NCBI RefSeq assembly: GCF_015097055.1
Contig: NZ_AP023366.1
Coordinates: 1,798,001-1,862,000, forward strand
Reading direction: 5' to 3'
DNA length: 64,000 nt
From: Effusibacillus dendaii
GTDB lineage: Bacteria; Bacillota; Bacilli; Tumebacillales; Effusibacillaceae
Shown: positions 1 to 64,000 of the stretch, piece after piece
Numbering within the stretch: the stretch's first letter is position 1
Layout of the letters: each line of letters opens with the position of its first letter
The notes under the pieces: model-generated
What the model saw: the letters and a program-made list of their open reading frames with translations, nothing else
Told to the model about the DNA's origin: nothing
The model's database searches: none
Position numbers and translations under genes: made by a program

Positions 1-653
1 TCAGCAAAATAGCCACCGGTAATTTGTCCCGCACATTCCATTAAATGACCAATTACAGATCCTTGACCGATTAATTGGTAATCATTATAATTCCAGTCCA
101 AAGCATGAATCATCGCCCCTAGAAACAATGAAGGGTCTGCTGTTCTACCCGTAATCACCACATCAGCCCCCGTGGACAAGGCATTGGATATTACCTCTGC
201 ACCCAGGTACGCGTTAGCGGATATAATCTTATCTTGGATAGTAGAGAGCTTTTGACCGGTTTCGATAATATCGGCATCTTCAAAATCGCTTACGATATCG
301 GATACATTGTCCCCAATCACGACTGCTATTCGTAAGTTGTTTATGTTCAATTCTTCAGCGATTTCCGCAACTACTTTCGCTGCAGATTCCGGGTTCGCGG
401 CTCCCATATTCGTGATGATTTTTACACCCTTTTGCTTCGCAATCGGTAAAACTGAACGCATTCGTGCTTCCAACCAAGGATTGTACCCTTTGTCAGGATT
501 GCTTAACCGGTCGAGATGCTCTCTCGCGATGGTCCTTTCTGCTAGCGCTTCAAAAACCAAGTATTGTATATCTCCTTTTTCCACCAACTCAATTGCCGGT
601 TCCCAACGGTCCCCCGCATATCCTGATCCCGCCCCAATTCTTACCTTTTTCAC
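1..653 (-). CDS. AtuA/DUF1446-family protein (3' part outside window)
   Basis: The minus strand reads an open frame of about 217 residues from a GTG at 653 and runs off the window edge. The start is set by GGAGATGAGA seven bases upstream. The N-terminus (KKVRIGAGSGYAGDRW), the block ITNMGAANPESAAK and the later GRTADPSLFLGAM segment match the acyclic terpene utilisation AtuA family (DUF1446), proteins of uncertain chemistry that accompany acyl-CoA-type catabolic genes. The upstream XRE-cupin gene lies in the same direction and may control it. No frame break is seen in the visible part. Family assignment is from remembered motifs; the substrate is unknown. Confidence 0.75.
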   Translation of the reverse strand, partial: MKKVRIGAGSGYAGDRWEPAIELVEKGDIQYLVFEALAERTIAREHLDRLSNPDKGYNPWLEARMRSVLPIAKQKGVKIITNMGAANPESAAKVVAEIAEELNINNLRIAVVIGDNVSDIVSDFEDADIIETGQKLSTIQDKIISANAYLGAEVISNALSTGADVVITGRTADPSLFLGAMIHALDWNYNDYQLIGQGSVIGHLMECAGQITGGYFA

Positions 654-869
654 TTGTAAATCTCATCTCCTTTTTGATAATTCAGACATCTTGTTTGTTA
701 TGCATACTTAATTTTCTTGAATTTCAAAGATAAAAAATACGATAGAATCGAAGTTAACAAGGTAAGCGTTTTATGACTCTAAGAAGGGTTTCGAAGGAGT
801 TACTGGATGTGCTTTCTGCGAAACTATCACTGAGGAGTAAATTTGACATTTGGTTCAAAAGTGCCCAAT

Positions 870-1424
870 TTAATTGGAAACAATAATAACCAGAACTTTT
901 GATTCCTGATTATTTCTAGATAGAAACATATGAGGTTTATCACCAAAATAATAGGCGCTGTCCCCTTCTTCCAAGGGATACAGTTTCCCGTCATAATACA
1001 AATCAATGGCTCCCTCTACCACAAAGGCGAATTCTTCTTCCTGGTGAGAGAAGGGTTGCTTTCCCTCCGTTACTTCTGGAACGATAACCATAAACGTTTC
1101 TATTTTAGCCAATGATTTACGATTGGCTAATCCATAATAAAAGTAACCAAACTCGGTTACGTTCGACACGATAGGAGTTCGTTCTTCTTTTTTGGTTATA
1201 ATGAGTTCCGAATCTTCGCCTTCTTCCTCAAAAAACCAGGACAATTTAACATTTAAAGCGTTGGCGATTTTTGACAACGTTGCGATTGGCAGCGAGATAC
1301 GTCCGTTTTCAATCTTTGATATCATACCTTTTGTATATCCGCATTTATCCGCTAAATCTTGTTGGGTAAGTTTCAAGTGAGTTCTTAATAGCCTGATTCT
1401 TTCCGATATTTTTTTCTCATCCAT
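870..1424 (-). CDS. XRE-family transcriptional regulator with C-terminal cupin domain
   Basis: About 184 residues. Residues ~6-60 form a helix-turn-helix of the XRE/Cro type (recognition part GYTKGMISKIENG). Residues ~105-185 form a small cupin barrel (EFAFVVEGAIDLYYDG, then GDSAYYFGDKPHMF). This HTH-cupin layout is typical of regulators such as PuuR that sense a small metabolite. The ATG at 1424 is preferred over a TTG four codons upstream because the AGGAGAG motif would touch the TTG directly. It is divergent from the hydrolase gene at 1603 and upstream of the AtuA-like gene, so either may be its target. Ligand not predictable. Confidence 0.8.
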   Translation of the reverse strand: MDEKKISERIRLLRTHLKLTQQDLADKCGYTKGMISKIENGRISLPIATLSKIANALNVKLSWFFEEEGEDSELIITKKEERTPIVSNVTEFGYFYYGLANRKSLAKIETFMVIVPEVTEGKQPFSHQEEEFAFVVEGAIDLYYDGKLYPLEEGDSAYYFGDKPHMFLSRNNQESKVLVIIVSN

Positions 1425-1602
1425 ACCTATGCTCAACTCTCCTAGACAGGTTTTTCAACTAAAGTTTCCTAATATTCAACTTAAGTATACTCATAATAAC
1501 CAGAAATTTCAGTTTAGTCAATACAACTGAATCCGGGATTTTGACCTATCGTGATGCTGTGTTATCTTTTTCTTAAAACTTCTTAGCCGGAAGAAGGATT
1601 GT

Positions 1603-2448
1603 ATGATTTATCATGTGACATACCTGTCCAACGGATTGAAGGTGAAAGGGTACCTAAGTCTGCCGAATGGGTTTGAGCTCCCTGCCTCAGTATTAAAAAA
1701 TTGGATCGGGCAGTTTTATGGTTACCCGGATCTTCCTATAACGGAAATCGCGACTTCCATCAATCGAGAAAAAAAAGATATTCGATCGTTCAAGCTGCCT
1801 GCTCTCATTTACTGTCGGGGAGGCATTGGAAAGTTCGGAAGTGTTAAGATTCATTGGATACAACAATTCGCCAATTTTGGACATGTTATCTTTGCTCCCT
1901 CCTACCGGGGAAATGAAGGGGGGAAAGGACGCGATGAATTTGGCGGGGACGATAAGGAAGATGTTCTTGCCGCTTATCGGCTCCTGCAAAGTCTTCCCTT
2001 CGTCAATCCGGAACGAATTTCGGTGATGGGCTTTTCGCGCGGAGCTATCAACGCTACGCTTACTGCCGTGGAGATTCCTGAAGTACACCGATTAATCCTC
2101 TGGAGCGGAGTATCGGATTTGGCGCAAACTTATGAAGAGCGGATTGATTTGCGGAGAATGTTGAAACGTGTAATTGGAGGCTCCCCTGCTAAAATGCCTG
2201 GCGTTTACCAGATTCGTTCCCCGCTGCTGATGGCAGAACGAATTCAATGCCCCGTCCTGATCATGCATGGGACAGAAGATCGGCAAGTCGATTTCAGTCA
2301 TGGGCTGCACATGTACAATAAGTTGAAAAAACTTGGGAGCAATGTGGAACTGCATAGCTATCAGGGTTACGGACATCTTTTCCCACCCTCGATTCATGAA
2401 ACGGCAGTGAAGCGGATGTTTGACTGGATCGGCAACAAGACCAATTAA
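1603..2448 (+). CDS. alpha/beta hydrolase of the prolyl-oligopeptidase/dienelactone type
   Basis: 281 residues from ATG 1603 with AAGGA upstream. The nucleophile elbow is GFSRGA (residues ~147-152), the acid is in MHGTEDRQVDF and the histidine is in GYGHLFPP, so the Ser-Asp-His triad is complete. No signal peptide is evident, so it is probably cytosolic. The family cleaves esters or peptides; the substrate cannot be read from sequence. It is divergent from the XRE-cupin regulator and ends at a terminator shared with the convergent yugP-like gene. Confidence 0.8.
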   Translation: MIYHVTYLSNGLKVKGYLSLPNGFELPASVLKNWIGQFYGYPDLPITEIATSINREKKDIRSFKLPALIYCRGGIGKFGSVKIHWIQQFANFGHVIFAPSYRGNEGGKGRDEFGGDDKEDVLAAYRLLQSLPFVNPERISVMGFSRGAINATLTAVEIPEVHRLILWSGVSDLAQTYEERIDLRRMLKRVIGGSPAKMPGVYQIRSPLLMAERIQCPVLIMHGTEDRQVDFSHGLHMYNKLKKLGSNVELHSYQGYGHLFPPSIHETAVKRMFDWIGNKTN

Positions 2449-2453
2449 GAAGA

Positions 2454-2480
2454 GAACCCGACGTTGGCCGTCGGGTGTGA
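2454..2480. terminator. bidirectional terminator between hydrolase and yugP
   Basis: ACCCGACG at 2456-2463 pairs with CGTCGGGT at 2469-2476 over a five-base loop, lying between two convergent genes. T-runs are weak. Confidence 0.6.
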
Positions 2481-2493
2481 TTCGGAAAACCTG

Positions 2494-3189
2494 TTAGTCT
2501 TCTTCCGTTCTCGACTGATTGAAGAAAATCAGCACGTATTTCAGCAATTCCAGCACAGAGATCAACGCTGCTGCCACGTAAGTAAGCGCCGCGGCACCAA
2601 GCACTTGATTCACTCCCCGCTCTTCCTCGTTGCGGATGAACCCTTCTGAAATCATCAACGCTTTCGCACGAGCACTTGCGTTGAATTCGACCGGAAGCGT
2701 CACCACTTGGAACGCAACCGCTGCCGAGAACAGAATAATTCCGAGACCGATTAAATTCAGCGCGTGCAGCAAGAATCCGCCCATCAAAAGAAACGGTGCA
2801 ATTCCGGACGCAAAGTTGACAACCGGGAACATTCTGTGTCGAAGCACAAGCATCGGGTAATGCACTTTGTGCTGGATCGCGTGTCCGATTTCGTGGCAAG
2901 CCACGGATAAGGAGGCAATCGACGATCCGTAATACACGTCTTCTGACAAGCGCACCGTACGGGAAATCGGATCATAGTGGTCAGACAACGCCCCCGGCAC
3001 CACTTCCACCGGCACGTCGTACAAACCTTGACGGTCAAGCAGGGTACGAGCGGCTTGAGCGCCCGTCATGCCGGACGATGCCCGCACTTCCGACCATTTG
3101 CTAAAATTCCCTTTTACCTTGAACTGCGCCCAAATCGAAAGTCCAAACGCAATCAAAATCAGAAAATCCATCGGATGGAAAAACATCGT
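2494..3189 (-). CDS. yugP: YugP-like membrane zinc metallopeptidase
   Basis: 231 residues. The zinc motif HEIGHAIQH (residues ~105-113) fits the neutral zinc metallopeptidase family (Zn_peptidase_2, B. subtilis YugP). Hydrophobic helices lie at the N-terminus (~5-20), around 128-180 and at the C-terminus (~200-225), so the active site faces the membrane. An upstream in-frame start at 3207 exists, but GGAGGAGG sits seven bases before the ATG at 3189, so that start is chosen. Its substrate is not established. It ends convergent with the hydrolase gene. Confidence 0.88.
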   Translation of the reverse strand, partial: TMFFHPMDFLILIAFGLSIWAQFKVKGNFSKWSEVRASSGMTGAQAARTLLDRQGLYDVPVEVVPGALSDHYDPISRTVRLSEDVYYGSSIASLSVACHEIGHAIQHKVHYPMLVLRHRMFPVVNFASGIAPFLLMGGFLLHALNLIGLGIILFSAAVAFQVVTLPVEFNASARAKALMISEGFIRNEEERGVNQVLGAAALTYVAAALISVLELLKYVLIFFNQSRTEED

Positions 3190-3224
3190 GCAGCCTCCTC
3201 CAAACATTTGTTTAAATCACGACT

Positions 3225-4568
3225 TTAATGAACTCTCTCAAGGTTGGGAACCGATTCAAGTCCCAATTCCGGCAATCGTTGAATACTGATTCGCTCGATC
3301 CGCGTGTCGTCCATTTTTTCGATGGTGAAGAGGAATCCGCTTTTCCGGGCGGAGTCTCCTTTTTCGGGTTGTTTGGCAACCATGGAGTACATCCATCCTC
3401 CGATCGTGTCCACATCCACGTCATCAATATCGGTACCGAGCAAATCGTTAATTTCTTCAAGCAGCACGCGGCCTTCAACCGAATAACCGTCTTTCGTTTT
3501 CTGCACGGCAGGTAGCTCCTCGCCGTCAAATTCGTCCCGGATTTCTCCGACAAGCTCTTCCATAATGTCTTCTGTGGTAATCAAACCGGCCGTTCCGCCA
3601 TATTCGTCCATGACTACAGCGATTTGGGTTCCGTTTTTCTGCATCTGTTTCAACACCGCGCTAATCTCAGCCGCTTCCGACACCATGATCACACGTCGCA
3701 AAATGCTTTGGATCGTGAACTGATGATGACGGTTCATTTGCAAATACAGATCCTTCACGTGAACGTATCCGATAATGTGGTCTTTGTCCCCTTGCGAAAC
3801 CGGATAACGGGTGTGACGCTCCCGATCGATTTTTTGAATAATCTCTTCGTGCGAATCGTCGATGTCAATTGTGATCATATCCACGCGGGGAACCATGATT
3901 TCTCTTGCGATTCGGTCGGAAAATTCAAATACGTTGTCGAACAGGGCCATTTCCGTGTTGTCGATCAACCCGCTTTGGTGACTTTGGTTCATCAGAATTC
4001 GGATTTCTTCTTCCGTATGGGCAAGTTCCCCTTCTTTTGCGGGTTGGATCCCGACCCACTTGAGGACCCGGTTTGCCGTTCCGTTTAAGATCCATATAAA
4101 CGGATACATCACCTTATAAAAAAGAATCATCGGTCTTGCAACGTGTAACACGGTTCCTTCCGCCCTTTGAATCGCCAATGATTTCGGGGCGAGCTCACCC
4201 AGAACAATATGAAGAATCGTAATGGTCGCGAATGCGATGACAAAAGCGATTGTATGAACCGCAAATGCGGGAACTCCCAAAGTGGCAAGCGGTTTTTCAA
4301 TCAAGTGGGCGATTGCGGATTCTCCAATCCAGCCGAGGCCCAGCGAAGCGAGCGTAATGCCAAATTGTGTGGCAGAAAGATAGGCGTCCAGATTGTTGGT
4401 AATGGTCTGCGCCACTTTCGCCTTTTTATTGCCTTCCTCGACCAATTGAGCCAATCTGCTGGAACGGATTTTGACCATCGCAAATTCCGCCGCCACGAAA
4501 AAACCGTTTAGAAAAACAAGGAAAAGCACTGCCAGTAAGTTAAATGCTGTTTCACCCGGATTATCCAA
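3225..4568 (-). CDS. CNNM/CorC (HlyC) family membrane protein with CBS domains
   Basis: 447 residues from a TTG start at 4568 with AGGGACG upstream. An N-terminal DUF21/CNNM domain with about four membrane helices (~8-30, 60-80, 95-120, 130-150) is followed by a CBS pair (~205-330, with REIMVPRVDM and YGGTAGLIT) and a C-terminal CorC/HlyC domain (~345-440). Relatives such as B. subtilis MpfA are linked to magnesium export; older annotation as haemolysin is not supported by function. A MerR-type gene lies 36 bp upstream in the same direction, suggesting joint transcription. Confidence 0.9.
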   Translation of the reverse strand: MDNPGETAFNLLAVLFLVFLNGFFVAAEFAMVKIRSSRLAQLVEEGNKKAKVAQTITNNLDAYLSATQFGITLASLGLGWIGESAIAHLIEKPLATLGVPAFAVHTIAFVIAFATITILHIVLGELAPKSLAIQRAEGTVLHVARPMILFYKVMYPFIWILNGTANRVLKWVGIQPAKEGELAHTEEEIRILMNQSHQSGLIDNTEMALFDNVFEFSDRIAREIMVPRVDMITIDIDDSHEEIIQKIDRERHTRYPVSQGDKDHIIGYVHVKDLYLQMNRHHQFTIQSILRRVIMVSEAAEISAVLKQMQKNGTQIAVVMDEYGGTAGLITTEDIMEELVGEIRDEFDGEELPAVQKTKDGYSVEGRVLLEEINDLLGTDIDDVDVDTIGGWMYSMVAKQPEKGDSARKSGFLFTIEKMDDTRIERISIQRLPELGLESVPNLERVH

Positions 4569-4604
4569 TAAGTCGTCCCTGAATGGGGGACTCCACCTCC
4601 CAAT

Positions 4605-5048
4605 TTATTTGAATGGGTTATCTCCCAAAAGAATACTTAATGTGTGAATCAGAGTAGCGCATTGGAGCGACATCGTTTTGGTGAGAACCTTTAGCTGCTG
4701 TTCATTTAATTTTGACAACAGCGGTTTTAATTCCAGCAGACGATCCTCGACCAAATGCAGCTGTTCGAAAATCTCGTGCATTTTGTGGGACACGTCTGTT
4801 GCCGAAACCTTTTGCTCGTCAAACACCTGCAATCTCGCGCGAATTTCTTCCAACGACAGCTTTTCTTTTTTGTACAGCTCGATCAGTTTTAATCGCTGCA
4901 GCGCTTCCTCCGAGTAGAATCGATAATTCGATTCGGTCCTTTCATACGTGAGCAACCCCAGTTGCGTGTAATAATCGATTGTTCGTTTCGAGACATTTGC
5001 AACGTTTGCCAACTCGCCTATGCGATACAACTTCCCATCGGGGTACAT
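4605..5048 (-). CDS. MerR-family transcriptional regulator
   Basis: 147 residues. The N-terminal winged HTH starts YRIGELANVANVSKRTIDYY, the MerR signature, followed by the wing (YRFYSEEALQRLKLI) and a long dimerisation coiled coil (~75-130). No cysteine or histidine cluster for metal binding is obvious at the C-terminus, so the signal is unknown. It lies immediately upstream of the CNNM gene and probably controls that unit from the 18-bp-spaced promoter at 5073-5102. A TTG seven codons in is an alternative start. Confidence 0.85.
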   Translation of the reverse strand: MYPDGKLYRIGELANVANVSKRTIDYYTQLGLLTYERTESNYRFYSEEALQRLKLIELYKKEKLSLEEIRARLQVFDEQKVSATDVSHKMHEIFEQLHLVEDRLLELKPLLSKLNEQQLKVLTKTMSLQCATLIHTLSILLGDNPFK

Positions 5049-5072
5049 CCTTTCTTGGTCGAAGTTATTATC

Positions 5073-5102
5073 ATTTTATGATTTTTAAAACCGTACAGTC
5101 AA
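5073..5102 (-). promoter_or_regulatory. promoter of the MerR-CNNM unit
   Basis: On the minus strand TTGACT (5102-5097) and TAAAAT (5078-5073) are separated by 18 bases. Longer than standard spacing is common for promoters activated by MerR proteins. Confidence 0.55.
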
Positions 5103-5135
5103 ACGTTATGGTAGATACTAAATCGTCGGAAAACA

Positions 5136-5170
5136 GGCAAAAAAATAAGAGCGGCTTTTTTTCCCGCTCT
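5136..5170 (-). terminator. Rho-independent terminator downstream of the SOD remnant
   Basis: Minus strand: GAGCGG, loop GAAAAAAAG, CCGCTC, then TTATTTTTTT. A clear intrinsic terminator that presumably ended the former superoxide dismutase gene. Confidence 0.8.
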
Positions 5171-5224
5171 ACCTCCTCATTTTTTGGCCAATCAATCGTT
5201 TTTGCGAGCTTCTCCACCCTTTCA

Positions 5225-5407
5225 CTAAAAAGCAGCCCAAGCAATCGTATGGGCTTTTTCGTATCGCTGCCGTACATCATCCCAGTTCACGACGTTCCAC
5301 CAGGCATCTATATATGATTTTCTGTCGTTCGCATACTTTACATAATAAGCATGTTCCCACACGTCAAGCACGAGCAGCGGAATCCCATCCTCCCTTGTGA
5401 CTTTTCC
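5225..5407 (-). pseudogene. sodA: C-terminal remnant of Fe/Mn superoxide dismutase
   Basis: An open stretch of 60 codons plus stop, preceded directly by an in-frame TAG and with no start codon of its own. It reads [20 protein letters not shown], then [14 protein letters not shown] and a short tail. These are the C-terminal metal-binding block (DVWEHAYY, with the Asp and His ligands) and the conserved [10 protein letters not shown] block of Fe/Mn SOD. Roughly the first 140 residues of the usual ~200 are missing, including the two N-terminal histidine ligands, so no active enzyme can be made. The terminator behind it is intact. Confidence 0.88.
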
Positions 5408-5472
5408 CTATTGTATGCTTCTATTTACACTGGGCGTTTGTCCCATAAGCAAAAAGGGCGGACACCTAAGGT

Positions 5473-6534
5473 TTAACGTTTTTGAATTTGCATCATCAGA
5501 TTTTCGGATACAAGGTGACCATACTGGCTCATCATGATGGACTCGCCTTTTTGAACGTATGCCCTCCGATTTCTACATCTTCAATCGCAATCCGTCCAAT
5601 TGACCAGGCCGCTGGGTAAAGGCGCATCGCTTCCTGCACGATGCAATACGTATATTTCAAATCATTCAGCGAATCGGGCGTCGGATCGGCACCGTGCAGC
5701 ACACTTTCTAACTCTTCATGAAATTTCCTTTCAACTTCCGGATGTTGAGACAGCAGGTACCACGTCCAAGCCAACGTATTGGCTGTCGTTTCATGACCGG
5801 CCAGGAAAATCGTCATCACTTGGTCGCGCAGATGCTTGTCCGGCATACCGACGCAACAGGATGGACAGCACATCCTGCTTGTTCTCCTGTGGGTTCTGGC
5901 GACGGTTTTCAATGATGCTATACATCAATTGATCGAGCTTTTCGATAGAATCTTTCACCGCCCGGTCACGCGTATCGGTAACCTCTGTCGGTTCATGCCC
6001 TTCCATCCGTGCTTTCTCTGTAATCATCCGGGGCAGGGAATCCAGCAAGTTACGGAGGTCAGCTTCTCCTTCCGCATCGTGCACCGTCATGCCAAATATC
6101 GTATCGGTAATGATGTCCACGTGACTTCCATCATCTCGGTGGTGATATTGCGTGTTTCCCCATCCTGCCAGGTATCGGATCTTGTTTCAGCCATTTTCAC
6201 CATCGTCGGTGCATACATGCTAATATGCCGGGATATTGAAATACGGCTGCATGATTTGCCGATCTTGTCGATGGCGTTCTCCTTCGCTTGTAAGAATTCC
6301 TTCACCGACGATTACTTTCAAAACTTGCAGATTTTTTGACTTAATAAAACTTTCTTTTTTCTCAATCAGTACTTCACGGATGTGATCCGGATTGGAAAGT
6401 AAATAGGGAAATTCCATGTCGGGAGAAATTAGTTTGACGACGTCTCCACGCTCTCTTGCGTTCACGAGCAGTGCCAGCGGATTTTGAACAAACTGTTCGA
6501 ACGAACCAACGATCAGAATGTCTTTTGTTGTCAC
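5473..6534 (-). pseudogene. decayed cytochrome P450
   Basis: The GTG at 6534 follows a good GGAGG site, and the N-terminal ~100 residues are intact (KSKNLQVLKVIVGEGILTSEG). The reading then jumps frame near 6225-6305, again near 6100-6120 and near 5800-5912. The I-helix AGHETTANTLAW and the K-helix E-A-M-R (ExxR) are present. After GGHTFKK another base is lost; read in the shifted frame it continues GESIMMSQY and then a short tail ENLMMQIQKR to TAA at 5473. The Cys heme-ligand loop (FxxGxxxCxG) and about 100 residues around it are absent. No P450 activity is possible. Confidence 0.88.
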
Positions 6535-6635
6535 CTGATATTCCTCCAGTTACCGAGTTTCCCGTATTTTCTCCGGGTGAATTTCAAATATACGCCCGCT
6601 TACAGAGTGGTGATGTCCTGACGGACAATCAAGCC

Positions 6636-6668
6636 AAAAGAAAAGGCTCCCGTCAGAACACAGGAACC
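6636..6668 (-). terminator. likely terminator of the TRAP operon
   Basis: Minus strand: GGTTCC...GGGAGCC stem followed by TTTTCTTTT, 58 bases after the stop of the DUF1445 gene. The stem is short and includes a G-T pair. Confidence 0.5.
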
Positions 6669-6725
6669 ATTTTTACGAAGAAGTGCAAACGCTTTACGGT
6701 ACGCCCCCCATTTACCAACAATCAT

Positions 6726-7508
6726 CTAAAGAATGGAGTATGACTCGTCTTTTTGATCAGTAATGAACATATGTCCAGGTGCGTGTGTAATCATAAACGG
6801 TGGTTTGCTTTGCATTGCCACTGCTTGCGGCGTTACTCCACATGCCCAAAACACCGGGATTTCATTTTCTTTTAGGGTCACTGCTTCACCAAAATCTACT
6901 TCATCAAGGTTATCAATGCCGATTAGCTTAGGGTTCCCCATATGAACAGGCGCTCCGTGAACAGAAGGAAAACGGGATGTGATTTGAGCGGCCCGAATCG
7001 CGTCCCGGGGTTGAAACGGACGCATGCTGACAACTAGATTACCGTGAAAAACGCCAGCGTTTTGGCACGAAATATTCGTTTTGTACATCGGTACATTTTT
7101 GCCTTCCTGAATGTGACGTACCGGTAGATTGTTCGTGAGAAGCGCCTGTTCAAATGTAAAGCTGCAACCGATCAAAAATGAAACCAAGTCATCCCGCCAA
7201 TATTGGGTAATATCGGTTACTTCCGCAATCAGTTCCCCATATTCATAGATTCGATACTTGGGAAGATCCGTTCTGAGATCTGCATCCGGTGCGGTCAGAT
7301 ATGGGATTGGCGATCCCACGTCTGTGACTTCCAACAAGGGACACGGCTTTGGATTACGTTGGCAAAACAACAGAAAATCGTACGCTAATTCTTTTGGCAG
7401 AATTACCAGATTTGCTTGGGCGTTATTTTGGGCCAATCCTGCCGTCGGTTTTGTCCATTCTCCATCCCGAATTTTTTGTCGGATTTCTTGGGCGGATAAG
7501 TGTTTCAC
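6726..7508 (-). CDS. DUF1445 / YcsI-like putative hydro-lyase
   Basis: 260 residues from GTG 7508, which follows AAAGGGGG; a start eleven codons earlier lacks a site. The protein matches the DUF1445 (PF07286) family, with the blocks GCSFTFEQALL, YKTNISC, MRPF and VHGAPVHMGNP, and WACGVTPQ near the end. Some members are described as D-glutamate cyclases; others sit beside lactam or amino-acid catabolic genes. It is the last gene of the TRAP operon, 51 bp after dctM, with a small stem-loop between. The role is probably a dehydration or cyclisation step on the imported compound; this is inference. Confidence 0.8.
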   Translation of the reverse strand: MKHLSAQEIRQKIRDGEWTKPTAGLAQNNAQANLVILPKELAYDFLLFCQRNPKPCPLLEVTDVGSPIPYLTAPDADLRTDLPKYRIYEYGELIAEVTDITQYWRDDLVSFLIGCSFTFEQALLTNNLPVRHIQEGKNVPMYKTNISCQNAGVFHGNLVVSMRPFQPRDAIRAAQITSRFPSVHGAPVHMGNPKLIGIDNLDEVDFGEAVTLKENEIPVFWACGVTPQAVAMQSKPPFMITHAPGHMFITDQKDESYSIL

Positions 7509-7559
7509 AATTTTTCCCCCTTTAAGATAAAGCCCCCACACAGTGAGGCTTTGAGAGTC

Positions 7560-8837
7560 TTATTTTCCACCAACCAAGTGTGGTAAAAACAGTGACAGAT
7601 TCGGCCAATACGTCACGAGAACCAGAATCACCAATAATATTAGCAACTGTGGAAGCAGAGGACGAACCATCTGCGCCAAATTCACTTTGGCGATAGCTGA
7701 AGTAACGAAGAGACATACTCCAAGCGGCGGCGTAATCATACCGATTGTTAAGTTTACGGTGATGATAATCCCCAAATGCACCGGATCAACCCCGGCAGTA
7801 GTTGCAACCGGCAAAAATAATGGTGTAAAAATGGTCAATGCTGAAATCGTATCAATGAAAGTTCCCGCAATCAGAAGCACAACGTTTATAAGCAACAGTG
7901 TGACCCAGGGCGCACTAGAGATACTGGTAACTAAATCCCCCAGTTGATCAGGAATATCATGATATGAGAGTAACCATGTAAATAACGTTGCATTTGCGAT
8001 TACGAACAGGATGGTTGCGGAGCTTACTGCTGATTCGAGCAATACCTTTGGCAACATCTTGATCGTTAACTCCTTATACACGAATACACCGATTATAAGA
8101 GCATAAACAACAGCTATCACACCCGATTCGGTTGCCGTAAAGATCCCAGAACGAAAACCGCCAATGATAATGACAGGCAGTAGAAGGGCGAGAAAGGCGT
8201 CTTTTAATCCCACCATGATTTCTTTTCGAGACGCCATCTTCTCACGGCCGCGAATGTTTTGTTTCTTGCCAACATAATACACATACGCCATCAGTCCAAC
8301 TGCCATCAAAATCCCTGGTGTCACACCTGCTAAAAACAGGTCACCTATTGAAACGCTAGCCATCACTCCATACAAGATCATCGGAATCGACGGGGGAATT
8401 ACAGGACCAATCGTCGAAGCTGATGCCACAAGCGTGGAAGCGAAACGCCGGTCATACCCTTGCGCAATCATTGCCGGTATCAGGATTCCTCCTATCGCAG
8501 CAGCGTCAGCAATGGCGGAGCCGGAAATCGCAGAGAAAAATGTACAAGCCAATACTGCCACTAATGCAAGTCCAGCGGGCAAGTGCCCAACCAACAATTC
8601 AGCAAAGTTCACCAAACGTTTTGAAATTCCACCTACCGTCATAATTTCTCCGGCGAGCACAAAAAGCGGAATTGCAACCAGAGTAAACGAGTCAATACCT
8701 GAAAAGGATTTTTGTGCAATCACAACCAAATCTGTATCGCTTAACAGTAACCCTACCAATGACGTAATACCTAGTGCAAAAGCAATAGGTATGCGAAGGA
8801 AGAACAAGACAAACAGCAAAACAACCAGCCATATCAT
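7560..8837 (-). CDS. dctM: TRAP transporter large permease subunit
   Basis: 425 residues, almost entirely hydrophobic, with about 12 membrane helices. Typical DctM features are the N-terminal FLRIPIAFALGI, the SGSAIADAAAIG loop (~105-118), SIPMILYGV and the C-terminal NLTIGMITPPLGVCLF. It forms the Na+-driven transport channel with dctQ. The start ATG overlaps the dctQ stop by four bases (ATGA), indicating translational coupling. The gene is full length and intact. Confidence 0.95.
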   Translation of the reverse strand: MIWLVVLLFVLFFLRIPIAFALGITSLVGLLLSDTDLVVIAQKSFSGIDSFTLVAIPLFVLAGEIMTVGGISKRLVNFAELLVGHLPAGLALVAVLACTFFSAISGSAIADAAAIGGILIPAMIAQGYDRRFASTLVASASTIGPVIPPSIPMILYGVMASVSIGDLFLAGVTPGILMAVGLMAYVYYVGKKQNIRGREKMASRKEIMVGLKDAFLALLLPVIIIGGFRSGIFTATESGVIAVVYALIIGVFVYKELTIKMLPKVLLESAVSSATILFVIANATLFTWLLSYHDIPDQLGDLVTSISSAPWVTLLLINVVLLIAGTFIDTISALTIFTPLFLPVATTAGVDPVHLGIIITVNLTIGMITPPLGVCLFVTSAIAKVNLAQMVRPLLPQLLILLVILVLVTYWPNLSLFLPHLVGGK

Positions 8838-9304
8838 ACCTGTGTTCCTCCTTCCTGTTTTCCTTTTAGTTCATCGAGCATTCCTTTGATTAAGTAGAAC
8901 AGCATGAGCACACCTGAAATTGGCATTACGATATACATATACATCAAGGAGACTTCTAAGGTAGGTGTCGTTTGCATTGTAGAATTCGTCGTGTGCACCC
9001 AACTGTAGTAGGTAAAAACCGCAACGAACAGAATACTGATCAAATAACCGATCGTGACGACCACGGAGCGTATTTTTTTCGATAGGTGATCAATGATATC
9101 CACACTCAAGTGACGATGATGTTTTACCCCCAGCGCAGTTCCGAAAAACACCATATAGGCAAACGCGAAACGTGTAATTTCTTCGGTCCATGGAGCAGGA
9201 ACCTTAAGTACAAACCGGAAAAGGACCTGCAAAAACGTTGCAATTACAACAACTGCCAAACAACTGCCAATGATCACTTCCAACCAATAACGAAGTAGTT
9301 TCAT
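8834..9304 (-). CDS. dctQ: TRAP transporter small permease subunit
   Basis: 156 residues with four predicted helices (~10-30, 45-65, 87-108, 125-148). The segment EITRFAFAYMVFFGTALGVKHHRHLSVD is the usual DctQ signature between helices 1 and 2. It follows dctP after 58 bp containing a hairpin and overlaps dctM. The product is an integral membrane partner of DctM, needed for transport. Confidence 0.93.
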   Translation of the reverse strand: MKLLRYWLEVIIGSCLAVVVIATFLQVLFRFVLKVPAPWTEEITRFAFAYMVFFGTALGVKHHRHLSVDIIDHLSKKIRSVVVTIGYLISILFVAVFTYYSWVHTTNSTMQTTPTLEVSLMYMYIVMPISGVLMLFYLIKGMLDELKGKQEGGTQV

Positions 9305-9334
9305 AGCAGTGATCCCACTCCCTTCTTTAAAATA

Positions 9335-9354
9335 AGGGCTACCTGGGTAGCCCT
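9335..9354 (-). promoter_or_regulatory. intercistronic hairpin between dctP and dctQ
   Basis: AGGGCTACCTGGGTAGCCCT is a perfect 20-base palindrome directly after dctP. Such hairpins after binding-protein genes commonly stabilise the upstream message or thin out downstream transcription, giving more receptor than permease. Confidence 0.65.
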
Positions 9355-9362
9355 ATTTTCAT

Positions 9363-10391
9363 TTATTTTGCAGCCGCTTTGATTTTGTCCAGTAAGTCTT
9401 GCGGAACTTTATCAGCTACAGATTTTGCTACATCTTTGGTTGCTGCCGCAAATGCCTCTCTGTCAGGTTGGGTGATATTGACCCCTTTACTTTTCAGTTC
9501 GTCAAGCGATTTGGTTTCGGCGTCTGCAAGCGTTTTACGCTGAGATACGGTTGCTTCTTGCACTGCTTCATCGAGCCATTTTTTCTGTTGATCTGTTAAC
9601 GATTTATAGAACTTGTTACTTGCAAGAACCACAGCAGGTGAATAAGTGTGACTGGTTAATGCGAGTTGCTTTTGAACTTCATAGAATTTCATTGACATGA
9701 TAGTTGCAATCGGATTTTCCTGCCCGTCTACCACGCCTTGTTCCAATGCGCTGTACAACTCATTAAAGTTTACAGGGGTGGGATTTGCACCAAGTGATTT
9801 CATAAATTCCTGCCAAACCGGGGCTGGCTGCACACGCATTTTCAGCCCTTTTACATCTTCCGGTTTCAAAATTTCTTTATTCTTGGTCGTCATATGACGG
9901 AAACCAACTTCCCAAAAACCCAGTCCTTTCATGTTCTTTTCATCAGCTTTTTTCAACAACGACTTCCCAATTTCGCCATCCAACACACTGTAAACGTGTT
10001 CTTTATTCTTAAAGAGGAACGGAATCCCAAATACGTTCATTTCAGGCACCACATTTGCCATTGAGCTGTCAGCCGAAACTACCGTCATATCAACCGTGCC
10101 ATTCTGAATACCTTCAACCGCATCCTTTTCTGAACCCAGCTTGGCATTCGCGTAAATTTTCACTTCCATAGTTCCTTTGCTTTTTTCTTCCAGTGCTTTT
10201 TTAAACGCTTCGGCTCCAATGTTATATTGGTGAGTTTCCGACCCGGTGTGCGCTAATTTTATGCTGATTTTTTTAGAAGAATCCCCGCTATTTGCTGCAG
10301 GTTCCGCTTTTTGGCCAGAGGAACATCCAGCAACCAAACCCGCAACTAGTACACTGCTGAGAGCAAAACTTGCCATTGACTTTTTCATCAT
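9363..10391 (-). CDS. dctP: TRAP transporter solute-binding lipoprotein
   Basis: 342 residues. A signal peptide ends in the lipobox LVAGC (Cys ~23), so the receptor is anchored on the outer face of the membrane. The mature part has the DctP pattern: KLAHTGSETHQYN near the start, GSEKDAVEGIQNGTVD, KGLKMRVQPAPVW with the Arg that usually binds the ligand carboxylate (~175), and VDGQENPI. The ligand is therefore likely a carboxylate; identity unknown. RBS AGGAGATG precedes the first of two ATGs. Confidence 0.95.
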   Translation of the reverse strand: MMKKSMASFALSSVLVAGLVAGCSSGQKAEPAANSGDSSKKISIKLAHTGSETHQYNIGAEAFKKALEEKSKGTMEVKIYANAKLGSEKDAVEGIQNGTVDMTVVSADSSMANVVPEMNVFGIPFLFKNKEHVYSVLDGEIGKSLLKKADEKNMKGLGFWEVGFRHMTTKNKEILKPEDVKGLKMRVQPAPVWQEFMKSLGANPTPVNFNELYSALEQGVVDGQENPIATIMSMKFYEVQKQLALTSHTYSPAVVLASNKFYKSLTDQQKKWLDEAVQEATVSQRKTLADAETKSLDELKSKGVNITQPDREAFAAATKDVAKSVADKVPQDLLDKIKAAAK

Positions 10392-10418
10392 GTTTTCATC
10401 TCCTATTTATATTTTTAA

Positions 10419-11201
10419 TTAATAAAGGTCAAACCGTTGATCATCAAAAACTGGAATCCGTTTCCGAATCGCATCGACTTTAGCCAGGTCAATGTCAACG
10501 AAGTAAATTTGTTCGTTGCTGTCCCCTTCCAGCAACACTTCGCCCCACGGATCCACCACCATCGAATTTCCGGGGAATGCGGTGTCTCGGCTTGTTCCAC
10601 AACGGTTTACGGCGATCATATAGGACTGGTTTTCAATCGCTCGTGAAATTACAAGCGTTCTCCAATGATCAACACGGGCCGAGGGCCATTGAGCGGTATT
10701 AATTAACAATTTTGCACCGGAACCCACCAATTTTCGGAAAAGGAACGGGAACCGCAAATCATAACAAATCATCGTTCCTACGGTGGTTCCTTTGTAATCG
10801 AACAACCCGAAAGCATTTCCAGCTTTCAAGTACAGATGCTCATCCATCAGACGAAACAGATGAAGTTTGTCATACCGGATGACTTCATTTCCTTTTTCAT
10901 CAAAAACCAGCATGGTATTGGTAACATCGCCGGATTGGGAATCTTTATACAACACACTTCCGCCCACGATCGTTACATGATGCTGTTTCGCAAATTCAGA
11001 AAACAATTCTCTGGTTCGCTTTCCATCAATGTCCGCAACTTCATCCGCTTGTTCCAACGCGTAGCCTGTATTCCACATTTCCGGAAAGATAATCATGTCG
11101 GGATTTTGTGCCATTGCTTCTTTCAAGAAATGTTGGGCCTTTTGATAATTCTTTTCCGGTTCCCCAATTTGAACATCCATTTGAACAAGTGCCAGTTTCA
11201 T
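10419..11201 (-). CDS. carbon-nitrogen (nitrilase superfamily) hydrolase
   Basis: 260 residues. The Glu-Lys-Cys catalytic set is visible: IIFPEMWNTGYA (Glu ~42), RYDKLHLF (Lys ~113) and TMICYDLRFP (Cys ~146). The length and pattern suit omega-amidase or YafV-like enzymes that cleave amides or N-carbamoyl groups. GGAGGGTAATCC precedes the ATG. It lies between the DUF2848 gene and dctP in a tightly packed operon, so it probably hydrolyses the imported amide. The exact substrate is open. Confidence 0.88.
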   Translation of the reverse strand: MKLALVQMDVQIGEPEKNYQKAQHFLKEAMAQNPDMIIFPEMWNTGYALEQADEVADIDGKRTRELFSEFAKQHHVTIVGGSVLYKDSQSGDVTNTMLVFDEKGNEVIRYDKLHLFRLMDEHLYLKAGNAFGLFDYKGTTVGTMICYDLRFPFLFRKLVGSGAKLLINTAQWPSARVDHWRTLVISRAIENQSYMIAVNRCGTSRDTAFPGNSMVVDPWGEVLLEGDSNEQIYFVDIDLAKVDAIRKRIPVFDDQRFDLY

Positions 11202-11204
11202 GGA

Positions 11205-11888
11205 TTACCCTCCAACTACTACTGAATATTCGCCATTTAACGTGCGATTGAGAACGGGGTCTCTCATTTCATAGATAAATTGGTTTCCATACACAAACCC
11301 TCCTAAAGTGGGTACAGTGCCTGAAAAAATAATCGTGTTTTTTAAATCCTCATATCCAAATTCTTTCAATTTCCCTAATAGGTCAGATACAGGCAGTAAA
11401 GCGGTCAAATTATGTTCTTGATACAAGCGCGTCCCGTTTTTATCGGTCATCCATGAACGCAAAATCAATTGATCCCAATGATCTTGTACATCCACTAACC
11501 TCCAAAATTGTGTAACAAACGGTTTCGGACATGCCTCCTTTGACTTTTGAATGTCTTCCGTTTCCAGATGGCGATCCGTGTGATCACTTCCGACCGTCAC
11601 CAACCATTCCTCTCCGTCATGGAAAAGAACGTACTCCACCTCTCCGGACGTCTCCGTTCCTTGTACTATAATGGTCGATTCTGTGGTCAGCCCACTCAAT
11701 GGCTGTGGGTATAACGCGGGGATAGTGGAAGGCGGATCTACACCAATTAAAGACAGTTCATGAATATGTTCGTGAACTTTTTCAACGTTTCGCCCTCCAT
11801 ATCCAACAACCAGCACTTTTTCGATGGAAATGTTTTTGGGTGTGGTTCCTCCATTTGCTTCCTGGATTGAAATTGAATACATTTTCAT
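11205..11888 (-). CDS. DUF2848 family protein
   Basis: 227 residues from ATG 11888, with AGGAG eight bases upstream. A GTG at 11897 overlapping the GntR stop is the alternative start. Blocks VVGYGGRNVEKVHEHI, GVDPPSTIPALYP, VGSDHTDRHLE, CPKPFVTQFWR and the C-terminal FEMRDP-like segment agree with DUF2848, a family related in fold to fumarylacetoacetate hydrolase-like enzymes and often found beside amidase or transporter genes. VGSDHTDR may bind metal. Function is not established; operon context suggests a catabolic hydrolase. Confidence 0.78.
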   Translation of the reverse strand: MKMYSISIQEANGGTTPKNISIEKVLVVGYGGRNVEKVHEHIHELSLIGVDPPSTIPALYPQPLSGLTTESTIIVQGTETSGEVEYVLFHDGEEWLVTVGSDHTDRHLETEDIQKSKEACPKPFVTQFWRLVDVQDHWDQLILRSWMTDKNGTRLYQEHNLTALLPVSDLLGKLKEFGYEDLKNTIIFSGTVPTLGGFVYGNQFIYEMRDPVLNRTLNGEYSVVVGG

Positions 11889-11893
11889 AAATG

Positions 11894-12556
11894 TCACTCC
11901 TGACTGGCTTGCAATGCGGTCAACACGGCGGCTCGCGTTTGTTCAATATGTTTGGCAACTGCGATTTTGGCAAGATTAACGTCTCTTTTCTTTACTCCTG
12001 CGATGATCGCCCTATGTTCTTGCAGGGTCTCCTGGATTCGGTCTGTTGTATGAATCGCCCTAATTCCAAACCACCGCATTAAATCACTTAAATTATGCAT
12101 CAGCTGAATCAAGCGATCATTTCCTGATAATTCCGCAAGATACATATGAAAATCTTTGTCAATCGAGATAAAAGACTTATTATCATGCTGATGATTTAAT
12201 TGATGCATGAAAATTTCTTCTAGCGTTTGATCTTCTTTGTCCGTAATTTTCGGAATTAATAGTTCCATTACGAGAGACTCATTGGCGCTGCGTAGTTGCA
12301 ACACTTCTTCCACATCTTTTTGCGAGATATGAGACACAAACACCCCTTTCCTTGGTATAGACTTCACCCATCCTTCCAGTTCCAGCATGTGGATCGCTTC
12401 CCTTAATGGAGTACGGCTAATTCCCAAACTTTCAGACAGGTTGCGTTCCGAGAGGATTTCCCCTTGCGGAATCACATGGTTAATAATGGCGTTCTTAATT
12501 TCTTCATAAGCATGCTGCTTAAATAACTGGGGTTGTTCAATTTTTGTGAATTGCAC
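11894..12556 (-). CDS. GntR-family (FCD) regulator of the TRAP operon
   Basis: 220 residues from GTG 12556, set by GAGGAGGGG upstream; an open frame continues much further but without a site. N-terminal winged HTH (LSESLGISRTPLREAIHMLE, ~30-50), then an all-helical FCD domain with metal/ligand histidines (DKDFHMYLAELSGN ~ residue 130, EHRAIIAGV ~180, AKHIEQTR ~205). First gene of the operon, so it likely represses the operon and itself until the imported substrate or a derivative binds. Its stop overlaps the alternative start of the DUF2848 gene. Confidence 0.88.
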   Translation of the reverse strand: MQFTKIEQPQLFKQHAYEEIKNAIINHVIPQGEILSERNLSESLGISRTPLREAIHMLELEGWVKSIPRKGVFVSHISQKDVEEVLQLRSANESLVMELLIPKITDKEDQTLEEIFMHQLNHQHDNKSFISIDKDFHMYLAELSGNDRLIQLMHNLSDLMRWFGIRAIHTTDRIQETLQEHRAIIAGVKKRDVNLAKIAVAKHIEQTRAAVLTALQASQE

Positions 12557-12577
12557 GGTATCCCCTCCTCTCATCCA

Positions 12578-12610
12578 ATTGGTATTTGGAATTTGGTATC
12601 TGGTATTCCA
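12578..12610 (-). promoter_or_regulatory. candidate GntR operator
   Basis: Three TGGTAT motifs stand in a row just upstream of the GntR start (TTGGTATTTGG, TTTGGTATC, TGGTATTCC). TGGTAT/ATACCA half-sites are the usual targets of FCD-type GntR proteins. A GGAAT...ATTCC dyad overlaps them. Confidence 0.5.
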
Positions 12611-12889
12611 CATTTGACACAAAAATTCCTTCTGATGTTTTAAAATTTTTTTAAAACTACGACTGTTCGAAATCAACCGTTCTATCGGAAAATAAAGAAT
12701 GGAGTGTTTTTTGTTATATCTGAAATACAAATTTTGCTCCCCAAAATCGTCATACGGAAACTGTACAGTGTGTCCTCTTTCGTAAAAGACCAATAAGTAA
12801 CGTGAACTTACTTAACGTAATTTTTACTATAAATGTATTTTAATCAAAAAAACGAAAAACAAAATATTATATGTAAGCTTTTGTTACAC

Positions 12890-12926
12890 AACAAAAGAGC
12901 GCCCGGATTGCAGATCCTTCGCTCTC
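12890..12926 (-). terminator. terminator of the alpha/beta hydrolase gene at 12957
   Basis: Minus strand: AGAGCG, AAGGAT/AATCC inner stem, CGCTCT, then TTTTGTTG, about 30 bases after the stop. Confidence 0.7.
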
Positions 12927-12956
12927 CTGGTGCTTTCACTTCATCAATTTTTCCGT

Positions 12957-13670
12957 TCACATAGCCAAGTTTTTCAAATGTGATACCAATACTTCGGGTT
13001 GCGAAAAAAATGGGGAATGATCTGTATCCATAGTAATAACTCGACGACAAGGGGTGTTCGTGTACATTGCTCTTTGCGCCTCAATAGGGAGCGCCTTATC
13101 TTTAAGAGTTGCAATATAAACACGAGGAATTCTCCCAAAATTATCATTCGTTATGTGAACCGGTGTGATATAGGGGAATAACGGTTCGGGGCAAAGTTTT
13201 TCTATAGATTCTGATGCATCTTTTTCAGAACATTCACCGTAAAACAGATCCTTAGCCGCAGAACTATCAAGCTGTGCATAGGTCTTATCTTCACTCATGA
13301 TGAGCGGTAAAGGGGAAAGTTTGTATTTTTCGCCTAATTGAATTAAATTTTGTCCATTTTCTGGCATGCTCGCAGTTAAATAGACTAGCAACTGAATCTT
13401 TTCAGAACGATATTCTGCTGCTTGCGTGATGACAATTCCCCCAAAGCTATGCCCTACCAAAATCACCTTTTCAGGTTCGTTATCCAGAACACTACACACA
13501 CGACCCGTGTAATCTTTCAATGTGACTTTAGAAGGTGAGGCCTGATCCTTACCGTGCCCGGGCAGATCGAAGGTTACTACGCGGTGTCCGGAATCCTGTA
13601 ACAAAGGGACTATTTTCTCCCAACACCATTCTCCGGTAAACGATCCATGCACCAAAACATAGGTACTCAT
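12957..13670 (-). CDS. alpha/beta hydrolase, methylesterase/hydroxynitrile-lyase-like
   Basis: 237 residues. HGSFTGEWCWEKIVP is the oxyanion region, GHSFGG (~ residues 77-82) the nucleophile elbow, and DTDHSPFFSQP the late histidine region. This arrangement matches the EstC / salicylate-binding-protein-2 like branch. No membrane or signal segment is seen. It stands alone with its own terminator, between the TRAP operon promoter and a run of pseudogenes. Substrate unknown. Confidence 0.82.
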   Translation of the reverse strand: MSTYVLVHGSFTGEWCWEKIVPLLQDSGHRVVTFDLPGHGKDQASPSKVTLKDYTGRVCSVLDNEPEKVILVGHSFGGIVITQAAEYRSEKIQLLVYLTASMPENGQNLIQLGEKYKLSPLPLIMSEDKTYAQLDSSAAKDLFYGECSEKDASESIEKLCPEPLFPYITPVHITNDNFGRIPRVYIATLKDKALPIEAQRAMYTNTPCRRVITMDTDHSPFFSQPEVLVSHLKNLAM

Positions 13671-13843
13671 TTACTCACCCCTTAAAAAATTTGAAATATT
13701 GATTACTTCATAATTGTACGATTTATTCTTTTTTGTTTGATTGAACATTTCTTGAATAATATTGCCTGACCCCCCCTCTGAAGCGATCCTCTCACCCCAG
13801 AGTTTGTGATATAGGGAGATGCGATTGGATAAATCGACATGAT

Positions 13844-14418
13844 TTAAAAAACTTCATCGATGTTGATTAACTGGCCAATTGTTGCTCCTGCTCTTATTTT
13901 CTCTTGCAGAACATGCTCCGTTTTCAGCAGATGTTTCGTTTTTTCCAAGACGTTTGACGCGTCTTGTCTTGGTACTACCACGATTCCATTCCCATCGATT
14001 ACAATTATGTCACCCGGGTGAACAGGGACACCGGCACACTGAATGGCAACTGTGACATGGCCATAGTCTGATATAGAGCCAACATTCGGTACAATCCCCT
14101 TGGAAAATACGGGGAATTTTAGCTTTCGAATCTCCTCTACAAGCGCCGTCTATTACCGCTCCAAGAACACCTTTATTCATGGCAGACATTGTCATGTTTT
14201 CACCCCAAAAAGATGTCATTGCATTAAATCTCTCCATACTATCTGAAATGGCACATGTTACAGAATCATATTTTTTCTAGAAGTTCATTTAAGGCTCGTA
14301 CGACGTTTTGATCAGCCCGCTCAATAGATTCAATAATTTTCATAGAATCGTTGTCTGCTTTTTTCAATACTATTGCCCGCCCCTTTACGAATCTCCAAGT
14401 AATGGGGTTGATGGTCAT
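13844..14418 (-). pseudogene. RraA-like protein gene with two frameshifts
   Basis: Three frames join into one RraA-family protein. From ATG 14418 about 50 residues end ...VVRALNELLEKI then TGA at 14266. One extra A in the A-run causes this; the next frame continues YDSVTCAISDSMERFNAM, then MNKGVLGAVIDGAC. Near 14150 the frame changes again to EEIRKLKFPVFSKGIVPN, AIQCAGVPVHPGDIIVIDG and a normal end INIDEVF at 13844. The glycine-rich GVLGAVIDGA and GDIIVIDGNG blocks are diagnostic. RraA relatives act as aldolases or decarboxylases of keto acids, or inhibit RNase E. Whether the first ~35 residues belong to this gene is unsure. Confidence 0.8.
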
Positions 14419-14424
14419 TCTGCT

Positions 14425-15100
14425 TTAAAACAAATCCAATTGCCGAGGAGCCAATCCGTCGTATTCAATTCCCAGCAGTTGCAGCATTTCTTTTGCATTA
14501 GCGGCAGCATCCCCGCCTGAATTGTTATTGAACAACACACAAACGTCTTCTGCCATATCTTGAAGATATTCAAGCTTCTCTTTCCACTCTATCAGCTCTT
14601 CCTTGCTATAACGATACAAATATCTAACATCCCGCCAATCGGGATTTCCGTGATTGTTCCATACGCTTGCATTGCGGCCATGAAATCGAACCAATACAAG
14701 TTTCTGATTGGTAGACCGCAAGACAGTCGGTACAGAACCTTCCAGCCTGAGGTTCATCGCAAATACAGTGTATCCAACCTTCTTTTTCCATAAAGGTTAA
14801 CGTTTTTTCCTGCATGGTAGGAGTAAACCAACTCTGGTTTCGAAATTCAAGGGCAACCGGTATGTCCTTCATTTTGTGCCTCGTGTACCGCAGAATATTC
14901 ACATTTCTCTTCGTACAGTCAAACCACGGCGGATATTGAAAAAGTACAGCTGTAAGCTTTCCCGCCCTACACAGAGGCTGAATGGATTCAATAAAGGCAT
15001 GAAACATTTCGTCATGGTTTTGAAAAGGATTTTCCTCTCTTAGATGGCCTGTCATTCCCTGATACGATTTCACAATAAAACGAAAACTGTGACAATTTTA
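14425..15100 (-). pseudogene. DUF72 family protein, 5' truncated and frameshifted
   Basis: The frame FRFIVKSYQGMTGHLREENP through LFQYPPWFDC, IPVALEFRNQSWF and WIHCICDEPQAG is the middle of a DUF72 (YecE-like) protein. After QAG, near 14745, the frame changes and continues EGSVPTVLRST, FHGRNASVWNNHG, ending in GLAPRQLDLF at 14425. About 65 N-terminal residues are missing; upstream the frame meets TAA near 15100, close to the end of the next broken gene. So the gene is dead by a 5' deletion plus a shift. Confidence 0.85.
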
Positions 15101-15117
15101 ATTTTTTTATTACAATG

Positions 15118-15784
15118 TTAAAAGAGCAAAGCCAACTCCCTCATCGAAAGTTGGCTTTGTGATTGCCTCATTTCAATTTGTCCTGATTTATAAGACGGTA
15201 TATTGAGTAAATCTGAAACAGTGACTAACTTATACCCTTCTTCGCGAAGAGTACGAATGACATAAGGCAATGCCTCCACTGTGTCCTCCAGGCTTTCCCC
15301 ACGACCACCGGCACTGTGCAGCAACACGATTGATCCGGGCCCAGCGTGGGCCAATATATTGGCTGTTACTTGTGGAGCAGTGAGACCTGCCCCATCCAGA
15401 CTATCAACGTTCCAAAAGATAATCTTATAATCAAGTGACATGATTTCACGAATTACATCATGTAGGGCCAAGACATCCAGAATTCGAGGCGTCCAGACAT
15501 CATCCGGTCCATCGTCAAAAGTCAGGGCTACTTCCTTACGAGGAGGACCATGTAAAATCACTTCAGTTGGAAACATGGAAGCCCAATCTATATGTTTAAC
15601 ATGTGGATGTCGTTCTTCGATTCGTTCGGGTCCATGTTTGAAAGGTGCTACCTGTCTCATCCAGTCCTCCTGTTGGATTTCATGAATGCCGGTGGTATTG
15701 TATGGAGTTCGGATAGAACGTGTAAGTAGGTACTGGATAAACCGTTGGCACTGTCCGCAGATAAAAGAAAATTGGGTAGAACAT
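15118..15784 (-). pseudogene. polysaccharide deacetylase gene with internal deletion and frameshift
   Basis: The likely original start is ATG 15784 (MFYPIFFYLRTVPTVYP), out of frame with the main part; joining them needs one shift near 15690. The NodB domain begins EVALTFDDGPDD (metal Asp-Asp motif) and then ILDVLALHDV runs straight into IREIMSLDYK. In normal relatives about 80 residues lie there, including the metal-binding HxxxH motif (HTWxH). The end YKIIFWNVDSLD, PGSIVLLHSAGG, GYKLVTVSDLL is normal. Without the histidines the enzyme cannot bind its metal. It was probably a spore or wall N-deacetylase. Confidence 0.85.
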
Positions 15785-15790
15785 GATTTT

Positions 15791-15823
15791 TCCTATAATA
15801 TAGTTTTTTATACTATATGAGGA
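15791..15823. repeat. AT-rich inverted repeat
   Basis: TCCTATAATATAGT and ACTATATGAGGA form an imperfect dyad around TTTTTAT, between the broken deacetylase and the transposase. It could be a terminator or the left end of the insertion sequence. Confidence 0.4.
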
Positions 15824-15909
15824 AAGGAATGTCTTTGGTTACGACTACACACTCCGATCTCTTTAAGTACCCCGCAACCATTCCAAACAAAGAAAGGTGT
15901 TGTATCTCC

Positions 15910-17300
15910 ATGTTACACCACAATCCTCTGTCTGAAAAGGATAAAGAACGTATCTTCCAGTTTGTTTTCCACTCTTGCCATTGGTCATCTACTTCGTAAG
16001 GCGGGAATCCAAAAATCCTTTGGCATGTCTGGTCTAGCTGTCTTTCAACTCATCTTTTCATGGGTATTTCAGGGCCGAAACTGGTTTCGCCTTCTTGAAG
16101 GAGAACGCGGCTCTTCATTACCAGGTAAAGATGTCGTCTATCGCTTCTTGAATCATTCCCGCTTTAATTGGCGGAGGTTTCTGCATTCACTTAGCCTGAA
16201 AATTATACAGTTCTTTGAATCGCTCACTTCAGCTTCCCGTATTAAAGCGTTCATCATCGACGATTCGGTAATTAGCCGTAACCGAAGTAAGAAAGCTGAA
16301 CTGCTGGCACGAGTCCATGATCATACGACAGGCCGCTTCGTGCGGGGATATAACATGCGGACTCCAGGCTGGTCGGATGGCTTCAGCTTTGCTCCCATCG
16401 ATTTTGTGATGCTTAGTTCCCCCAAGCTGGCAAACCGCTTTTGTGAGATCATGGAAGGTTTCTTTAAGAGTTCGCACGGTTATAAGCGGCGGATGGAAGC
16501 CCTGACTCGTAAACCCGACGCTGTTATAGCTCTACTAGAGCATGCTCTGGCTCCCGGTTTCTCGGCCGACTTTGTCTTGATGGACAGTTGGTTTACGCAA
16601 GCCCCGTTACTCCGGGAATTGATGTCCAAGGGTTTGCATGTCATTGGTATGGTCAAAGACATGAAGCAACGATATATAATGGGTGACAACCGCATGACAC
16701 TGCAGGAGCTATACACGAAATTGCCCAGAAACAAGAAAGCAAAAATCTTGGGATCGCTAATGGTCAAAACCGCTTGTGGTTTGCCCATAAAACTCGTATT
16801 TGTTCAAAATCGCAACAAACGCCGGGAATGGTTGGTTATTCTTAGCACTGACTTGGAATTAAACGATCATGAAATCGTCCGTATTTACGGGATGCGCTGG
16901 AGCATCGAGACATTCTTCAAGTTCACTAAATCCTTTTTAAAGCTGGGTACTGAGTTTCAAGGTCGTTCCTTTGACATGCTCATCAGCCATACCACCATTG
17001 TTTTTACACGTTACTTGCTGATGGAATGGGAACGTAGTCAGGAAAAAAGACCAGCGCTCTCTTGGCGGCTTGTTCTACCTTTTTTCAGATGAAGTCCGTG
17101 ACATGGATCTGAAAATGGCATTGCAACAACTGATTACGTTCTTTGTCGAATTGATTGATATTCAACCGAAACGGAAACAGTCTGTCATTATGAGTCAAGT
17201 ACAAGAATGGATGTCCGGTTTGCCCAACTACATTAAGGGTTTGTTTGCAAAACCAAGCTGGTCGAGTAGATGTGAATTATTTCATCAAAGATGCGCTTCC
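15910..17300 (+). mobile_element. IS4-family transposase, frameshifted
   Basis: The N-terminal part (MLHHNPLSEKDKERIFQFVF from 15910) is one frame off the main part, which starts at 15962 (STLAIGHLLRKAG). The DDE residues can be read: AFIIDDSV (Asp), FVLMDSWF (Asp) and GMRWSIETFFKFTKSF (Glu in the Y/W-x2-E-x-F region), as in IS4 transposases. Near 17045 a run of six A, where five would keep the frame, throws the reading from LMEWERSQEK into a short end; the true continuation is DQRSLGGLFYLFSDEVRDMD. Two shifts make it inactive. I could not define its terminal inverted repeats or target duplication. Confidence 0.82.
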
Positions 17301-17319
17301 CTTTATCCATACCTTGAGA

Positions 17320-17357
17320 AAGGTTCAAACCGTTCAACAAACGGCTTGAACCTTTTT
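17320..17357 (+). terminator. terminator after the IS4 transposase
   Basis: AAGGTTCAAACCGTT (17320-17334) pairs with AACGGCTTGAACCTT (17340-17354), followed by TTT. Probably marks the right part of the element. Confidence 0.75.
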
Positions 17358-17527
17358 ATGTATCGCGCTTTCTGTTTAACGTCCCTTCCTTTTGCCCCAA
17401 AAAATCATCAAACACTTGAAGAACGGTATATTTCAAAAATCAATTGTAAAACTTCTAACGGATGGGCATTTCTACCTTCAGAGTTGGGAAAAGTAGTCTT
17501 GGTGTTAATTAAACGGGAGGGTGCTTT

Positions 17528-18787
17528 ATGACACTCATCAGTCTTTTGATCAACTTGATTCAAATTTTGCTGTTGATAGTCGTCTTGTACCATTTGTCTC
17601 TGGGACTTTTTGGATTTCGCCGTTACCATGTCCCCTCTCCGTGTGAACCTGGAAAGCGATTTGCGATTATTATTCCCGCCCACAACGAGGAACGGGTTAT
17701 CGGGCAACTGATAAACAATCTCCAAAAAATGAATTATCCAAAACAGCTATATGACATTTTCGTCATCTGCGATAACTGTACGGATCAAACCGCTTTTATT
17801 GCTAACAAAGCAGGGGCACATGCAGTTCAACGGCGAGATCCACATAAAAAAGGCAAAGGATACGCCCTTTCTTGGATGTTCAATCGGTTGCTGGTTTCTG
17901 AACCGCATCGTTGGGATGCGTTTGTGATTTTAGATGCTGACAATTTGGTCTCATCAAATTTTCTTCAAATGATGAACACCTATTTACAAAACGGTCACCG
18001 GTTGCTGCAGGCATGCCTGGATGTAAAAAACCCGGATGATTCTTGGATTACAAGATGCTATGCCCTCTCCTATTGGACAACAAATCGAATTTTCCAACTG
18101 GCCAGATATAATCTTGGATGGAGTTGTGTTCTCGGGGGAACAGGTATTTGTGTAGAGAGCGGATTGCTGAAAGAGATTGGGTGGAATGCCACAAGTCTGA
18201 CGGAAGATCTTGAATTTACCCTGCAATGCCTGCTTTCAAAGAACATACGTGCTATATGGGTGCATGATGCAAAGATCTATGACGAAAAACCAATTTCCCT
18301 ACTGCCCTCAATGCGTCAACGCCTCCGGTGGATGCAAGGCCATGCGGACTGTTTCTTTCGGTATGTCGTCACTCTGGTCAAACAAGGTATAATAACACGG
18401 AATAAATCAATGATCGATCTTTGTATGTATTTGATACAACCGTTTGTGATTGTAGCATCCGGGATATTAATTGTCGTATCTGTTTTGCAAAACATGCATC
18501 CCTTTTACTGGTCAATCTGGGGCAGTTTTCCAAAAATAATTCGTGACCTGTTCGTGATTGTGGAAACGAGCATACCCCTCTTGGCACTTCTAATCGAACG
18601 GATTGGTTTTTACCGGATTTGCAGTGTCTTATATCTTCCTTTTTTCAGTCTGACTTGGATTCCGCTTGCAATCATCGGAATAGCCCGTCACAAAGAGAGA
18701 AACTGGATACACACCGAACATAACCGCGTAATATCAGACGAAGAGTCACTCCAACTGACCGGTTTAACACAGAATGATGATTACTAG
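17528..18787 (+). CDS. family 2 glycosyltransferase, membrane-bound
   Basis: 419 residues, RBS GGGAGG. An N-terminal helix (~3-25), then the GT-A domain: IIIPAHNEERVI, the nucleotide-binding ILDADN (DxD-like, ~137), LTEDLEF (catalytic acid, ~230) and QRLRWMQGH (QxxRW, ~264). Two or three helices follow (~290-320, 335-380). This is the cellulose-synthase/NodC-like layout of processive enzymes making beta-linked polymers, or of single-transfer relatives. It stands at the head of a group of spore-coat-like genes, so a sugar polymer of the spore surface is possible but not shown. Confidence 0.87.
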   Translation: MTLISLLINLIQILLLIVVLYHLSLGLFGFRRYHVPSPCEPGKRFAIIIPAHNEERVIGQLINNLQKMNYPKQLYDIFVICDNCTDQTAFIANKAGAHAVQRRDPHKKGKGYALSWMFNRLLVSEPHRWDAFVILDADNLVSSNFLQMMNTYLQNGHRLLQACLDVKNPDDSWITRCYALSYWTTNRIFQLARYNLGWSCVLGGTGICVESGLLKEIGWNATSLTEDLEFTLQCLLSKNIRAIWVHDAKIYDEKPISLLPSMRQRLRWMQGHADCFFRYVVTLVKQGIITRNKSMIDLCMYLIQPFVIVASGILIVVSVLQNMHPFYWSIWGSFPKIIRDLFVIVETSIPLLALLIERIGFYRICSVLYLPFFSLTWIPLAIIGIARHKERNWIHTEHNRVISDEESLQLTGLTQNDDY

Positions 18788-18966
18788 AGCCTTCCTTGCT
18801 TGCCATATATCCGGCATGGAGTCGTAAGCGCGGCAGAATGGTGATGAATTTGAGGCAGACGATAGCATACTCAACAAGCCTGTATTTTACAGTCTCGTGT
18901 TATTCACCTGTTCCCAAAGTGTTCTCCCGTGCATGAACTGTAGCAAACATCAACGGAGGTGAGTTT

Positions 18967-19173
18967 ATGATGCACTATCCACAATGTGGTCCGATTATTT
19001 GTCCACCGCGGTATGTCGTCCGTGATTATTACACTCCCCGCATAGTACCGCATATTCATCCAATCGTGAACATCAACCGTCAAAACATTGTGTACGTTCC
19101 CCGTCACATTTACAGCCAGACAACAAGAAATATCGTTGTCGACCCTGGCTATCGTGGACCGTATTGCTGTTGA
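18967..19173 (+). CDS. cotD: CotD-like spore coat protein
   Basis: 68 residues, RBS GGAGGTG. The sequence is rich in Tyr, His, Pro and Cys: MMHYPQCGPIICPP at the start, RIVPHIHPIVNINRQN in the middle and GPYCC at the end. B. subtilis CotD has the same pattern of IVPHIHP, spaced histidines and a terminal Cys-Cys. Such proteins are made in the mother cell under SigK/GerE and crosslinked into the inner coat. No clear SigK promoter could be picked in the 179 bp upstream. Confidence 0.8.
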   Translation: MMHYPQCGPIICPPRYVVRDYYTPRIVPHIHPIVNINRQNIVYVPRHIYSQTTRNIVVDPGYRGPYCC

Positions 19174-19218
19174 GCCAATGTCAAGGAATAAAGCCTGCCA
19201 TAACCGAGCGATATGTAG

Positions 19219-19246
19219 AAATGAGGCCGAAAGGCCTCTTATTTAT
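19219..19246. terminator. bidirectional terminator
   Basis: GAGGCC-GAAA-GGCCTC with T-rich flank on the plus side and A-rich on the other, between convergent cotD and the ATP-grasp gene. Confidence 0.8.
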
Positions 19247-19254
19247 TTACTTCC

Positions 19255-20010
19255 TTACCGATATCTCGAATAGATGTACCTGCGTCTTTTTACGATCCGG
19301 CGATACATGGTTTTGTCCTTCAGTTTTTTAAACAACATGAAACCAGGATTTTTATTAGCTTCGATAATCCATATGCGCCCCTCAGTATCCACCGCAATAT
19401 CGATGCCCAATTGACGGATTCTTGGAAATTTCCGATTTAGCACCTTAGCTGCGGTGGTGGAAATTTTGTCTATCGAACGAATAGTGCGCTTCACTTTGCG
19501 GGGCCGATTTTTATAAATAGAACGCAGAACGGTCTTAAGAGATTTCGGTCGTCCTCCTTGCGAGTAATTGGTAACGAACTTGCCTGCCGCCGCTACTCGG
19601 ACCACTTTACCCGAAATATGCCATTTGGATTTCGGTTTCTGCATGTACACACGGATATCGACAGGCCGATTTTTGTATTTGGCCAGTTTGAGCCCCTGCT
19701 GAATCAAATAAGTTCTTTTCGGCTTGAGTATCTTTTGCAATTCCTTCCAGACGGAACTCTTCTTAACTTTCCGGTGTCGTAAGTCCCACGAAATTTTAAT
19801 TTTCCGGTTTTTGTAACGCTTCAACCTTACGATCCCTTTCCCCAGGCTTCCTTTGTCCGGCTTGATAAACAAGGTGGGATAACGTTTCATCATTCGTGCA
19901 AGAACGCTCTTTTTCAACCGATGGGTTTCGGGCAGATGGCGTCGGAGAACTGGATGCTTTCGCATTGCATCTCGCTTCGGTAATTTCCCTATAATTCTTG
20001 GCAGTGGCAT
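19255..20010 (-). CDS. YheC/YheD-like ATP-grasp protein, spore coat associated
   Basis: 251 residues, strongly basic. It carries the YheC/D family ATP-grasp pattern: FIKPDKGSLGKGIVRLKR (~50-66, nucleotide-binding loop), RTYLIQQGLKLAKY, VDIRVYMQKP, GKFVTNYSQGG and the Mg-binding end GRIWIIEANKNPGFMLFK (~212-228). YheC and YheD of B. subtilis localise to the coat of the forespore; the ligase reaction is unknown. It is shorter than the usual ~360-450 residues, lacking the N-terminal domain. Upstream 196 bp are shared with the divergent coiled-coil gene. Confidence 0.8.
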   Translation of the reverse strand: MPLPRIIGKLPKRDAMRKHPVLRRHLPETHRLKKSVLARMMKRYPTLFIKPDKGSLGKGIVRLKRYKNRKIKISWDLRHRKVKKSSVWKELQKILKPKRTYLIQQGLKLAKYKNRPVDIRVYMQKPKSKWHISGKVVRVAAAGKFVTNYSQGGRPKSLKTVLRSIYKNRPRKVKRTIRSIDKISTTAAKVLNRKFPRIRQLGIDIAVDTEGRIWIIEANKNPGFMLFKKLKDKTMYRRIVKRRRYIYSRYR

Positions 20011-20206
20011 TTTAATGACCCCTTTATTAATAGTTCAGTCTAACTAGCATATGATGGCGGAAAGTAGTTTGTAAGATACATTCGCCTTATCTGCCCGTGG
20101 CTCTCCAAATCCGCTTTTACCCATTTTTGTCGGGACAATAAACCAAAAATCCTCCACCCCAATACATTAGTCAGTGAATTTAAACAATGTGAAAGGGTGT
20201 GTTTTT

Positions 20207-20641
20207 ATGTATTATTGGTTGCAATGGCCTTATAGAACAACACCGTTTTATACGGAGTATCCAAATTTCTATTCCCCGTATGTTCAAGAAGTAGATAACT
20301 TGAAACAAAGAATGGACCAGTTAGTCAAGGAATGGGATGAATTCCGTGGTCAAATTACGGAGTGGAGATCACAAACAAGGTCAGAAGAAACAAGACACCA
20401 AGAAGTTGAAAGGGAGTTCATACAAGAACTAAAAGACCAAATTAATTTCCTAAGATCCGACCAATTAGCTGCGTATGAGCAACTGTTGTCTAGGTTTTTG
20501 TCCAATGAGATGAACAATCGAAACCGAGGGATTCAACGAGATATTACCCCTGTCGCAGGCATGGCTTCTGGCCATTCAAACGAACTATACGGGGAAACGG
20601 GCTTAACCCGGGAGAGTTCAAGTTTGCAGCTAATCCCTTAA
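20207..20641 (+). CDS. hypothetical coiled-coil protein with aromatic N-terminus
   Basis: 144 residues from ATG 20207 (AAAGGGTG upstream). The first 25 residues are packed with Tyr, Trp and Pro (MYYWLQWPYRTTPFYTEYP), then a heptad-like helix of about 75 residues (VDNLKQRMDQLVKEWDEFRG onward) rich in Glu, Gln and Arg, and a loose polar tail. I do not recognise a family. The YxxPY-type head resembles those of several coat or exosporium proteins, and the neighbours (CotD-like, YheC/D-like) support a spore-surface role, by inference only. Confidence 0.65.
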   Translation: MYYWLQWPYRTTPFYTEYPNFYSPYVQEVDNLKQRMDQLVKEWDEFRGQITEWRSQTRSEETRHQEVEREFIQELKDQINFLRSDQLAAYEQLLSRFLSNEMNNRNRGIQRDITPVAGMASGHSNELYGETGLTRESSSLQLIP

Positions 20642-20677
20642 TCATTGTTAATCGAATACGAAACGTTGTGTTTCTTG

Positions 20678-20711
20678 AAACCGCCAAGCTCCCTTTGGAT
20701 TGGCGGTTTTC
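20678..20711 (+). terminator. terminator of the coiled-coil gene
   Basis: AAACCGCCAA ... TTGGCGGTTT with a 12-base loop and trailing T residues. Confidence 0.85.
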
Positions 20712-20750
20712 ATCTATATACGTTCGTTTAACCAATCCACGATGTGTGAC

Positions 20751-20790
20751 AAAAGCAAGAGACAACCGAGAACATTCCGGTCGTCTCTTG
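20751..20790 (-). terminator. terminator of the small-protein operon
   Basis: Minus strand: CAAGAGACGACCGG, loop, TCTCGGTTGTCTCTTG, then CTTTTGT. It lies 17 bases after the stop of the 43-residue gene. Confidence 0.8.
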
Positions 20791-20806
20791 AGAGTTGACT
20801 GTCTGT

Positions 20807-20938
20807 TTACCAGGAACGGCGTCTCCGTTTTCTGCCAAATACATTGGCAACATCCACTGCAATGGCATTTCCCTGTGGTGCTCGTGCTGTGGCTCTTTGC
20901 GTAACTGTTACGCTGCGTCTTCTTACACGTCTACGCAT
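20807..20938 (-). CDS. 43-residue arginine-rich protein, paralog of the upstream gene
   Basis: ATG 20938 is preceded by AAAGGGGTG, and a terminator follows the stop, so this is very likely a real gene. The product begins MRRRVRRRSVTVTQRATARA, continues QGNAIAVDVANV and ends GRKRRRRSW. It is extremely basic at both ends with a short apolar centre. The middle matches the neighbouring 53-residue protein: TQ-x-ATA-x4-GNA-x-A-x3-ANV-x3-KR-x-R. I know no named family. Small basic proteins bind DNA or acidic polymers; the location next to coat-like genes suggests a spore component. Not an SASP by motif. Confidence 0.75.
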   Translation of the reverse strand: MRRRVRRRSVTVTQRATARAPQGNAIAVDVANVFGRKRRRRSW

Positions 20939-20997
20939 AGATATCACCCCTTTCAAAATAGAATGCAAGGGTAAATACGAGAGGTATTGCGAAAATA

Positions 20998-21159
20998 TTA
21001 GTGCCGTTTCCGTTTCTTTACAATTTGAACATTAGCGGCGTTGCTCGCCAACGCGTTTCCTCGCTTCACTTTTGCCGTTGCCATTTGGGTAATTTTCACG
21101 ATTATGAATGTTTTTTTGCCGATACGGAATCGGTGTGTTTTCACTTGCGTTCGAGTCAT
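20998..21159 (-). CDS. 53-residue basic protein, first of a paralogous pair
   Basis: ATG 21159 follows GAGGGGGTGGGAAC. The product starts MTRTQVKTHRFRIGKKTF, has a hydrophobic FIIVKI stretch, then TQMATAKVKRGNALASNAAN and ends VQIVKKRKRH. From residue ~23 on it aligns without gaps to the 43-residue gene 59 bp downstream, so the two arose by duplication and are probably cotranscribed to the terminator at 20751. Function unknown. Confidence 0.75.
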   Translation of the reverse strand: MTRTQVKTHRFRIGKKTFIIVKITQMATAKVKRGNALASNAANVQIVKKRKRH

Positions 21160-21464
21160 GTTCCCACCCCCTCGTCTTAGAATTACTAACAGATTATGTC
21201 GGTGGTGTCCAAGCCGTATCGGCTAATTTTCAACAACAAGAACATATTTTTCGAGATCGACGGAATCATCCACGAACGTTACCGGGATGGTTGGGTTGGT
21301 AGTAAGCGCGTTATTTTGGAAAAATTTAATCATAACATTATGTAAACTGGAATGTTATAATAACAGTACCGTTGGATGCCCATTCTTCGGTTTCCCAAGA
21401 CGAGTCAAAAATTCGGTTATTTAACGAACCACGTTAATTTAATAAGAAAAAGGCGTCTTTTATT
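21160..21464. other. 305-bp intergenic region upstream of the small-protein pair
   Basis: Holds the promoter region of the small-gene pair and the 3' flank of the decayed amidase. Around 21410-21445 there is a dyad TTAACG-AACCA-CGTTAA within AT-rich DNA. An open frame of ~40 codons on the plus strand (21180-21302) has no credible start or composition. I see no gene. Confidence 0.5.
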
Positions 21465-22600
21465 TCATTCCCACACAAGAGCGCACTTTTGTGGAGGGTA
21501 GTCGCTCCTTTCTCTTGAGCTTTCTTCTAATTGAGCCATAATGGACAAAACAATGTTTTCTTTATGAGGTATCGAGACGATTTGCACCGCAATGGGAAGA
21601 CCTAACGAACCTTTTTCCGCATCCATCGCCGCTTTTTGAACGATGTCATTTTTGTTCTCGTTCAAGAACTTCTTCCCACTTTTAACAAAACTGTACGAAA
21701 AAGCGCCTGAAGGGAAGGACCACCGAGCCGACCGTTTGTTGCCCTAACAATTTTAGGACGGAGACCGCCAGTTTTCTCTTAACCTTTCCCATTCTTTTGG
21801 CACTAAGCAATTTTTGGATCGGATATTCCAGTTTGGATGCTCCGATCGTTTCCTTGACGCCCTTACCTCCGTCTGCACACATAATCCCGTAAAAATTTTG
21901 CATGCTTTCTTTAATTAGCGGAAATTCATACGGGACCCATTTTGCTCCGCGCTCTGACAATACTTCAGCAGCTTCTTCTATCGCTCTTGTGATGGAAGGT
22001 GAGGGGTGGAGAATTTGATCAGTCACCCAAACACCGATTTTCAAACCCTCAATCGTTTGAAGGCTCATTTCTTTGCCAGATAAAACCTCAAATGCCAATT
22101 TTAAATCGTCTACCGTTTTGGCTAAGGGTCCGATTGAAGACATCACCCCTGCTTCTCTTCTCACATGGGTGATCTGTTTCGGCGGATGTTGCGGCACAAC
22201 TCCGGAAGTAGGTTTTAACCCGTGAACTCCGCAAAAATGAGCTGGCGTACGAATGCTTCCCCCAATGTCCGTACCTATTCCGAGCGGTGAAAACATCGAA
22301 GCGACAGCCGCTCCCTCTCCCCCAGAACTTCCTCCCGACGTTCTCTGAAGATTCCATGGATTATTTGTTCTCCCGTAAACGGGATTAAAGGTTTCACACT
22401 CCATTAATAATTGCATGGCATTGGTCTTAGCGAGAATGATAGCACCCGCATTTTTTAATCTTTCCACAGAAAGTCGTCTTCTTCGAGCAAATCATCTTTA
22501 CCTTCTATCCCCCAAGTAGACGGGGTTCCCGCTACATGAATGCTCTCTTTCACTGTCACAGGAACGCCGTGAAGCGATCCCTGCCCTTTCGCAACACAAC
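21465..22600 (-). pseudogene. amidase-signature enzyme, decayed
   Basis: Segments of one amidase lie in three frames. N-terminal GSLHGVPVTVKESIHVAG (catalytic Lys) ends in a stop near 22465-22490; the next frame gives LKNAGAIILAKTN, TSGGSSGGEGAAVASM (cis-Ser) and GTDIGGSIRTPAHFCG (nucleophile Ser) through about 240 residues, stopping near 21680. A third piece, DAEKGSLGLPIAVQIV to 21465, is the usual C-terminal end. About 100 residues between pieces two and three are missing. All triad residues survive on different frames, but no complete enzyme can be made. Confidence 0.88.
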
Positions 22601-22756
22601 GCTTCTTGCGTTTATGATCCACGTTTGTTGAACCAGAATGTCATGAAATGCATTTTGCACATCGCCATTTGGTTATCCATCATAATTATGAAAGCATGTG
22701 GCCAGCAAAAGAAGCTCGCATATAACTACATTGAAAGAAGGGATTCACTTGTCTAA

Positions 22757-22987
22757 AGCGGGATTATACCCGATAACAGTAATATTAAAAAAGTTCAGGG
22801 ACACCGAATTTATTCTTCGGCTCACGAAAAATTTGTTGTTGGTCAACAATTCCCCCCCCCTCCATCTGCTTTTTCAGCGCCTTTATATGTACAAAGCAAC
22901 CTCGGTGATGACACCGGGTTTATTGTGAGCGAAGTGTACGGTCGAGTCATGGCAATTTATGCTAAACTGGGATACAACATATTGTGA
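22757..22987 (+). pseudogene. unrecognised open fragment upstream of exoA
   Basis: 76 codons open after an in-frame TAA, without ATG, GTG or TTG near its beginning, ending TGA at 22987, 20 bases before exoA. It reads like real protein (NIKKVQGHRIYSSAHEKF, then LYVQSNLGDDTGFIVSEVYG and AIYAKLGYNIL). A run of nine C lies inside (22852-22860). It may be the 3' end of a lost gene. I do not recognise it and cannot exclude chance. Confidence 0.35.
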
Positions 22988-23007
22988 TCTATAAGGAGAT
23001 CGTGACG

Positions 23008-23775
23008 ATGATTCTGGTATCTTGGAATGTTAACGGTTTGAGATCCTGCGTAAATAAAGGATTTCACGAGTATTTCAATCATATCAAGGCGGATATATTC
23101 TGCCTTCAAGAGACGAAACTGCAGGAAGGGCAAATTAGCCTGGAGCTTAGAGAGGAATATAGGCAGTACTGGAATTACGCCCTGAAGAAGGGATATTCCG
23201 GAACTGCCGTATTTACGAAGATTAAGCCGCTTTCGGTACGTTATGGCCTGGAGGAGGAAACAGAGCCCGAAGGGCGAATCATTACTCTTGAGTTTGAATC
23301 GTTTTACCTTGTGAATGTATACACCCCCAACGCTAAGCGTGATCTGTCAAGACTTGCATATAGATTGGAATGGGAAGATCGATTTCGAAGCTATCTTCTG
23401 CAGCTTGACGATCAGAAGCCCGTTATCATTTGCGGTGATTTGAATGTTGCCCACCAGGAGATCGACCTCAAGAATGCGAAGGGGAATCGCGGTAATTCCG
23501 GCTTTACTGAGGAAGAACGGGAGAAGATGACTCTGCTCCTGAACTCCGGTTTTACGGACTCCTTCAGATATCTTTATCCCGAACGAACCGATGCCTACTC
23601 CTGGTGGTCGAATATGCCGAAGGTGAGAGAGCGGAACGTCGGGTGGCGAATCGATTATTTTCTCGTTTCATCGAGACTGCGTCCCTTCATCGTCGACGCA
23701 CAAATTGATTCCAACGTATTGGGGAGCGATCACTGCCCCGTTGTGCTGAAAATGGCCGATTTTAAGATAACATAG
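23008..23775 (+). CDS. exoA: exodeoxyribonuclease III
   Basis: 255 residues from ATG 23008 with AAGGAG nine bases before; an upstream in-frame start is too close to that site. Conserved blocks: SWNVNGLRS at the N-terminus, FCLQETKLQ (catalytic Glu, ~35), CGDLNVAHQEIDL (~140-152), NVGWRIDYFLVS and LGSDHCPVVL (Asp-His pair at the C-terminus). It removes AP sites and 3' blocks in base-excision repair in the cytosol. Single gene, not in an obvious operon. Confidence 0.95.
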   Translation: MILVSWNVNGLRSCVNKGFHEYFNHIKADIFCLQETKLQEGQISLELREEYRQYWNYALKKGYSGTAVFTKIKPLSVRYGLEEETEPEGRIITLEFESFYLVNVYTPNAKRDLSRLAYRLEWEDRFRSYLLQLDDQKPVIICGDLNVAHQEIDLKNAKGNRGNSGFTEEEREKMTLLLNSGFTDSFRYLYPERTDAYSWWSNMPKVRERNVGWRIDYFLVSSRLRPFIVDAQIDSNVLGSDHCPVVLKMADFKIT

Positions 23776-23836
23776 CCTTTACAATACAATCCAAAAGATG
23801 CTCTCTTCCCTTTAGGGTTGCTAGTGGCAATACCTA

Positions 23837-23874
23837 AAGAAGCCAACTCCCTTTTTTTGGAAGTTAGCTTCTTA
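23837..23874. terminator. terminator between exoA and ssrA
   Basis: AGAAGCCAACT and AGTTAGCTTCT form a stem around CCCTTTTTTTGGA, between convergent exoA and the tmRNA gene. Confidence 0.65.
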
Positions 23875-23888
23875 TTCGTGGATTTGGT

Positions 23889-24250
23889 TGGTGGAGGCGA
23901 GGGGAATCGAACCCCTGTCCGAAGACCTCGCTACATAAGTTTCTCCGGGTGCAGTCCGCTCTATTTGGGTTTCGCCGCGCGTTCGCCGAGGGACAGGCTA
24001 ACGGTTGGCTAGTCGGCTAAGTTTCGCCTGAAGCACACAGACCGATGCATTCAGGCTATCCGGCTGCGATGACGCCCTATCCCCTACACCGGAGATAGCG
24101 AACAGGGCGGCCTAGCTGCAATTAAGCAGCGAGAGCGAGTTTAGGTTGTTTGTTTGCGTTTAATTTTAAGTCCGCGTTTTTAACGTGTCCGCAGCCCCAC
24201 GACCCGCTGCTCATGCTCGAACAATCCCCGTCGAATCCAAAAACGCCCCC
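23889..24250 (-). ncRNA. ssrA: transfer-messenger RNA
   Basis: 362 bases on the minus strand. The 5' end GGGGGCGTTTTTGGATTCGA and the 3' end with the T-loop GGGGTTCGATTCCCC and terminal CCA are the tRNA-Ala-like halves. The tag frame begins with GCG (24175) and reads ADLKLNANKQPKLALAA, stop TAA at 24122, ending in the ALAA signal recognised by ClpXP. It rescues stalled ribosomes with SmpB, whose gene is 164 bp upstream in the same direction, as usual in Bacillales. Confidence 0.97.
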
Positions 24251-24414
24251 ATATAGAAAAGTGATTGCGGAAGCCCCTCAAGTCCAACTGTGATATCAAA
24301 ATCTGCGATACCCGATTGGCGAAGCATCCGCAAATCAGCAGCACTCATTAGTTTACCATAAAAAGATTCAAATAGCGACGGTACAAACTGGAAGGTTGTA
24401 TATACAGCTTTCCT

Positions 24415-24888
24415 TTAATACTTCTGGCGATCCCGCAATGCGCGCTGCATATCGCGCTCTGCGTCCCGTTTGGCAATTGCTTCCCGTTTGTCAAAATTTT
24501 TCTTGCCGCGCGCCAGGCCAATCAACACTTTGCAGTAGCCGTTTTTTATATACAGACGAAGCGGAATCAGCGAATACCCTTTTTCTTTCGTCTGTCCCAG
24601 CAGTTTCATAATTTCCGATCGGTGCAGCAACAGTTTACGGCTTCGCGTCGGATCCACGTTAAACCGATTCCCCTGTTCGAAAGGGGAAATGTGCATATTC
24701 ACCAACCACGCTTCACCGTTTGAGATGCGTGCAAAACTGTCCTGCAGGTTCGCTTTGCCCTGACGAATCGATTTGATTTCGGTCCCCGTCAACACAATAC
24801 CCGCTTCATACGTATCCTCGATAAAGTAATCATGCGATGCTTTCCTGTTTTGTGCCAACGGTTTTGGACCTTCCGCCTGTTTCGCCAT
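24415..24888 (-). CDS. smpB: SsrA-binding protein
   Basis: 157 residues, normal length. The OB-fold core runs [20 protein letters not shown], then [18 protein letters not shown] and [20 protein letters not shown]. The basic C-terminal tail ([20 protein letters not shown]) folds into a helix in the ribosomal mRNA channel. It binds the tRNA-like part of ssrA. It is the next gene after the HTH-TPR regulator, separated by 74 bp. Confidence 0.97.
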
Positions 24889-24962
24889 TCCTGCACCTCC
24901 TCTTGCAACACGATGGACCTCTACTATACCAACCAGGCCAGGCAGCAGTCAACTGAGCGAGC

Positions 24963-26222
24963 TTACAAAATGGTTTCCATATAGCCCTTTGTCCGTTCCA
25001 ATGTCGAGAGCGCCTGCTCGATATTCCCCATCTGATCGTAACAATTGCTCAGTTTGGGAAGAATTTGAATAACTTGCTCATAAAATCCGTCTGTTTCGTA
25101 TAAAGAAATACTCTTTTCAAAATGCTCAATGGCATCTTCGCAGCGGCCTTTTTGGTAGTACGATTCGCCAAACATTTGATGCAAATTCGCCAGCATCGAA
25201 CCGCTGTGGCCCGCACTGTCAAGCGCCTTCCGCTGAAAAAATTTCGATTCTTCCCATTGTCCTCTCTCAATCTCCAATTGAGACATTTCGCCGTAAATCA
25301 AAGGTACCCATTTTCGTAATGTCGGAGACTGAAATTCGTTCAAACACTCCCGAAACAACTCATGGGCCTCTGCCTCCCGATGGATAAGACGCAACAACCG
25401 GGCGTAATGAAACTTTGCCCGTAATTGATCCGAATTGGACGGCAGCTTTTTATACAGATCAAACAACATGTCAAACGTTTGCCCCGCATGTTGGTATTGC
25501 CCTAAATGTGTATGCTCAATCGCCGTATGCAATAACGAATCGGCCGCCTCCACCGGAGAATCAGGTATCAGCAACCGATAAGCAGTCTCGTGAAACGAAA
25601 GGGCCTGTTCATGCAGACTAGCTGCGGAAGCCGCTTTTCCCAGAATGCCTTTCACTTTTGCCTGCAGCTCGTTATAGTCCGGAACGCCTGACACGGCCGC
25701 ATCCGCTTTTTCCGCATAAAAACGGGCCAGATTGATATTATCTAGTTGAAAATATGCTTCCGCCATTTGGTAAAGGACTTTTGCCAAAAACGGCTTATCT
25801 GCAGATACCTGTGCTTGCGTTAAAACACGGTCCAGCAAATCGATCGCTTCCTGCGTTTTCCCGGTATTTTGCAAGCAAATTGCCATTTCATAAGAGAATT
25901 CGATCGTTTTTGGAAAATCCGGCGTGTTCTCCAACTCACGGAACAATTTTAAGGCGACTCCATACTGCCTGTATTCCACCAACTCTAATGCAAACCTGTA
26001 TAAAGCCCGTCCTTCCAGCTCAAGCTCTACATCTTTCAGAAACGTTTCCACCGATACACCAAGCCGTTGAATGATATTTAAAAGCAGCTCCGTAGATGGA
26101 TTCGCTTTGTTCCCTTCAATTTGGGATATCATGCTGGGCGTTACCAAACCGTCTGCCAGCTCCGTCTGTGTAATTCCTCGCCAGACTCGCAGCCGCTGGA
26201 CCTTGTCACCAAGCGCCATCAT
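24963..26222 (-). CDS. XRE-type HTH regulator with C-terminal TPR array
   Basis: 419 residues. HTH at ~6-62 (QTELADGLVTPSMISQIEGN). The rest is a helical array of about nine TPR-like repeats, for example LAKVLYQMAEAYFQLDNINLARFYAEKADA and the last LPKLSNCYDQMGNIEQALSTLE. This is the layout of the RNPP peptide-sensing regulators (NprR, PlcR) and of orphan relatives. No short secreted peptide gene follows; smpB starts 74 bp downstream. A paralog lies at 48303. Its signal and targets cannot be read. Confidence 0.8.
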   Translation of the reverse strand: MMALGDKVQRLRVWRGITQTELADGLVTPSMISQIEGNKANPSTELLLNIIQRLGVSVETFLKDVELELEGRALYRFALELVEYRQYGVALKLFRELENTPDFPKTIEFSYEMAICLQNTGKTQEAIDLLDRVLTQAQVSADKPFLAKVLYQMAEAYFQLDNINLARFYAEKADAAVSGVPDYNELQAKVKGILGKAASAASLHEQALSFHETAYRLLIPDSPVEAADSLLHTAIEHTHLGQYQHAGQTFDMLFDLYKKLPSNSDQLRAKFHYARLLRLIHREAEAHELFRECLNEFQSPTLRKWVPLIYGEMSQLEIERGQWEESKFFQRKALDSAGHSGSMLANLHQMFGESYYQKGRCEDAIEHFEKSISLYETDGFYEQVIQILPKLSNCYDQMGNIEQALSTLERTKGYMETIL

Positions 26223-26306
26223 TCGCTGAAACCCCCTGTAGCTAAATCTCCCTACCAGTAAACTATCATAAGGACGGGGTTTTTACAATTTTTTGGCGAC
26301 AAAAAG

Positions 26307-26330
26307 CAAAAAGGGCAAGCTGCCCTTATC
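26307..26330 (-). terminator. terminator of rnr
   Basis: Minus strand AAGGGCA-GCT-TGCCCTT followed by TTTGCTTTTT, 13 bases after the rnr stop. Confidence 0.85.
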
Positions 26331-26342
26331 AACGAAAAATGA

Positions 26343-28700
26343 TTATAGTTTCACCAACTTATTTTTCTTTGATTTTGCTGCTTTTTTAGCCACATATTTT
26401 AACCCGTCCTGCTTCTTTTTAGCAGCAGAAGAAACACCTGTTTTACGTCGGCTGCGTTTCGGTTTTTGATCTTGCGATTTCCTGTCCCGTCCTGCAAAAG
26501 AAACGTTTCTTCGCCCGCCCTTTTCAGCCTGATTGTCTCTTCTGCCGCCGCGTATGCTTCGATATTCGCCGCCTTCCAGAATTTTAAAATCAATCGTTCT
26601 CGCTTCTTTGTTCACCGTCTCCACGAGCACTTTCACCTTATCGCCGATACGGAACGTGCGACCGGTGCGTTCGCCCACCAGCGCGTACTGTTTCTCGTTG
26701 TAATAGTAATAATCATCGTCCAGATACGATACATGAACGAGGCCCTCCACCGAGTTGTCCAATTCAACAAACATTCCGAAAGCGGTAACGCCCGAGATAT
26801 ATCCCTCAAACTCTTCCCCGACTTTGTCCTCCATAAACTCCACTTTCTTGACAAGATCGGTCTCCCGTTCCGCATCCACCGCCAACCGTTCCCGTTCCGA
26901 TGCATGCTGCGTCATTTCCGCCAGCCGGGCGTTATAATAATCAATTCGTTCTTGCGGCAGCGTACCCCCATTTTCGAACGTTTCGCGGATGATCCGGTGA
27001 ATCAGCAGATCCGGATAACGGCGTATGGGGGACGTAAAGTGACTGTAAAATTTGGCCGACAGCCCGAAATGACCAAGCGGTTCCGGCGAATATTTGGCCT
27101 GCTTCATAGAGCGCAGCATAACGGTCGAAATAATGCGTTCTTCCGGCTGACCTTTAATCTCCTCCAAAAGCATCTGCATCGCTTTCGGATGGACCTTATT
27201 GCCGACGCCTTTCAAAGACAGACCAAAATTATAGATGAAATCGTTAAAATCAGCTATTCGGTCACTATCCGGCTCTTCATGAATCCGATACACGAAAGGA
27301 ATGTTCAGCCAGTGAAAATGTTGAGAAACCGTTTCATTGGCTGCCAACATGAACTCCTCAATAATCTGCTCCGCTACCGAACGTTCCCGTTTTTTAATTT
27401 CAACCGGTTTTCCTTCCCGGTCGACAATTACTTTTGTTTCCACAAAATCAAAATCGATCGCGCCCCGACGCATCCGTCGCGCCCGCAAATTCATTGCCAA
27501 CTCTTCCATCAATTCAAAATCGGCGACAAGTTCCTTGTACCGCTCTCTCAACTCCGGATCTTTATCCGTTAAAATCTTGCGGACATTCGTATACGTCATC
27601 CGTTCGTTCGTTTTGATTACGCTCGGATAAATCGAGTGGCTCACCAATTCGAGCTCCGGTGACCATTCCATATCACACGTCAGCGTAAGCCGATCCACCT
27701 TCGGATTGAGTGAACAAATTCCGTTCGACAGACGGTGCGGTAACATCGGAATTACGCGGTCAACCAAATATACGGATGTGCCCCGATTGTATGCTTCCTG
27801 ATCCAAAGCGGTGTGTTCCCGCACATAGTAGCTGACATCCGCTATATGAACGCCTAATCGGATATTTCCGTTCGGCAGGCGTTCTACCGAAACGGCATCG
27901 TCCAGATCTTTCGCATCCTCGCCATCAATTGTCACCATCCGGAGATCACGCAAATCACGGCGCCCCTGCAAATCCTTCTCGGATATTGCTTCCGGCACCG
28001 CTTCCGCTTCTGCCAGCACCTTATCGGGAAATGATTCAGGCAGACCATGTTTGCGAATGATGGCCAAAATATCGACTCCCGGTTCATGCGGATAGCCGAG
28101 CACCTCAATCACTTTCCCTTGAATCGAATTCATTCCTTCCGGATAATGCGTAATCTCAACAACCACTTTCATGCCGTCGGCCGCCCCGTTAAAATCGGTT
28201 TCCGGTATAAAAACGTCCATGCCCAACCGCTGATCGTCCGGCGTTACAAACGCATAGTGTTGATGACTGATTAACGTGCCGACGACCGTCTTGTTCACTC
28301 GGTCCAAAATACGAATAATTTGTCCTTCCCGCCGTCCGTTGTACCCCCTCCGTTTATGTACCCGAACGATCACTTTATCACCGTGCATCGCTCCGTTCAT
28401 ATCACCTGCGTCCACATATATATCACCGTATGGCAGTTCCTCCGGATCGGTCGGGATCACGAAGCCGAATCCTTTTGCCTTGCCTTGCAAACGGCCGACC
28501 ACTAAGTTCATTTTACCGGGAAGTCCATAGCGGTGGGTTCTTGTTTCCACGATCTGTCCTTCCTGTTCCATCCGTTTGAGGATTTCGACAAATGTGTTCC
28601 ATTCTTCCCCGTCTGCTACAGCAAGAGCTGTTTTCAACTCCCCTATGGTCATCGGTTTATATAATTTTTCTTTCATGAAATCGACAATTTTTTGTTCCAT
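26343..28700 (-). CDS. rnr: ribonuclease R
   Basis: 785 residues. Order: N-terminal HTH-like region (~1-70), two cold-shock OB folds (~75-230), RNB catalytic domain (~260-590) with VTIDGEDAKDLDDAVSVE carrying the Mg-binding Asp cluster, HFGLSAKFYSHFTSPIRRYP near its end, then S1 (~640-720, EFEGYISGVTAFGMFVELD) and a Lys/Arg-rich tail. It degrades structured RNA 3' to 5', including tmRNA-tagged messages, matching its position beside smpB-ssrA. The tail end is KNKLVKL. Confidence 0.96.
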   Translation of the reverse strand: MEQKIVDFMKEKLYKPMTIGELKTALAVADGEEWNTFVEILKRMEQEGQIVETRTHRYGLPGKMNLVVGRLQGKAKGFGFVIPTDPEELPYGDIYVDAGDMNGAMHGDKVIVRVHKRRGYNGRREGQIIRILDRVNKTVVGTLISHQHYAFVTPDDQRLGMDVFIPETDFNGAADGMKVVVEITHYPEGMNSIQGKVIEVLGYPHEPGVDILAIIRKHGLPESFPDKVLAEAEAVPEAISEKDLQGRRDLRDLRMVTIDGEDAKDLDDAVSVERLPNGNIRLGVHIADVSYYVREHTALDQEAYNRGTSVYLVDRVIPMLPHRLSNGICSLNPKVDRLTLTCDMEWSPELELVSHSIYPSVIKTNERMTYTNVRKILTDKDPELRERYKELVADFELMEELAMNLRARRMRRGAIDFDFVETKVIVDREGKPVEIKKRERSVAEQIIEEFMLAANETVSQHFHWLNIPFVYRIHEEPDSDRIADFNDFIYNFGLSLKGVGNKVHPKAMQMLLEEIKGQPEERIISTVMLRSMKQAKYSPEPLGHFGLSAKFYSHFTSPIRRYPDLLIHRIIRETFENGGTLPQERIDYYNARLAEMTQHASERERLAVDAERETDLVKKVEFMEDKVGEEFEGYISGVTAFGMFVELDNSVEGLVHVSYLDDDYYYYNEKQYALVGERTGRTFRIGDKVKVLVETVNKEARTIDFKILEGGEYRSIRGGRRDNQAEKGGRRNVSFAGRDRKSQDQKPKRSRRKTGVSSAAKKKQDGLKYVAKKAAKSKKNKLVKL

Positions 28701-28766
28701 TCCCGTCCACCTCCTGTTCCTAGTAGTATTTACGCATTCTCATAAGTTAACCGCTGTATGTCTGTA

Positions 28767-29492
28767 TCATTTTTGTAAAAAAGCCAAAATATCAGCAAAG
28801 ACCTGCTCTTTATCATGATCCACCGGCAAGATGTGGCCGGAGTTTGGATACCACCGGATTTCTTTTTGTTTCGACCGAATATGTTCATAAATATATTTTG
28901 CACTCTCCGGCTTCACCGTTTTGTCCTGCTCCGACTGCAGAATAAGGGCAGAGGCCTGCACTTCATGCAGCTCACCCTTTACCTTCCGAATCAAGCCAAG
29001 CAGTTCCGGTACACAGCGGATCGGGGTTCTCGTATAACCGGCCATGTACGGTTCAATATGATCCGGGTAAGCGCTGTCTGCACTGAATTTTTTAAAAGGG
29101 GCGATCCATCGGGCCAATTTGGCACGCCGGTCAAATATGAAAATGGGCGCACACATCGAGACCACCCCTTTGACAGGTACCCTTGCGGCAAGATGAAGCG
29201 CCAGCAGGCCTCCCATCGAAAGACCTGCCACATAGACGGTTTCACATGTACGGGAGAACTCGAAATAGGCATCCCCCGCCGACTGAATCCAATCTTTCAT
29301 GCCTGTCTTTATCATATCTTCCGGCGATGTGCCATGTCCTGCCAAGAGAGGAGCTTTTACCGAAAAACCGTTTTCCGCCAAAAATTCACCCAACGGACGC
29401 ATTTCGGATGGAGTGCCGGTAAACCCGTGAATCAGCAGGACGCCCGTTTTTCCACCATCCAATTCGAACGCTTGCGGTCTTTTCAGATTCAT
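28767..29492 (-). CDS. est: carboxylesterase (Est30/YvaK type)
   Basis: 241 residues from ATG 29492, preceded by GGGGGA; a GTG six codons upstream is less likely. HGFTGTPSEMRPLGE is the oxyanion region, GLSMGG (~ residues 93-98) the nucleophile, and SGHILPVDHDKE the histidine. Bacillus/Geobacillus Est30 (YvaK) has the same pattern and the same place between secG and rnr. It hydrolyses short-chain esters; its physiological role is unclear. Confidence 0.9.
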   Translation of the reverse strand: MNLKRPQAFELDGGKTGVLLIHGFTGTPSEMRPLGEFLAENGFSVKAPLLAGHGTSPEDMIKTGMKDWIQSAGDAYFEFSRTCETVYVAGLSMGGLLALHLAARVPVKGVVSMCAPIFIFDRRAKLARWIAPFKKFSADSAYPDHIEPYMAGYTRTPIRCVPELLGLIRKVKGELHEVQASALILQSEQDKTVKPESAKYIYEHIRSKQKEIRWYPNSGHILPVDHDKEQVFADILAFLQK

Positions 29493-29755
29493 CCTGTTCC
29501 CCCGTTTCACTCATTAAAGAAGGCTTCTACCGAAGCATATTCAAGAAAAAGCGGCTTCGCCAAGCCTTTGGCGCAGGCGGAAGCAAAGTTCCACCCACCA
29601 AAGTGGCAAGCACATTGGTGGACCCTCTTGCCCTTATATCGATAGGATAACATTTATAAATTCCTATCGACGAAAAAATTCGCCCCGCTGCAGAAACCTG
29701 CAAACAGCTGCATAAAGAAGAAAAAGTACCGCCAACATCGCGGTACTTCTATTTT
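29493..29755. other. hairpin-rich secG-est intergenic region
   Basis: 263 bp without a gene. On the minus strand, after the secG terminator (29723-29750), CGATAGGA and TCCTATCG form an eight-base dyad with a 13-base loop (29640-29672). CCACCA/TGGTGG and GCGCC/GGCGC stems follow closer to est. They could be an operator and leader structure of est. No known riboswitch pattern is recognised. Confidence 0.45.
29723..29750 (-). terminator. terminator of secG
   Basis: Minus strand AGTACCGC-GATGTTG-GCGGTACT followed by TTTTC, directly at the 3' end of secG; the A-rich other flank lets it act on both strands. Confidence 0.75.
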
Positions 29756-29992
29756 TTATGAATGAGCCACCAACCATGCCACCCAAACCGCCAAAACGAT
29801 AAAACCGAAAGCCAGTCCAGCTGTCACTTTCGCCAGTACGGCGTCCAACCCGCGCGCCTTTCGTCCCATCATCTGTTCCGCACCACCTGTAATGGCGCCT
29901 GACAGACCGGCATTCCGGCCGGATTGCAACAGAACGGTAATAATCAGCAGCACACTGAAGATGACCAGCAAAATTTTTGCGAATGTAAGCAA
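29756..29992 (-). CDS. secG: protein-export membrane protein SecG
   Basis: 78 residues from TTG 29992, eight bases after GGGAGG; the GTG three codons earlier is too close to that site. Two helices (~3-22 and ~50-72) flank LLQSGRNAGLSGAITGGAEQ, the SecG signature loop. It completes the SecYEG translocon. It follows eno in the same direction by about 90 bp, the usual Bacillales order eno-secG-est-rnr-smpB. Confidence 0.93.
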   Translation of the reverse strand: MLTFAKILLVIFSVLLIITVLLQSGRNAGLSGAITGGAEQMMGRKARGLDAVLAKVTAGLAFGFIVLAVWVAWLVAHS

Positions 29993-30083
29993 TAGGATCA
30001 CCTCCCGGATGAAAGCGCCGACGTCTATAATACCGAATTATTATAGCATAGGCCATCCACAGGTGACAACTTAAGACAGAAAG

Positions 30084-31418
<1,335 letters not shown>

Positions 31419-31502
31419 TCAATCTTTAACCTAGTATGAACGATGCCAGAAGCTTTACCAATCGATCGTTCGTGCGCATCACAACGCCGCCCGTAAGTCC
31501 CA

Positions 31503-31603
31503 GATACTGTGTTCCTGCGCTTTAGAACCGATTTTGGAACACCGCCCCAGTGCATCATACCTTAGGTGTTCCCCATCGGTTCAAAGCGTAGGAATACAGT
31601 ATC
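31503..31603. repeat. long imperfect hairpin between gpmI and eno
   Basis: Left arm 31503-31543 (starts GATACTGTGTTCCTGCGCTT) and right arm 31565-31603 (ends AAAGCGTAGGAATACAGTATC reversed) pair over about 39 positions with few mismatches; the loop is 21 bases. No T-run follows on either side, so it is not a simple terminator. On the mRNA it lies 27 bases after the gpmI stop. Confidence 0.8.
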
Positions 31604-31629
31604 TATAGGGGCTCAACCAATTTTCCCGC

Positions 31630-33168
31630 TCAAACGATCAAGCTTTTCCCCGTCATCTCTTTTGGCTGCTGAAGTTCAAGCAACTGCAGCAAGGTCGGTG
31701 ACACGTCGGCGAGAATGCCGCCGTCACGCAACTTAATTCCCGATTTTGTCACGATGCAGGGAACCGGTTGGGTAGTGTGGGCGGTCCACGGCTTTCCTGT
31801 TGCCTCATCGATCATGATGTCCGCATTGCCGTGATCGGCGATAATCATAGCTGCCCCCTGTTTTTCCAACACCTTATCGACCACTTTCCCCAAACATTCA
31901 TCGACCGCCTCGACCGCCTTAATGGCCGCTTCCAACACACCCGTATGACCGACCATATCCGGATTGGCAAAGTTTAGCACTATGAAATCAAACTTCTCAG
32001 CCTCAATTTCTTTCAAAACGGCATCGGTCACTTCATACGCGCTCATTTCCGGTTTCAGGTCGTATGTCGCCACTTTCGGAGAAGGAATCAAAATCCGTTC
32101 TTCGCCAGCAAACTTCTCTTCCCGTCCCCCCGAGAAAAACGAGGTCACATGCGGATACTTTTCTGTTTCAGCAATCCGCAGCTGCCGCAATCCGTTCTGT
32201 GTCACCACTTCCCCCATCGTGTTGTCGAGGGTGGTTGGTTTATAGGCGACAAAGCCATCTACCGACTCAGAAAAGAACGTCAGACAAACATAGTGAAGAT
32301 TTTTCGGGCATTTCGGGCCGCGGTCAAACCCGCGAAAATCTTCATTTGTGAACGCCTGTGAAATCTGAACGGCGCGATCCGGGCGGAAATTGAACATAAT
32401 GACCGCATCCTGGTCTTCAATCAGACCGACAGGCTGTCCATTTGCATCTGTGATGACTGTCGGCATGACAAACTCGTCCGTGACCGACTTGTCATAGCTT
32501 TCTTTTAAAGCAAGGAGCGGGTCCTGATATTTGGGTCCTTCTCCGTACACCATAGCGCGATATGCTTTTTCCGTACGCTCCCAGCGCTTGTCCCGATCCA
32601 TCGCATAATAGCGCCCCTGAACGGTAGCCAATTGACCAACGCCCAACTGTTCCATTTTATGCTGCAAATCCCGTATGTAGTTTATCGCTGTATGCGGCAT
32701 TACATCGCGTCCATCGAGAAACGCATGCACATAAACATGCGGCACCTCTTCCTTTTTGGCCAATTCCAGCAGCGCGAACAAATGCTGAATATGGCTGTGT
32801 ACCCCGCCATCCGAAACCAGACCGTACAAATGAAGCTTCTTTCCATTTTGCTTCACATATTTCATCGTTTCCAGAAAGGTGGGATTATCGAAAAATTCCC
32901 CTTCACGAATCGACTTGCTGATTCTCGTCAAATCCTGATAGACGATGCGGCCTGCCCCGATGTTCAAATGGCCGACTTCCGAATTCCCCATCTGGCCTTC
33001 GGGCAGCCCCACTGCCTCTCCGCAGGCAGTCAACTGCGTATGCGGAAATGTAGACCAATAGCGGTCAAAATTTGGCTTCCTGGCAAGCGCCACCGCGTTG
33101 CCTTCCGTTTCTTCCCGCAACCCGAATCCATCCAAAATAATTAACGCTACCGGTTTTGGTCTAGCCAC
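31630..33168 (-). CDS. gpmI: 2,3-bisphosphoglycerate-independent phosphoglycerate mutase
   Basis: 512 residues from GTG 33168, eight bases after AAGGAGG; an open frame continues upstream into a repeat but is not coding. Mn-binding and catalytic motifs: [25 protein letters not shown] (phosphoserine), [27 protein letters not shown] and IADHGNAD. Interconverts 3- and 2-phosphoglycerate; this Mn enzyme is needed for spore dormancy and germination control in Bacillus. The palindromic repeats at 33182-33391 lie immediately before its ribosome-binding site. Confidence 0.97.
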
Positions 33169-33181
33169 TCCGATTTCCTCC

Positions 33182-33391
33182 TTAGCGAGACCTGGCGGCT
33201 GTGCCGCCAAGGCGAGACATAGCGCGATCCGGTATCTTTGATACCTGACGCGACTTGTGCCCTTTGGGTGCATAGCGCGATCCGGTATCTTTGATACCTG
33301 ACGCGACTTGTGCCCTTTGGGTACTTGTGCCCTTCATAGCGCGATCCGGCAGCTTGCTGCCAAGACACGACTTGCCCCCGTTGGGGGTGGG
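33182..33391. repeat. cluster of four palindromic repeat units upstream of gpmI
   Basis: Units: U0 33182-33220 (TTAGCGAGACCTGGCGGC-TGT-GCCGCC...), U1 33218-33270 and U2 33271-33322 (nearly identical tandem copies, core CATAGCGCGATCCGGTATC-TTT-GATACC), U3 33335-33391 (core CCGGCAGC-TT-GCTGCC). U1-U3 each end in a second small hairpin (GCCCTTTGGGT or GCCCCCGTTGGGGGT). Stem sequences differ but stay paired. The edge of U0 touches the gpmI Shine-Dalgarno sequence. Related units lie at 47912-48005. Confidence 0.85.
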
Positions 33392-33394
33392 TAC

Positions 33395-34165
33395 CTATTT
33401 CTGTATGGCCGCCCGAATCAACCCGACAAACGATTGCGGATCCAGACTGGCTCCGCCAACAAGCGCCCCGTCGATATCGGGCTGCTGCAAGTAGTCTTGA
33501 ATCGTCTCCGGTTTCACAGAGCCGCCATATTGTATGCGAATTTTATTTGCCGTCGTGTCACCAAACAGAGAGGCGATCGTCTGCCGAATATGGCGGCAGA
33601 CCTCGTTTGCATTGGCCGCACTGGCGGATCGCCCGGTTCCAATTGCCCAAATCGGCTCATAAGCGACCACCGCTTGTTCCGCCGCAGATGCGTCCAAGCC
33701 GCCCAACGCCAGTCGGATTTGGCTTTCCACAATGGAAAACGTCTGACCCGCCTCTCGTTCAGCCAAGTCTTCGCCGACACACACAATCGGCACGAGACGG
33801 TGATGCAGCGCAGCTTGCACCTTGCGGTTTACGGTTGCGTCTGTTTCGTTAAAATAGGCCCGCCGCTCCGAGTGACCCACAATTACAAACCGTACCCCCA
33901 ATTCGGTCAACATAGCCGGGGAAATTTCACCCGTATACGGACCTTCTTCCGCAAAATGAACATTTTGCGCGCCGAGCAACAAATTCGTGCCAGACAAACA
34001 TCCGGATAGCGATTCAATCGCCGTAAATGGCGGACAGATAACAATCGTAACGTTTTCCATATTTCCAATCGGGTCTCTTACCTCTGTTACAAACTGTTTG
34101 CTTTCCGCTGTTGTCTTATGCATTTTCCAATTTGCGGCAATAATTGGAGTACGCAAGGAAGGCAT
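33395..34165 (-). CDS. tpiA: triosephosphate isomerase
   Basis: 256 residues. Catalytic Lys in AANWKMHKT (~13), His in VIVGHSERR (~97) and Glu in VAYEPIWAIGTG (~168), with the phosphate-gripping loop and IQYGGSVKPE near the end. It interconverts dihydroxyacetone phosphate and glyceraldehyde 3-phosphate. Twelve bases separate it from pgk upstream; gpmI follows after the repeat cluster. Confidence 0.98.
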   Translation of the reverse strand: MPSLRTPIIAANWKMHKTTAESKQFVTEVRDPIGNMENVTIVICPPFTAIESLSGCLSGTNLLLGAQNVHFAEEGPYTGEISPAMLTELGVRFVIVGHSERRAYFNETDATVNRKVQAALHHRLVPIVCVGEDLAEREAGQTFSIVESQIRLALGGLDASAAEQAVVAYEPIWAIGTGRSASAANANEVCRHIRQTIASLFGDTTANKIRIQYGGSVKPETIQDYLQQPDIDGALVGGASLDPQSFVGLIRAAIQK

Positions 34166-34177
34166 AGCAACTCCTCC

Positions 34178-35359
34178 TTATTTGTCATTCAACGCTGCGA
34201 CGCCGGGTAAAATTTTGCCTTCCAAAAATTCGAGCGATGCGCCGCCGCCTGTCGAGATATGAGTCATCCGGTTGGCCAGTCCGCTTTTTTCAACGGCTGC
34301 TACGGAATCGCCGCCGCCAACGATTGTAGTTCCCTTTACCTCAGCGACTACCGCCGCAATGGCATTGGTTCCTTTGGCAAACGCGTCAAATTCAAACACA
34401 CCCATCGGTCCGTTCCAAATGACCATCTTGGAATCGAGGATTGCCTTCTGACAGAGGGCGATTGTTTTCGGACCAATATCAAGCGCCATCCTGTCTTTTG
34501 CAACATCCCCCACGTCCACCACGGAGTGCGCCGCATCGGCAGCGAACCGATCCGCCACAACCAAATCGACCGGCAACAAGAGTCTGACTCCTTTTTGTGC
34601 CGCATGATCGACCAACGATTTGGCCTCCTGCAACTTGTCAGGTTCAATCAGTGATTTCCCCATGTCGTTGCCAAGACCGGCCAGGAACGTGTTCGCCATG
34701 CCGCCGCCAATAATCAGACAGTCGACCTTGTTCAAGAGGTTTTCAATCACTTCCATTTTGTCGCTGACTTTTGCGCCTCCGATAATCGCAGTAAACGGGC
34801 GTTCCGGATGAGAAAGCGCTTTTCCCATAATTGTCAGCTCTTTTTCCATCAAAAAACCGGCAACGGCAGGCAAATATTGCGCAATCCCGGCTGTCGACGC
34901 ATGCGCCCGATGGGCTGCCCCGAACGCGTCATTCACGTAGACGTCAGCCAGTTCAGCTATCTGTTTAATGTGCTCCGGGTCGTTTTTTTCTTCTCCTTTA
35001 TGGAAACGCACGTTTTCCAGCAGCAGCACATCACCGTCCTGCATCAGTGAAATCCGTTCTTTCACCTGCGGTCCTACCGAATCACCCGCTTTTTCCACAT
35101 TTCGATGCAACAGTTCCGACAGACGTTCCGCCACCGGATCCAAACTGTATTTCGGGTTATATTCCCCTTTTGGACGCCCCAGATGACTGGCCAATATTAC
35201 TCTTGCCCCCTGGTCAATCAGGTACCGGATCGTTGGAAGAGAGGAAATGATTCTTGTGTCATTCGTTATTTTTCCATCTTCAAGCGGCACGTTAAAATCG
35301 ACTCTGACATAGACTCGTTTGCCGCGTACATCAATATCGCGCACTGTTTTCTTATCCAT
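34178..35359 (-). CDS. pgk: phosphoglycerate kinase
   Basis: 393 residues from ATG 35359, preceded by GGAGGGACACCA. Motifs: [12 protein letters not shown] (substrate loop), [55 protein letters not shown] and the C-terminal GGGDSVAAV. It transfers phosphate from 1,3-bisphosphoglycerate to ADP. It could be read through from gapA, but the 187 bp between them hold a CggR-type operator over a promoter, so it may also be transcribed separately. Confidence 0.98.
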
Positions 35360-35422
35360 TGGTGTCCCTCCACAATATACGCACAAACCCCGCATCCTGA
35401 TAATCCATCTTCTCAGCGATAA

Positions 35423-35490
35423 ATTGTACCAGAGATTAATCGGGACGTAAATTGTCCCGATGCAGTCACCCAGGGACGTATAGAGTCCCA
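35423..35490 (-). promoter_or_regulatory. CggR-type double operator over a pgk promoter
   Basis: CGGGACGTAAATTGTCCCG (35441-35459) and GGGACGTATAGAGTCCC (35473-35489) are two palindromes with centres 31 bp apart, about three helical turns. On the minus strand TTTACG (35451-35446), 17 bases, then TACAAT (35428-35423) make a promoter whose -35 box lies in the first palindrome. The GGGAC-N6/7-GTCCC form equals the operator before cggR. Confidence 0.7.
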
Positions 35491-35546
35491 CCCGTTTATT
35501 TTGATTAGATTTCCCGCTTTTTGATTTTGATCAGATTCCTCGCTTG

Positions 35547-36560
<1,014 letters not shown>

Positions 36561-36571
36561 TCATCATCTCC

Positions 36572-37612
36572 TCACGCCCCGCTTTTGTTTTTTGCAACAT
36601 ACCTTAAGGTCGCCTCGGCACAAGCCTCATCCGTGATCAGCACATCCTGCCTGCTGCCGCGCGCCACCGCCAATAACGCTTCCGCTTTGTCGGCACCGCC
36701 CGCCACCGCAACAATGAGTTGAACGTTTGGCAGATCGTTCATTCGCAATCCGATGGAGTGCATCGCATGGACAACCCGCCCCGCTTCATCAAAGTAATAG
36801 CCAAGCGCTTCTCCCTTGGCCCCTTTTCGCTTCAACAGATCAATCAGTTCTTTTGAGCCGCCCCGTCGTTTGGCCATTGTGATGGCCTGCCCGATTCCGT
36901 GCACCAGCATATGGGCCCGTTGCAGGCTCTGCAAATATTCTTTCGTCGAACTGTCTTCCAGAAAAAATTGGTATGCTTCCTCCGTCAATGTATCGGGAAT
37001 ATGCAGCATCCGATACGTGCCGCCCATTTTGGCAGCGAACAAAGCGGCAATTGTATTTGCCTGAACTTCCACGTTTTCTCCCACACCGCCACGGGCTGGC
37101 AATACCTCTATAGCATATCCTGATTGGTTGGCAGGTATCATTTCCGCCACGGTCGCCACGGTAGTTCCGCCGGTGACTGCCAGAACGCCGCCGGCAAACC
37201 GTTCCCGGATGACACGCCCGGCTGCATATCCCATTTCCCGCTTCACCAAAGGATCCTGTCCGGAATCTCCGGAGACAATGATCACTTCCGGTATGCCAAG
37301 CAATTTCTCGACCCGCGCTTCTAACTCTTTTAACCCGTCGATCTCCCGAATCACGTCGTTTAAATAATGCAAAATCTGCAACCCGGCGTCCGTTACTCTC
37401 ATTCCCACAAATTCCGTCTCGATAAGCCCCTGCTCTTTTAAAAACTCGACCTCGCCCCGCAAAATCCGTTCGGTCGTTTCCATTTGTTGAGCCAGACTGC
37501 GACGGCCGATCGGCTGCATAAGGTTAATTTTTTGCAAAATCCGGTACCTTTTTTGCATGTTGTGGATCAGTTCCGGCACCAGTTTCTGCTGTATCCGAAT
37601 CAATTCTTTCAT
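36572..37612 (-). CDS. cggR: central glycolytic genes regulator
   Basis: 346 residues. N-terminal HTH (RRSLAQQMETTERILRGEVE, ~38-57), then a SorC-type sugar-binding domain with VVTGGTTVATVAEMI-like phosphate loop (AVTGGTTVATVAEMIP, ~145-160), EVLPARGGVGENVEVQANT and VHGIGQA. In B. subtilis CggR represses cggR-gapA-pgk-tpi-pgm-eno and is released by fructose 1,6-bisphosphate; gene order here is the same. Its operator lies before its own start. Confidence 0.96.
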   Translation of the reverse strand: MKELIRIQQKLVPELIHNMQKRYRILQKINLMQPIGRRSLAQQMETTERILRGEVEFLKEQGLIETEFVGMRVTDAGLQILHYLNDVIREIDGLKELEARVEKLLGIPEVIIVSGDSGQDPLVKREMGYAAGRVIRERFAGGVLAVTGGTTVATVAEMIPANQSGYAIEVLPARGGVGENVEVQANTIAALFAAKMGGTYRMLHIPDTLTEEAYQFFLEDSSTKEYLQSLQRAHMLVHGIGQAITMAKRRGGSKELIDLLKRKGAKGEALGYYFDEAGRVVHAMHSIGLRMNDLPNVQLIVAVAGGADKAEALLAVARGSRQDVLITDEACAEATLRYVAKNKSGA

Positions 37613-37630
37613 AGAACCATCTCCGCTAAC

Positions 37631-37697
37631 CGGGACGTTATATGTCCCTCATGTATATTTTATGTCCCTATTATATCAAAAAAAAGCAGTGAGTAAA
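37631..37697 (-). promoter_or_regulatory. cggR operon promoter and CggR operator
   Basis: Minus strand: TTTACT (37697-37692), 16 bases, TATAAT (37675-37670). Just downstream GGGACATAAAATATACATGA and GGGACATATAACGTCCCGG form the repeated GGGACA half-sites of a CggR operator (37631-37669), placed to block the transcript as in B. subtilis. Confidence 0.75.
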
Positions 37698-37700
37698 CGG

Positions 37701-39032
37701 TCAATACCGTTTTCGCTGCATAGATGAAACAATCCCTATCTCTTCGCGGTATTTCGCAACGGTTCGGCGCGAAATGCGAATCCCTTTTTCCTTCAGAATC
37801 TCGCAGATTTTCTGGTCACTTAGAGGTTCCTTGCGGTCCTCTTTGTCAACCAAAGATTTAATCAGTGATTTGACGCTTTCCGCAGCCGCTCCCTCACCTG
37901 CAGAAGTAGTAACTCCCGAGTCAAAAAAGTATTTTAGCTCATACACCCCTTGCGGCGTTTGCACATACTTGCCCGCAATCGCCCGCGATACGGTCGATTC
38001 GTGAATCCCAACCCGCTCTGCCACATCACGCAAAGTAAGCGGTTTCAATTTGGCCACGCCACCATCAAAAAAATCCATTTGCAGAGAAATAATCGCTTCC
38101 GTTACTTTATATAAAGTTTGCCGCCGCTGTTCCATGCTTTTCAGCAACCACAATGCGGAGTTCAATTTGCTGACTATATAATCTCTCGTTTCGGAGGGTA
38201 CCGACCCATCCTGCTGCTGAAGAAGTGTCCGGTAGAAATCACTGATATGTAGCCTGGGTGTGGATCGATCGTTGACGATGACCACATAATCGCCTGCCAC
38301 ACGCTCAACAATCACATCCGGTACGACAAATGCGGCTGATTCAGTCGTATACCAACGCCCCGGCTTTGGATCCAACGAACGGATCAGATCGATCGCTCTT
38401 TGCGTTTCCTGCAGTGTAATGCCAAGCACCGCTGCAATCCGTGATGTACGCCCTTGCGCCACATCAGGAAGGTGATTTTCAATTATTTGAAAAACGGGTT
38501 CGGGAACATTCTTGATTTCCAACGCTTGCAGCCATAAACATTCGCTCAATGAACGGGCTCCTACACCCGTAGGTTCAAGCGATTGCACAATCTGCAGGGC
38601 TGCTTCCACTTCCTCAGCATCACACCGGCAGATGTGGGAGATTTCATCGATCTGCATCGTCAGATATCCGTTTGAATCCAGACTGCCAACTATAAAAGAA
38701 GCAAGCCGCAGTTCCCGTTCAGAAAGTTTCAATAATTGTAATTGTCTGTTCAGATGGTCTTCCAATGATTGATGGGACCTCAAAACCGATTCAACAGGAA
38801 GCGGGTTTGTCTCCCGCTGCGCTCCGATCGGTTTATGGAGAGCATGTTCGCGCGAAGCGGCAAGCCAATCCGGAAGCTCCAATTCCATTACCGGATTCTG
38901 AACCGCTTCTGCCTCCAAATAGCCCGCCAACTCTTCTGACGAAAACTGCAAAACTGTGATTGCCTGCCGCAATTCGGGCGTCATTACAAGTTTTTGCGTT
39001 TGTTCCTGCCATAGACCATATCCCATTTGCAT
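37701..39032 (-). CDS. rpoN: RNA polymerase sigma-54 factor
   Basis: 443 residues. Region I is Gln/Leu-rich (LWQEQTQKLVMTPELRQAIT), the core-binding region spans ~80-290 and the C-terminal RpoN box reads ISRRTVAKYREEIGI. It directs transcription from -24/-12 promoters with AAA+ activators; no such activator gene is in this window. It precedes cggR in the same direction with about 90 bp between, an arrangement seen in other Bacillales. Confidence 0.95.
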   Translation of the reverse strand: MQMGYGLWQEQTQKLVMTPELRQAITVLQFSSEELAGYLEAEAVQNPVMELELPDWLAASREHALHKPIGAQRETNPLPVESVLRSHQSLEDHLNRQLQLLKLSERELRLASFIVGSLDSNGYLTMQIDEISHICRCDAEEVEAALQIVQSLEPTGVGARSLSECLWLQALEIKNVPEPVFQIIENHLPDVAQGRTSRIAAVLGITLQETQRAIDLIRSLDPKPGRWYTTESAAFVVPDVIVERVAGDYVVIVNDRSTPRLHISDFYRTLLQQQDGSVPSETRDYIVSKLNSALWLLKSMEQRRQTLYKVTEAIISLQMDFFDGGVAKLKPLTLRDVAERVGIHESTVSRAIAGKYVQTPQGVYELKYFFDSGVTTSAGEGAAAESVKSLIKSLVDKEDRKEPLSDQKICEILKEKGIRISRRTVAKYREEIGIVSSMQRKRY

Positions 39033-39138
39033 GTGAGCGTCCCCCCTGCTCCTCCGGATAGGATCTCTTCACCCCTTACAGATATCTTACCTGATGTTCA
39101 CAAATTCGTCACTAGGTTACACCTGCCAGAAATTCATC

Positions 39139-39324
39139 CTACACGCGCACCTGCACATGCAGCGTCCCGTTCTCATCCAGCAACGCATAACGAACCTGCC
39201 GGATGTCATACACCTCTAAATCTTGCAGGCGTTCGCGTATCCAGGGTTCCGTTCGTCCGATGCGGATCAGATTTTCGTGTTCGATTCTTCCTTTCCGAAT
39301 CAGATAGGTCATTTGGGTTGCCAT
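39139..39324 (-). CDS. orphan YetF/DUF421 C-terminal-like small protein
   Basis: 61-65 residues (ATG 39324 or 39336). It reads LIRKGRIEHENLIRIGRTEP, then LQDLEVYDIRQVRYALLDEN and GTLHVQVRV. This resembles the cytoplasmic C-terminal domain of YetF/DUF421 membrane proteins (arm: gene product enters as lysine-arginine motif, ends with a beta hairpin) but no membrane helices precede it. AAAGGGG stands 12 bases before the second ATG. It may be a stand-alone domain or a remnant; upstream of rpoN in the same direction. Confidence 0.55.
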   Translation of the reverse strand: MATQMTYLIRKGRIEHENLIRIGRTEPWIRERLQDLEVYDIRQVRYALLDENGTLHVQVRV

Positions 39325-39435
39325 AAGATCTCGCATCCCCTTTACGTTATGTACATGTTTTCTTTATTTTGTAGTCATTCCCCCAAAAATTTCAGAATAC
39401 ACTGGATTAGATTGAAAGAGAGGGAGGAGAGCCGC

Positions 39436-40236
39436 TTGCGTTTGGGATTTGTCGGTACCGGAAGCATGGGAGGCATGTTGATACGGGCATTTGCCAGGGT
39501 CAATTTGCCCCAAACGGAAATCGTGGCGTTCAACCGGACAGCCGCCAAGTTGGATCAACTCATATACCAGAATCCATCAGTCAAAAAAATCGACAGTCTG
39601 CCTGCATTAGCTCAGTCGAGCGATTTGATTTTCTTATGTGTCAAGCAAGGGGATATTCAGCATGTGATCGATCAAATCCTGCCGCATCTGACGCCTGAGC
39701 AAATTCTTGTCTCCATCAATTCCGTATGGACGTTGTCCAAACTTGAGTCACTCACTCCCTGCAAAGTGATTAAAATCATTCCTTCCCTCACGCAGGAAGC
39801 GTTGTCAGGCGTAATTCTCACCATGTACGGTTCGCGGATAACCTCTGACGACCGAGAGCAATTTGAAGCGATTTGCCAACAAATCTCCCACCCGATGCAG
39901 ATCAGCGAATCCGATATTCGAATCAGTTCCGATTTAACAAGTTGCGGGCCCGCCTTTATTGCCTACTTTCTTCAGTCGTTTGCCAACGCTGCCGTTCGGC
40001 AGGGCCAGATTGGTCAGAAGCAAGCGGAAGAATTTATCCGGTATATGGTCTATGGAACGGGGAAACTGTTGGTTGAGGAAAAATACGATTTTGCTGAAAT
40101 TATCTCTCGCATTTGCGTTCCGGGAGGCGTAACTGCAGCCGGAATTGAGGCGATGGAACCGTTGTTGGATGGTGTATTTGACCGTATTTTTATCGCCACG
40201 AAAGAGAGACAAAATCACCATGCCCAGCAGAACTAG
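39436..40236 (+). CDS. comER: ComER-like pyrroline-5-carboxylate reductase homolog
   Basis: 266 residues from TTG 39436, after GGGAGGAGAG. Rossmann start RLGFVGTGSMGGMLIRAFAR, then VAFNRTAAKLDQL, CVKQGDIQHVI, SINSVWTLSKLE and DLTSCGPAFIAYFLQSF, ending PGGVTAAGIEAMEPLLDGVF. The family is P5CR/ProC; this divergent branch is ComER of Bacillales, which in B. subtilis lies opposite comEA and affects sporulation and biofilm formation. The comE genes are not in this window. Confidence 0.85.
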   Translation: MRLGFVGTGSMGGMLIRAFARVNLPQTEIVAFNRTAAKLDQLIYQNPSVKKIDSLPALAQSSDLIFLCVKQGDIQHVIDQILPHLTPEQILVSINSVWTLSKLESLTPCKVIKIIPSLTQEALSGVILTMYGSRITSDDREQFEAICQQISHPMQISESDIRISSDLTSCGPAFIAYFLQSFANAAVRQGQIGQKQAEEFIRYMVYGTGKLLVEEKYDFAEIISRICVPGGVTAAGIEAMEPLLDGVFDRIFIATKERQNHHAQQN

Positions 40237-40260
40237 AATCAATTGCTGGCAAATTGAATG

Positions 40261-40300
40261 AAAACCCTCTGCTTCGCGTATTCGCGTACAGAGGGTTTAA
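40261..40300. terminator. bidirectional terminator comER/thiD
   Basis: AAAACCCTCTG and CAGAGGGTTT with an inner GCG/CGC pairing; convergent genes on both sides. Confidence 0.85.
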
Positions 40301-40315
40301 CGTTTGCAGTGATCA

Positions 40316-41116
40316 TTAAATCTGCCGCCTTTTGCCGTATGCCCAATGGTTGGTCGGTCCGTGTCCGCCGCCCAATTCCAGCGAGTCTTCGATGGCACAG
40401 GTAATAAATTGTTTCGCCACTGCAATGGCGTCTGTCACCTTTGCTCCTTTCGCCAGTTCAGCAGTGATCGCAGCCGAAAACGTACAACCCGTTCCGTGCG
40501 TGTTCCTTGTGTCAACACGGGCGCCCTGCAGCTCACGGAATGTGCTGCCGTCATAGATCACATCTACCGCTTCTCCGCTTAAATGACCGCCTTTCACCAC
40601 CACCGTCTGCGGTCCAAATTCGCGAATCCGGTTGGCCGCCTCCCGCATCTCCTTTACGTTTCGGATCGTCATGCCGGTCAACACTTCCGCTTCCGGAATA
40701 TTTGGAGTTACAACGGCAGCTAACGGCAGCAGATGTGTAATCAGCGCATCCTGTGCAGACTGTTCCAACAAACGGGCTCCGCCTTTGGCCACCATGACCG
40801 GGTCGACCACCAGATTGGACAGCCGATACTGTTTCACCTTGGCGGATACTAACTCGATAATGGAAGCTTGCGACAGCATACCCGTCTTAACCGCATCCAC
40901 TCCAATGTCGGTTATGACAGCATCAATCTGTTTTTCAACCGCTTCCATTGGAAGATTATAAATCCCATGTACACCTAATGTATTCTGCGCCGTGATCGCA
41001 GTCAGCGCTGACATTCCATACACATTCAAAACGGTAAACGTCTTCAAATCCGCCTGAATGCCTGCCCCGCCTCCACTGTCGGAACCGGCGATTGTTAATG
41101 CACGCGCGATTGTCAT
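40316..41116 (-). CDS. thiD: hydroxymethylpyrimidine/phosphomethylpyrimidine kinase
   Basis: 266 residues. ALTIAGSDSGGGAGIQADLK at the N-terminus (pyrimidine and phosphate site), DPVMVAKGG (~105) and RNTHGTGCTFSAAITAEL (~210, anion hole and catalytic Asp region replaced by GTGCTFS pattern) are the ThiD/PdxK signature. It phosphorylates HMP and HMP-P for thiamine synthesis. It stands alone; no TPP riboswitch pattern is visible in the 125 bp upstream. Confidence 0.92.
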   Translation of the reverse strand: MTIARALTIAGSDSGGGAGIQADLKTFTVLNVYGMSALTAITAQNTLGVHGIYNLPMEAVEKQIDAVITDIGVDAVKTGMLSQASIIELVSAKVKQYRLSNLVVDPVMVAKGGARLLEQSAQDALITHLLPLAAVVTPNIPEAEVLTGMTIRNVKEMREAANRIREFGPQTVVVKGGHLSGEAVDVIYDGSTFRELQGARVDTRNTHGTGCTFSAAITAELAKGAKVTDAIAVAKQFITCAIEDSLELGGGHGPTNHWAYGKRRQI

Positions 41117-41242
41117 CCGAAAAATCCCTCCTTATTTCAAACCTGTATGGTAGATTTATTGCCTCGCCCTATTAATAGTTGTCTGATACATTGTAAAGCG
41201 GAGTGAAAATCCGGTCAACGGATGAAATCCTGAATTTCCCGG

Positions 41243-41271
41243 TTGCAAAAACTGTTCCGATCCTGTATGAT
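41243..41271 (+). promoter_or_regulatory. promoter of tRNA-Arg
   Basis: TTGCAA (41243-41248), 17 bases, TATGAT (41266-41271), about 80 bases before the tRNA. Confidence 0.6.
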
Positions 41272-41349
41272 AAAAAACGTCGCTTATAGCATAGCGTTGC
41301 GCACGGTCGGTCGTATATCGCCGTGCAAATAGAAACATCAACTTTAATT

Positions 41350-41424
41350 GCACCCGTGGTCCAATGGATAGGACGCAGGCCTCCGGAGCCTGAGGTAGGA
41401 GTTCGATTCTCTTCGGGTGCACCA
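41350..41424 (+). tRNA. tRNA-Arg (anticodon CCG)
   Basis: 75 bases with CCA encoded. Acceptor stem GCACCCG/CGGGTGC, anticodon arm with loop CTCCGGA (anticodon CCG), T-arm GTTCGATTC. All four arms pair. Confidence 0.95.
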
Positions 41425-41504
41425 CTGTTATTCCTACTTTCAGAGAAGCAAAATCGGTTATTCAAGAAAAACAGCCATATAAAGTAAAAACCATTGGATT
41501 AGTT

Positions 41505-41571
41505 GATATATCCCCTTCAGGTAGACAGTAACAAGGAAAGACCTTTACTGTCTACCTGAAGGGGATATATC
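41505..41571. repeat. perfect 27-bp inverted repeat
   Basis: Left arm 41505-41531 (GATATATCCCCTTCAGGTAG...) and right arm 41545-41571 are exact reverse complements with a 13-base loop CAAGGAAAGACCT. It lies just before an IS3-type remnant and may be made of two insertion-sequence ends head to head. Confidence 0.85.
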
Positions 41572-41745
41572 TATGGGGAAACTGGGAAACATATACAAAA
41601 GAATTTAAGTTGAATGCTGTCCCAGGTTAGAAGAAAAGCGCGGGAAGGCATGTGATTGAATAAAGAGTGCACCCGAAAGAATCCGTTAAAGAAGAATAAG
41701 ATGACACCAGTTGAATACCGGTTACTTTGTAGAGAGGTGTGGTAA
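41572..41745 (+). mobile_element. IS3/IS150-type insertion sequence remnant
   Basis: WETYTKEFKLNAV near 41585-41625 matches the first residues of IS3-family OrfA. Only ~70 bases later KNPLKKNKMTPVEYR (41676-41730) matches the last residues of OrfB (the usual KxMTPxxYR end). More than 1 kb between them, with the DDE domain, is deleted. Confidence 0.75.
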
Positions 41746-41783
41746 TGCATTCAACAGAAACAGACCCTATACCAGCAAAACAG

Positions 41784-41957
41784 CTATGAATAATCAGCAA
41801 CCGTATAAAGTTTAATTTCTTCTATATGTTCTTCCATTAGTTTTATAGCTTTATCTACTTTTGAATTATACATTGCTGTCAAAATTTTTTTATGCATGTC
41901 GTTAGCCTGCAATGGACTTTTTTGCTTGTACCACAAGCTTGGTCGCTCGCCTTGGAA
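41784..41957 (-). pseudogene. 3' end of a GntR/FCD-type regulator gene
   Basis: 57 codons and stop on the minus strand: FQGERPSLWYKQKSPLQAND, MHKKILTAMYNSKVDKAIKL, MEEHIEEIKLYT. This is the last helix pair of an FCD domain (xxxHxxILxAi...AxxxMxxHI). A TAG stands directly upstream, where the acyltransferase fragment begins on the other strand. Only the tail remains. Confidence 0.7.
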
Positions 41958-41959
41958 CT

Positions 41960-42405
41960 ACAGGTTTTTCCCTTTTGAAACGGCATTCTTTTTGTCTGGA
42001 GCTTTATCCTATAAGATGTATTGCAAATTCAAATCTTTTTTGGAAAAAAGTTCATGGATGAACCCACTAACCCTGATTTTTCGTGTATGTATTTGCGTGT
42101 ATCCATTAATTTATTTTATGGCGTTAATCCTCTTCATACCTGTACTATTCAGCTTTTCAAAAAGAAACAAATTGGATAGTTTCATTGGAGAATTATCTTA
42201 TCCGGTATACATCTCGCACTGGATGATTTTGTCTTTATTCAGGTCTCTGCATTTCCACATGTTGGGGATCATGGCTACAATCGCTGCGGTTCTATTTTCT
42301 ATCCTGCTCATGAAATATATCATTACTCCCTTTGAAACGATCAGAAAGCATCGAGTAAAGACGCATCTTGTCGGCCGATTTGTAGGTAAACGGGCCGCTT
42401 TGTGA
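41960..42405 (+). pseudogene. C-terminal fragment of a membrane acyltransferase (Acyltransf_3)
   Basis: Open frame reading FETAFFLSGALSYKMYCKFK, then two or three hydrophobic helices and the conserved IGELSYPVYISHWMIL, which is the C-terminal motif of OatA-like acyltransferases. The normal protein has about 350 residues with 10 helices; about 145 remain. The catalytic histidine of the N-terminal part is missing. Its 5' side joins the GntR remnant, so a deletion or insertion fused the two. Confidence 0.78.
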
Positions 42406-42425
42406 GGCCCTCCGTTTGGATTGAA

Positions 42426-42833
42426 TTACGGATGATTACCTTCCATTCTTTGTTTGATTTCGTCCAACCATTTTTTCATCAGAACCGCATATTGCGGCAA
42501 TCTGCCAAATATCATTTCGGCAAGCGCTTCGTTATATGTATGTACCGACAGATTCCGGTCATCTACCAGTTCAAGCCCCATTGCGGTCTCTTCTTCATTG
42601 AACAGACCCACAGAAAAACTGGCCCGTATGACTCCTTTCGGCGAACCGATGTCTAATCCCTCATAATCAAAAAGATATTGTTTGCCTGTTTTCCAGACTG
42701 CCTCAAACGTATATTCAAAACGTTGGATGGAAGCGTCCCTTTCTATGCGTGAAGGGCTTGGTAAAGAGAGGACTTCGTTCAGAGTTTCTAATGCCCGGTA
42801 TGAAACATTCAAGCGTTGTTCCAATCGTTCCAT
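42426..42833 (-). CDS. hepT: HepT-like HEPN toxin (HI0074 family)
   Basis: 135 residues, RBS GGAGGG. An all-helical HEPN protein of the nucleotidyltransferase-substrate-binding type. It has RNLSVHTY (~ residues 95-102), exactly the RX4HXY motif of HepT toxins: R and H form the ribonuclease site and Y is the residue AMPylated by the partner. It overlaps the upstream mntA gene by 25 bp. As a toxin it would cleave RNA, for instance tRNA, when free of its antitoxin. Confidence 0.85.
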   Translation of the reverse strand: MERLEQRLNVSYRALETLNEVLSLPSPSRIERDASIQRFEYTFEAVWKTGKQYLFDYEGLDIGSPKGVIRASFSVGLFNEEETAMGLELVDDRNLSVHTYNEALAEMIFGRLPQYAVLMKKWLDEIKQRMEGNHP

Positions 42834-43153
42834 TCAATTCCCTCCTTCATTACCTGCTGAACAAACGCCTCATCCGCTTCGCGCAAATCAACCACTTCCA
42901 CGGGATAAGGAATTGGTGCTTCTTCCAACAAGAACCGCAGTGTTGGCAAGGTTCCGATTGGCAATGGTTCTTCGGACCAAAGCGCAAGATCTATATCAGA
43001 TGTGGGACGTTCCTCTCTTCTTGCCCACGACCCGTACAGATACACCTTGGCCGGTACCCCCCGAAGTTGTTTCCCAATAATTTGCCGAACCTTTGACAAG
43101 ACGGCGTTGCGACTGGATAAACCGTCCGGCTGTTCCTTCTGTGGCAAGTCCAT
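42809..43153 (-). CDS. mntA: MntA-like minimal nucleotidyltransferase antitoxin
   Basis: 114 residues, RBS GGGGGAGGG. YGSWARREERPTSDIDLALW carries the GSX10DXD active site of minimal nucleotidyltransferases; a third carboxylate is in YPVEVVDL. In characterised pairs MntA AMPylates the HepT tyrosine and so neutralises it (type VII toxin-antitoxin). The gene is upstream of hepT and overlaps it, the common order for this pair. Confidence 0.85.
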   Translation of the reverse strand: MDLPQKEQPDGLSSRNAVLSKVRQIIGKQLRGVPAKVYLYGSWARREERPTSDIDLALWSEEPLPIGTLPTLRFLLEEAPIPYPVEVVDLREADEAFVQQVMKEGIEWNDWNNA

Positions 43154-43260
43154 TTCCGCTCCCTCCCCCGTAATTGTTCCCGAAGTTGTTAGTTACCTCC
43201 ATTCTACATGGGTTCCATTTTTTCTCAAGTTCTTTTTGATTTGGTTCTTACTAAAGTAAA

Positions 43261-43292
43261 AAGAGAACGGATGATTCCGCTCTCTTGGTTTT
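43261..43292 (-). terminator. terminator of the spoVR operon
   Basis: Minus strand AGAGAGCGG-AATCAT-CCGTTCTCT followed by TTTTAC, ten bases after the spoVR stop. Confidence 0.8.
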
Positions 43293-43301
43293 TATCAATT
43301 T

Positions 43302-44720
43302 TCACAAAAACTTCCGGTGCGCCTTTTTCCCGTCATACGTAAACAGTACGGGCCGGTTCTCGATGACCGTTTCGAGATGCACCGTACGGCCCCACAGGCG
43401 GTATACGTGCGGCAACGTTTTTTCCGTATATTTGACATCCAGTTCAAGTCCTTCAAATTGATGCTTGAGATAGAGTTCGCCGTTATGCAGATAGTCGCCG
43501 TCTTCTACCAGCAGCACCGGAAATCCGCCGTTGACGCGGGCCGCGCACAGCTGGTCGCGGATTTTCTCCCAGTTCTTTTCGACGATTCGCCACTCGTTTC
43601 CGACTTTTTGATAGAGGTACAAATCGAGCTCCTCCACCAATTCCTTGGTCAGATAGTTGCGCAAAAACGACATGTCCGATTCGGTTTCCCGCACTTCAAA
43701 CATTTTTTCGCGTCCTTTGTCCGGTTTGCGGCCCCATCGTTTGCGCTCTTCCTCTGTCGGATTGTTCCACCTTTTTTCAATGTCTTCCCACATTTTTAAA
43801 CCTACATGGTACGGGTTAATGCTGGTCCGCGACGGCAGGATCACACCTGCATTCATCTGTGCAAAATCGATTGATTCGTCGTCCGTCAAATCCATCTCCC
43901 GCATGATCCGCAGGTGCCAGTAGGTAGCCCAACCCTCGTTCATAATTTTTGTTTCCAACTGCGGCCAGAAGTAAAGCATTTCATCCCGTACGATGGATAA
44001 CACGTCGCGCTGCCAATCAGTCAGCACCTTGCTGTGATTCATCAGGAAAAGAATCAAATCTTTTTCTGGGCGGGGCGGGATTTTCGGATATTCGACAACC
44101 GGTTCCTGATTTTGATCATTTGATTTCGGTTCATCCAGTTCCCACAAGTCATCGTATGGGGACACGGGTTCGATCTGCGTATTTTCCTCGATCGCCTCGT
44201 TACGCGGCCGTTTCCTCGCGGCATAAGAAGGATCGATATGCTCCTGAATCGCCATCGCCGCATCCAATACATCTTCCACCGCCAGCTTGCCGTACTGCAT
44301 TTCATAGGAATGGATGCGGTCGGCCGCCGCTGCCATGCTCTCCACCATATAGCGGGAGGTGTGGGAAAACCGCGCATTGTTTTTGAAAAAATCGCAGTGC
44401 GCCAACACGTGGGCGGAGACCAGTTTATTTTGCAGCAGCGTGTTGCCATCCAACAGAAACGCATAACAGGGATCCGAATTGATAACCAGTTCATAAATCC
44501 GGCTGAGCCCAAAATCGTACTGCATTTTCATTCTGTGAAACGCTTTTCCAAAACTCCAATGCGAGTAGCGGGTGGGCATGCCGTAAGCGCCAAACGTGTA
44601 AATGATGTCTGCCGGACAAATTTCATACCGCATCTCGTAAAAATCGAGTCCGAACGACCGAGCGAGATCGGTCATCTGCTCAATCGACTTTTCAAGCAGT
44701 TTGATCTCTTCGTTTGTCAT
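43302..44720 (-). CDS. spoVR: SpoVR family protein
   Basis: 472 residues. It has the SpoVR pattern: [59 protein letters not shown] and the C-terminal [20 protein letters not shown]. SpoVR mutants of B. subtilis make spores with defective cortex; the biochemical activity is unknown. It forms an operon with yhbH and prkA, the same trio as ycgB-yeaH-yeaG of E. coli. Confidence 0.95.
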
Positions 44721-44746
44721 TTACGCTCCCCCTTCTGCCTGAACAC

Positions 44747-45904
44747 TTACGACGCGGATTGCGAATCCCTTTTGAAAAATGTAGTCAGCGCTTTGTATAC
44801 ATCATTCTTTTCGCGAATTAGAATCGATTTGAATTTAGGATCCTGGATATGTTTATAGGAGCTCATCAGCGTGCTGGACCGGTTATACTGATTCACTTCC
44901 CCATAGCCGAAAATGTTGCAGAGAGATGCAAGTTCACGGATCAGACGCACACATTTTTCGTTGTCGGACGTCAAATTGTCTCCATCCGAAAAATGGAACG
45001 GGTATACATTATACCGATCAGGCGGATATTTCGTTTGGACCAGATCGAGCGCCAGTTGATAGGCGGAGGAACAGATCGTGCCGCCGCTTTCCCCTTTTGT
45101 AAAAAACTCGTCTTCCGTAACGAGTTTGGCTTCCGTATGGTGAGCGATAAACTGAATATCGACATGTTCATATTTCGTGCGAAGAAACCGTGTCATCCAG
45201 AAAAAGAAGGTACGGGCGATATATTTCTCAAATGTGCCCATTGAGCCGGAGGTATCCATCATGGCGAGCACGACTGCATTGCTGTTTGGAACCCGTACTT
45301 CTTCCCATGTTTTGTACCGCAGATCTTCCGGGCTGATGCCATGGATACCGGGGGCCCCGTTGAGAGCGTTGCGCTTCAATGTCTCCATGATCGTCCGTTT
45401 CTTGTCGATGTTGCTCATAATGCCTTTCTTCCGTATATCGTTGAAACGAATGTCGGGAACGGTGATTTGATCGTGCGTTTTTTGTTTCAGATTGGGCAGT
45501 TCCAAATCCTGAAACAGCATTTTTTCCAGCTCTTCCAATGTCACTTCTGCTTCATAATAGTCGATTCCCGGCAGGTCACCAGCGCCTTCGCCTTGTCCCG
45601 GAGCGGCTTGCCTCGGATCGCCATCGCGCCCCAGCACGTCGCCTTCCTGCGAGTTGCCGTCCCCCTGTCCCGCGTGCGGCTGTTTGTTGTAGTTGTATCG
45701 GAACCTGTATTCATCCAATGAACGGATCGGCACCTTCAAAATCTGCTTTCCGTCCGACATGATAATGCTTTCTTCACTAATCAGGTCGGCCAGGTTTTTC
45801 TTAATCGCTTCTCGCACTTTTTCTTGGTGCCGCTGCTGATCCTGCTGCCCTTTCCGGTGAAGCGACCAGTCTTCCCGTGACAGAATAAAAGTTGGCCGGA
45901 TCAT
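44747..45904 (-). CDS. yhbH: YhbH family protein (DUF444, VWA-like)
   Basis: 385 residues from ATG 45904, after AAAGGAGG. A Gly/Gln-rich linker (~75-105, [20 protein letters not shown]) is followed by a von Willebrand A-like domain with MMDTSGSMG (MIDAS, ~225) and [33 protein letters not shown]. The family works with the PrkA kinase in starvation or sporulation; no activity is established. Lies between prkA and spoVR. Confidence 0.94.
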
Positions 45905-46001
45905 GCGTGTAACCTCCTTTAAAACCTTGGATGCGCAGTGCATCTCTAAAAATTCAGTCCTGTGTACAAAGGCAGACCGGAAATCCGATCTGCCTCACAA
46001 C

Positions 46002-47900
46002 TCATCGATTTAACAAACTGCCGGTATATCGCAGCAGTTCATTTGCACATACGGAGCAATACCCATGTTCATCGATCAAACGCTTGGTGACTTCATTGAT
46101 TTTCTTTAGCTGTGTGGCATCCGGCGTTTTTGTCGAGGTGGTGATTTTTACCACGTCCTTCAAATCGGCGAACAGTTTCCGTTCAATCGCTTCCCGCAGC
46201 CGTTCATGCGAATTGTAATCAAATCGCTTGCCGCGCCGCGCATAAGTCGAGATCCGGATCAAAATCTCCTCCCGAAACGCCTTTTTCGCATTTTCCGAAA
46301 TACCGATCTGCTCTTCAATCGAGCGCATCAGCTTTTCATCCGGATCGATTTCTTCCCCTGTAATGGGATCCTTGATGCGCTGCCAGTTACAGTATGCCTC
46401 CACATTATCGAGATAGTTTTCCAAAAGCGTCTTGGCCGACTCTTCATACGAATATACGAACGCTTTCTGCACTTCTTTTTTGGCTTCTTCGTCATACTCT
46501 TTACGGGCCAATGAGATGAAGTTCAAAAGCTTTTCCTTTTCCTCTTTGGTGATCGACGCATGCTGATCAAGCCCATCCTTGATCGCCCGCAGTACGTCCA
46601 ATGCATTGATGCAGGTCGTATCGCGGCGAATCAAGGCACTCGACAGCCGGTTGATGACATAACGAGGATCGATGCCGCTCATTCCTTCATCGGGCGACTC
46701 CGCCTTCAGTTCCTGTACATCTTTTTCTTTAAATCCTTCCACTTCACTGCCGTCGTACAGGTACATTTTTTTGACCGGATCCATTCCCTGCTTTTTCGAT
46801 TCCTTCAATCGCGTCAGAACCGAAAAAATCGAGGCGGTGCGCAACGTGTGCGGCGCGATGTGGATATTTTGCAGATCGCTTTGCTTAACTAACTTTTCAT
46901 AAATTTTGACTTCGTCCGATACTTTAAGATTGTAAGGGATATGCATGACGATCATGCGGGACTGCAACGCTTCGTTTTTCTTGTTTGAAATAAACGATTT
47001 GTATTCTGTTTCATTCGTGTGGGCGATGATCATTTCATCGGCCGAAATGAGCGCAAACCGACCCGCTTTAAAATTCCCTTCCTGCGTCAGGGACAGCAGA
47101 TGCCAGAGAAACTTCTCGTCACACTTCAGCATTTCCTGAAATTCCATCAAGCCCCGGTTCGCTTTGTTCAATTCGCCGTCAAACCGGTACGCACGCGGGT
47201 CCGATTCGGATCCGTAAACAGAGATCGTTGAAAAATCAATGCTCCCCGTCAAATCGGCAATATCCTGCGATTTTGGATCCGATGGCGAGAATGTACCAAT
47301 TCCTACCCGATCGTCCTCGGAAAATACAACCCGCTCCACCGGCACATCTTCCACACGGTTGTTATAATCGTTCTGCAGCCGCATTCGACAGGCCGGGCAC
47401 AAGTTTCCTTCAATCCGGATACCGAGCTCCTTTTCAATTTCAGGTCGCAATTCCTGCGGGATCAGGTGCAGCGGCTCCTCGTGCATCGGGCAGTCTTTGA
47501 TCGCATAAACAGCCCCTTCTGCGGTTCTGGTATATTGCTCCAAACCTTTTTTCAGCATCGTGACAATTGTTGATTTACCGCCGCTAACAGGCCCCATCAG
47601 GAGCAAAATCCGCTTTCGGACATCGAGTCGGCGAGCAGCCGAATGAAAATATTCTTCCACCAGGCGTTCTAGCGGTTCCTCAAGTCCAAAAATTTCTTTT
47701 TCAAAAAATCGGTAATGTTTTCTTCCATTCTCATCTGTATCAATCCCCGCCGCCTCAATCATATGATAGATGCGGGAATGTGCGGTTTCGGCAATTTTGG
47801 GGTTTTTGCGAACCAGTTCAAGATAGTCGACAAAAGTGCCCTGCCAGGCGAGCTGTTGTTCCTGAGTCCTGTACGCTTGAAGTCGATTCAGAATATCCAT
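46002..47900 (-). CDS. prkA: PrkA serine protein kinase / AAA+ protein
   Basis: 632 residues from ATG 47900 (AGGGGGAG four bases before). N-terminal AAA+ part with Walker A GPVSGGKSTIVTML (~105-118), the conserved CPACR (~190), ELNKANRGLMEFQEMLK and TQEGNFKAG, then the C-terminal kinase-like domain. In Bacillus it is needed early in sporulation, and newer work describes AAA+ protease-like activity for relatives. First gene of prkA-yhbH-spoVR. A nested palindromic repeat lies directly before its ribosome-binding site. Confidence 0.95.
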   Translation of the reverse strand: MDILNRLQAYRTQEQQLAWQGTFVDYLELVRKNPKIAETAHSRIYHMIEAAGIDTDENGRKHYRFFEKEIFGLEEPLERLVEEYFHSAARRLDVRKRILLLMGPVSGGKSTIVTMLKKGLEQYTRTAEGAVYAIKDCPMHEEPLHLIPQELRPEIEKELGIRIEGNLCPACRMRLQNDYNNRVEDVPVERVVFSEDDRVGIGTFSPSDPKSQDIADLTGSIDFSTISVYGSESDPRAYRFDGELNKANRGLMEFQEMLKCDEKFLWHLLSLTQEGNFKAGRFALISADEMIIAHTNETEYKSFISNKKNEALQSRMIVMHIPYNLKVSDEVKIYEKLVKQSDLQNIHIAPHTLRTASIFSVLTRLKESKKQGMDPVKKMYLYDGSEVEGFKEKDVQELKAESPDEGMSGIDPRYVINRLSSALIRRDTTCINALDVLRAIKDGLDQHASITKEEKEKLLNFISLARKEYDEEAKKEVQKAFVYSYEESAKTLLENYLDNVEAYCNWQRIKDPITGEEIDPDEKLMRSIEEQIGISENAKKAFREEILIRISTYARRGKRFDYNSHERLREAIERKLFADLKDVVKITTSTKTPDATQLKKINEVTKRLIDEHGYCSVCANELLRYTGSLLNR

Positions 47901-47911
47901 TCTACTCCCCC

Positions 47912-48005
47912 TTAGCGAGACCCGGCGGCTAGATAGCGCGACCCGGCAGTTGACTGCTGCGGTGCGACTTTGCCCCCTTAGGGGGTGCCGCCGAGGCGAG
48001 ATATG
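47912..48005. repeat. nested palindromic repeat upstream of prkA
   Basis: An outer unit of U0 type (TTAGCGAGACCCGGCGGC at 47912-47929 and GCCGCCGAGGCGAGATATG at 47987-48005) is opened in its loop by a 56-bp unit of U3 type (TAGCGCGACCCGGCAGT, ACTGCTGCGG, then GCCCCCTTAGGGGGT). The outer edge again touches the Shine-Dalgarno sequence. Same family as 33182-33391. Confidence 0.85.
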
Positions 48006-48177
48006 CCAAGATTCATTGCACACAGACATTAAATTGCTGCTCTCGCCTACGACTCCCGGCTTTTCGTCTTTGTTCAATATATTAGAGGCTAACCGTTCGT
48101 ATAACTATTTGTATGCAAGCCTCGCTTGTCCGTTTCCTTGTCGCCGCCCATTTTCTGAAGATTGCAGAATATGAACA

Positions 48178-48215
48178 GAAACAGCCTTCCCTTATTTTTC
48201 GGTAAAGGCTGTTTC
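48178..48215. terminator. hairpin between prkA region and HTH-TPR gene
   Basis: GAAACAGCCTT and AAGGCTGTTTC with a 16-base loop; A/T flanks on both sides. May be a second terminator for the gene at 48303. Confidence 0.5.
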
Positions 48216-48261
48216 TTGCGGATATTTTTCACCTGCATGATCTGGACATCGCCTGTGACTA

Positions 48262-48296
48262 CAAAAAAAGACCCACAGGCCATTATGCCTGTGGAC
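48262..48296 (-). terminator. terminator of the HTH-TPR gene at 48303
   Basis: Minus strand CCACAGGC-ATAATG-GCCTGTGG followed by GTCTTTTTTTG, seven bases after the stop. Confidence 0.88.
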
Positions 48297-48302
48297 CTAG
48301 GT

Positions 48303-49592
48303 TTATAACACAATACCCCGGTGTTTCAGGTTCGATTGCAACGCGCCTTGCATTTCTTCAAACGCCTGCAAAGCGCCTGACAAATCTCCTGATGCTTTGC
48401 ACAAATTGCCAAGCAGCGAATACGACATCATCAATTCACGGGACATACCGACCCGATTGAAAAATTGCACCGATTTTTGCGCGAAGTCTTTTGCCTCTTG
48501 CAAATTTCCTTCTTCCTTCGCTGTTTCAGCCCATGTCCGGTAAAGCGCTGCCCGTTCCGCATCATCGTTTGCCAGTGCAATCGCAGTCTGGCAATGCGAT
48601 TTCGCCAGATCCAACTGGCGCATCCGTAAATAGATAATCGACAACGAGCCATGCACCGATCCCAGGCGGTCCGCAAAACCGTATTTTTCATATTCACTTA
48701 AACATTCGGTAAGAATCGTGACCGCTTCTTTCGGGAATCCCTGTTCCGCCTTCAGCATGGCGCACATTTCTTTAATTTGCACGGCCGTTTTCAGATTGTT
48801 GAAACCTTTATGAATGCTTAACGCATGTTCCGCATAGCGGGCAGCTTCTTCATAAGAACCTTTGTCCCTGTATATACGGCTTAGCTTCAGGTACATATCG
48901 GCGATTCCGCGCAGGTCTTCCGTGCCGGAAAGAACCGTCATCGCCTGTTCGTAAACAGCGCGAGCCGATTCAAGATCGCCCATAATCGTATGCAGTTCCG
49001 CCAGTTCCCGCAGCAATTTCCCCCATTGAAACGGATCAGGGCTGTCCATCTCTTCGTAAAGTTGATTGGCCCGATTCCAGTGATATACGGCTACCGATAA
49101 CTGGTTGCGCTCTTTTTCGATGCTTCCCATTTCAAACAACACTTGCACCATCGCCTGCAAATCCCGTTTCACCAACAAGCCTGAAAAAATCTCCTCCAGC
49201 TGTTTGGCTGCCTTGTCCAGTTGCCCGGTACTCCGGTAGCAGGTGGCAAGATCCTGCTGAATCTCTTGTTGATACATCGGCAGCGACTGACCGTCTGCCA
49301 GCGGCTCCAAAAGGACAACTGCCTGACCTGGCTCCCCCGCTTCGATCAGTGCCTTGGCAAACCGGAATGAACTGATTTTCTCGCTTTGCAGCTGCATGTC
49401 GGTCAAGAAAAATTCAATCGGAGTTTCCAGCCGATCGGCAATCCATTTCAACAGCCGATGTGACGGGTTTGCCTTATCCGCTTCAATTTGCGAGATCATG
49501 CTTGGAGTTACTCGTCCGCCGCCCAGATCGCCCTGTGTCATCCCTTTCTGCATACGCAGTTCCCGAATTTTTTGTCCCAGTGTTTTCGTCAT
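48303..49592 (-). CDS. XRE-type HTH regulator with C-terminal TPR array (paralog)
   Basis: 429 residues. HTH ~6-62 contains GRVTPSMISQIEADKANPS, nearly the same as in the gene at 24963 (VTPSMISQIEGNKANPS). About nine TPR repeats follow, for example LLRELAELHTIMGDLESARAVYEQAM and YLKLSRIYRDKGSYEEAARYAEHAL. So the two are paralogs of the RNPP-like group. A strong terminator follows at once and no signal-peptide gene is seen. Target and signal unknown. Confidence 0.8.
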   Translation of the reverse strand: MTKTLGQKIRELRMQKGMTQGDLGGGRVTPSMISQIEADKANPSHRLLKWIADRLETPIEFFLTDMQLQSEKISSFRFAKALIEAGEPGQAVVLLEPLADGQSLPMYQQEIQQDLATCYRSTGQLDKAAKQLEEIFSGLLVKRDLQAMVQVLFEMGSIEKERNQLSVAVYHWNRANQLYEEMDSPDPFQWGKLLRELAELHTIMGDLESARAVYEQAMTVLSGTEDLRGIADMYLKLSRIYRDKGSYEEAARYAEHALSIHKGFNNLKTAVQIKEMCAMLKAEQGFPKEAVTILTECLSEYEKYGFADRLGSVHGSLSIIYLRMRQLDLAKSHCQTAIALANDDAERAALYRTWAETAKEEGNLQEAKDFAQKSVQFFNRVGMSRELMMSYSLLGNLCKASGDLSGALQAFEEMQGALQSNLKHRGIVL

Positions 49593-49658
49593 CCCTATCC
49601 CCGCTTTCCTGAATAAATGGCTTTTATATTCAGCCAGTATTAACGGGGTTAACAGCTT

Positions 49659-50153
49659 TTATACAAAAAACACCCACTCGATCTCAATCTGTTGACTTAT
49701 ATGTAACAGGCAGAATGAAAAATTCGGCTGCCGCCGTTTATCGGTCGGCGATCCCGGATTCAGCAGCAGCACCCCATCCCGCCACTCTTCATGCGAAATA
49801 TGGCTGTGGCCGAAGATGATAATGTCTGTCCGCTGCCCCGCAAACGTGTTCCAGGCCCGTTCCGGAGTCGATTTGCCGTGACCCAAATGTCCGTGCGTGA
49901 GACCGATCCGGTTTCCAGCAACATTGACAATTCTCGTCCAGCCAAGTTGTGCGGCCAACTCTGGCGGATCCACATTACCGGCTACCGCTTGCACAGGGGC
50001 GATTTGGGTCAGGGATTGCAGCACAGAGACAGTCGTCAAATCGCCAGCATGCAGGATCAGATCGACGCCCTGCAGCTTATCGAGTACAATCCCAGGCAAC
50101 TGCGGACCTTTTTTTGGCAAATGCGTATCTGACAAAACCCCGATCGTCGCCAT
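49659..50153 (-). CDS. YfcE/MJ0936-type metallophosphoesterase
   Basis: 164 residues. All dimetal motifs are present: GVLSDTHLP (~5-13), LHAGDL (~35), AGNVDPPE (~58), LTHGHLGHG (~85) and GHSHISHEE (~115). Small enzymes of this type hydrolyse phosphodiesters such as cyclic nucleotides in vitro. It starts one base after the stop of the HAD gene upstream, so both are in one transcript. Confidence 0.9.
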   Translation of the reverse strand: MATIGVLSDTHLPKKGPQLPGIVLDKLQGVDLILHAGDLTTVSVLQSLTQIAPVQAVAGNVDPPELAAQLGWTRIVNVAGNRIGLTHGHLGHGKSTPERAWNTFAGQRTDIIIFGHSHISHEEWRDGVLLLNPGSPTDKRRQPNFSFCLLHISQQIEIEWVFFV

Positions 50154-50154
50154 T

Positions 50155-50883
50155 CTACTCGTTGAAAGCGTTCAACTCGGGCAGCGATTCGATAAAAGTC
50201 AACAGTTCGTGCATACTGCCCTGCTGGTGAATCCATTCCGGAACCAGATTTTCTTCGATCAGACAGTCGGTGACCAAATAGGTTCGCATGCCGAGTTTGG
50301 CGGCAACCATATCTTCATATCCGTCGTTTCCAATCATCATGCATTCGCTTGGCTGTTTATCGATTTTTTGGAGGATTTCCCGATAATAGTTCGGATTCGG
50401 TTTACAAAAATGCATCTCCTCCATCGTCGTTACCAGCTTGAACGGCATATCCGCCACACCGGCCCAACGCATCCGGGCTTCAATCGCGGAACGTGGGAAC
50501 AGTGGATTGGTAGCCAGCGCCACCTCATATCCTTTCTCCACCGCCGTCTGCACGACTGTTCGCGACAGGGGATTCGGATCGGTCAAATGGCTCAACTCGC
50601 CAAATTCGCCTGCATAAAAGTCGAGAAAAATCGGCCAAATGTCCGCTTCCCGAAGCCCTGTTTCAGACAGAAAGTGTTCCTTAAATACTTCTTCATTCGT
50701 TTTGTCAGGATCGTCACTCCGTACCATTTTTTCGGTAGAAGCCCAAAGCTGCCCGACCACTTTTTCCCGGTCGAGCAGATGCATCACATGCGGAATCAAA
50801 TATTTAAAATAGCCCTTCGTAAATTTCTCCTGATCCATCGGCAGCAGCGTGCCGTCCAAATCGAACAAAAGCGTGTTGATCAT
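50155..50883 (-). CDS. HAD-superfamily hydrolase
   Basis: 242 residues from ATG 50883 (AAGGGG eight bases before; a GTG lies one codon upstream). HAD motifs in order: LLFDLDGTLLPMD (I, nucleophile Asp), VALATNPLFP (II, Thr), HFCKPNPNYY (III, Lys) and MIGNDGYEDMVAA (IV, Asp pair). A helical cap lies between I and II. A phosphatase of unknown substrate. Confidence 0.88.
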   Translation of the reverse strand: MINTLLFDLDGTLLPMDQEKFTKGYFKYLIPHVMHLLDREKVVGQLWASTEKMVRSDDPDKTNEEVFKEHFLSETGLREADIWPIFLDFYAGEFGELSHLTDPNPLSRTVVQTAVEKGYEVALATNPLFPRSAIEARMRWAGVADMPFKLVTTMEEMHFCKPNPNYYREILQKIDKQPSECMMIGNDGYEDMVAAKLGMRTYLVTDCLIEENLVPEWIHQQGSMHELLTFIESLPELNAFNE

Positions 50884-51041
50884 CACGATTTCCCCTTCCC
50901 ATCTGAAAGCCTTTCGACATCTTTCTCTAGCTTACCGAAAGCGGGAAGTGGATTCAACCAAGCGGATTTCAGCCGTTATTGATTCTGCAGCGAGGTGTTG
51001 GGTTGTGATGGGTTTTGCTCGCAGATTAATATTCAATTAAA

Positions 51042-51070
51042 TTGTGGACTTGCGTTTCATTTGATATAAA
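51042..51070 (+). promoter_or_regulatory. candidate promoter of the P450 fragment
   Basis: TTGTGG, 17 bases, TATAAA. It lies 61 bases before the start codon. Confidence 0.45.
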
Positions 51071-51130
51071 GATACTAACGTACAATCCAGTCTCTGATCC
51101 AGGCACTAGACCACAGGCAGGGAGGTTCCC

Positions 51131-51700
51131 ATGGTCAAGTTTGAACTGATGCCCGGAAGTCGGCTGCAAAATTATCTGTGGTTCCAACGGAATCCACTCG
51201 GGTTCATACTGGCTTCACGCAAGGTGGCGGATGTAGTATCTCTCTATCCCAGCCGCAACCGTCCCTCTTTTATCGTACATCACCCCGACGTGGTGAAAGA
51301 AATCCTCGTGACCAAGGAAAAAAGTTTTGTCAAAGGACGTTCCTCTGCCGTTCTCAAGCAAACTGCCGGCGAAGGACTGCTAACCTCCGAGGGACAGTTG
51401 CACGACAAACAAAAGCGCATCATGATGCCCGCTTTTGTTCGGTCCAATATCGAATCCTATACGAAAACTGTCATCGATCTGGCAAACAGCATGTTGAATG
51501 ATTGGCAGGACAAGCAAACACGCAACATATCCCATGATATAACGCTGCTTACGCTGCGAATCATCTGCAAGACCATGTTAGATATGGATCTTCAGACGGA
51601 AGCGGAACGTATCGGTGCATCAGTCGAACAATGCATTCGGCACAGCGCCAAGAGGATCAAAGGAGGTTTACAAATGGTCTGGTTGCAGCGGAATCGGTAA
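51131..51700 (+). pseudogene. N-terminal fragment of a second cytochrome P450
   Basis: 189 residues from ATG 51131 with GGGAGG upstream. It contains the P450 N-terminal part: RNPLGFILASRKVADVVSL, VVKEILVTKEKSFVKG, AGEGLLTSEGQLHDKQKRIM and DITLLTLRIICKTMLDMD. It resembles the same part of the decayed P450 at 6534 (GEGxLTSEG, EVLIxKExSF). After ~185 residues it runs into AKRIKGGLQM and a stop; the I-helix, ExxR and heme Cys parts do not exist before trmL. Possibly expressed as a truncated protein but cannot be a P450 enzyme. Confidence 0.85.
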
Positions 51701-51763
51701 TCTGCCGCCAACAATCTGCCGATCGTCATCAGCCCGGATCGTCATCAGCCCGATCGTCCGGTC

Positions 51764-52223
51764 TCAACCCAAACCCGGAAATCCCTGCTGCCGCAGCGCC
51801 TCATAGATCACAATCGCCACTGCGTTTGACAGGTTCAAAGAACGCGCGTCCGACACTTGCGGAATCCGGATGCACGTATCGAGATTAGCCGCAATCAGTT
51901 CGTTGGGCAGCCCTTTTGTCTCTTTTCCGAACACAAAAAAGTCATCCGCTTTGTATGTAAAGTCGGTATACCGCTTGACCCCTTTCGTGGACGCGAAAAA
52001 AAAAACGCCCCTGCGGGTACTTCTTCTGCAGTTCCGCAAAGCTGTCATGATAATGCAGGTCAAGCAGATGCCAATAATCCAACCCCGCCCGTTTCAGGTA
52101 CCGATCATCCGTTGAGAATCCGAGTGGACGAACCAGATGCAGCGTCGTTCCCGTTACAGCGCATGTCCGCGAAATATTACCCGTGTTGGCTGGAATTTCC
52201 GGTTCTACAAGTACAATATGCAT
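51764..52223 (-). pseudogene. trmL: tRNA (cytidine(34)-2'-O)-methyltransferase with homopolymer frameshift
   Basis: SPOUT methyltransferase. The first ~75 residues ([40 protein letters not shown]) are normal. At 51996-52005 a run of ten A on the plus strand (T10 in the gene) moves the reading off after QGRFFF; with nine T the frame continues [41 protein letters not shown] to the normal end. Everything else is intact. The enzyme methylates the wobble base of tRNA-Leu. The shift may be a sequencing error, slippage that still allows some product, or a true mutation. Confidence 0.85.
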
Positions 52224-52389
52224 AGAGTAACAGACTTCCTTTTATGTAATCTTATGTTTCTTTCTGAAACAATACCGGAAGTCAGGGACGGATGCAAGCC
52301 CGCTCCTGACTTTCCGATATTTCCGGCGATTCGCCGCTTTCCAAATCTATCAACGCACAATAATATATTAAATGAACAGGAGAGTTTTC
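52224..52389. other. region between trmL and the 32-residue ORF
   Basis: Contains a stem GGAAGTCAGG...CCTGACTTTCC with inner CGG/CCG (52277-52315) and an AT-rich stretch TAATATATTAAAT (52362-52374) that could hold a -10 box for the small gene. No other gene seen. Confidence 0.4.
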
Positions 52390-52488
52390 ATGCGCAGGAA
52401 AACGGACATCTTACCGGTCCACCTGGTTTTGCTTGTCAGCACCGTTCTGATTGTGATCGGTCAGGAATCAGTCCGAAAGACTATGTAA
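52390..52488 (+). CDS. candidate 32-residue single-span membrane peptide
   Basis: ATG 52390 is six bases after AGGAGAG. The product has a charged head (MRRKTDI), a hydrophobic stretch of about 19 residues (LPVHLVLLVSTVLIVIG) and a short polar end (QESVRKTM). Small single-span peptides of this kind are common in Bacillales but are easily produced by chance. No family recognised. Confidence 0.4.
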   Translation: MRRKTDILPVHLVLLVSTVLIVIGQESVRKTM

Positions 52489-52539
52489 CAGCAGGCGGCT
52501 GACCCGGCTCCCGTGACTTTTTTTGGATGCTTATCTGTT

Positions 52540-52989
52540 TTAGTCTGGCCACTCCACCTTACGGTCAGGCACGATTCCGTCTTCCACGGTACACTGCGTA
52601 AGGCTGTTCTCCTTTGCCTGAATCACAATAAAATACAAATCTTCCTGCGAGTTGTTGCGCCATGTGCGAACTCCTGGCGTGCTTACCCGGATCACCGTAC
52701 CCTCGCGGACATCCATTACCTCGTCATCCACCTGAAACTGCCCCTGTCCCTTCACAAATATATAGAGCTCCTCATTTTCCTTATGCGCATGATAAAAAGG
52801 CACTTTCTTGCCTGCCGGCAATTTGTTCATTGACACTTCCATACCAGTCAATTCCAGCACATCTTTCAAAAACAATTTTCCCGGAAACTGTTTGGGTCCG
52901 TACGTATACTGGTCCAGATCTGACCAATTGCCCGCTTCTGCAAGCGTATAATGCTTACCCCGTTTGACCTCAATGTTCAAATTTTCCAT
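52540..52989 (-). CDS. cupin-domain protein
   Basis: 149 residues. The two cupin motifs are clear: PFYHAHKENEELYIFVKGQG (His-x-His with Glu) and GTVIRVSTPGVRTWRN (second motif, with the usual His replaced). Loss of the second-motif His suggests weak or altered metal binding. Likely a small-molecule isomerase or sensor; substrate unknown. Monocistronic on the minus strand. Confidence 0.8.
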   Translation of the reverse strand: MENLNIEVKRGKHYTLAEAGNWSDLDQYTYGPKQFPGKLFLKDVLELTGMEVSMNKLPAGKKVPFYHAHKENEELYIFVKGQGQFQVDDEVMDVREGTVIRVSTPGVRTWRNNSQEDLYFIVIQAKENSLTQCTVEDGIVPDRKVEWPD

Positions 52990-53088
52990 AAGAAAACCCT
53001 CCCGCCAGATGAAATTTAAGACCGATAGGTCTCTTTTGAAATTACCATATCCCTCCTGTCGTGTAAATATTCCGAATGTATCTTGAAT

Positions 53089-54033
53089 TCAAAACGTATC
53101 CTGAATATGAAAAAGCCGGTATTGAGTTCTCTCCGTCCAGGCGTAGCTGTCTTTGTAATCCCAGAAGCGATGCTGGCTGGCTACCGTATGTGCATTGACG
53201 AGCGGCATTCCGTTTCGGTCAAAAGCGACTACGATCGTATTGTGCTGCCACCTGCCGTCCCCATCCCAGTCATAACAGATTACATCCCCGATCGTCAGCA
53301 GTTTCGCATCCCCTACCGCAGTCGCGCGACCGGAACTCTCCAAATACCAGCGCAACGCATGGGCAACCGCCCAACTGTGGCTCCAACTCACTGTGCCGCC
53401 CTGATTGCGGTACCACCAGCCCCGATCTTTGCGGTTGCTGAACTCCATTGGCATACCGCCTGCATACAGACACTGTGAAATATAATTGGTACAGTCCACG
53501 TCAAACTTTTTGTATTGCGGATTGAAACCATCCCACCATAACTCCGCATACTGCTGAGCTTTTCGCCGATCGTAACTTCTTTTGCGATTTCCCTCTACAA
53601 TACTGGACGGACGAAAATTCAATTCCCCTTTCACGAGGTTCCGTTCTTCTCTTTCGCCAATTCGGTTGACGCGCTCAATCTTCCACCCGCCTTCCGTTTC
53701 TGACAAAATCAACTGAATGGGCTGCATTCTTGCTTGATGTTTCAAATCGTCGCCATCCGTATAAAACCAGGTCAAATATTCAAGCAGGTCTACCTGCAAT
53801 TTACCGTTCGGGATGGGTGCCGCATGGGTGAGCTGCAGATTGGTGCGGCTTTTTCGGTACGTGATCCCCCGCTCCTCTGCGGAACGATGCAGGGCGCGCA
53901 CATCATCCAGAAAAATCCGCACCACATCGTCACGATTTGTCAGTTTTTCCATTTCTCCCCCGTCCTTTGAAAGCCAAGCACGATTTTTGGCGTCAAAAAA
54001 CTGCCGGATCACTCGCCGCCACTCTTGTGTCAA
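53089..54033 (-). CDS. amidase-domain (Amidase_6) protein, YjcM-like
   Basis: 314 residues from TTG 54033 (GGGAG nine bases before). An N-terminal helical half (~1-150) is followed by the putative amidase domain ~165-310: YDRRKAQQYAELWWDGFNPQ, FDVDCTNYISQCLYAGGMPM with the likely nucleophile Cys (~200), WSHSWAVAHALRWYL and GDVICYDWDGDGRWQHNTIV with the His. No clear signal peptide, so the site of action is uncertain; relatives are thought to act on peptides of the wall or spore. Divergent from the IclR gene. Confidence 0.8.
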   Translation of the reverse strand: MTQEWRRVIRQFFDAKNRAWLSKDGGEMEKLTNRDDVVRIFLDDVRALHRSAEERGITYRKSRTNLQLTHAAPIPNGKLQVDLLEYLTWFYTDGDDLKHQARMQPIQLILSETEGGWKIERVNRIGEREERNLVKGELNFRPSSIVEGNRKRSYDRRKAQQYAELWWDGFNPQYKKFDVDCTNYISQCLYAGGMPMEFSNRKDRGWWYRNQGGTVSWSHSWAVAHALRWYLESSGRATAVGDAKLLTIGDVICYDWDGDGRWQHNTIVVAFDRNGMPLVNAHTVASQHRFWDYKDSYAWTERTQYRLFHIQDTF

Positions 54034-54108
54034 TGAGGAACACTCCCTTCGCGATACCACAACATATGCAGGGCGCCCAGCAGGAGTGTCAGGCGCCATC
54101 TGTCATAT

Positions 54109-54163
54109 TTATCATTTTTCCGCAATATGGTATACTATTGTATGAAACGTCGTTTCGTATAAT
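54109..54163 (+). promoter_or_regulatory. promoter and operator of the IclR gene
   Basis: TTATCA, 16 bases, TATACT (54131-54136). Centred at 54150 is the dyad TATGAAACG-T-CGTTTCGTA, placed over the transcription start. A GAAAC half-site is repeated at 54164. Probable autoregulation. Confidence 0.55.
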
Positions 54164-54197
54164 GAAACAAATACTTTCCGGCGGCGGTGGGTGTCTT

Positions 54198-54947
54198 ATG
54201 GAACAGGAAAAAGGAACGGTAAGGTCTGTTGAACGGGCACTTGATATTCTGCTGTGCTTCTCCGGCATGGAGATGGAACTGGGACTCAGCGATATTGCAA
54301 AAAAGGTCAACCTTCACAAAAGCACGGTGCATCGCCTGCTCACTTCTTTGGAAAGTAGAGGATTTATCCGGCGCCATCCGCAAACTGAAAAATACCGCCT
54401 CGGCTGGAGTGTGCTGGAACTGGTCAGCAACGTGTACCAATCGGATGACCTCTCCTCAATCGTATTGCCGGAAATGACGCAGCTCCGCGACGAAGTGGGG
54501 GAAACCATCTCGCTCTATATCCGTGTCGGGAATGAGCGGATACGTACGCAAGCGGTTGAAAGCAACCAGCCGGTTCGGCGGGTCGCCAACATCGGTCAAC
54601 GATTGCCGCTTCATGTCGGTGCATCAGGCAAAGTGTTGCTGGCCTGGCTTGACTCCCACTTGTTGGATGAAGTTATGAATGACCCAAGTTGGCCAAAAGA
54701 TCTGCCAAAACGGCCATTCAAAGAGGCGCTGCAACAAACGAGAGAAAAGGGATATGCCATTTCGATTGAGGAGCGGGAGACAGGAGCGGCCGCTGTCGCC
54801 GTCCCGATTTTTGGACGCGACAAACAAATCGTAGCGGCTCTCTCCATTTCCGGTCCAGTCGACCGATTTACAGATAAGGCGGTCAACCGTTTCATTCCGG
54901 CTGCCCAACGCACTGCCCAATTGATCAGCAAGATGCTCGCCCGTTGA
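54198..54947 (+). CDS. IclR-family transcriptional regulator
   Basis: 249 residues from ATG 54198. N-terminal winged HTH (GLSDIAKKVNLHKSTVHRLL, ~27-46) and C-terminal effector domain (~70-245: LYIRVGNERI, LPLHVGASGKVLLAWL, GYAISIEERETGAAAVAVPI, ALSISGPVDRF), the normal IclR design. It lies just before the aconitase and isocitrate-dehydrogenase-like genes in the same direction and may control them. Effector unknown. Confidence 0.9.
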   Translation: MEQEKGTVRSVERALDILLCFSGMEMELGLSDIAKKVNLHKSTVHRLLTSLESRGFIRRHPQTEKYRLGWSVLELVSNVYQSDDLSSIVLPEMTQLRDEVGETISLYIRVGNERIRTQAVESNQPVRRVANIGQRLPLHVGASGKVLLAWLDSHLLDEVMNDPSWPKDLPKRPFKEALQQTREKGYAISIEERETGAAAVAVPIFGRDKQIVAALSISGPVDRFTDKAVNRFIPAAQRTAQLISKMLAR

Positions 54948-55031
54948 CAGCGATGACTGCGCATGCAATCCGTGTCCGTTTGGAACTCTACAGTACAGGA
55001 GTCACTTTCTGTCAGTAGAGAAGGAATTCCC

Positions 55032-55951
55032 TTGGGCAAAAATCTAACGCAAAAAATACCGGGAGCTCATCTTGTCTCAGGTGAGATGGAAGCCGGTAAA
55101 GAAATCGCCATCCGGATCGACCAAACATTGACACAGGACGCGACCGGGACAATGGCCTACCTGCAGTTTGAAGCAATGGGAGTACCGAAAGTGAAAACGG
55201 AGTTGTCAGTCAGCTATGTCGACCACAACATGCTCCAATCGGGGTTTGAAAATGCGGACGACCACCGTTTTCTGCAGACGATTGCGGCTAAGCAGGCGTC
55301 TATTTTTCAAGACCTGGCAACGGGAATTGTCATCAGGTGCATCTGGAACGGTTTGCCGAACCGGGCAAAACGCTGCTCGGCTTCGATTCCCACACACCCA
55401 CTTCCGGCGGTATGGGTATGATTGCGATCGGTGCAGGTGGTCTTGATGTAGCAGTAGCTATGGCGGGCAGCCCCTTTTATCTCGCCATGCCAAAAGTTGT
55501 CAAAGTCGAACGGAAACGCACTCTGCAGCCTTGGGTGGCGGCGAAAGATATCATTCTCGAAGTGCTTCGCCGTATGACAGTGAAGGGTGGCGTCGGCGGC
55601 GCCAATTATGGACAGGGCTCATCCCGTGAACATGCCGCACTGGCTCCCATGTATTTGGGTGTAAAAGCGGTTATTGCCAAATCGTTCGCCCGTATTCACC
55701 GCGCCAATCTGGTGAACTTTGGAATTATTCCGCTGACGTTTGCGAACGAATCCGATTTTGACGCAATCGATCAGGGAGATGAACTAAAAATAGAGAACCT
55801 GCGGGATCAGATTCTGGGCGGGAATTCGATCACCGTTCAAAATGTTACAAAAGGCACACAAGTTACAGTCAAACATGACCTCACGAAACGCCAGTCAGAG
55901 ATACTTGTCGCCGGCGGTTTGCTGAACTATACGAAACAGCAGGCCGGCTAA
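55032..55951 (+). pseudogene. aconitase gene with frameshift and large internal deletion
   Basis: From TTG 55032 (GAAGGAATT before it): GKNLTQKIPGAHLVSGEMEA, QTLTQDATGTMAYLQFEAMG, YVDHNMLQ, then near 55300 a shift; the other frame reads SRPGNGNCHQVHLERFAEPG, DSHTPTSGGMGMIAIGAGGL and LRRMTVKGGVGG, which joins directly to ANYGQGSSREHAALAPMYLG and the normal C-terminus. About 300 residues of the ~640 expected are gone, including the three Cys ligands of the 4Fe-4S cluster. This was the monomeric aconitase type found in clostridia and some Bacillales. Inactive. Confidence 0.88.
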
Positions 55952-55992
55952 AACGGTTTTTACGGCGGAGGTCCATACAGAGGTGAAGGATA

Positions 55993-57069
55993 GTGGAGAA
56001 GAAAACTGTTGTTGTGATGGAAGGCGACCAAACCGGTCAGGAATTACTGGAAGAAGCGCTGCGCGTACTCGATCCGTCGGTGATCGGATTGCCAATCGAA
56101 TTCAAGCGATTTGACCTGTCTTTGGAAAACCGCCGCAAAACGAAAAATCAGGTAGTTACAGAAGCGGCGGCCGCCATGAAGGAATACGGTTTTGGTATCA
56201 AGGCGGCTACCATTACACCTGAAACGTCAGGCGATGTAGGGTCTCCTAACGCCATTTTGCGGAAAGGAATTGACGGAACCGTGATTATTCGGACAGGCCG
56301 GAGAATTCCAGGTGTCAATCCGCTGCCTGGCATTCACGCCCCCATTTCCGTAGTCCGCATGGCAGTTGACGATGCGTACGGAGCAAAAGAGTGGCGGGAA
56401 GGCGAAGGGCTTGACGAAGTCGCATTTCGCACGGAAAAAATCAGCCGTCGTGTTTGCCGGGGGGTGGCCGAATTTTCCTTTATTCAAGCACGAAAAATGA
56501 AGGCGAAAGTGTTCGGTGGACCGAAATACACCGTCTCCCCGGTTTACGAAGGAATGCTGAAAGAGGAAATGGACCGGGCAGCCGAGAAAAACAAAGACGT
56601 GCGGTATGATCCGCAGTTAATCGACGCCACTTATGCGCTGCTGCTCAATTCCTCCGGAGAACCGCTGGTGATTCCGGCGTTAAACCGGGATGGTGACTGC
56701 CTGTCCGATCTGGTGCTGCAGATGTTTGGTTCGATTGCAGGGGCTGAATCTCTGTTGATTGCATTTGATGAACAATACAATCCCCGTACGGTAATGGCAG
56801 AAGCGCCGCACGGTACGGCCCCCTCGTTGTTTGGCAAAAACGTGGCCAACCCGATGGCCATGATTATGGCGGGAGCCGCTCTGCTTTCTTTCTTCCACCT
56901 GCCGGAAGCAGACCTTGCGTCCCGGGCCATCTATGAAGCAACTTTGGAAGCGATTGTCGGCGGGATTCGCACGGCCGACCTGGGTGGTTCCGCCGGTACG
57001 CGCGAGTTTACGGATGAAGTGATTCAACGGATAAAAACCAAACTTGAAGTGTGGAGTACGCTGTCGTAA
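55993..57069 (+). CDS. isocitrate/isopropylmalate dehydrogenase family protein
   Basis: 358 residues from GTG 55993 (GAGGTG eight bases before). MEGDQTGQELLEEALRVLDP at the N-terminus; GSPNAILRKGIDG has the S-x-N-x2-L-R pattern of isocitrate rather than isopropylmalate dehydrogenases; NRDGDCLSDLVLQMFGSIAG includes the Mg Asp pair; AEAPHGTAPSLFGKNVANPM is the cofactor site. It would decarboxylate isocitrate or a homolog. Frame is intact, yet the gene before it (aconitase) is destroyed, so its role in a local pathway is doubtful. Confidence 0.85.
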   Translation: MEKKTVVVMEGDQTGQELLEEALRVLDPSVIGLPIEFKRFDLSLENRRKTKNQVVTEAAAAMKEYGFGIKAATITPETSGDVGSPNAILRKGIDGTVIIRTGRRIPGVNPLPGIHAPISVVRMAVDDAYGAKEWREGEGLDEVAFRTEKISRRVCRGVAEFSFIQARKMKAKVFGGPKYTVSPVYEGMLKEEMDRAAEKNKDVRYDPQLIDATYALLLNSSGEPLVIPALNRDGDCLSDLVLQMFGSIAGAESLLIAFDEQYNPRTVMAEAPHGTAPSLFGKNVANPMAMIMAGAALLSFFHLPEADLASRAIYEATLEAIVGGIRTADLGGSAGTREFTDEVIQRIKTKLEVWSTLS

Positions 57070-57429
57070 AAACGACGGCGCCCCATTGCGAGTATCACTT
57101 ACGCCGCGAATCACTTGTTCCGAAACGGTCCGATTTCGATCTACACGGTACGAGAGCCATGCATGCGAGCCGTTCGACGGCAACCCCATCTCTTTCGCTG
57201 CTGCTTCTTACGGAGTGCAGGACCGTACGCACTGTGCACCGAACGAGATGCTTTGCTGCCCTGGCCCGGAGTGGACGTGCGGGTGACGCTTTCGCGGACT
57301 CGGATGCGATGCTTTCCTGTCGAAAAGTCGGTTTCGACTTACCGACAGGAAAGCAGCCTTTCGCATCTGTCCGAGAGATGAGGTGCCTGCACATCCGCTT
57401 TCGGAAATCGCAAGGAGCAAGCTGCGAAT
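57070..57429. repeat. hairpin-rich block between convergent genes
   Basis: The core GCTTTCCTGTCG / CGACAGGAAAGC (57311-57354) holds an inner AGTCG/CGACT stem. Outward, CTCGGATGCGA pairs with TCGCATCTGTCCGAG, and AGTGGACGTGCGGGT with TGCCTGCACATCCGCTT, so arms of about 80-85 bases (57251-57335 and 57345-57425) are diverged inverted copies. The left part (57075-57250) holds weaker dyads and a partial direct copy (GCTGC...GGAGTG). No convincing gene. Confidence 0.65.
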
Positions 57430-58644
57430 CTACACAGCCAAACCGGCCAGCAGAATCCCAATCGTTTTGCCCCAAATATCCCAAAACTGGCTGATCGGTA
57501 GCGGATTTGTTCCCCGCCCGACTTCCACCGTAAATCCGGGGCGACGCCACTGCTGGATAAACCAGTCTTTAAATCCGGCGTCACTGTCTACATACCGGAT
57601 CGTTCTATACCCGCTCGCTTCCGTAAAAATACGGGCAATCTCTTCCGATTCCGGCGGCTCCATTTCACGGTATCCCCCAAAAATTTCCTCTCCCTGCGAA
57701 TGGAAGGCGATCACCAGGCGGAAATCATGCAGACTTGTAAAATCGGCCATTGCTTTCGATTCCGGTTCAAATAAGGGACATACACCCGGATAATTACGAG
57801 GGGCAGGACCATCGACGGCCCGTCGGGCCACTTCTTCCTGCCAATGGGCAGGGAACTGGTCATTCAGGTCAACGCCCCGAATATTCGCTTTCCACTGGCT
57901 GAAATCGCGGCTGCCGCCGTTTATTGTCAACACTTCCTCAAAATACGGGTTGTCCGGTGTAATCCCTTCCTGCACCAATTCCACTCCATCCGGATTGACC
58001 ATCGGCACAATCCAAAGCGAAGTTTCCGCAAAAAGAGTCGGTATGTGGAAACGGCCGATCGTTCGCTTCAGTTCATACGCTTTTGCATATTCTTCGATAA
58101 ACCTCATCAGAAGGATCGTTGTCATCCATTCGTTTGCATGAAACGATCCACTATAAAAAACCTGTTTCCGCCCGCTTCCCATATTCACAACCGGAATTGG
58201 GCGTCCCAGTACCGATTCCCCGATCATTTCCTGATTGACAAATGAAAACCGACTTTGCAGAGTTTGCAAATCGGCCATCATCTCATCATAGCCATAATCT
58301 TCCCGAGGGACTACAATCGTGGCCGGCAACGTATCTGGAATATTGATGACCTCTCCGATCTGCAGCCGGTTCGGATCGATTCCGGGGTTGACGCTTTGCA
58401 ATTGCGCCACCGTTACCCCAAATTTACGGCCAATTTTGTACAATGTATCACCCGGTTGAATCACATACAACTGCCAACTGCGGCGCGGAACGTATAAAAT
58501 TTGACCGGGCACCAATATCGACGGATTGCCAAGCTGGGGATTGGCGGCCAGCAACGTTTCCATCCGAATGCTAAACCGGTAGGCAATCCGATAAAGCGTG
58601 TCCCCTGGTTTCACAACATATTGGAATGTGTTAGGCGGCTGCAT
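57430..58644 (-). CDS. LysM-M14 gamma-D-glutamyl-(L)-meso-diaminopimelate peptidase
   Basis: 404 residues. Two LysM repeats (~6-52, YVVKPGDTLYRIAYRFSI; ~54-99, YVIQPGDTLYKIGRKFGV) bind peptidoglycan. The M14 zinc carboxypeptidase domain (~115-400) has the zinc ligands in SGSFHANEWMTTILLMRFIE (H-x2-E) and VIAFHSQGEEIFGG (His), Arg/Asn in SQWKANIRGVDLNDQFP and the catalytic Glu in TVEVGRGTNPLP. This is the endopeptidase I / YqgT type that cuts cortex or wall stem peptides. No signal peptide, as in the ENP1 group that acts in the sporulating cell. Confidence 0.92.
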   Translation of the reverse strand: MQPPNTFQYVVKPGDTLYRIAYRFSIRMETLLAANPQLGNPSILVPGQILYVPRRSWQLYVIQPGDTLYKIGRKFGVTVAQLQSVNPGIDPNRLQIGEVINIPDTLPATIVVPREDYGYDEMMADLQTLQSRFSFVNQEMIGESVLGRPIPVVNMGSGRKQVFYSGSFHANEWMTTILLMRFIEEYAKAYELKRTIGRFHIPTLFAETSLWIVPMVNPDGVELVQEGITPDNPYFEEVLTINGGSRDFSQWKANIRGVDLNDQFPAHWQEEVARRAVDGPAPRNYPGVCPLFEPESKAMADFTSLHDFRLVIAFHSQGEEIFGGYREMEPPESEEIARIFTEASGYRTIRYVDSDAGFKDWFIQQWRRPGFTVEVGRGTNPLPISQFWDIWGKTIGILLAGLAV

Positions 58645-58768
58645 ATCGATCCTCCTCAGAGCATTATCGATGCTAGCCTATTCATGTGAGGTTGGGATGG
58701 TGCCCATCCCATTTTTGCCTATCTTTCATATCGTATAGCAAGACTTGTGGGCATGTGAGGTGATATTC

Positions 58769-60055
58769 ATGAAGAAAAAATTATCAGCCTTGACACGGCG
58801 CGTTTCTCCCTTTTTTAAAAATCTCTGGGGCGAGTTGGTTACCCCTCCCCATTTTTTTCATAACCTGAATCAAAATCTGAATCGGGAGACAAAAAGTAGG
58901 CAGTACCAACCGCAGCATCAGCCACAACCCCAAGACCAGCCACAACCCCAAGACGAGTCGCAACAACAGCCGCAACAACAACCAGAGGAGAATGACGAGG
59001 ATTACGGGGAGGGACGGGAAGCGGGCGTTCAGAAGGAAGACCCTGCTCCCCTTCTGCAAAAATACGGGTATGATCCAAATGTGTTAAAACAATACGCGTT
59101 TTCCGTGGAATCGGTCGTACCACATGGGTCTGTCATCCTCCTGAATACGTCCACAGGGCCGGTGGCGCTTAAAAAAACGAGACTGCCGCAAAAACAAATC
59201 CGGTTTATCGCGCACGCCTTGCAGCATGTCGCCCAAAACGGGTTTCACCGTGTTTCCCGCATGATTCCGAACACAAATGGATTTTTTTTCACGCTGCTGG
59301 GGGATCAGACCTACTACGTGACGCAATGGATTGAAGGACAGACGGCCGATTTTTCATCGGTGCGCCATGTCGCCGAATCTGCATTGACAATCGCGGAATT
59401 CCACCGGGCCGCGCGCGGGTTTGTGTCAGTCTCTTACCAACCGGAATCGATTATTTTGAAGCATCTTCTGCAGACCCGCACCCAACAATTGGACCAATTC
59501 CTAACGAAAGCGAAAGAAAAACGAAAACCGGACGATGTAGACCGGTTCGTGTTGCGTTATCTTCCCGCCTACAAAAAACAGGCCCTGCAGGCGGTCAAGC
59601 TGTTGAACGATCCCCGCGTGGTACATTTTCTGAAACAGGAGGAGGAGGACCCGGGACTTGCCCATCTTGACATCACACCGACAAACCTGATTTTTACCCC
59701 GCAAAATCAGATCTGTCTGATTGACTTTGACCGTCTTTCCTACGCTCCCCGCATGCTGGACATTGGTCATATGATGCGGCGCAGTCTGCAGGCAAACCGC
59801 TGGCAACGGGAATTCGCCCTGATCTCCTTGGTGCAGGTAAACCAGGTAGAACCTCTGCGTCATGCGGAGTACACCATCCTGCAGTCGATCCTCACGTTTC
59901 CCCATTCGGTGTGGCGGAACTGCCGGAACCATTACCTGCGGAAATCGTCCCCCTATACATTGGCCGCATTGGAACAGCTGCAGGAACAGGAAGCGGACAG
60001 ACAATCCTTTCTGGAGGATTTTGCTGCTCATGTCGAGCGCCACAAAGGTCCTTAG
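58769..60055 (+). CDS. CotS-like spore coat kinase-fold protein with Pro/Gln-rich insert
   Basis: 428 residues from ATG 58769 (GAGGTG before it). After a basic head, residues ~43-75 are a low-complexity run of Gln, Pro, Glu and Asp (PQHQPQPQDQPQPQD). The rest has the aminoglycoside-phosphotransferase fold of the CotS/YutH family: ALKKTRLPQKQ (Lys), LAHLDITPTNLIF (H-x-D-x4-N) and CLIDFDRLSYAP (DFD). The Brenner-type residues are present, so kinase activity is possible. CotS proteins are mother-cell coat proteins. Confidence 0.85.
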   Translation: MKKKLSALTRRVSPFFKNLWGELVTPPHFFHNLNQNLNRETKSRQYQPQHQPQPQDQPQPQDESQQQPQQQPEENDEDYGEGREAGVQKEDPAPLLQKYGYDPNVLKQYAFSVESVVPHGSVILLNTSTGPVALKKTRLPQKQIRFIAHALQHVAQNGFHRVSRMIPNTNGFFFTLLGDQTYYVTQWIEGQTADFSSVRHVAESALTIAEFHRAARGFVSVSYQPESIILKHLLQTRTQQLDQFLTKAKEKRKPDDVDRFVLRYLPAYKKQALQAVKLLNDPRVVHFLKQEEEDPGLAHLDITPTNLIFTPQNQICLIDFDRLSYAPRMLDIGHMMRRSLQANRWQREFALISLVQVNQVEPLRHAEYTILQSILTFPHSVWRNCRNHYLRKSSPYTLAALEQLQEQEADRQSFLEDFAAHVERHKGP

Positions 60056-60068
60056 GGACGTTCCGCAG

Positions 60069-61217
60069 CTATACCCAATCCATTTCGCGGCGAACCTGCT
60101 CGTCCGTTTCCGTTTCACGGGCCGCTTGAACGGCTTTTCTTGCATCCTCTCCGCCAATTCGGCCAAGCGCCCAGGCGGCCGTTCCCCGGATTTCCGGACG
60201 GTTGTCGGCAAGCAGTTCGATCAGCTTCGGAACTGCACGAACATCCCGTATATTGCCTAGCGCAATGATGGCGTTTCGTTTTACAACGGTCAATCCTCGC
60301 CAGGCGGCAGCCGTTTTTCCGTAGATCCGTTTGAATTCCCGGTTGCTGAGGTTTAAAATCTCCAACAAATCGGGGAATGACAGATCCTGCTCCGGCAAAA
60401 ATGATTCGTGCACCGCGGCCTGTTTTTCTTTATTCGCCGGACACACGGCCTGACAGGTATCACATCCCCAAATTCGCGTGCCGAACTTGGAACGGAATTC
60501 TTCCGGCACAAACCCCTTCATCTGTGTGATATAGGACAAACAGCGGCTGGAGTCTGTTGTGAAAGGATCGACCAACGCGCCAGTCGGACAAGCCCGCATG
60601 CACAGATCACAATCGCCGCAAAGCGAAGTCGGGCCGGGGGGAGATGGTTCAATTCGTACATCTGTTACAAGTTGACCCAGAAACACCCAGGAACCGAACT
60701 TTTCGGTAATGATGGAACAATGTTTGCCAAACCATCCAAGTCCTGCCCGTTGGGCAACGGAACGGTCCACTAACGGACCGGTATCAACAGAAGAATGAAA
60801 ATCGATCTTGCGTCCGATCCGCCGTTCGATTTCAGATGCGAGATCATTCAGCTTATCCCGCAGCACATGATGGTAATCAAGTCCCCACACATATTTGGAC
60901 ATAGCTCCACGGATTCCTTTCGGTCGGCGCAGCGTTTTGTGCTGTTCTGTATGGTATGCCATCGCAATCGAGATGATCGATTTTGCGTTTGGGAGCGCCG
61001 CAGCCGGATCAATCCGCTCTTCCAGGACCGGATGTTCAAAACCGGATTCATATCCTTTTTCCCGGTACATTTGCAGCGTTCGCAGCACGTCGGGAAACGG
61101 TTCTGCGGTCGTTACCCCAAGCAGATCAATGCCTAACTGTTCCCGAATCTGTTCCATATCCTGCCTCGTTAATTCCCATTGAGACGTTGCTGCCGGAGAT
61201 TCAATTGATGTTGTCAT
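60069..61217 (-). CDS. queG: epoxyqueuosine reductase
   Basis: 382 residues, RBS AGGAGGGGGG. The cobalamin-binding N-terminal domain (~20-170; YVWGLDYHHVLRDKL, DTGPLVDRSVAQRAGLGWFG) is followed by two 4Fe-4S motifs (CGDCDLCMRACPTGAL and CDTCQAVCPAN, ~200-265) and HEAT repeats at the C-terminus (AIIALGNIRDVRAVPKLIELL). It does the last step of queuosine formation in tRNA. Starts and ends normally. Confidence 0.96.
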   Translation of the reverse strand: MTTSIESPAATSQWELTRQDMEQIREQLGIDLLGVTTAEPFPDVLRTLQMYREKGYESGFEHPVLEERIDPAAALPNAKSIISIAMAYHTEQHKTLRRPKGIRGAMSKYVWGLDYHHVLRDKLNDLASEIERRIGRKIDFHSSVDTGPLVDRSVAQRAGLGWFGKHCSIITEKFGSWVFLGQLVTDVRIEPSPPGPTSLCGDCDLCMRACPTGALVDPFTTDSSRCLSYITQMKGFVPEEFRSKFGTRIWGCDTCQAVCPANKEKQAAVHESFLPEQDLSFPDLLEILNLSNREFKRIYGKTAAAWRGLTVVKRNAIIALGNIRDVRAVPKLIELLADNRPEIRGTAAWALGRIGGEDARKAVQAARETETDEQVRREMDWV

Positions 61218-61256
61218 CGGCCCCCCTCCTCCTGTAAGCGCTTCCCGGCAAACAGG

Positions 61257-62387
61257 TCAAGACAGCAGTTTCAACAAACGTTCCGCCCTCGCTTGCCACG
61301 ACAAACTTTCGATCAGGCGGGCCTGTTTTTCGGCAATGGCAGCATCGCGACGGAGTGATTTTTGAATGCCCGCTATAAATTGTTCGCTGTCAGTCCCTGT
61401 TTCCACCACTTCTGAAAATCGTCTCACGCTTGGATGATCCGTGGACACGATCGGTTTGCCCGTAGCCAGATATTCATACAGTTTGATCGGATCGCAGGCC
61501 AACGAATACGGATCGTTTGTACGAGGCAGCAGCAGCACATCAGACGCATGCAGATAAGCAGGCACTTGCTGGACAGGTTTCGCTCCCAGAAAATGCACGT
61601 TCGGCATGCTCCGCAGTTCTGCCAGCATGTTTGCATCCGCCGAATCGAACACCGGTCCGATCATTACAAGCTGCGCATCAGGTAATTTGTATGCCGTTTC
61701 CCGCAACAGGGCGAGATCAATCCAACTGGTGATTGCCCCTAGAAAAGTCAGACGGGGATGCAAAATCTCATGGATATCAGCCGGTTCCTCTGCAGACCCA
61801 CGCCGAAACAGATCAATATCAACTCCGTTTGGCAGATACTCGACCTGTTTCCCCGTCCAATCGCTTGTCTGTTCCACCAGGTACCGGGAGACAGCTGTGA
61901 TCCGTTCCGCCTGTTCGGCAATCTCCAGAAACATTCGCTTCAGCTCACGAAGTTTTTGCTCCGGAATACCGGGGAACCCCAAATTATCGTCCAATATGTC
62001 AAACACGAGCCGTTTGGGCTGCAGGATTTTCACATACTCGTACGACTGCTCCAATGTGGAAGCCGTAACGTACAACACGGTCTGTTCCCGCCAATCGCTT
62101 GCCAAAAACCGCGTCATGGCAGATGCAATCTTGGCGGCAGACAGTTTTTCACGAAAACGGTGCAGCCCATAACGAGTAGGTATAAAACTGTAAGGCGGAT
62201 TCCATATCTGTATCCCGTCCGCTTCACGTGATCGCCAGTCAAATGAGAATGACCGCTGTTCCGCGTACGGATTTAGAAAAATCCGATTCACGTCTTGTGC
62301 TTGCATCGCACTCGTCATGGAACGGACCGTATCGCTCAATTGTGAATAATTCCAGGGATAAATCCCCAACAATACAAGATTCACCAA
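61257..62387 (-). CDS. glycosyltransferase (GT4-like, GT-B fold)
   Basis: 376 residues. N-terminal acceptor half: IYPWNYSQLSDTVRSM, LVFDILDDNLGFPG; linker VEYLPNGVDIDLF; C-terminal donor half with PRLTFLGAIT, GPVFDS, VHFLGAKPVQQVPAYLHASD and the nucleotide-sugar site DPIKLYEYLATGKPIVST. The pattern resembles TuaH and related single-domain transferases acting on cell-envelope or glycan substrates. No membrane helix. Its neighbours give no clear pathway. Confidence 0.85.
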   Translation of the reverse strand: MVNLVLLGIYPWNYSQLSDTVRSMTSAMQAQDVNRIFLNPYAEQRSFSFDWRSREADGIQIWNPPYSFIPTRYGLHRFREKLSAAKIASAMTRFLASDWREQTVLYVTASTLEQSYEYVKILQPKRLVFDILDDNLGFPGIPEQKLRELKRMFLEIAEQAERITAVSRYLVEQTSDWTGKQVEYLPNGVDIDLFRRGSAEEPADIHEILHPRLTFLGAITSWIDLALLRETAYKLPDAQLVMIGPVFDSADANMLAELRSMPNVHFLGAKPVQQVPAYLHASDVLLLPRTNDPYSLACDPIKLYEYLATGKPIVSTDHPSVRRFSEVVETGTDSEQFIAGIQKSLRRDAAIAEKQARLIESLSWQARAERLLKLLS

Positions 62388-62432
62388 GACACCCCGTTTG
62401 TTTCATTTCCATTCGTTTATAAAACCGTCGCC

Positions 62433-62864
62433 CTATTTCGGCATGGCGGCGCGAGCCAATTCATCGCAGCGTTCATTCCAATGAACGCCCGCATGCCCTT
62501 TCACTTTTACCCAGTGGACATCGTGAGTACGGTAGAGTCGAAGCAGTTCCTGCCAAAGTTCCTTGTTCGCAACCGGTTCTTTTTTCGAGTTGACCCAGCC
62601 GTTTTTTTCCCAACCCACATACCATTTTTCTTTAAAGCAATTAATCAGATAAGCGGAGTCGCTATGCAGATTCACCCGACACGGTTCTTTCAAAATCTTC
62701 AACGCTTCTACGGCAGCGGTCAGCTCCATCTTGTTATTTGTCGTAACCGCTTCTCCCCCGGAAATCTCTTTCGTAACATCCCCGTAGAGCAAAACGGCAG
62801 CCCAACCGCCCGGTCCCGGATTGCCGGAACAAGCCCCGTCCGTATAAATGGTTACCTCTTTCAT
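62433..62864 (-). CDS. rnhA: ribonuclease HI
   Basis: 143 residues from ATG 62864 (AAAGGGAG). Catalytic DEDD set: [17 protein letters not shown] (Asp), [13 protein letters not shown] (Glu), [11 protein letters not shown] (Asp) and the late Asp in [11 protein letters not shown] with the flexible VKGHAG His. It removes RNA from RNA-DNA hybrids. Full length. Confidence 0.96.
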
Positions 62865-63045
62865 TGGGCTTCTCCCTTTCATCAGGTGTTTTTTCGAGTA
62901 TACCACACTGACAGTATACCAGCATGCGGTGACACCTCCTGTTGCGATTCCATATGTTATCCTTCCCGGCATGTCCATACATAATTTGCCGATTGCATGA
63001 CCATGCTAGTGGTATCCTATCGATCGAGAGGAAAGGAGTCCCAGT

Positions 63046-63738
63046 ATGCGTCCTCGCACTTATATACTCGCAGTAGTTTTGGGTTTCACATTTGCCGCTA
63101 CACTTTCTGCCTGTCAGACAAGTAAAAACGCCAATCCCCGTCAAGGCAACATACAGCAGAAGGAACCACCCGAAATGATTTCAGAAGGAATCAAAGCGGA
63201 TTACCGAATTGCCGATGAATTGAATAAAATTCCGGGGTTGCAAGGGGCGGCCGTTTTGATTAAGAACGGTGAAGCGTATGTGGGAGCACATGTGATCGGA
63301 GACGAAAAACATCCGGATGCCTATATGAAGCAGCCGTTTGGAAGTTACTATGACAGTAACGGCGTACCTAATAAATCGCCGCTGTCAGGTAAAGGAGTTC
63401 CCAACCAGATAAACGGGCAGACATCCAATCTGAATCAAAGCGGGGTTACACAGTCAGGGCAACCGATCCCCAACACCAATCAATCCCCCAGAACCAATAC
63501 AGCAAATCTTGTAGGGAGTGCCACAAACAACGTCGATCCGGAACTGATTCGCCAGATTGAGCAAAAAGTAAGATCGATGGCCCCGAACGTGAACCGCGTT
63601 CATATTACAGGCAAGTTTGAAGATGTAAACCAGCTTCAAGGGTATGCCCGTTATATCCAAGACGGGGGTTCGATGCAGCAGTTTGCAAACGATTTTAACC
63701 AGACGATTAAGCGGATCTTTCCTGCTGCAAAACCTTAG
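63046..63738 (+). CDS. ylaJ: YhcN/YlaJ family sporulation lipoprotein
   Basis: 230 residues, RBS AAAGGAG. Signal peptide with lipobox LSAC (Cys ~23). The YhcN/YlaJ domain is split: ELNKIPGLQGAAVLIKNGEAYVG (~58-80) and, after a Asn/Gln/Ser-rich linker (~100-160), DPELIRQIEQKVRSMAPNVN and VHITGKFEDVNQLQGYARYI. Members are inner spore membrane lipoproteins made under SigG and affect germination or outgrowth. The lengthened low-complexity linker is unusual for the family. Confidence 0.9.
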   Translation: MRPRTYILAVVLGFTFAATLSACQTSKNANPRQGNIQQKEPPEMISEGIKADYRIADELNKIPGLQGAAVLIKNGEAYVGAHVIGDEKHPDAYMKQPFGSYYDSNGVPNKSPLSGKGVPNQINGQTSNLNQSGVTQSGQPIPNTNQSPRTNTANLVGSATNNVDPELIRQIEQKVRSMAPNVNRVHITGKFEDVNQLQGYARYIQDGGSMQQFANDFNQTIKRIFPAAKP

Positions 63739-63743
63739 AAAGT

Positions 63744-63777
63744 GGGAGGGGATGACCTGCCCTCCCTCTTTTTTTAT
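63744..63777 (+). terminator. terminator of the ylaJ-like gene
   Basis: GGGAGGG-GATGACCTG-CCCTCCC followed by TCTTTTTTT. Confidence 0.9.
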
Positions 63778-63822
63778 TTTTGCAATCTTTTTCAATCATC
63801 GACAATCAGACACCCCAAAAAT

Positions 63823-64000
63823 TTATAAGTTGTTTTTGAGCAAAACCCAAACCGTCAGACCGAACGCGGTGGCCGCAATTAGGTATGCGCCGAACGCGCC
63901 TGATCTGATCTTTTTTAATGCCATCCAGCGTCCGAAGTTGACAGTATAGATCACAATTACCACCGGAACGATCATTTGGGCAATCAGGCTAAGCCACTTC
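63823..64000 (-). CDS. small membrane protein (5' part outside window)
   Basis: 59 codons to TAA at 63823 on the minus strand, open to the window edge. Two hydrophobic helices are visible (LSLIAQMIVPVVIVIYTV and GAYLIAATAFGLTVWVLL) joined by NFGRWMALKKIRSGA. The end is KNNL. I do not recognise a family; position opposite the YlaJ-like gene could hint at YlaH, unconfirmed. Confidence 0.6.
   Translation of the reverse strand, partial: KWLSLIAQMIVPVVIVIYTVNFGRWMALKKIRSGAFGAYLIAATAFGLTVWVLLKNNL

Follow-up and report, generated by a model that had tools for sequence, protein, structure and literature searches.

It has long been asked how REP-like palindromes only a few dozen bases in length spread. 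The small dispersed repeats known from cyanobacteria, attributed to Elhai 2008, are reportedly very small, mobile and also nested in one another; they come from a different lineage, and their likeness to the units considered here is one of description. The insertion sequences IS1397, IS621 and ISPpu9/10 are described, in passages of PMC1525189, as inserting at fixed points in REP palindromes, and they share with the Effusibacillus units the entry of a mobile element into a short chromosomal palindrome. However, according to the same passages, these are full insertion sequences with their own transposase, whereas in Effusibacillus the entering element is a non-coding palindrome of ~35-54 nt and the nesting goes both ways (PMC1525189). 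The REP/BIME system with TnpA-REP (RAYT) also presents short dispersed palindromes that are often clustered (parts of PMC2817692 and PMC8266576), and REP elements carry a GTAG or CGTC tag at one palindrome end (excerpts of PMC3733652). In contrast, the Effusibacillus units have another sequence and a double-hairpin anatomy, and no clearly linked Y1 transposase was found for them.

The MITEs RUP, ERIC and Correia are likewise non-autonomous stem-loop repeats, sometimes located inside IS elements or RNA genes, but they measure ~100-200 bp and mostly possess terminal inverted repeats, TA termini and target duplications (sections of PMC2229807); no MITE-like termini of this kind were seen in the Effusibacillus units. 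As expected of MITEs in the broad sense, the units occur in many dispersed copies without coding capacity, and empty and filled states of one site exist in the 5S genes of one congener (G001 below), in the tpiA-gpmI gap and in the DUF444-spoVR gap. The GC clusters of yeast mitochondria and the hairpin elements of sponge mitochondria are, in the portions of PMC4478555 and PMC2800124 that concern them, small and apparently mobile, and rRNA genes are among their sites; they vary between relatives, some have short flanking direct repeats, and merging of units has been reported (PMC4478555, PMC2800124). These elements belong to organelle genomes, whereas Effusibacillus is a spore-forming bacterium, and here too the likeness is one of description. 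A literature search found no description of the present repeat family, nor do the passages of the E. lacus genome paper that it reached (PMC5729459) mention such repeats. The family is a new one of a known kind; what sets it apart is that two short palindromes nest in each other.

The window analysed here is a 64,000-nt stretch of the E. dendaii genome (NZ_AP023366.1, positions 1,798,001 to 1,862,000); E. dendaii is labelled G000, its three congeners G001, G002 and G003, and numbered loci carry the letter L. On the minus strand of the window lies prkA (46002-47900; PF08298 and PF06798), followed by the DUF444 and spoVR genes, with its ATG at 47900 and a Shine-Dalgarno-like GGGGGAG at 47905-47911. 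Its leader contains, also on the minus strand, an outer hairpin unit in two halves, the 5' half at 47986-48005 (type A, CTCGCC TCGGCGGC A) and the 3' half at 47912-47931 (TAGCCGCCGGGTCTCGCTAA), the latter abutting the Shine-Dalgarno region. Read along the gene strand, the outer unit breaks after CTCGCCTCGGCGGCA and restarts at TAGCCGCCGGGTCTCGCTAA, and the 54 nt in between (47932-47985) form a second unit composed of a hairpin H (CCCCC TAA GGGGG) and a long hairpin S ending in GCTATC. This inner unit belongs to the direct-repeat family D1, is 73% identical to another copy, and matches the family model R1 at 48.4 bits, although it was among the 21 rows from which R1 was built. The letters and coordinates that an earlier sequence-only reading had given for 47912-48005 are correct, as is its observation that the arms recur at 33182-33220 split by TGT alone; the inner unit that it had put at about 56 bp is indeed a family member, 54 nt in extent.

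With up to three mismatches allowed, the arm TTAGCGAGACCYGGCGGC occurs in the window only at 47912 and 33182 (chance expectation 0.07), and the arm GCCGCCRAGGCGAGAYAT only at 47987 and 33203 (0.14). The spacer between them is TGT at 33182 and 57 nt at prkA, the latter being parsed as TA, the 54-nt unit and T on the model of copies whose loop is ATA. Without its insert, the outer prkA unit aligns gaplessly with the unit at 33182-33221 (35/40 identical) and shows a compensatory pair change across the split, T-A versus C-G; its joined loop is ATA, a loop found in further copies. In the predicted fold of the nested RNA, the outer stem is retained and encloses both hairpins, H and S, of the inner unit; the folding energy is unexceptional for the composition (z -1.54). 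A phage collection searched with this leader gave no match at E 1e-5. We consider it likely that two members of one repeat family are present in the prkA leader, the first of them having entered the apical loop of the second, and that the family is non-autonomous and mobile.

The full unit of this family is ~53 nt long and consists of the small hairpin H (CACCCAAAGGGCACAAG; CACCC AAA GGG CACAAG) and the long bulged hairpin S ending in CTATG, the latter with subtypes A, B, B' and C that are distinguished by paired changes. Among 21 copies, double-sided changes were observed in 14 of 20 pairs, amounting to 48 cells against 13.4 in shuffles, with a bias in favour of the structure, as it was drawn from the same 21 copies. 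Sliding the structure by 1-3 columns left at most 7 double-changed cells, and the number of 'further pair types', among five measures of covariation, did not exceed the shuffles (354 of 500 reach it). The numbers of R1 matches at E<=0.01 in the four genus genomes are 54, 8, 46 and 4, a total of 112 that includes the 21 training copies, and most of them are uninterrupted. No match was obtained at this threshold in ten other genomes of the order, and the sole match at E<=1 among 80 prkA loci from other genera is marginal (L070, E 0.36). Because the four-genome search misses interrupted units, the outer prkA units of G000 and G002 being absent from its matches and the copy in the G001 spoVR leader having surfaced only in a later, smaller search, the counts of filled loops are lower bounds. 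A search for broken units with the left-half pattern GGSYACAAGTC gave nine matches outside the model matches, and none of the seven inspected by eye, which left out two GGCC variants (G002:C129 and G003:C238), shows a unit.

In addition to gene leaders, units occupy rRNA leaders, positions next to tRNA genes, 5S rRNA genes and the interior of other palindromes. In the window, only tmRNA and one tRNA reach Rfam gathering scores, and none of the repeat copies does so for any family. In the rRNA leaders L143-L149 of G000 and L122 and L130 of G001, a 17-nt H module, single or in tandem, is followed by an S-like hairpin; GTCGTTCTTTG or a near form flanks this arrangement on both sides, and downstream of the H modules lies TCTTTGAAAACTG, which we take to be boxA-like. 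A third palindrome, like TGTACAACTTGGCAACTTGTTGCCTTAGTTGTACA, stands upstream of several unit arrays of G000 (L085, L097, L135 and L139).

The copy used for comparison with prkA is part of a minus-strand array of ~210 nt between tpiA (33395-34165; PF00121) and the downstream gpmI (phosphoglycerate mutase; 31630-33165; PF06415/PF01676). It comprises the uninterrupted S hairpin unit at 33182-33221 with the loop ACA (overlapping the R1 match at 1831186-1831217 in contig numbering), two tandem H+S units of type C at 33218-33270 and 33271-33323, and an H+S unit at 33335-33388 whose first hairpin is the long CCCCC/GGGGG form; each of the H+S units is an R1 match. The array is missing in all three congeners, in which the tpiA stop codon directly precedes the gpmI Shine-Dalgarno sequence, and a plasmid collection searched with it gave no match at E 1e-5. 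The sequence-only reading had taken 33182 and prkA as the empty and filled states of one site and as direct evidence of insertion at a defined spot, again with an outer edge touching the Shine-Dalgarno sequence of a sporulation gene. The two are different loci, and 33182 belongs to an array that the congeners lack; the contact with the Shine-Dalgarno sequence holds for prkA, whereas the 33182 copy precedes gpmI, which is not a sporulation gene. That units insert is borne out by the gpmI and spoVR leaders, the 5S genes and the type-2 palindromes described below, but not by the prkA/33182 pair alone.

The 5S rRNA genes of G001 are the clearest case of empty and filled states, and a better proof of insertion than that pair. 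One of these genes, L118, is intact (RF00001, 105.1 bits), whereas L198 and L199, on contigs C62 and C96, read CCCGTTCCCAT, unit, CATCCCGAAC; in L198 there are 53 extra nt, including a CAT that is repeated at the insertion. In the Rfam 5S structure, the insertion site is the terminal loop with the sequence CCAUCCC, known as loop C. Insertions in loop C (positions 34-37) have been reported in several clostridia, and the loop is a known expansion site (parts of PMC7812874); the main text of that paper contains no Effusibacillus, Alicyclobacill- or Bacilli. The G001 insert differs from these expansion segments in that it is recognisable as a dispersed repeat unit. As L198 and L199 also contain a second insert, which matches the Rfam Bacillaceae-1 RNA (RF01690) at 52.8 and 58.7 bits, and have lost their match to RF00001 at E<=0.01, they may be pseudogenes; both are situated near the ends of draft contigs. 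The second insert suggests that the Bacillaceae-1 RNA may itself be a mobile hairpin.

A second palindrome family, referred to as type 2, has the form CCCACCAAAGTG...CACTTTGGTGGGGACCC. At E<=0.05 it gave 15, 25, 43 and 12 matches in the four genus genomes, of which 24 and some further ones were read closely, and none in 27 of the 80 other-genus loci. One short member is present in the window on the plus strand (29593-29624) and is among the five rows behind model R3. By alignment of joined flanks, 6 of 83 blocks have units within a type-2 palindrome, compared with 4 of 247 in a re-paired control; five of the six insertions follow ACTTTG, GCTTTG or ACTTCG and one follows CATTG, and the same arrangement was seen by eye in three more loci (L164, L190 and L193). 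The reverse nesting also occurs: in four G002 units (L155, L166, L173 and L162), the S hairpin is filled by a short type-2 palindrome. The loci L155 and L166 also contain an adjacent tandem copy that is empty, the insertions of L155 and L173 begin a few nucleotides inside the stem and not in the loop, and L162 has lost the complementarity of its flanking stem; in a fifth type-2 case, L237, half of the S hairpin is left. Together with the prkA leaders of G000 and G002 and the spoVR leader of G001, the four G002 units bring filled S hairpins to three genomes. Nesting within the own family, with flanks pairing over at least 6 bp at the junction, is found in an S hairpin in only one of 86 arrays, that of prkA.

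Two observations concern the type-2 palindromes themselves. The short ones of G000 and G001 lie within a longer composite repeat with a flank like ATAAAGAAAACTTGGC... (29593-29624; L230-L232, L239-L241 and L244-L246). In L223 (G002:C122:44240-44309), a type-2 palindrome has ~13 extra nt resembling the right end of a unit (GTCGTGCTTTG), which are possibly an excision footprint. As to the nesting, we tentatively propose, as a minority possibility, that at least two families of tiny palindromes use each other's hairpins as landing sites in the manner of a Russian doll that opens both ways. Extruded or transcribed hairpins, i.e., S loops, type-2 arms and 5S loop C, might then guide insertion, and a structure-seeking single-strand transposition or an RNA-templated mechanism might move hairpins of ~50 nt.

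The units also show a preference for their left flank. TG, with a background frequency of 6.6%, precedes 29 of the 48 array starts that are clean; 16 of these starts are not independent (flank from an opposite unit, rRNA leaders, or a second 5S copy), and among the 32 that are, 19 follow TG, 27 have W at -3 and 23 have G at +4. A TTTG flank coincides with a TTTG unit end in four of the six TTTG-flanked starts and in none of the 26 others. A general target-site duplication is not supported by a permutation test with 45 starts, in which only position -2 matches above permuted pairs. The idea of a defined spot holds in part: insertion is usually after WTG and often in or beside other palindromes, but the inner prkA unit, inserted at A^TA in the loop, breaks this rule.

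Owing to this exception, template switching is retained as a rival explanation. It supposes that the nest arose without transposition, a unit having been copied into the prkA loop through slippage of replication or a switch of template at hairpins; such a process is probably also behind the tandem arrays. In its favour, adjacent tandem copies are often identical and partial copies are frequent at array ends. For prkA we nevertheless think it unlikely, because no parental array adjoins the gene, the loops of other units hold unrelated sequence (the type-2 palindromes and inserts of 103 and 32 nt), and the family has reached unlinked sites that include 5S rRNA genes.

The 103-nt and 32-nt inserts come from the leaders of relatives. 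In G002, the outer S unit is at the same place before prkA, preceding AAGGGGGAG, with its loop filled by a different sequence of 103 nt; this insert was dropped as a candidate repeat, since no second copy better than E 0.1 was found in the four genomes. The prkA leader of G001 contains no recognisable unit, and neither do the aligned leaders L002 and L003 from other genera (of 80); within the genus the comparison comprises G001 and G002, the G003 contig ending inside prkA. The G001 spoVR leader contains a unit whose loop is filled by 32 nt, whereas the DUF444-spoVR gap of G000, at 26 nt, is too short for a unit. A motif like GGGCAAGGGCC upstream of prkA (leaders L002, L003, L132 and L133) recurs among the other-genus leaders and may be an older leader element. 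The sequence-only reading had called for a search of related prkA leaders for an empty site, and had held that a nested form in all relatives, with no empty loops anywhere, would indicate vertical descent of a fixed structure. The relatives do not show this: the leader of G001 is without a recognisable unit, that of G002 has an outer unit with another filling, and most model matches are uninterrupted.

These comparisons also bear on whether the unit is a cis-regulatory RNA, similar to a riboswitch or thermometer, the nested form being a vertically inherited and elaborated regulator of sporulation genes. The covariation of the stems would agree with such a function, and so would the position of the units, as 25 of 86 arrays have GGAG or GAGG no more than 14 nt downstream on the sense strand, compared with 3 of 86 on the other side. 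This bias could stem from a G-rich target or from selection against disruptive insertions. An AAG end that restores the Shine-Dalgarno sequence was considered and discarded: all five AAG ends lie before G-rich flanks, compared with 31 of 86 others, and the left flanks lack AAG. Against a regulator stand the units in rRNA leaders, beside tRNA genes and within 5S genes and other palindromes, the unrelated functions of neighbouring genes such as gpmI and prkA, the orthologous leaders without a unit (gpmI in three of three congeners, prkA in G001, where none is recognisable), and window copies that score below the gathering threshold of every Rfam family; we therefore give this explanation little credence. 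Least credible is the notion that the inner unit is flanked by two truncated copies unrelated to each other. In its favour, truncated copies are common at array ends, and a 6-bp complement at the junction would by itself be expected ~0.2 times among 86 arrays by our estimate (9 offset pairs in each, with 4^-6 per pair); against it, the joined arms have the gapless match, the compensatory change and the familiar ATA loop noted above.

The data show units that are dispersed and conserved in structure, with a lineage-specific presence at orthologous sites and exact junctions of insertion. In our reading they are mobile palindromes of a non-autonomous kind, which settle on hairpins and close to Shine-Dalgarno sequences; our confidence in it is slightly tempered by the failure of the interrupted 5S genes to match RF00001 and by the smaller target count once dependent starts are removed. 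The search for a mobilising enzyme, made in the one transposase family Y1 (PF01797), found none; the family gave 11 matches, some of them fragments of one gene, and is present in all four genomes. Palindromes mobilised by a RAYT would be expected to flank its gene, but model R1 places a unit near only one of the 11 (L178), ~1.4 kb away and on one side, and no clear link emerged. On the mobile-palindrome reading, the units would be copied in trans by a putative enzyme that recognises hairpin DNA (or RNA) and possibly acts on single-stranded hairpins, and insertion would take place mostly after WTG with G-rich sequence downstream. Insertions in loops and in the Shine-Dalgarno region would be tolerated over time since the outer stem, the gene and the ribosome binding site all stay intact, and the prkA nest would be one such loop insertion.

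The genus supplies pairs of empty and filled sites, one of them among the 5S genes of a single assembly, as well as two families that are nested in each other, and the choice of target and the junctions of such small palindromes thereby become directly testable. For the organism, prkA keeps its Shine-Dalgarno sequence and gains a long structured leader, and any effect on expression is probably a by-product. The locus illustrates how leaders in the conserved prkA-DUF444-spoVR operon acquire structured 5' ends while the Shine-Dalgarno sequence is retained.
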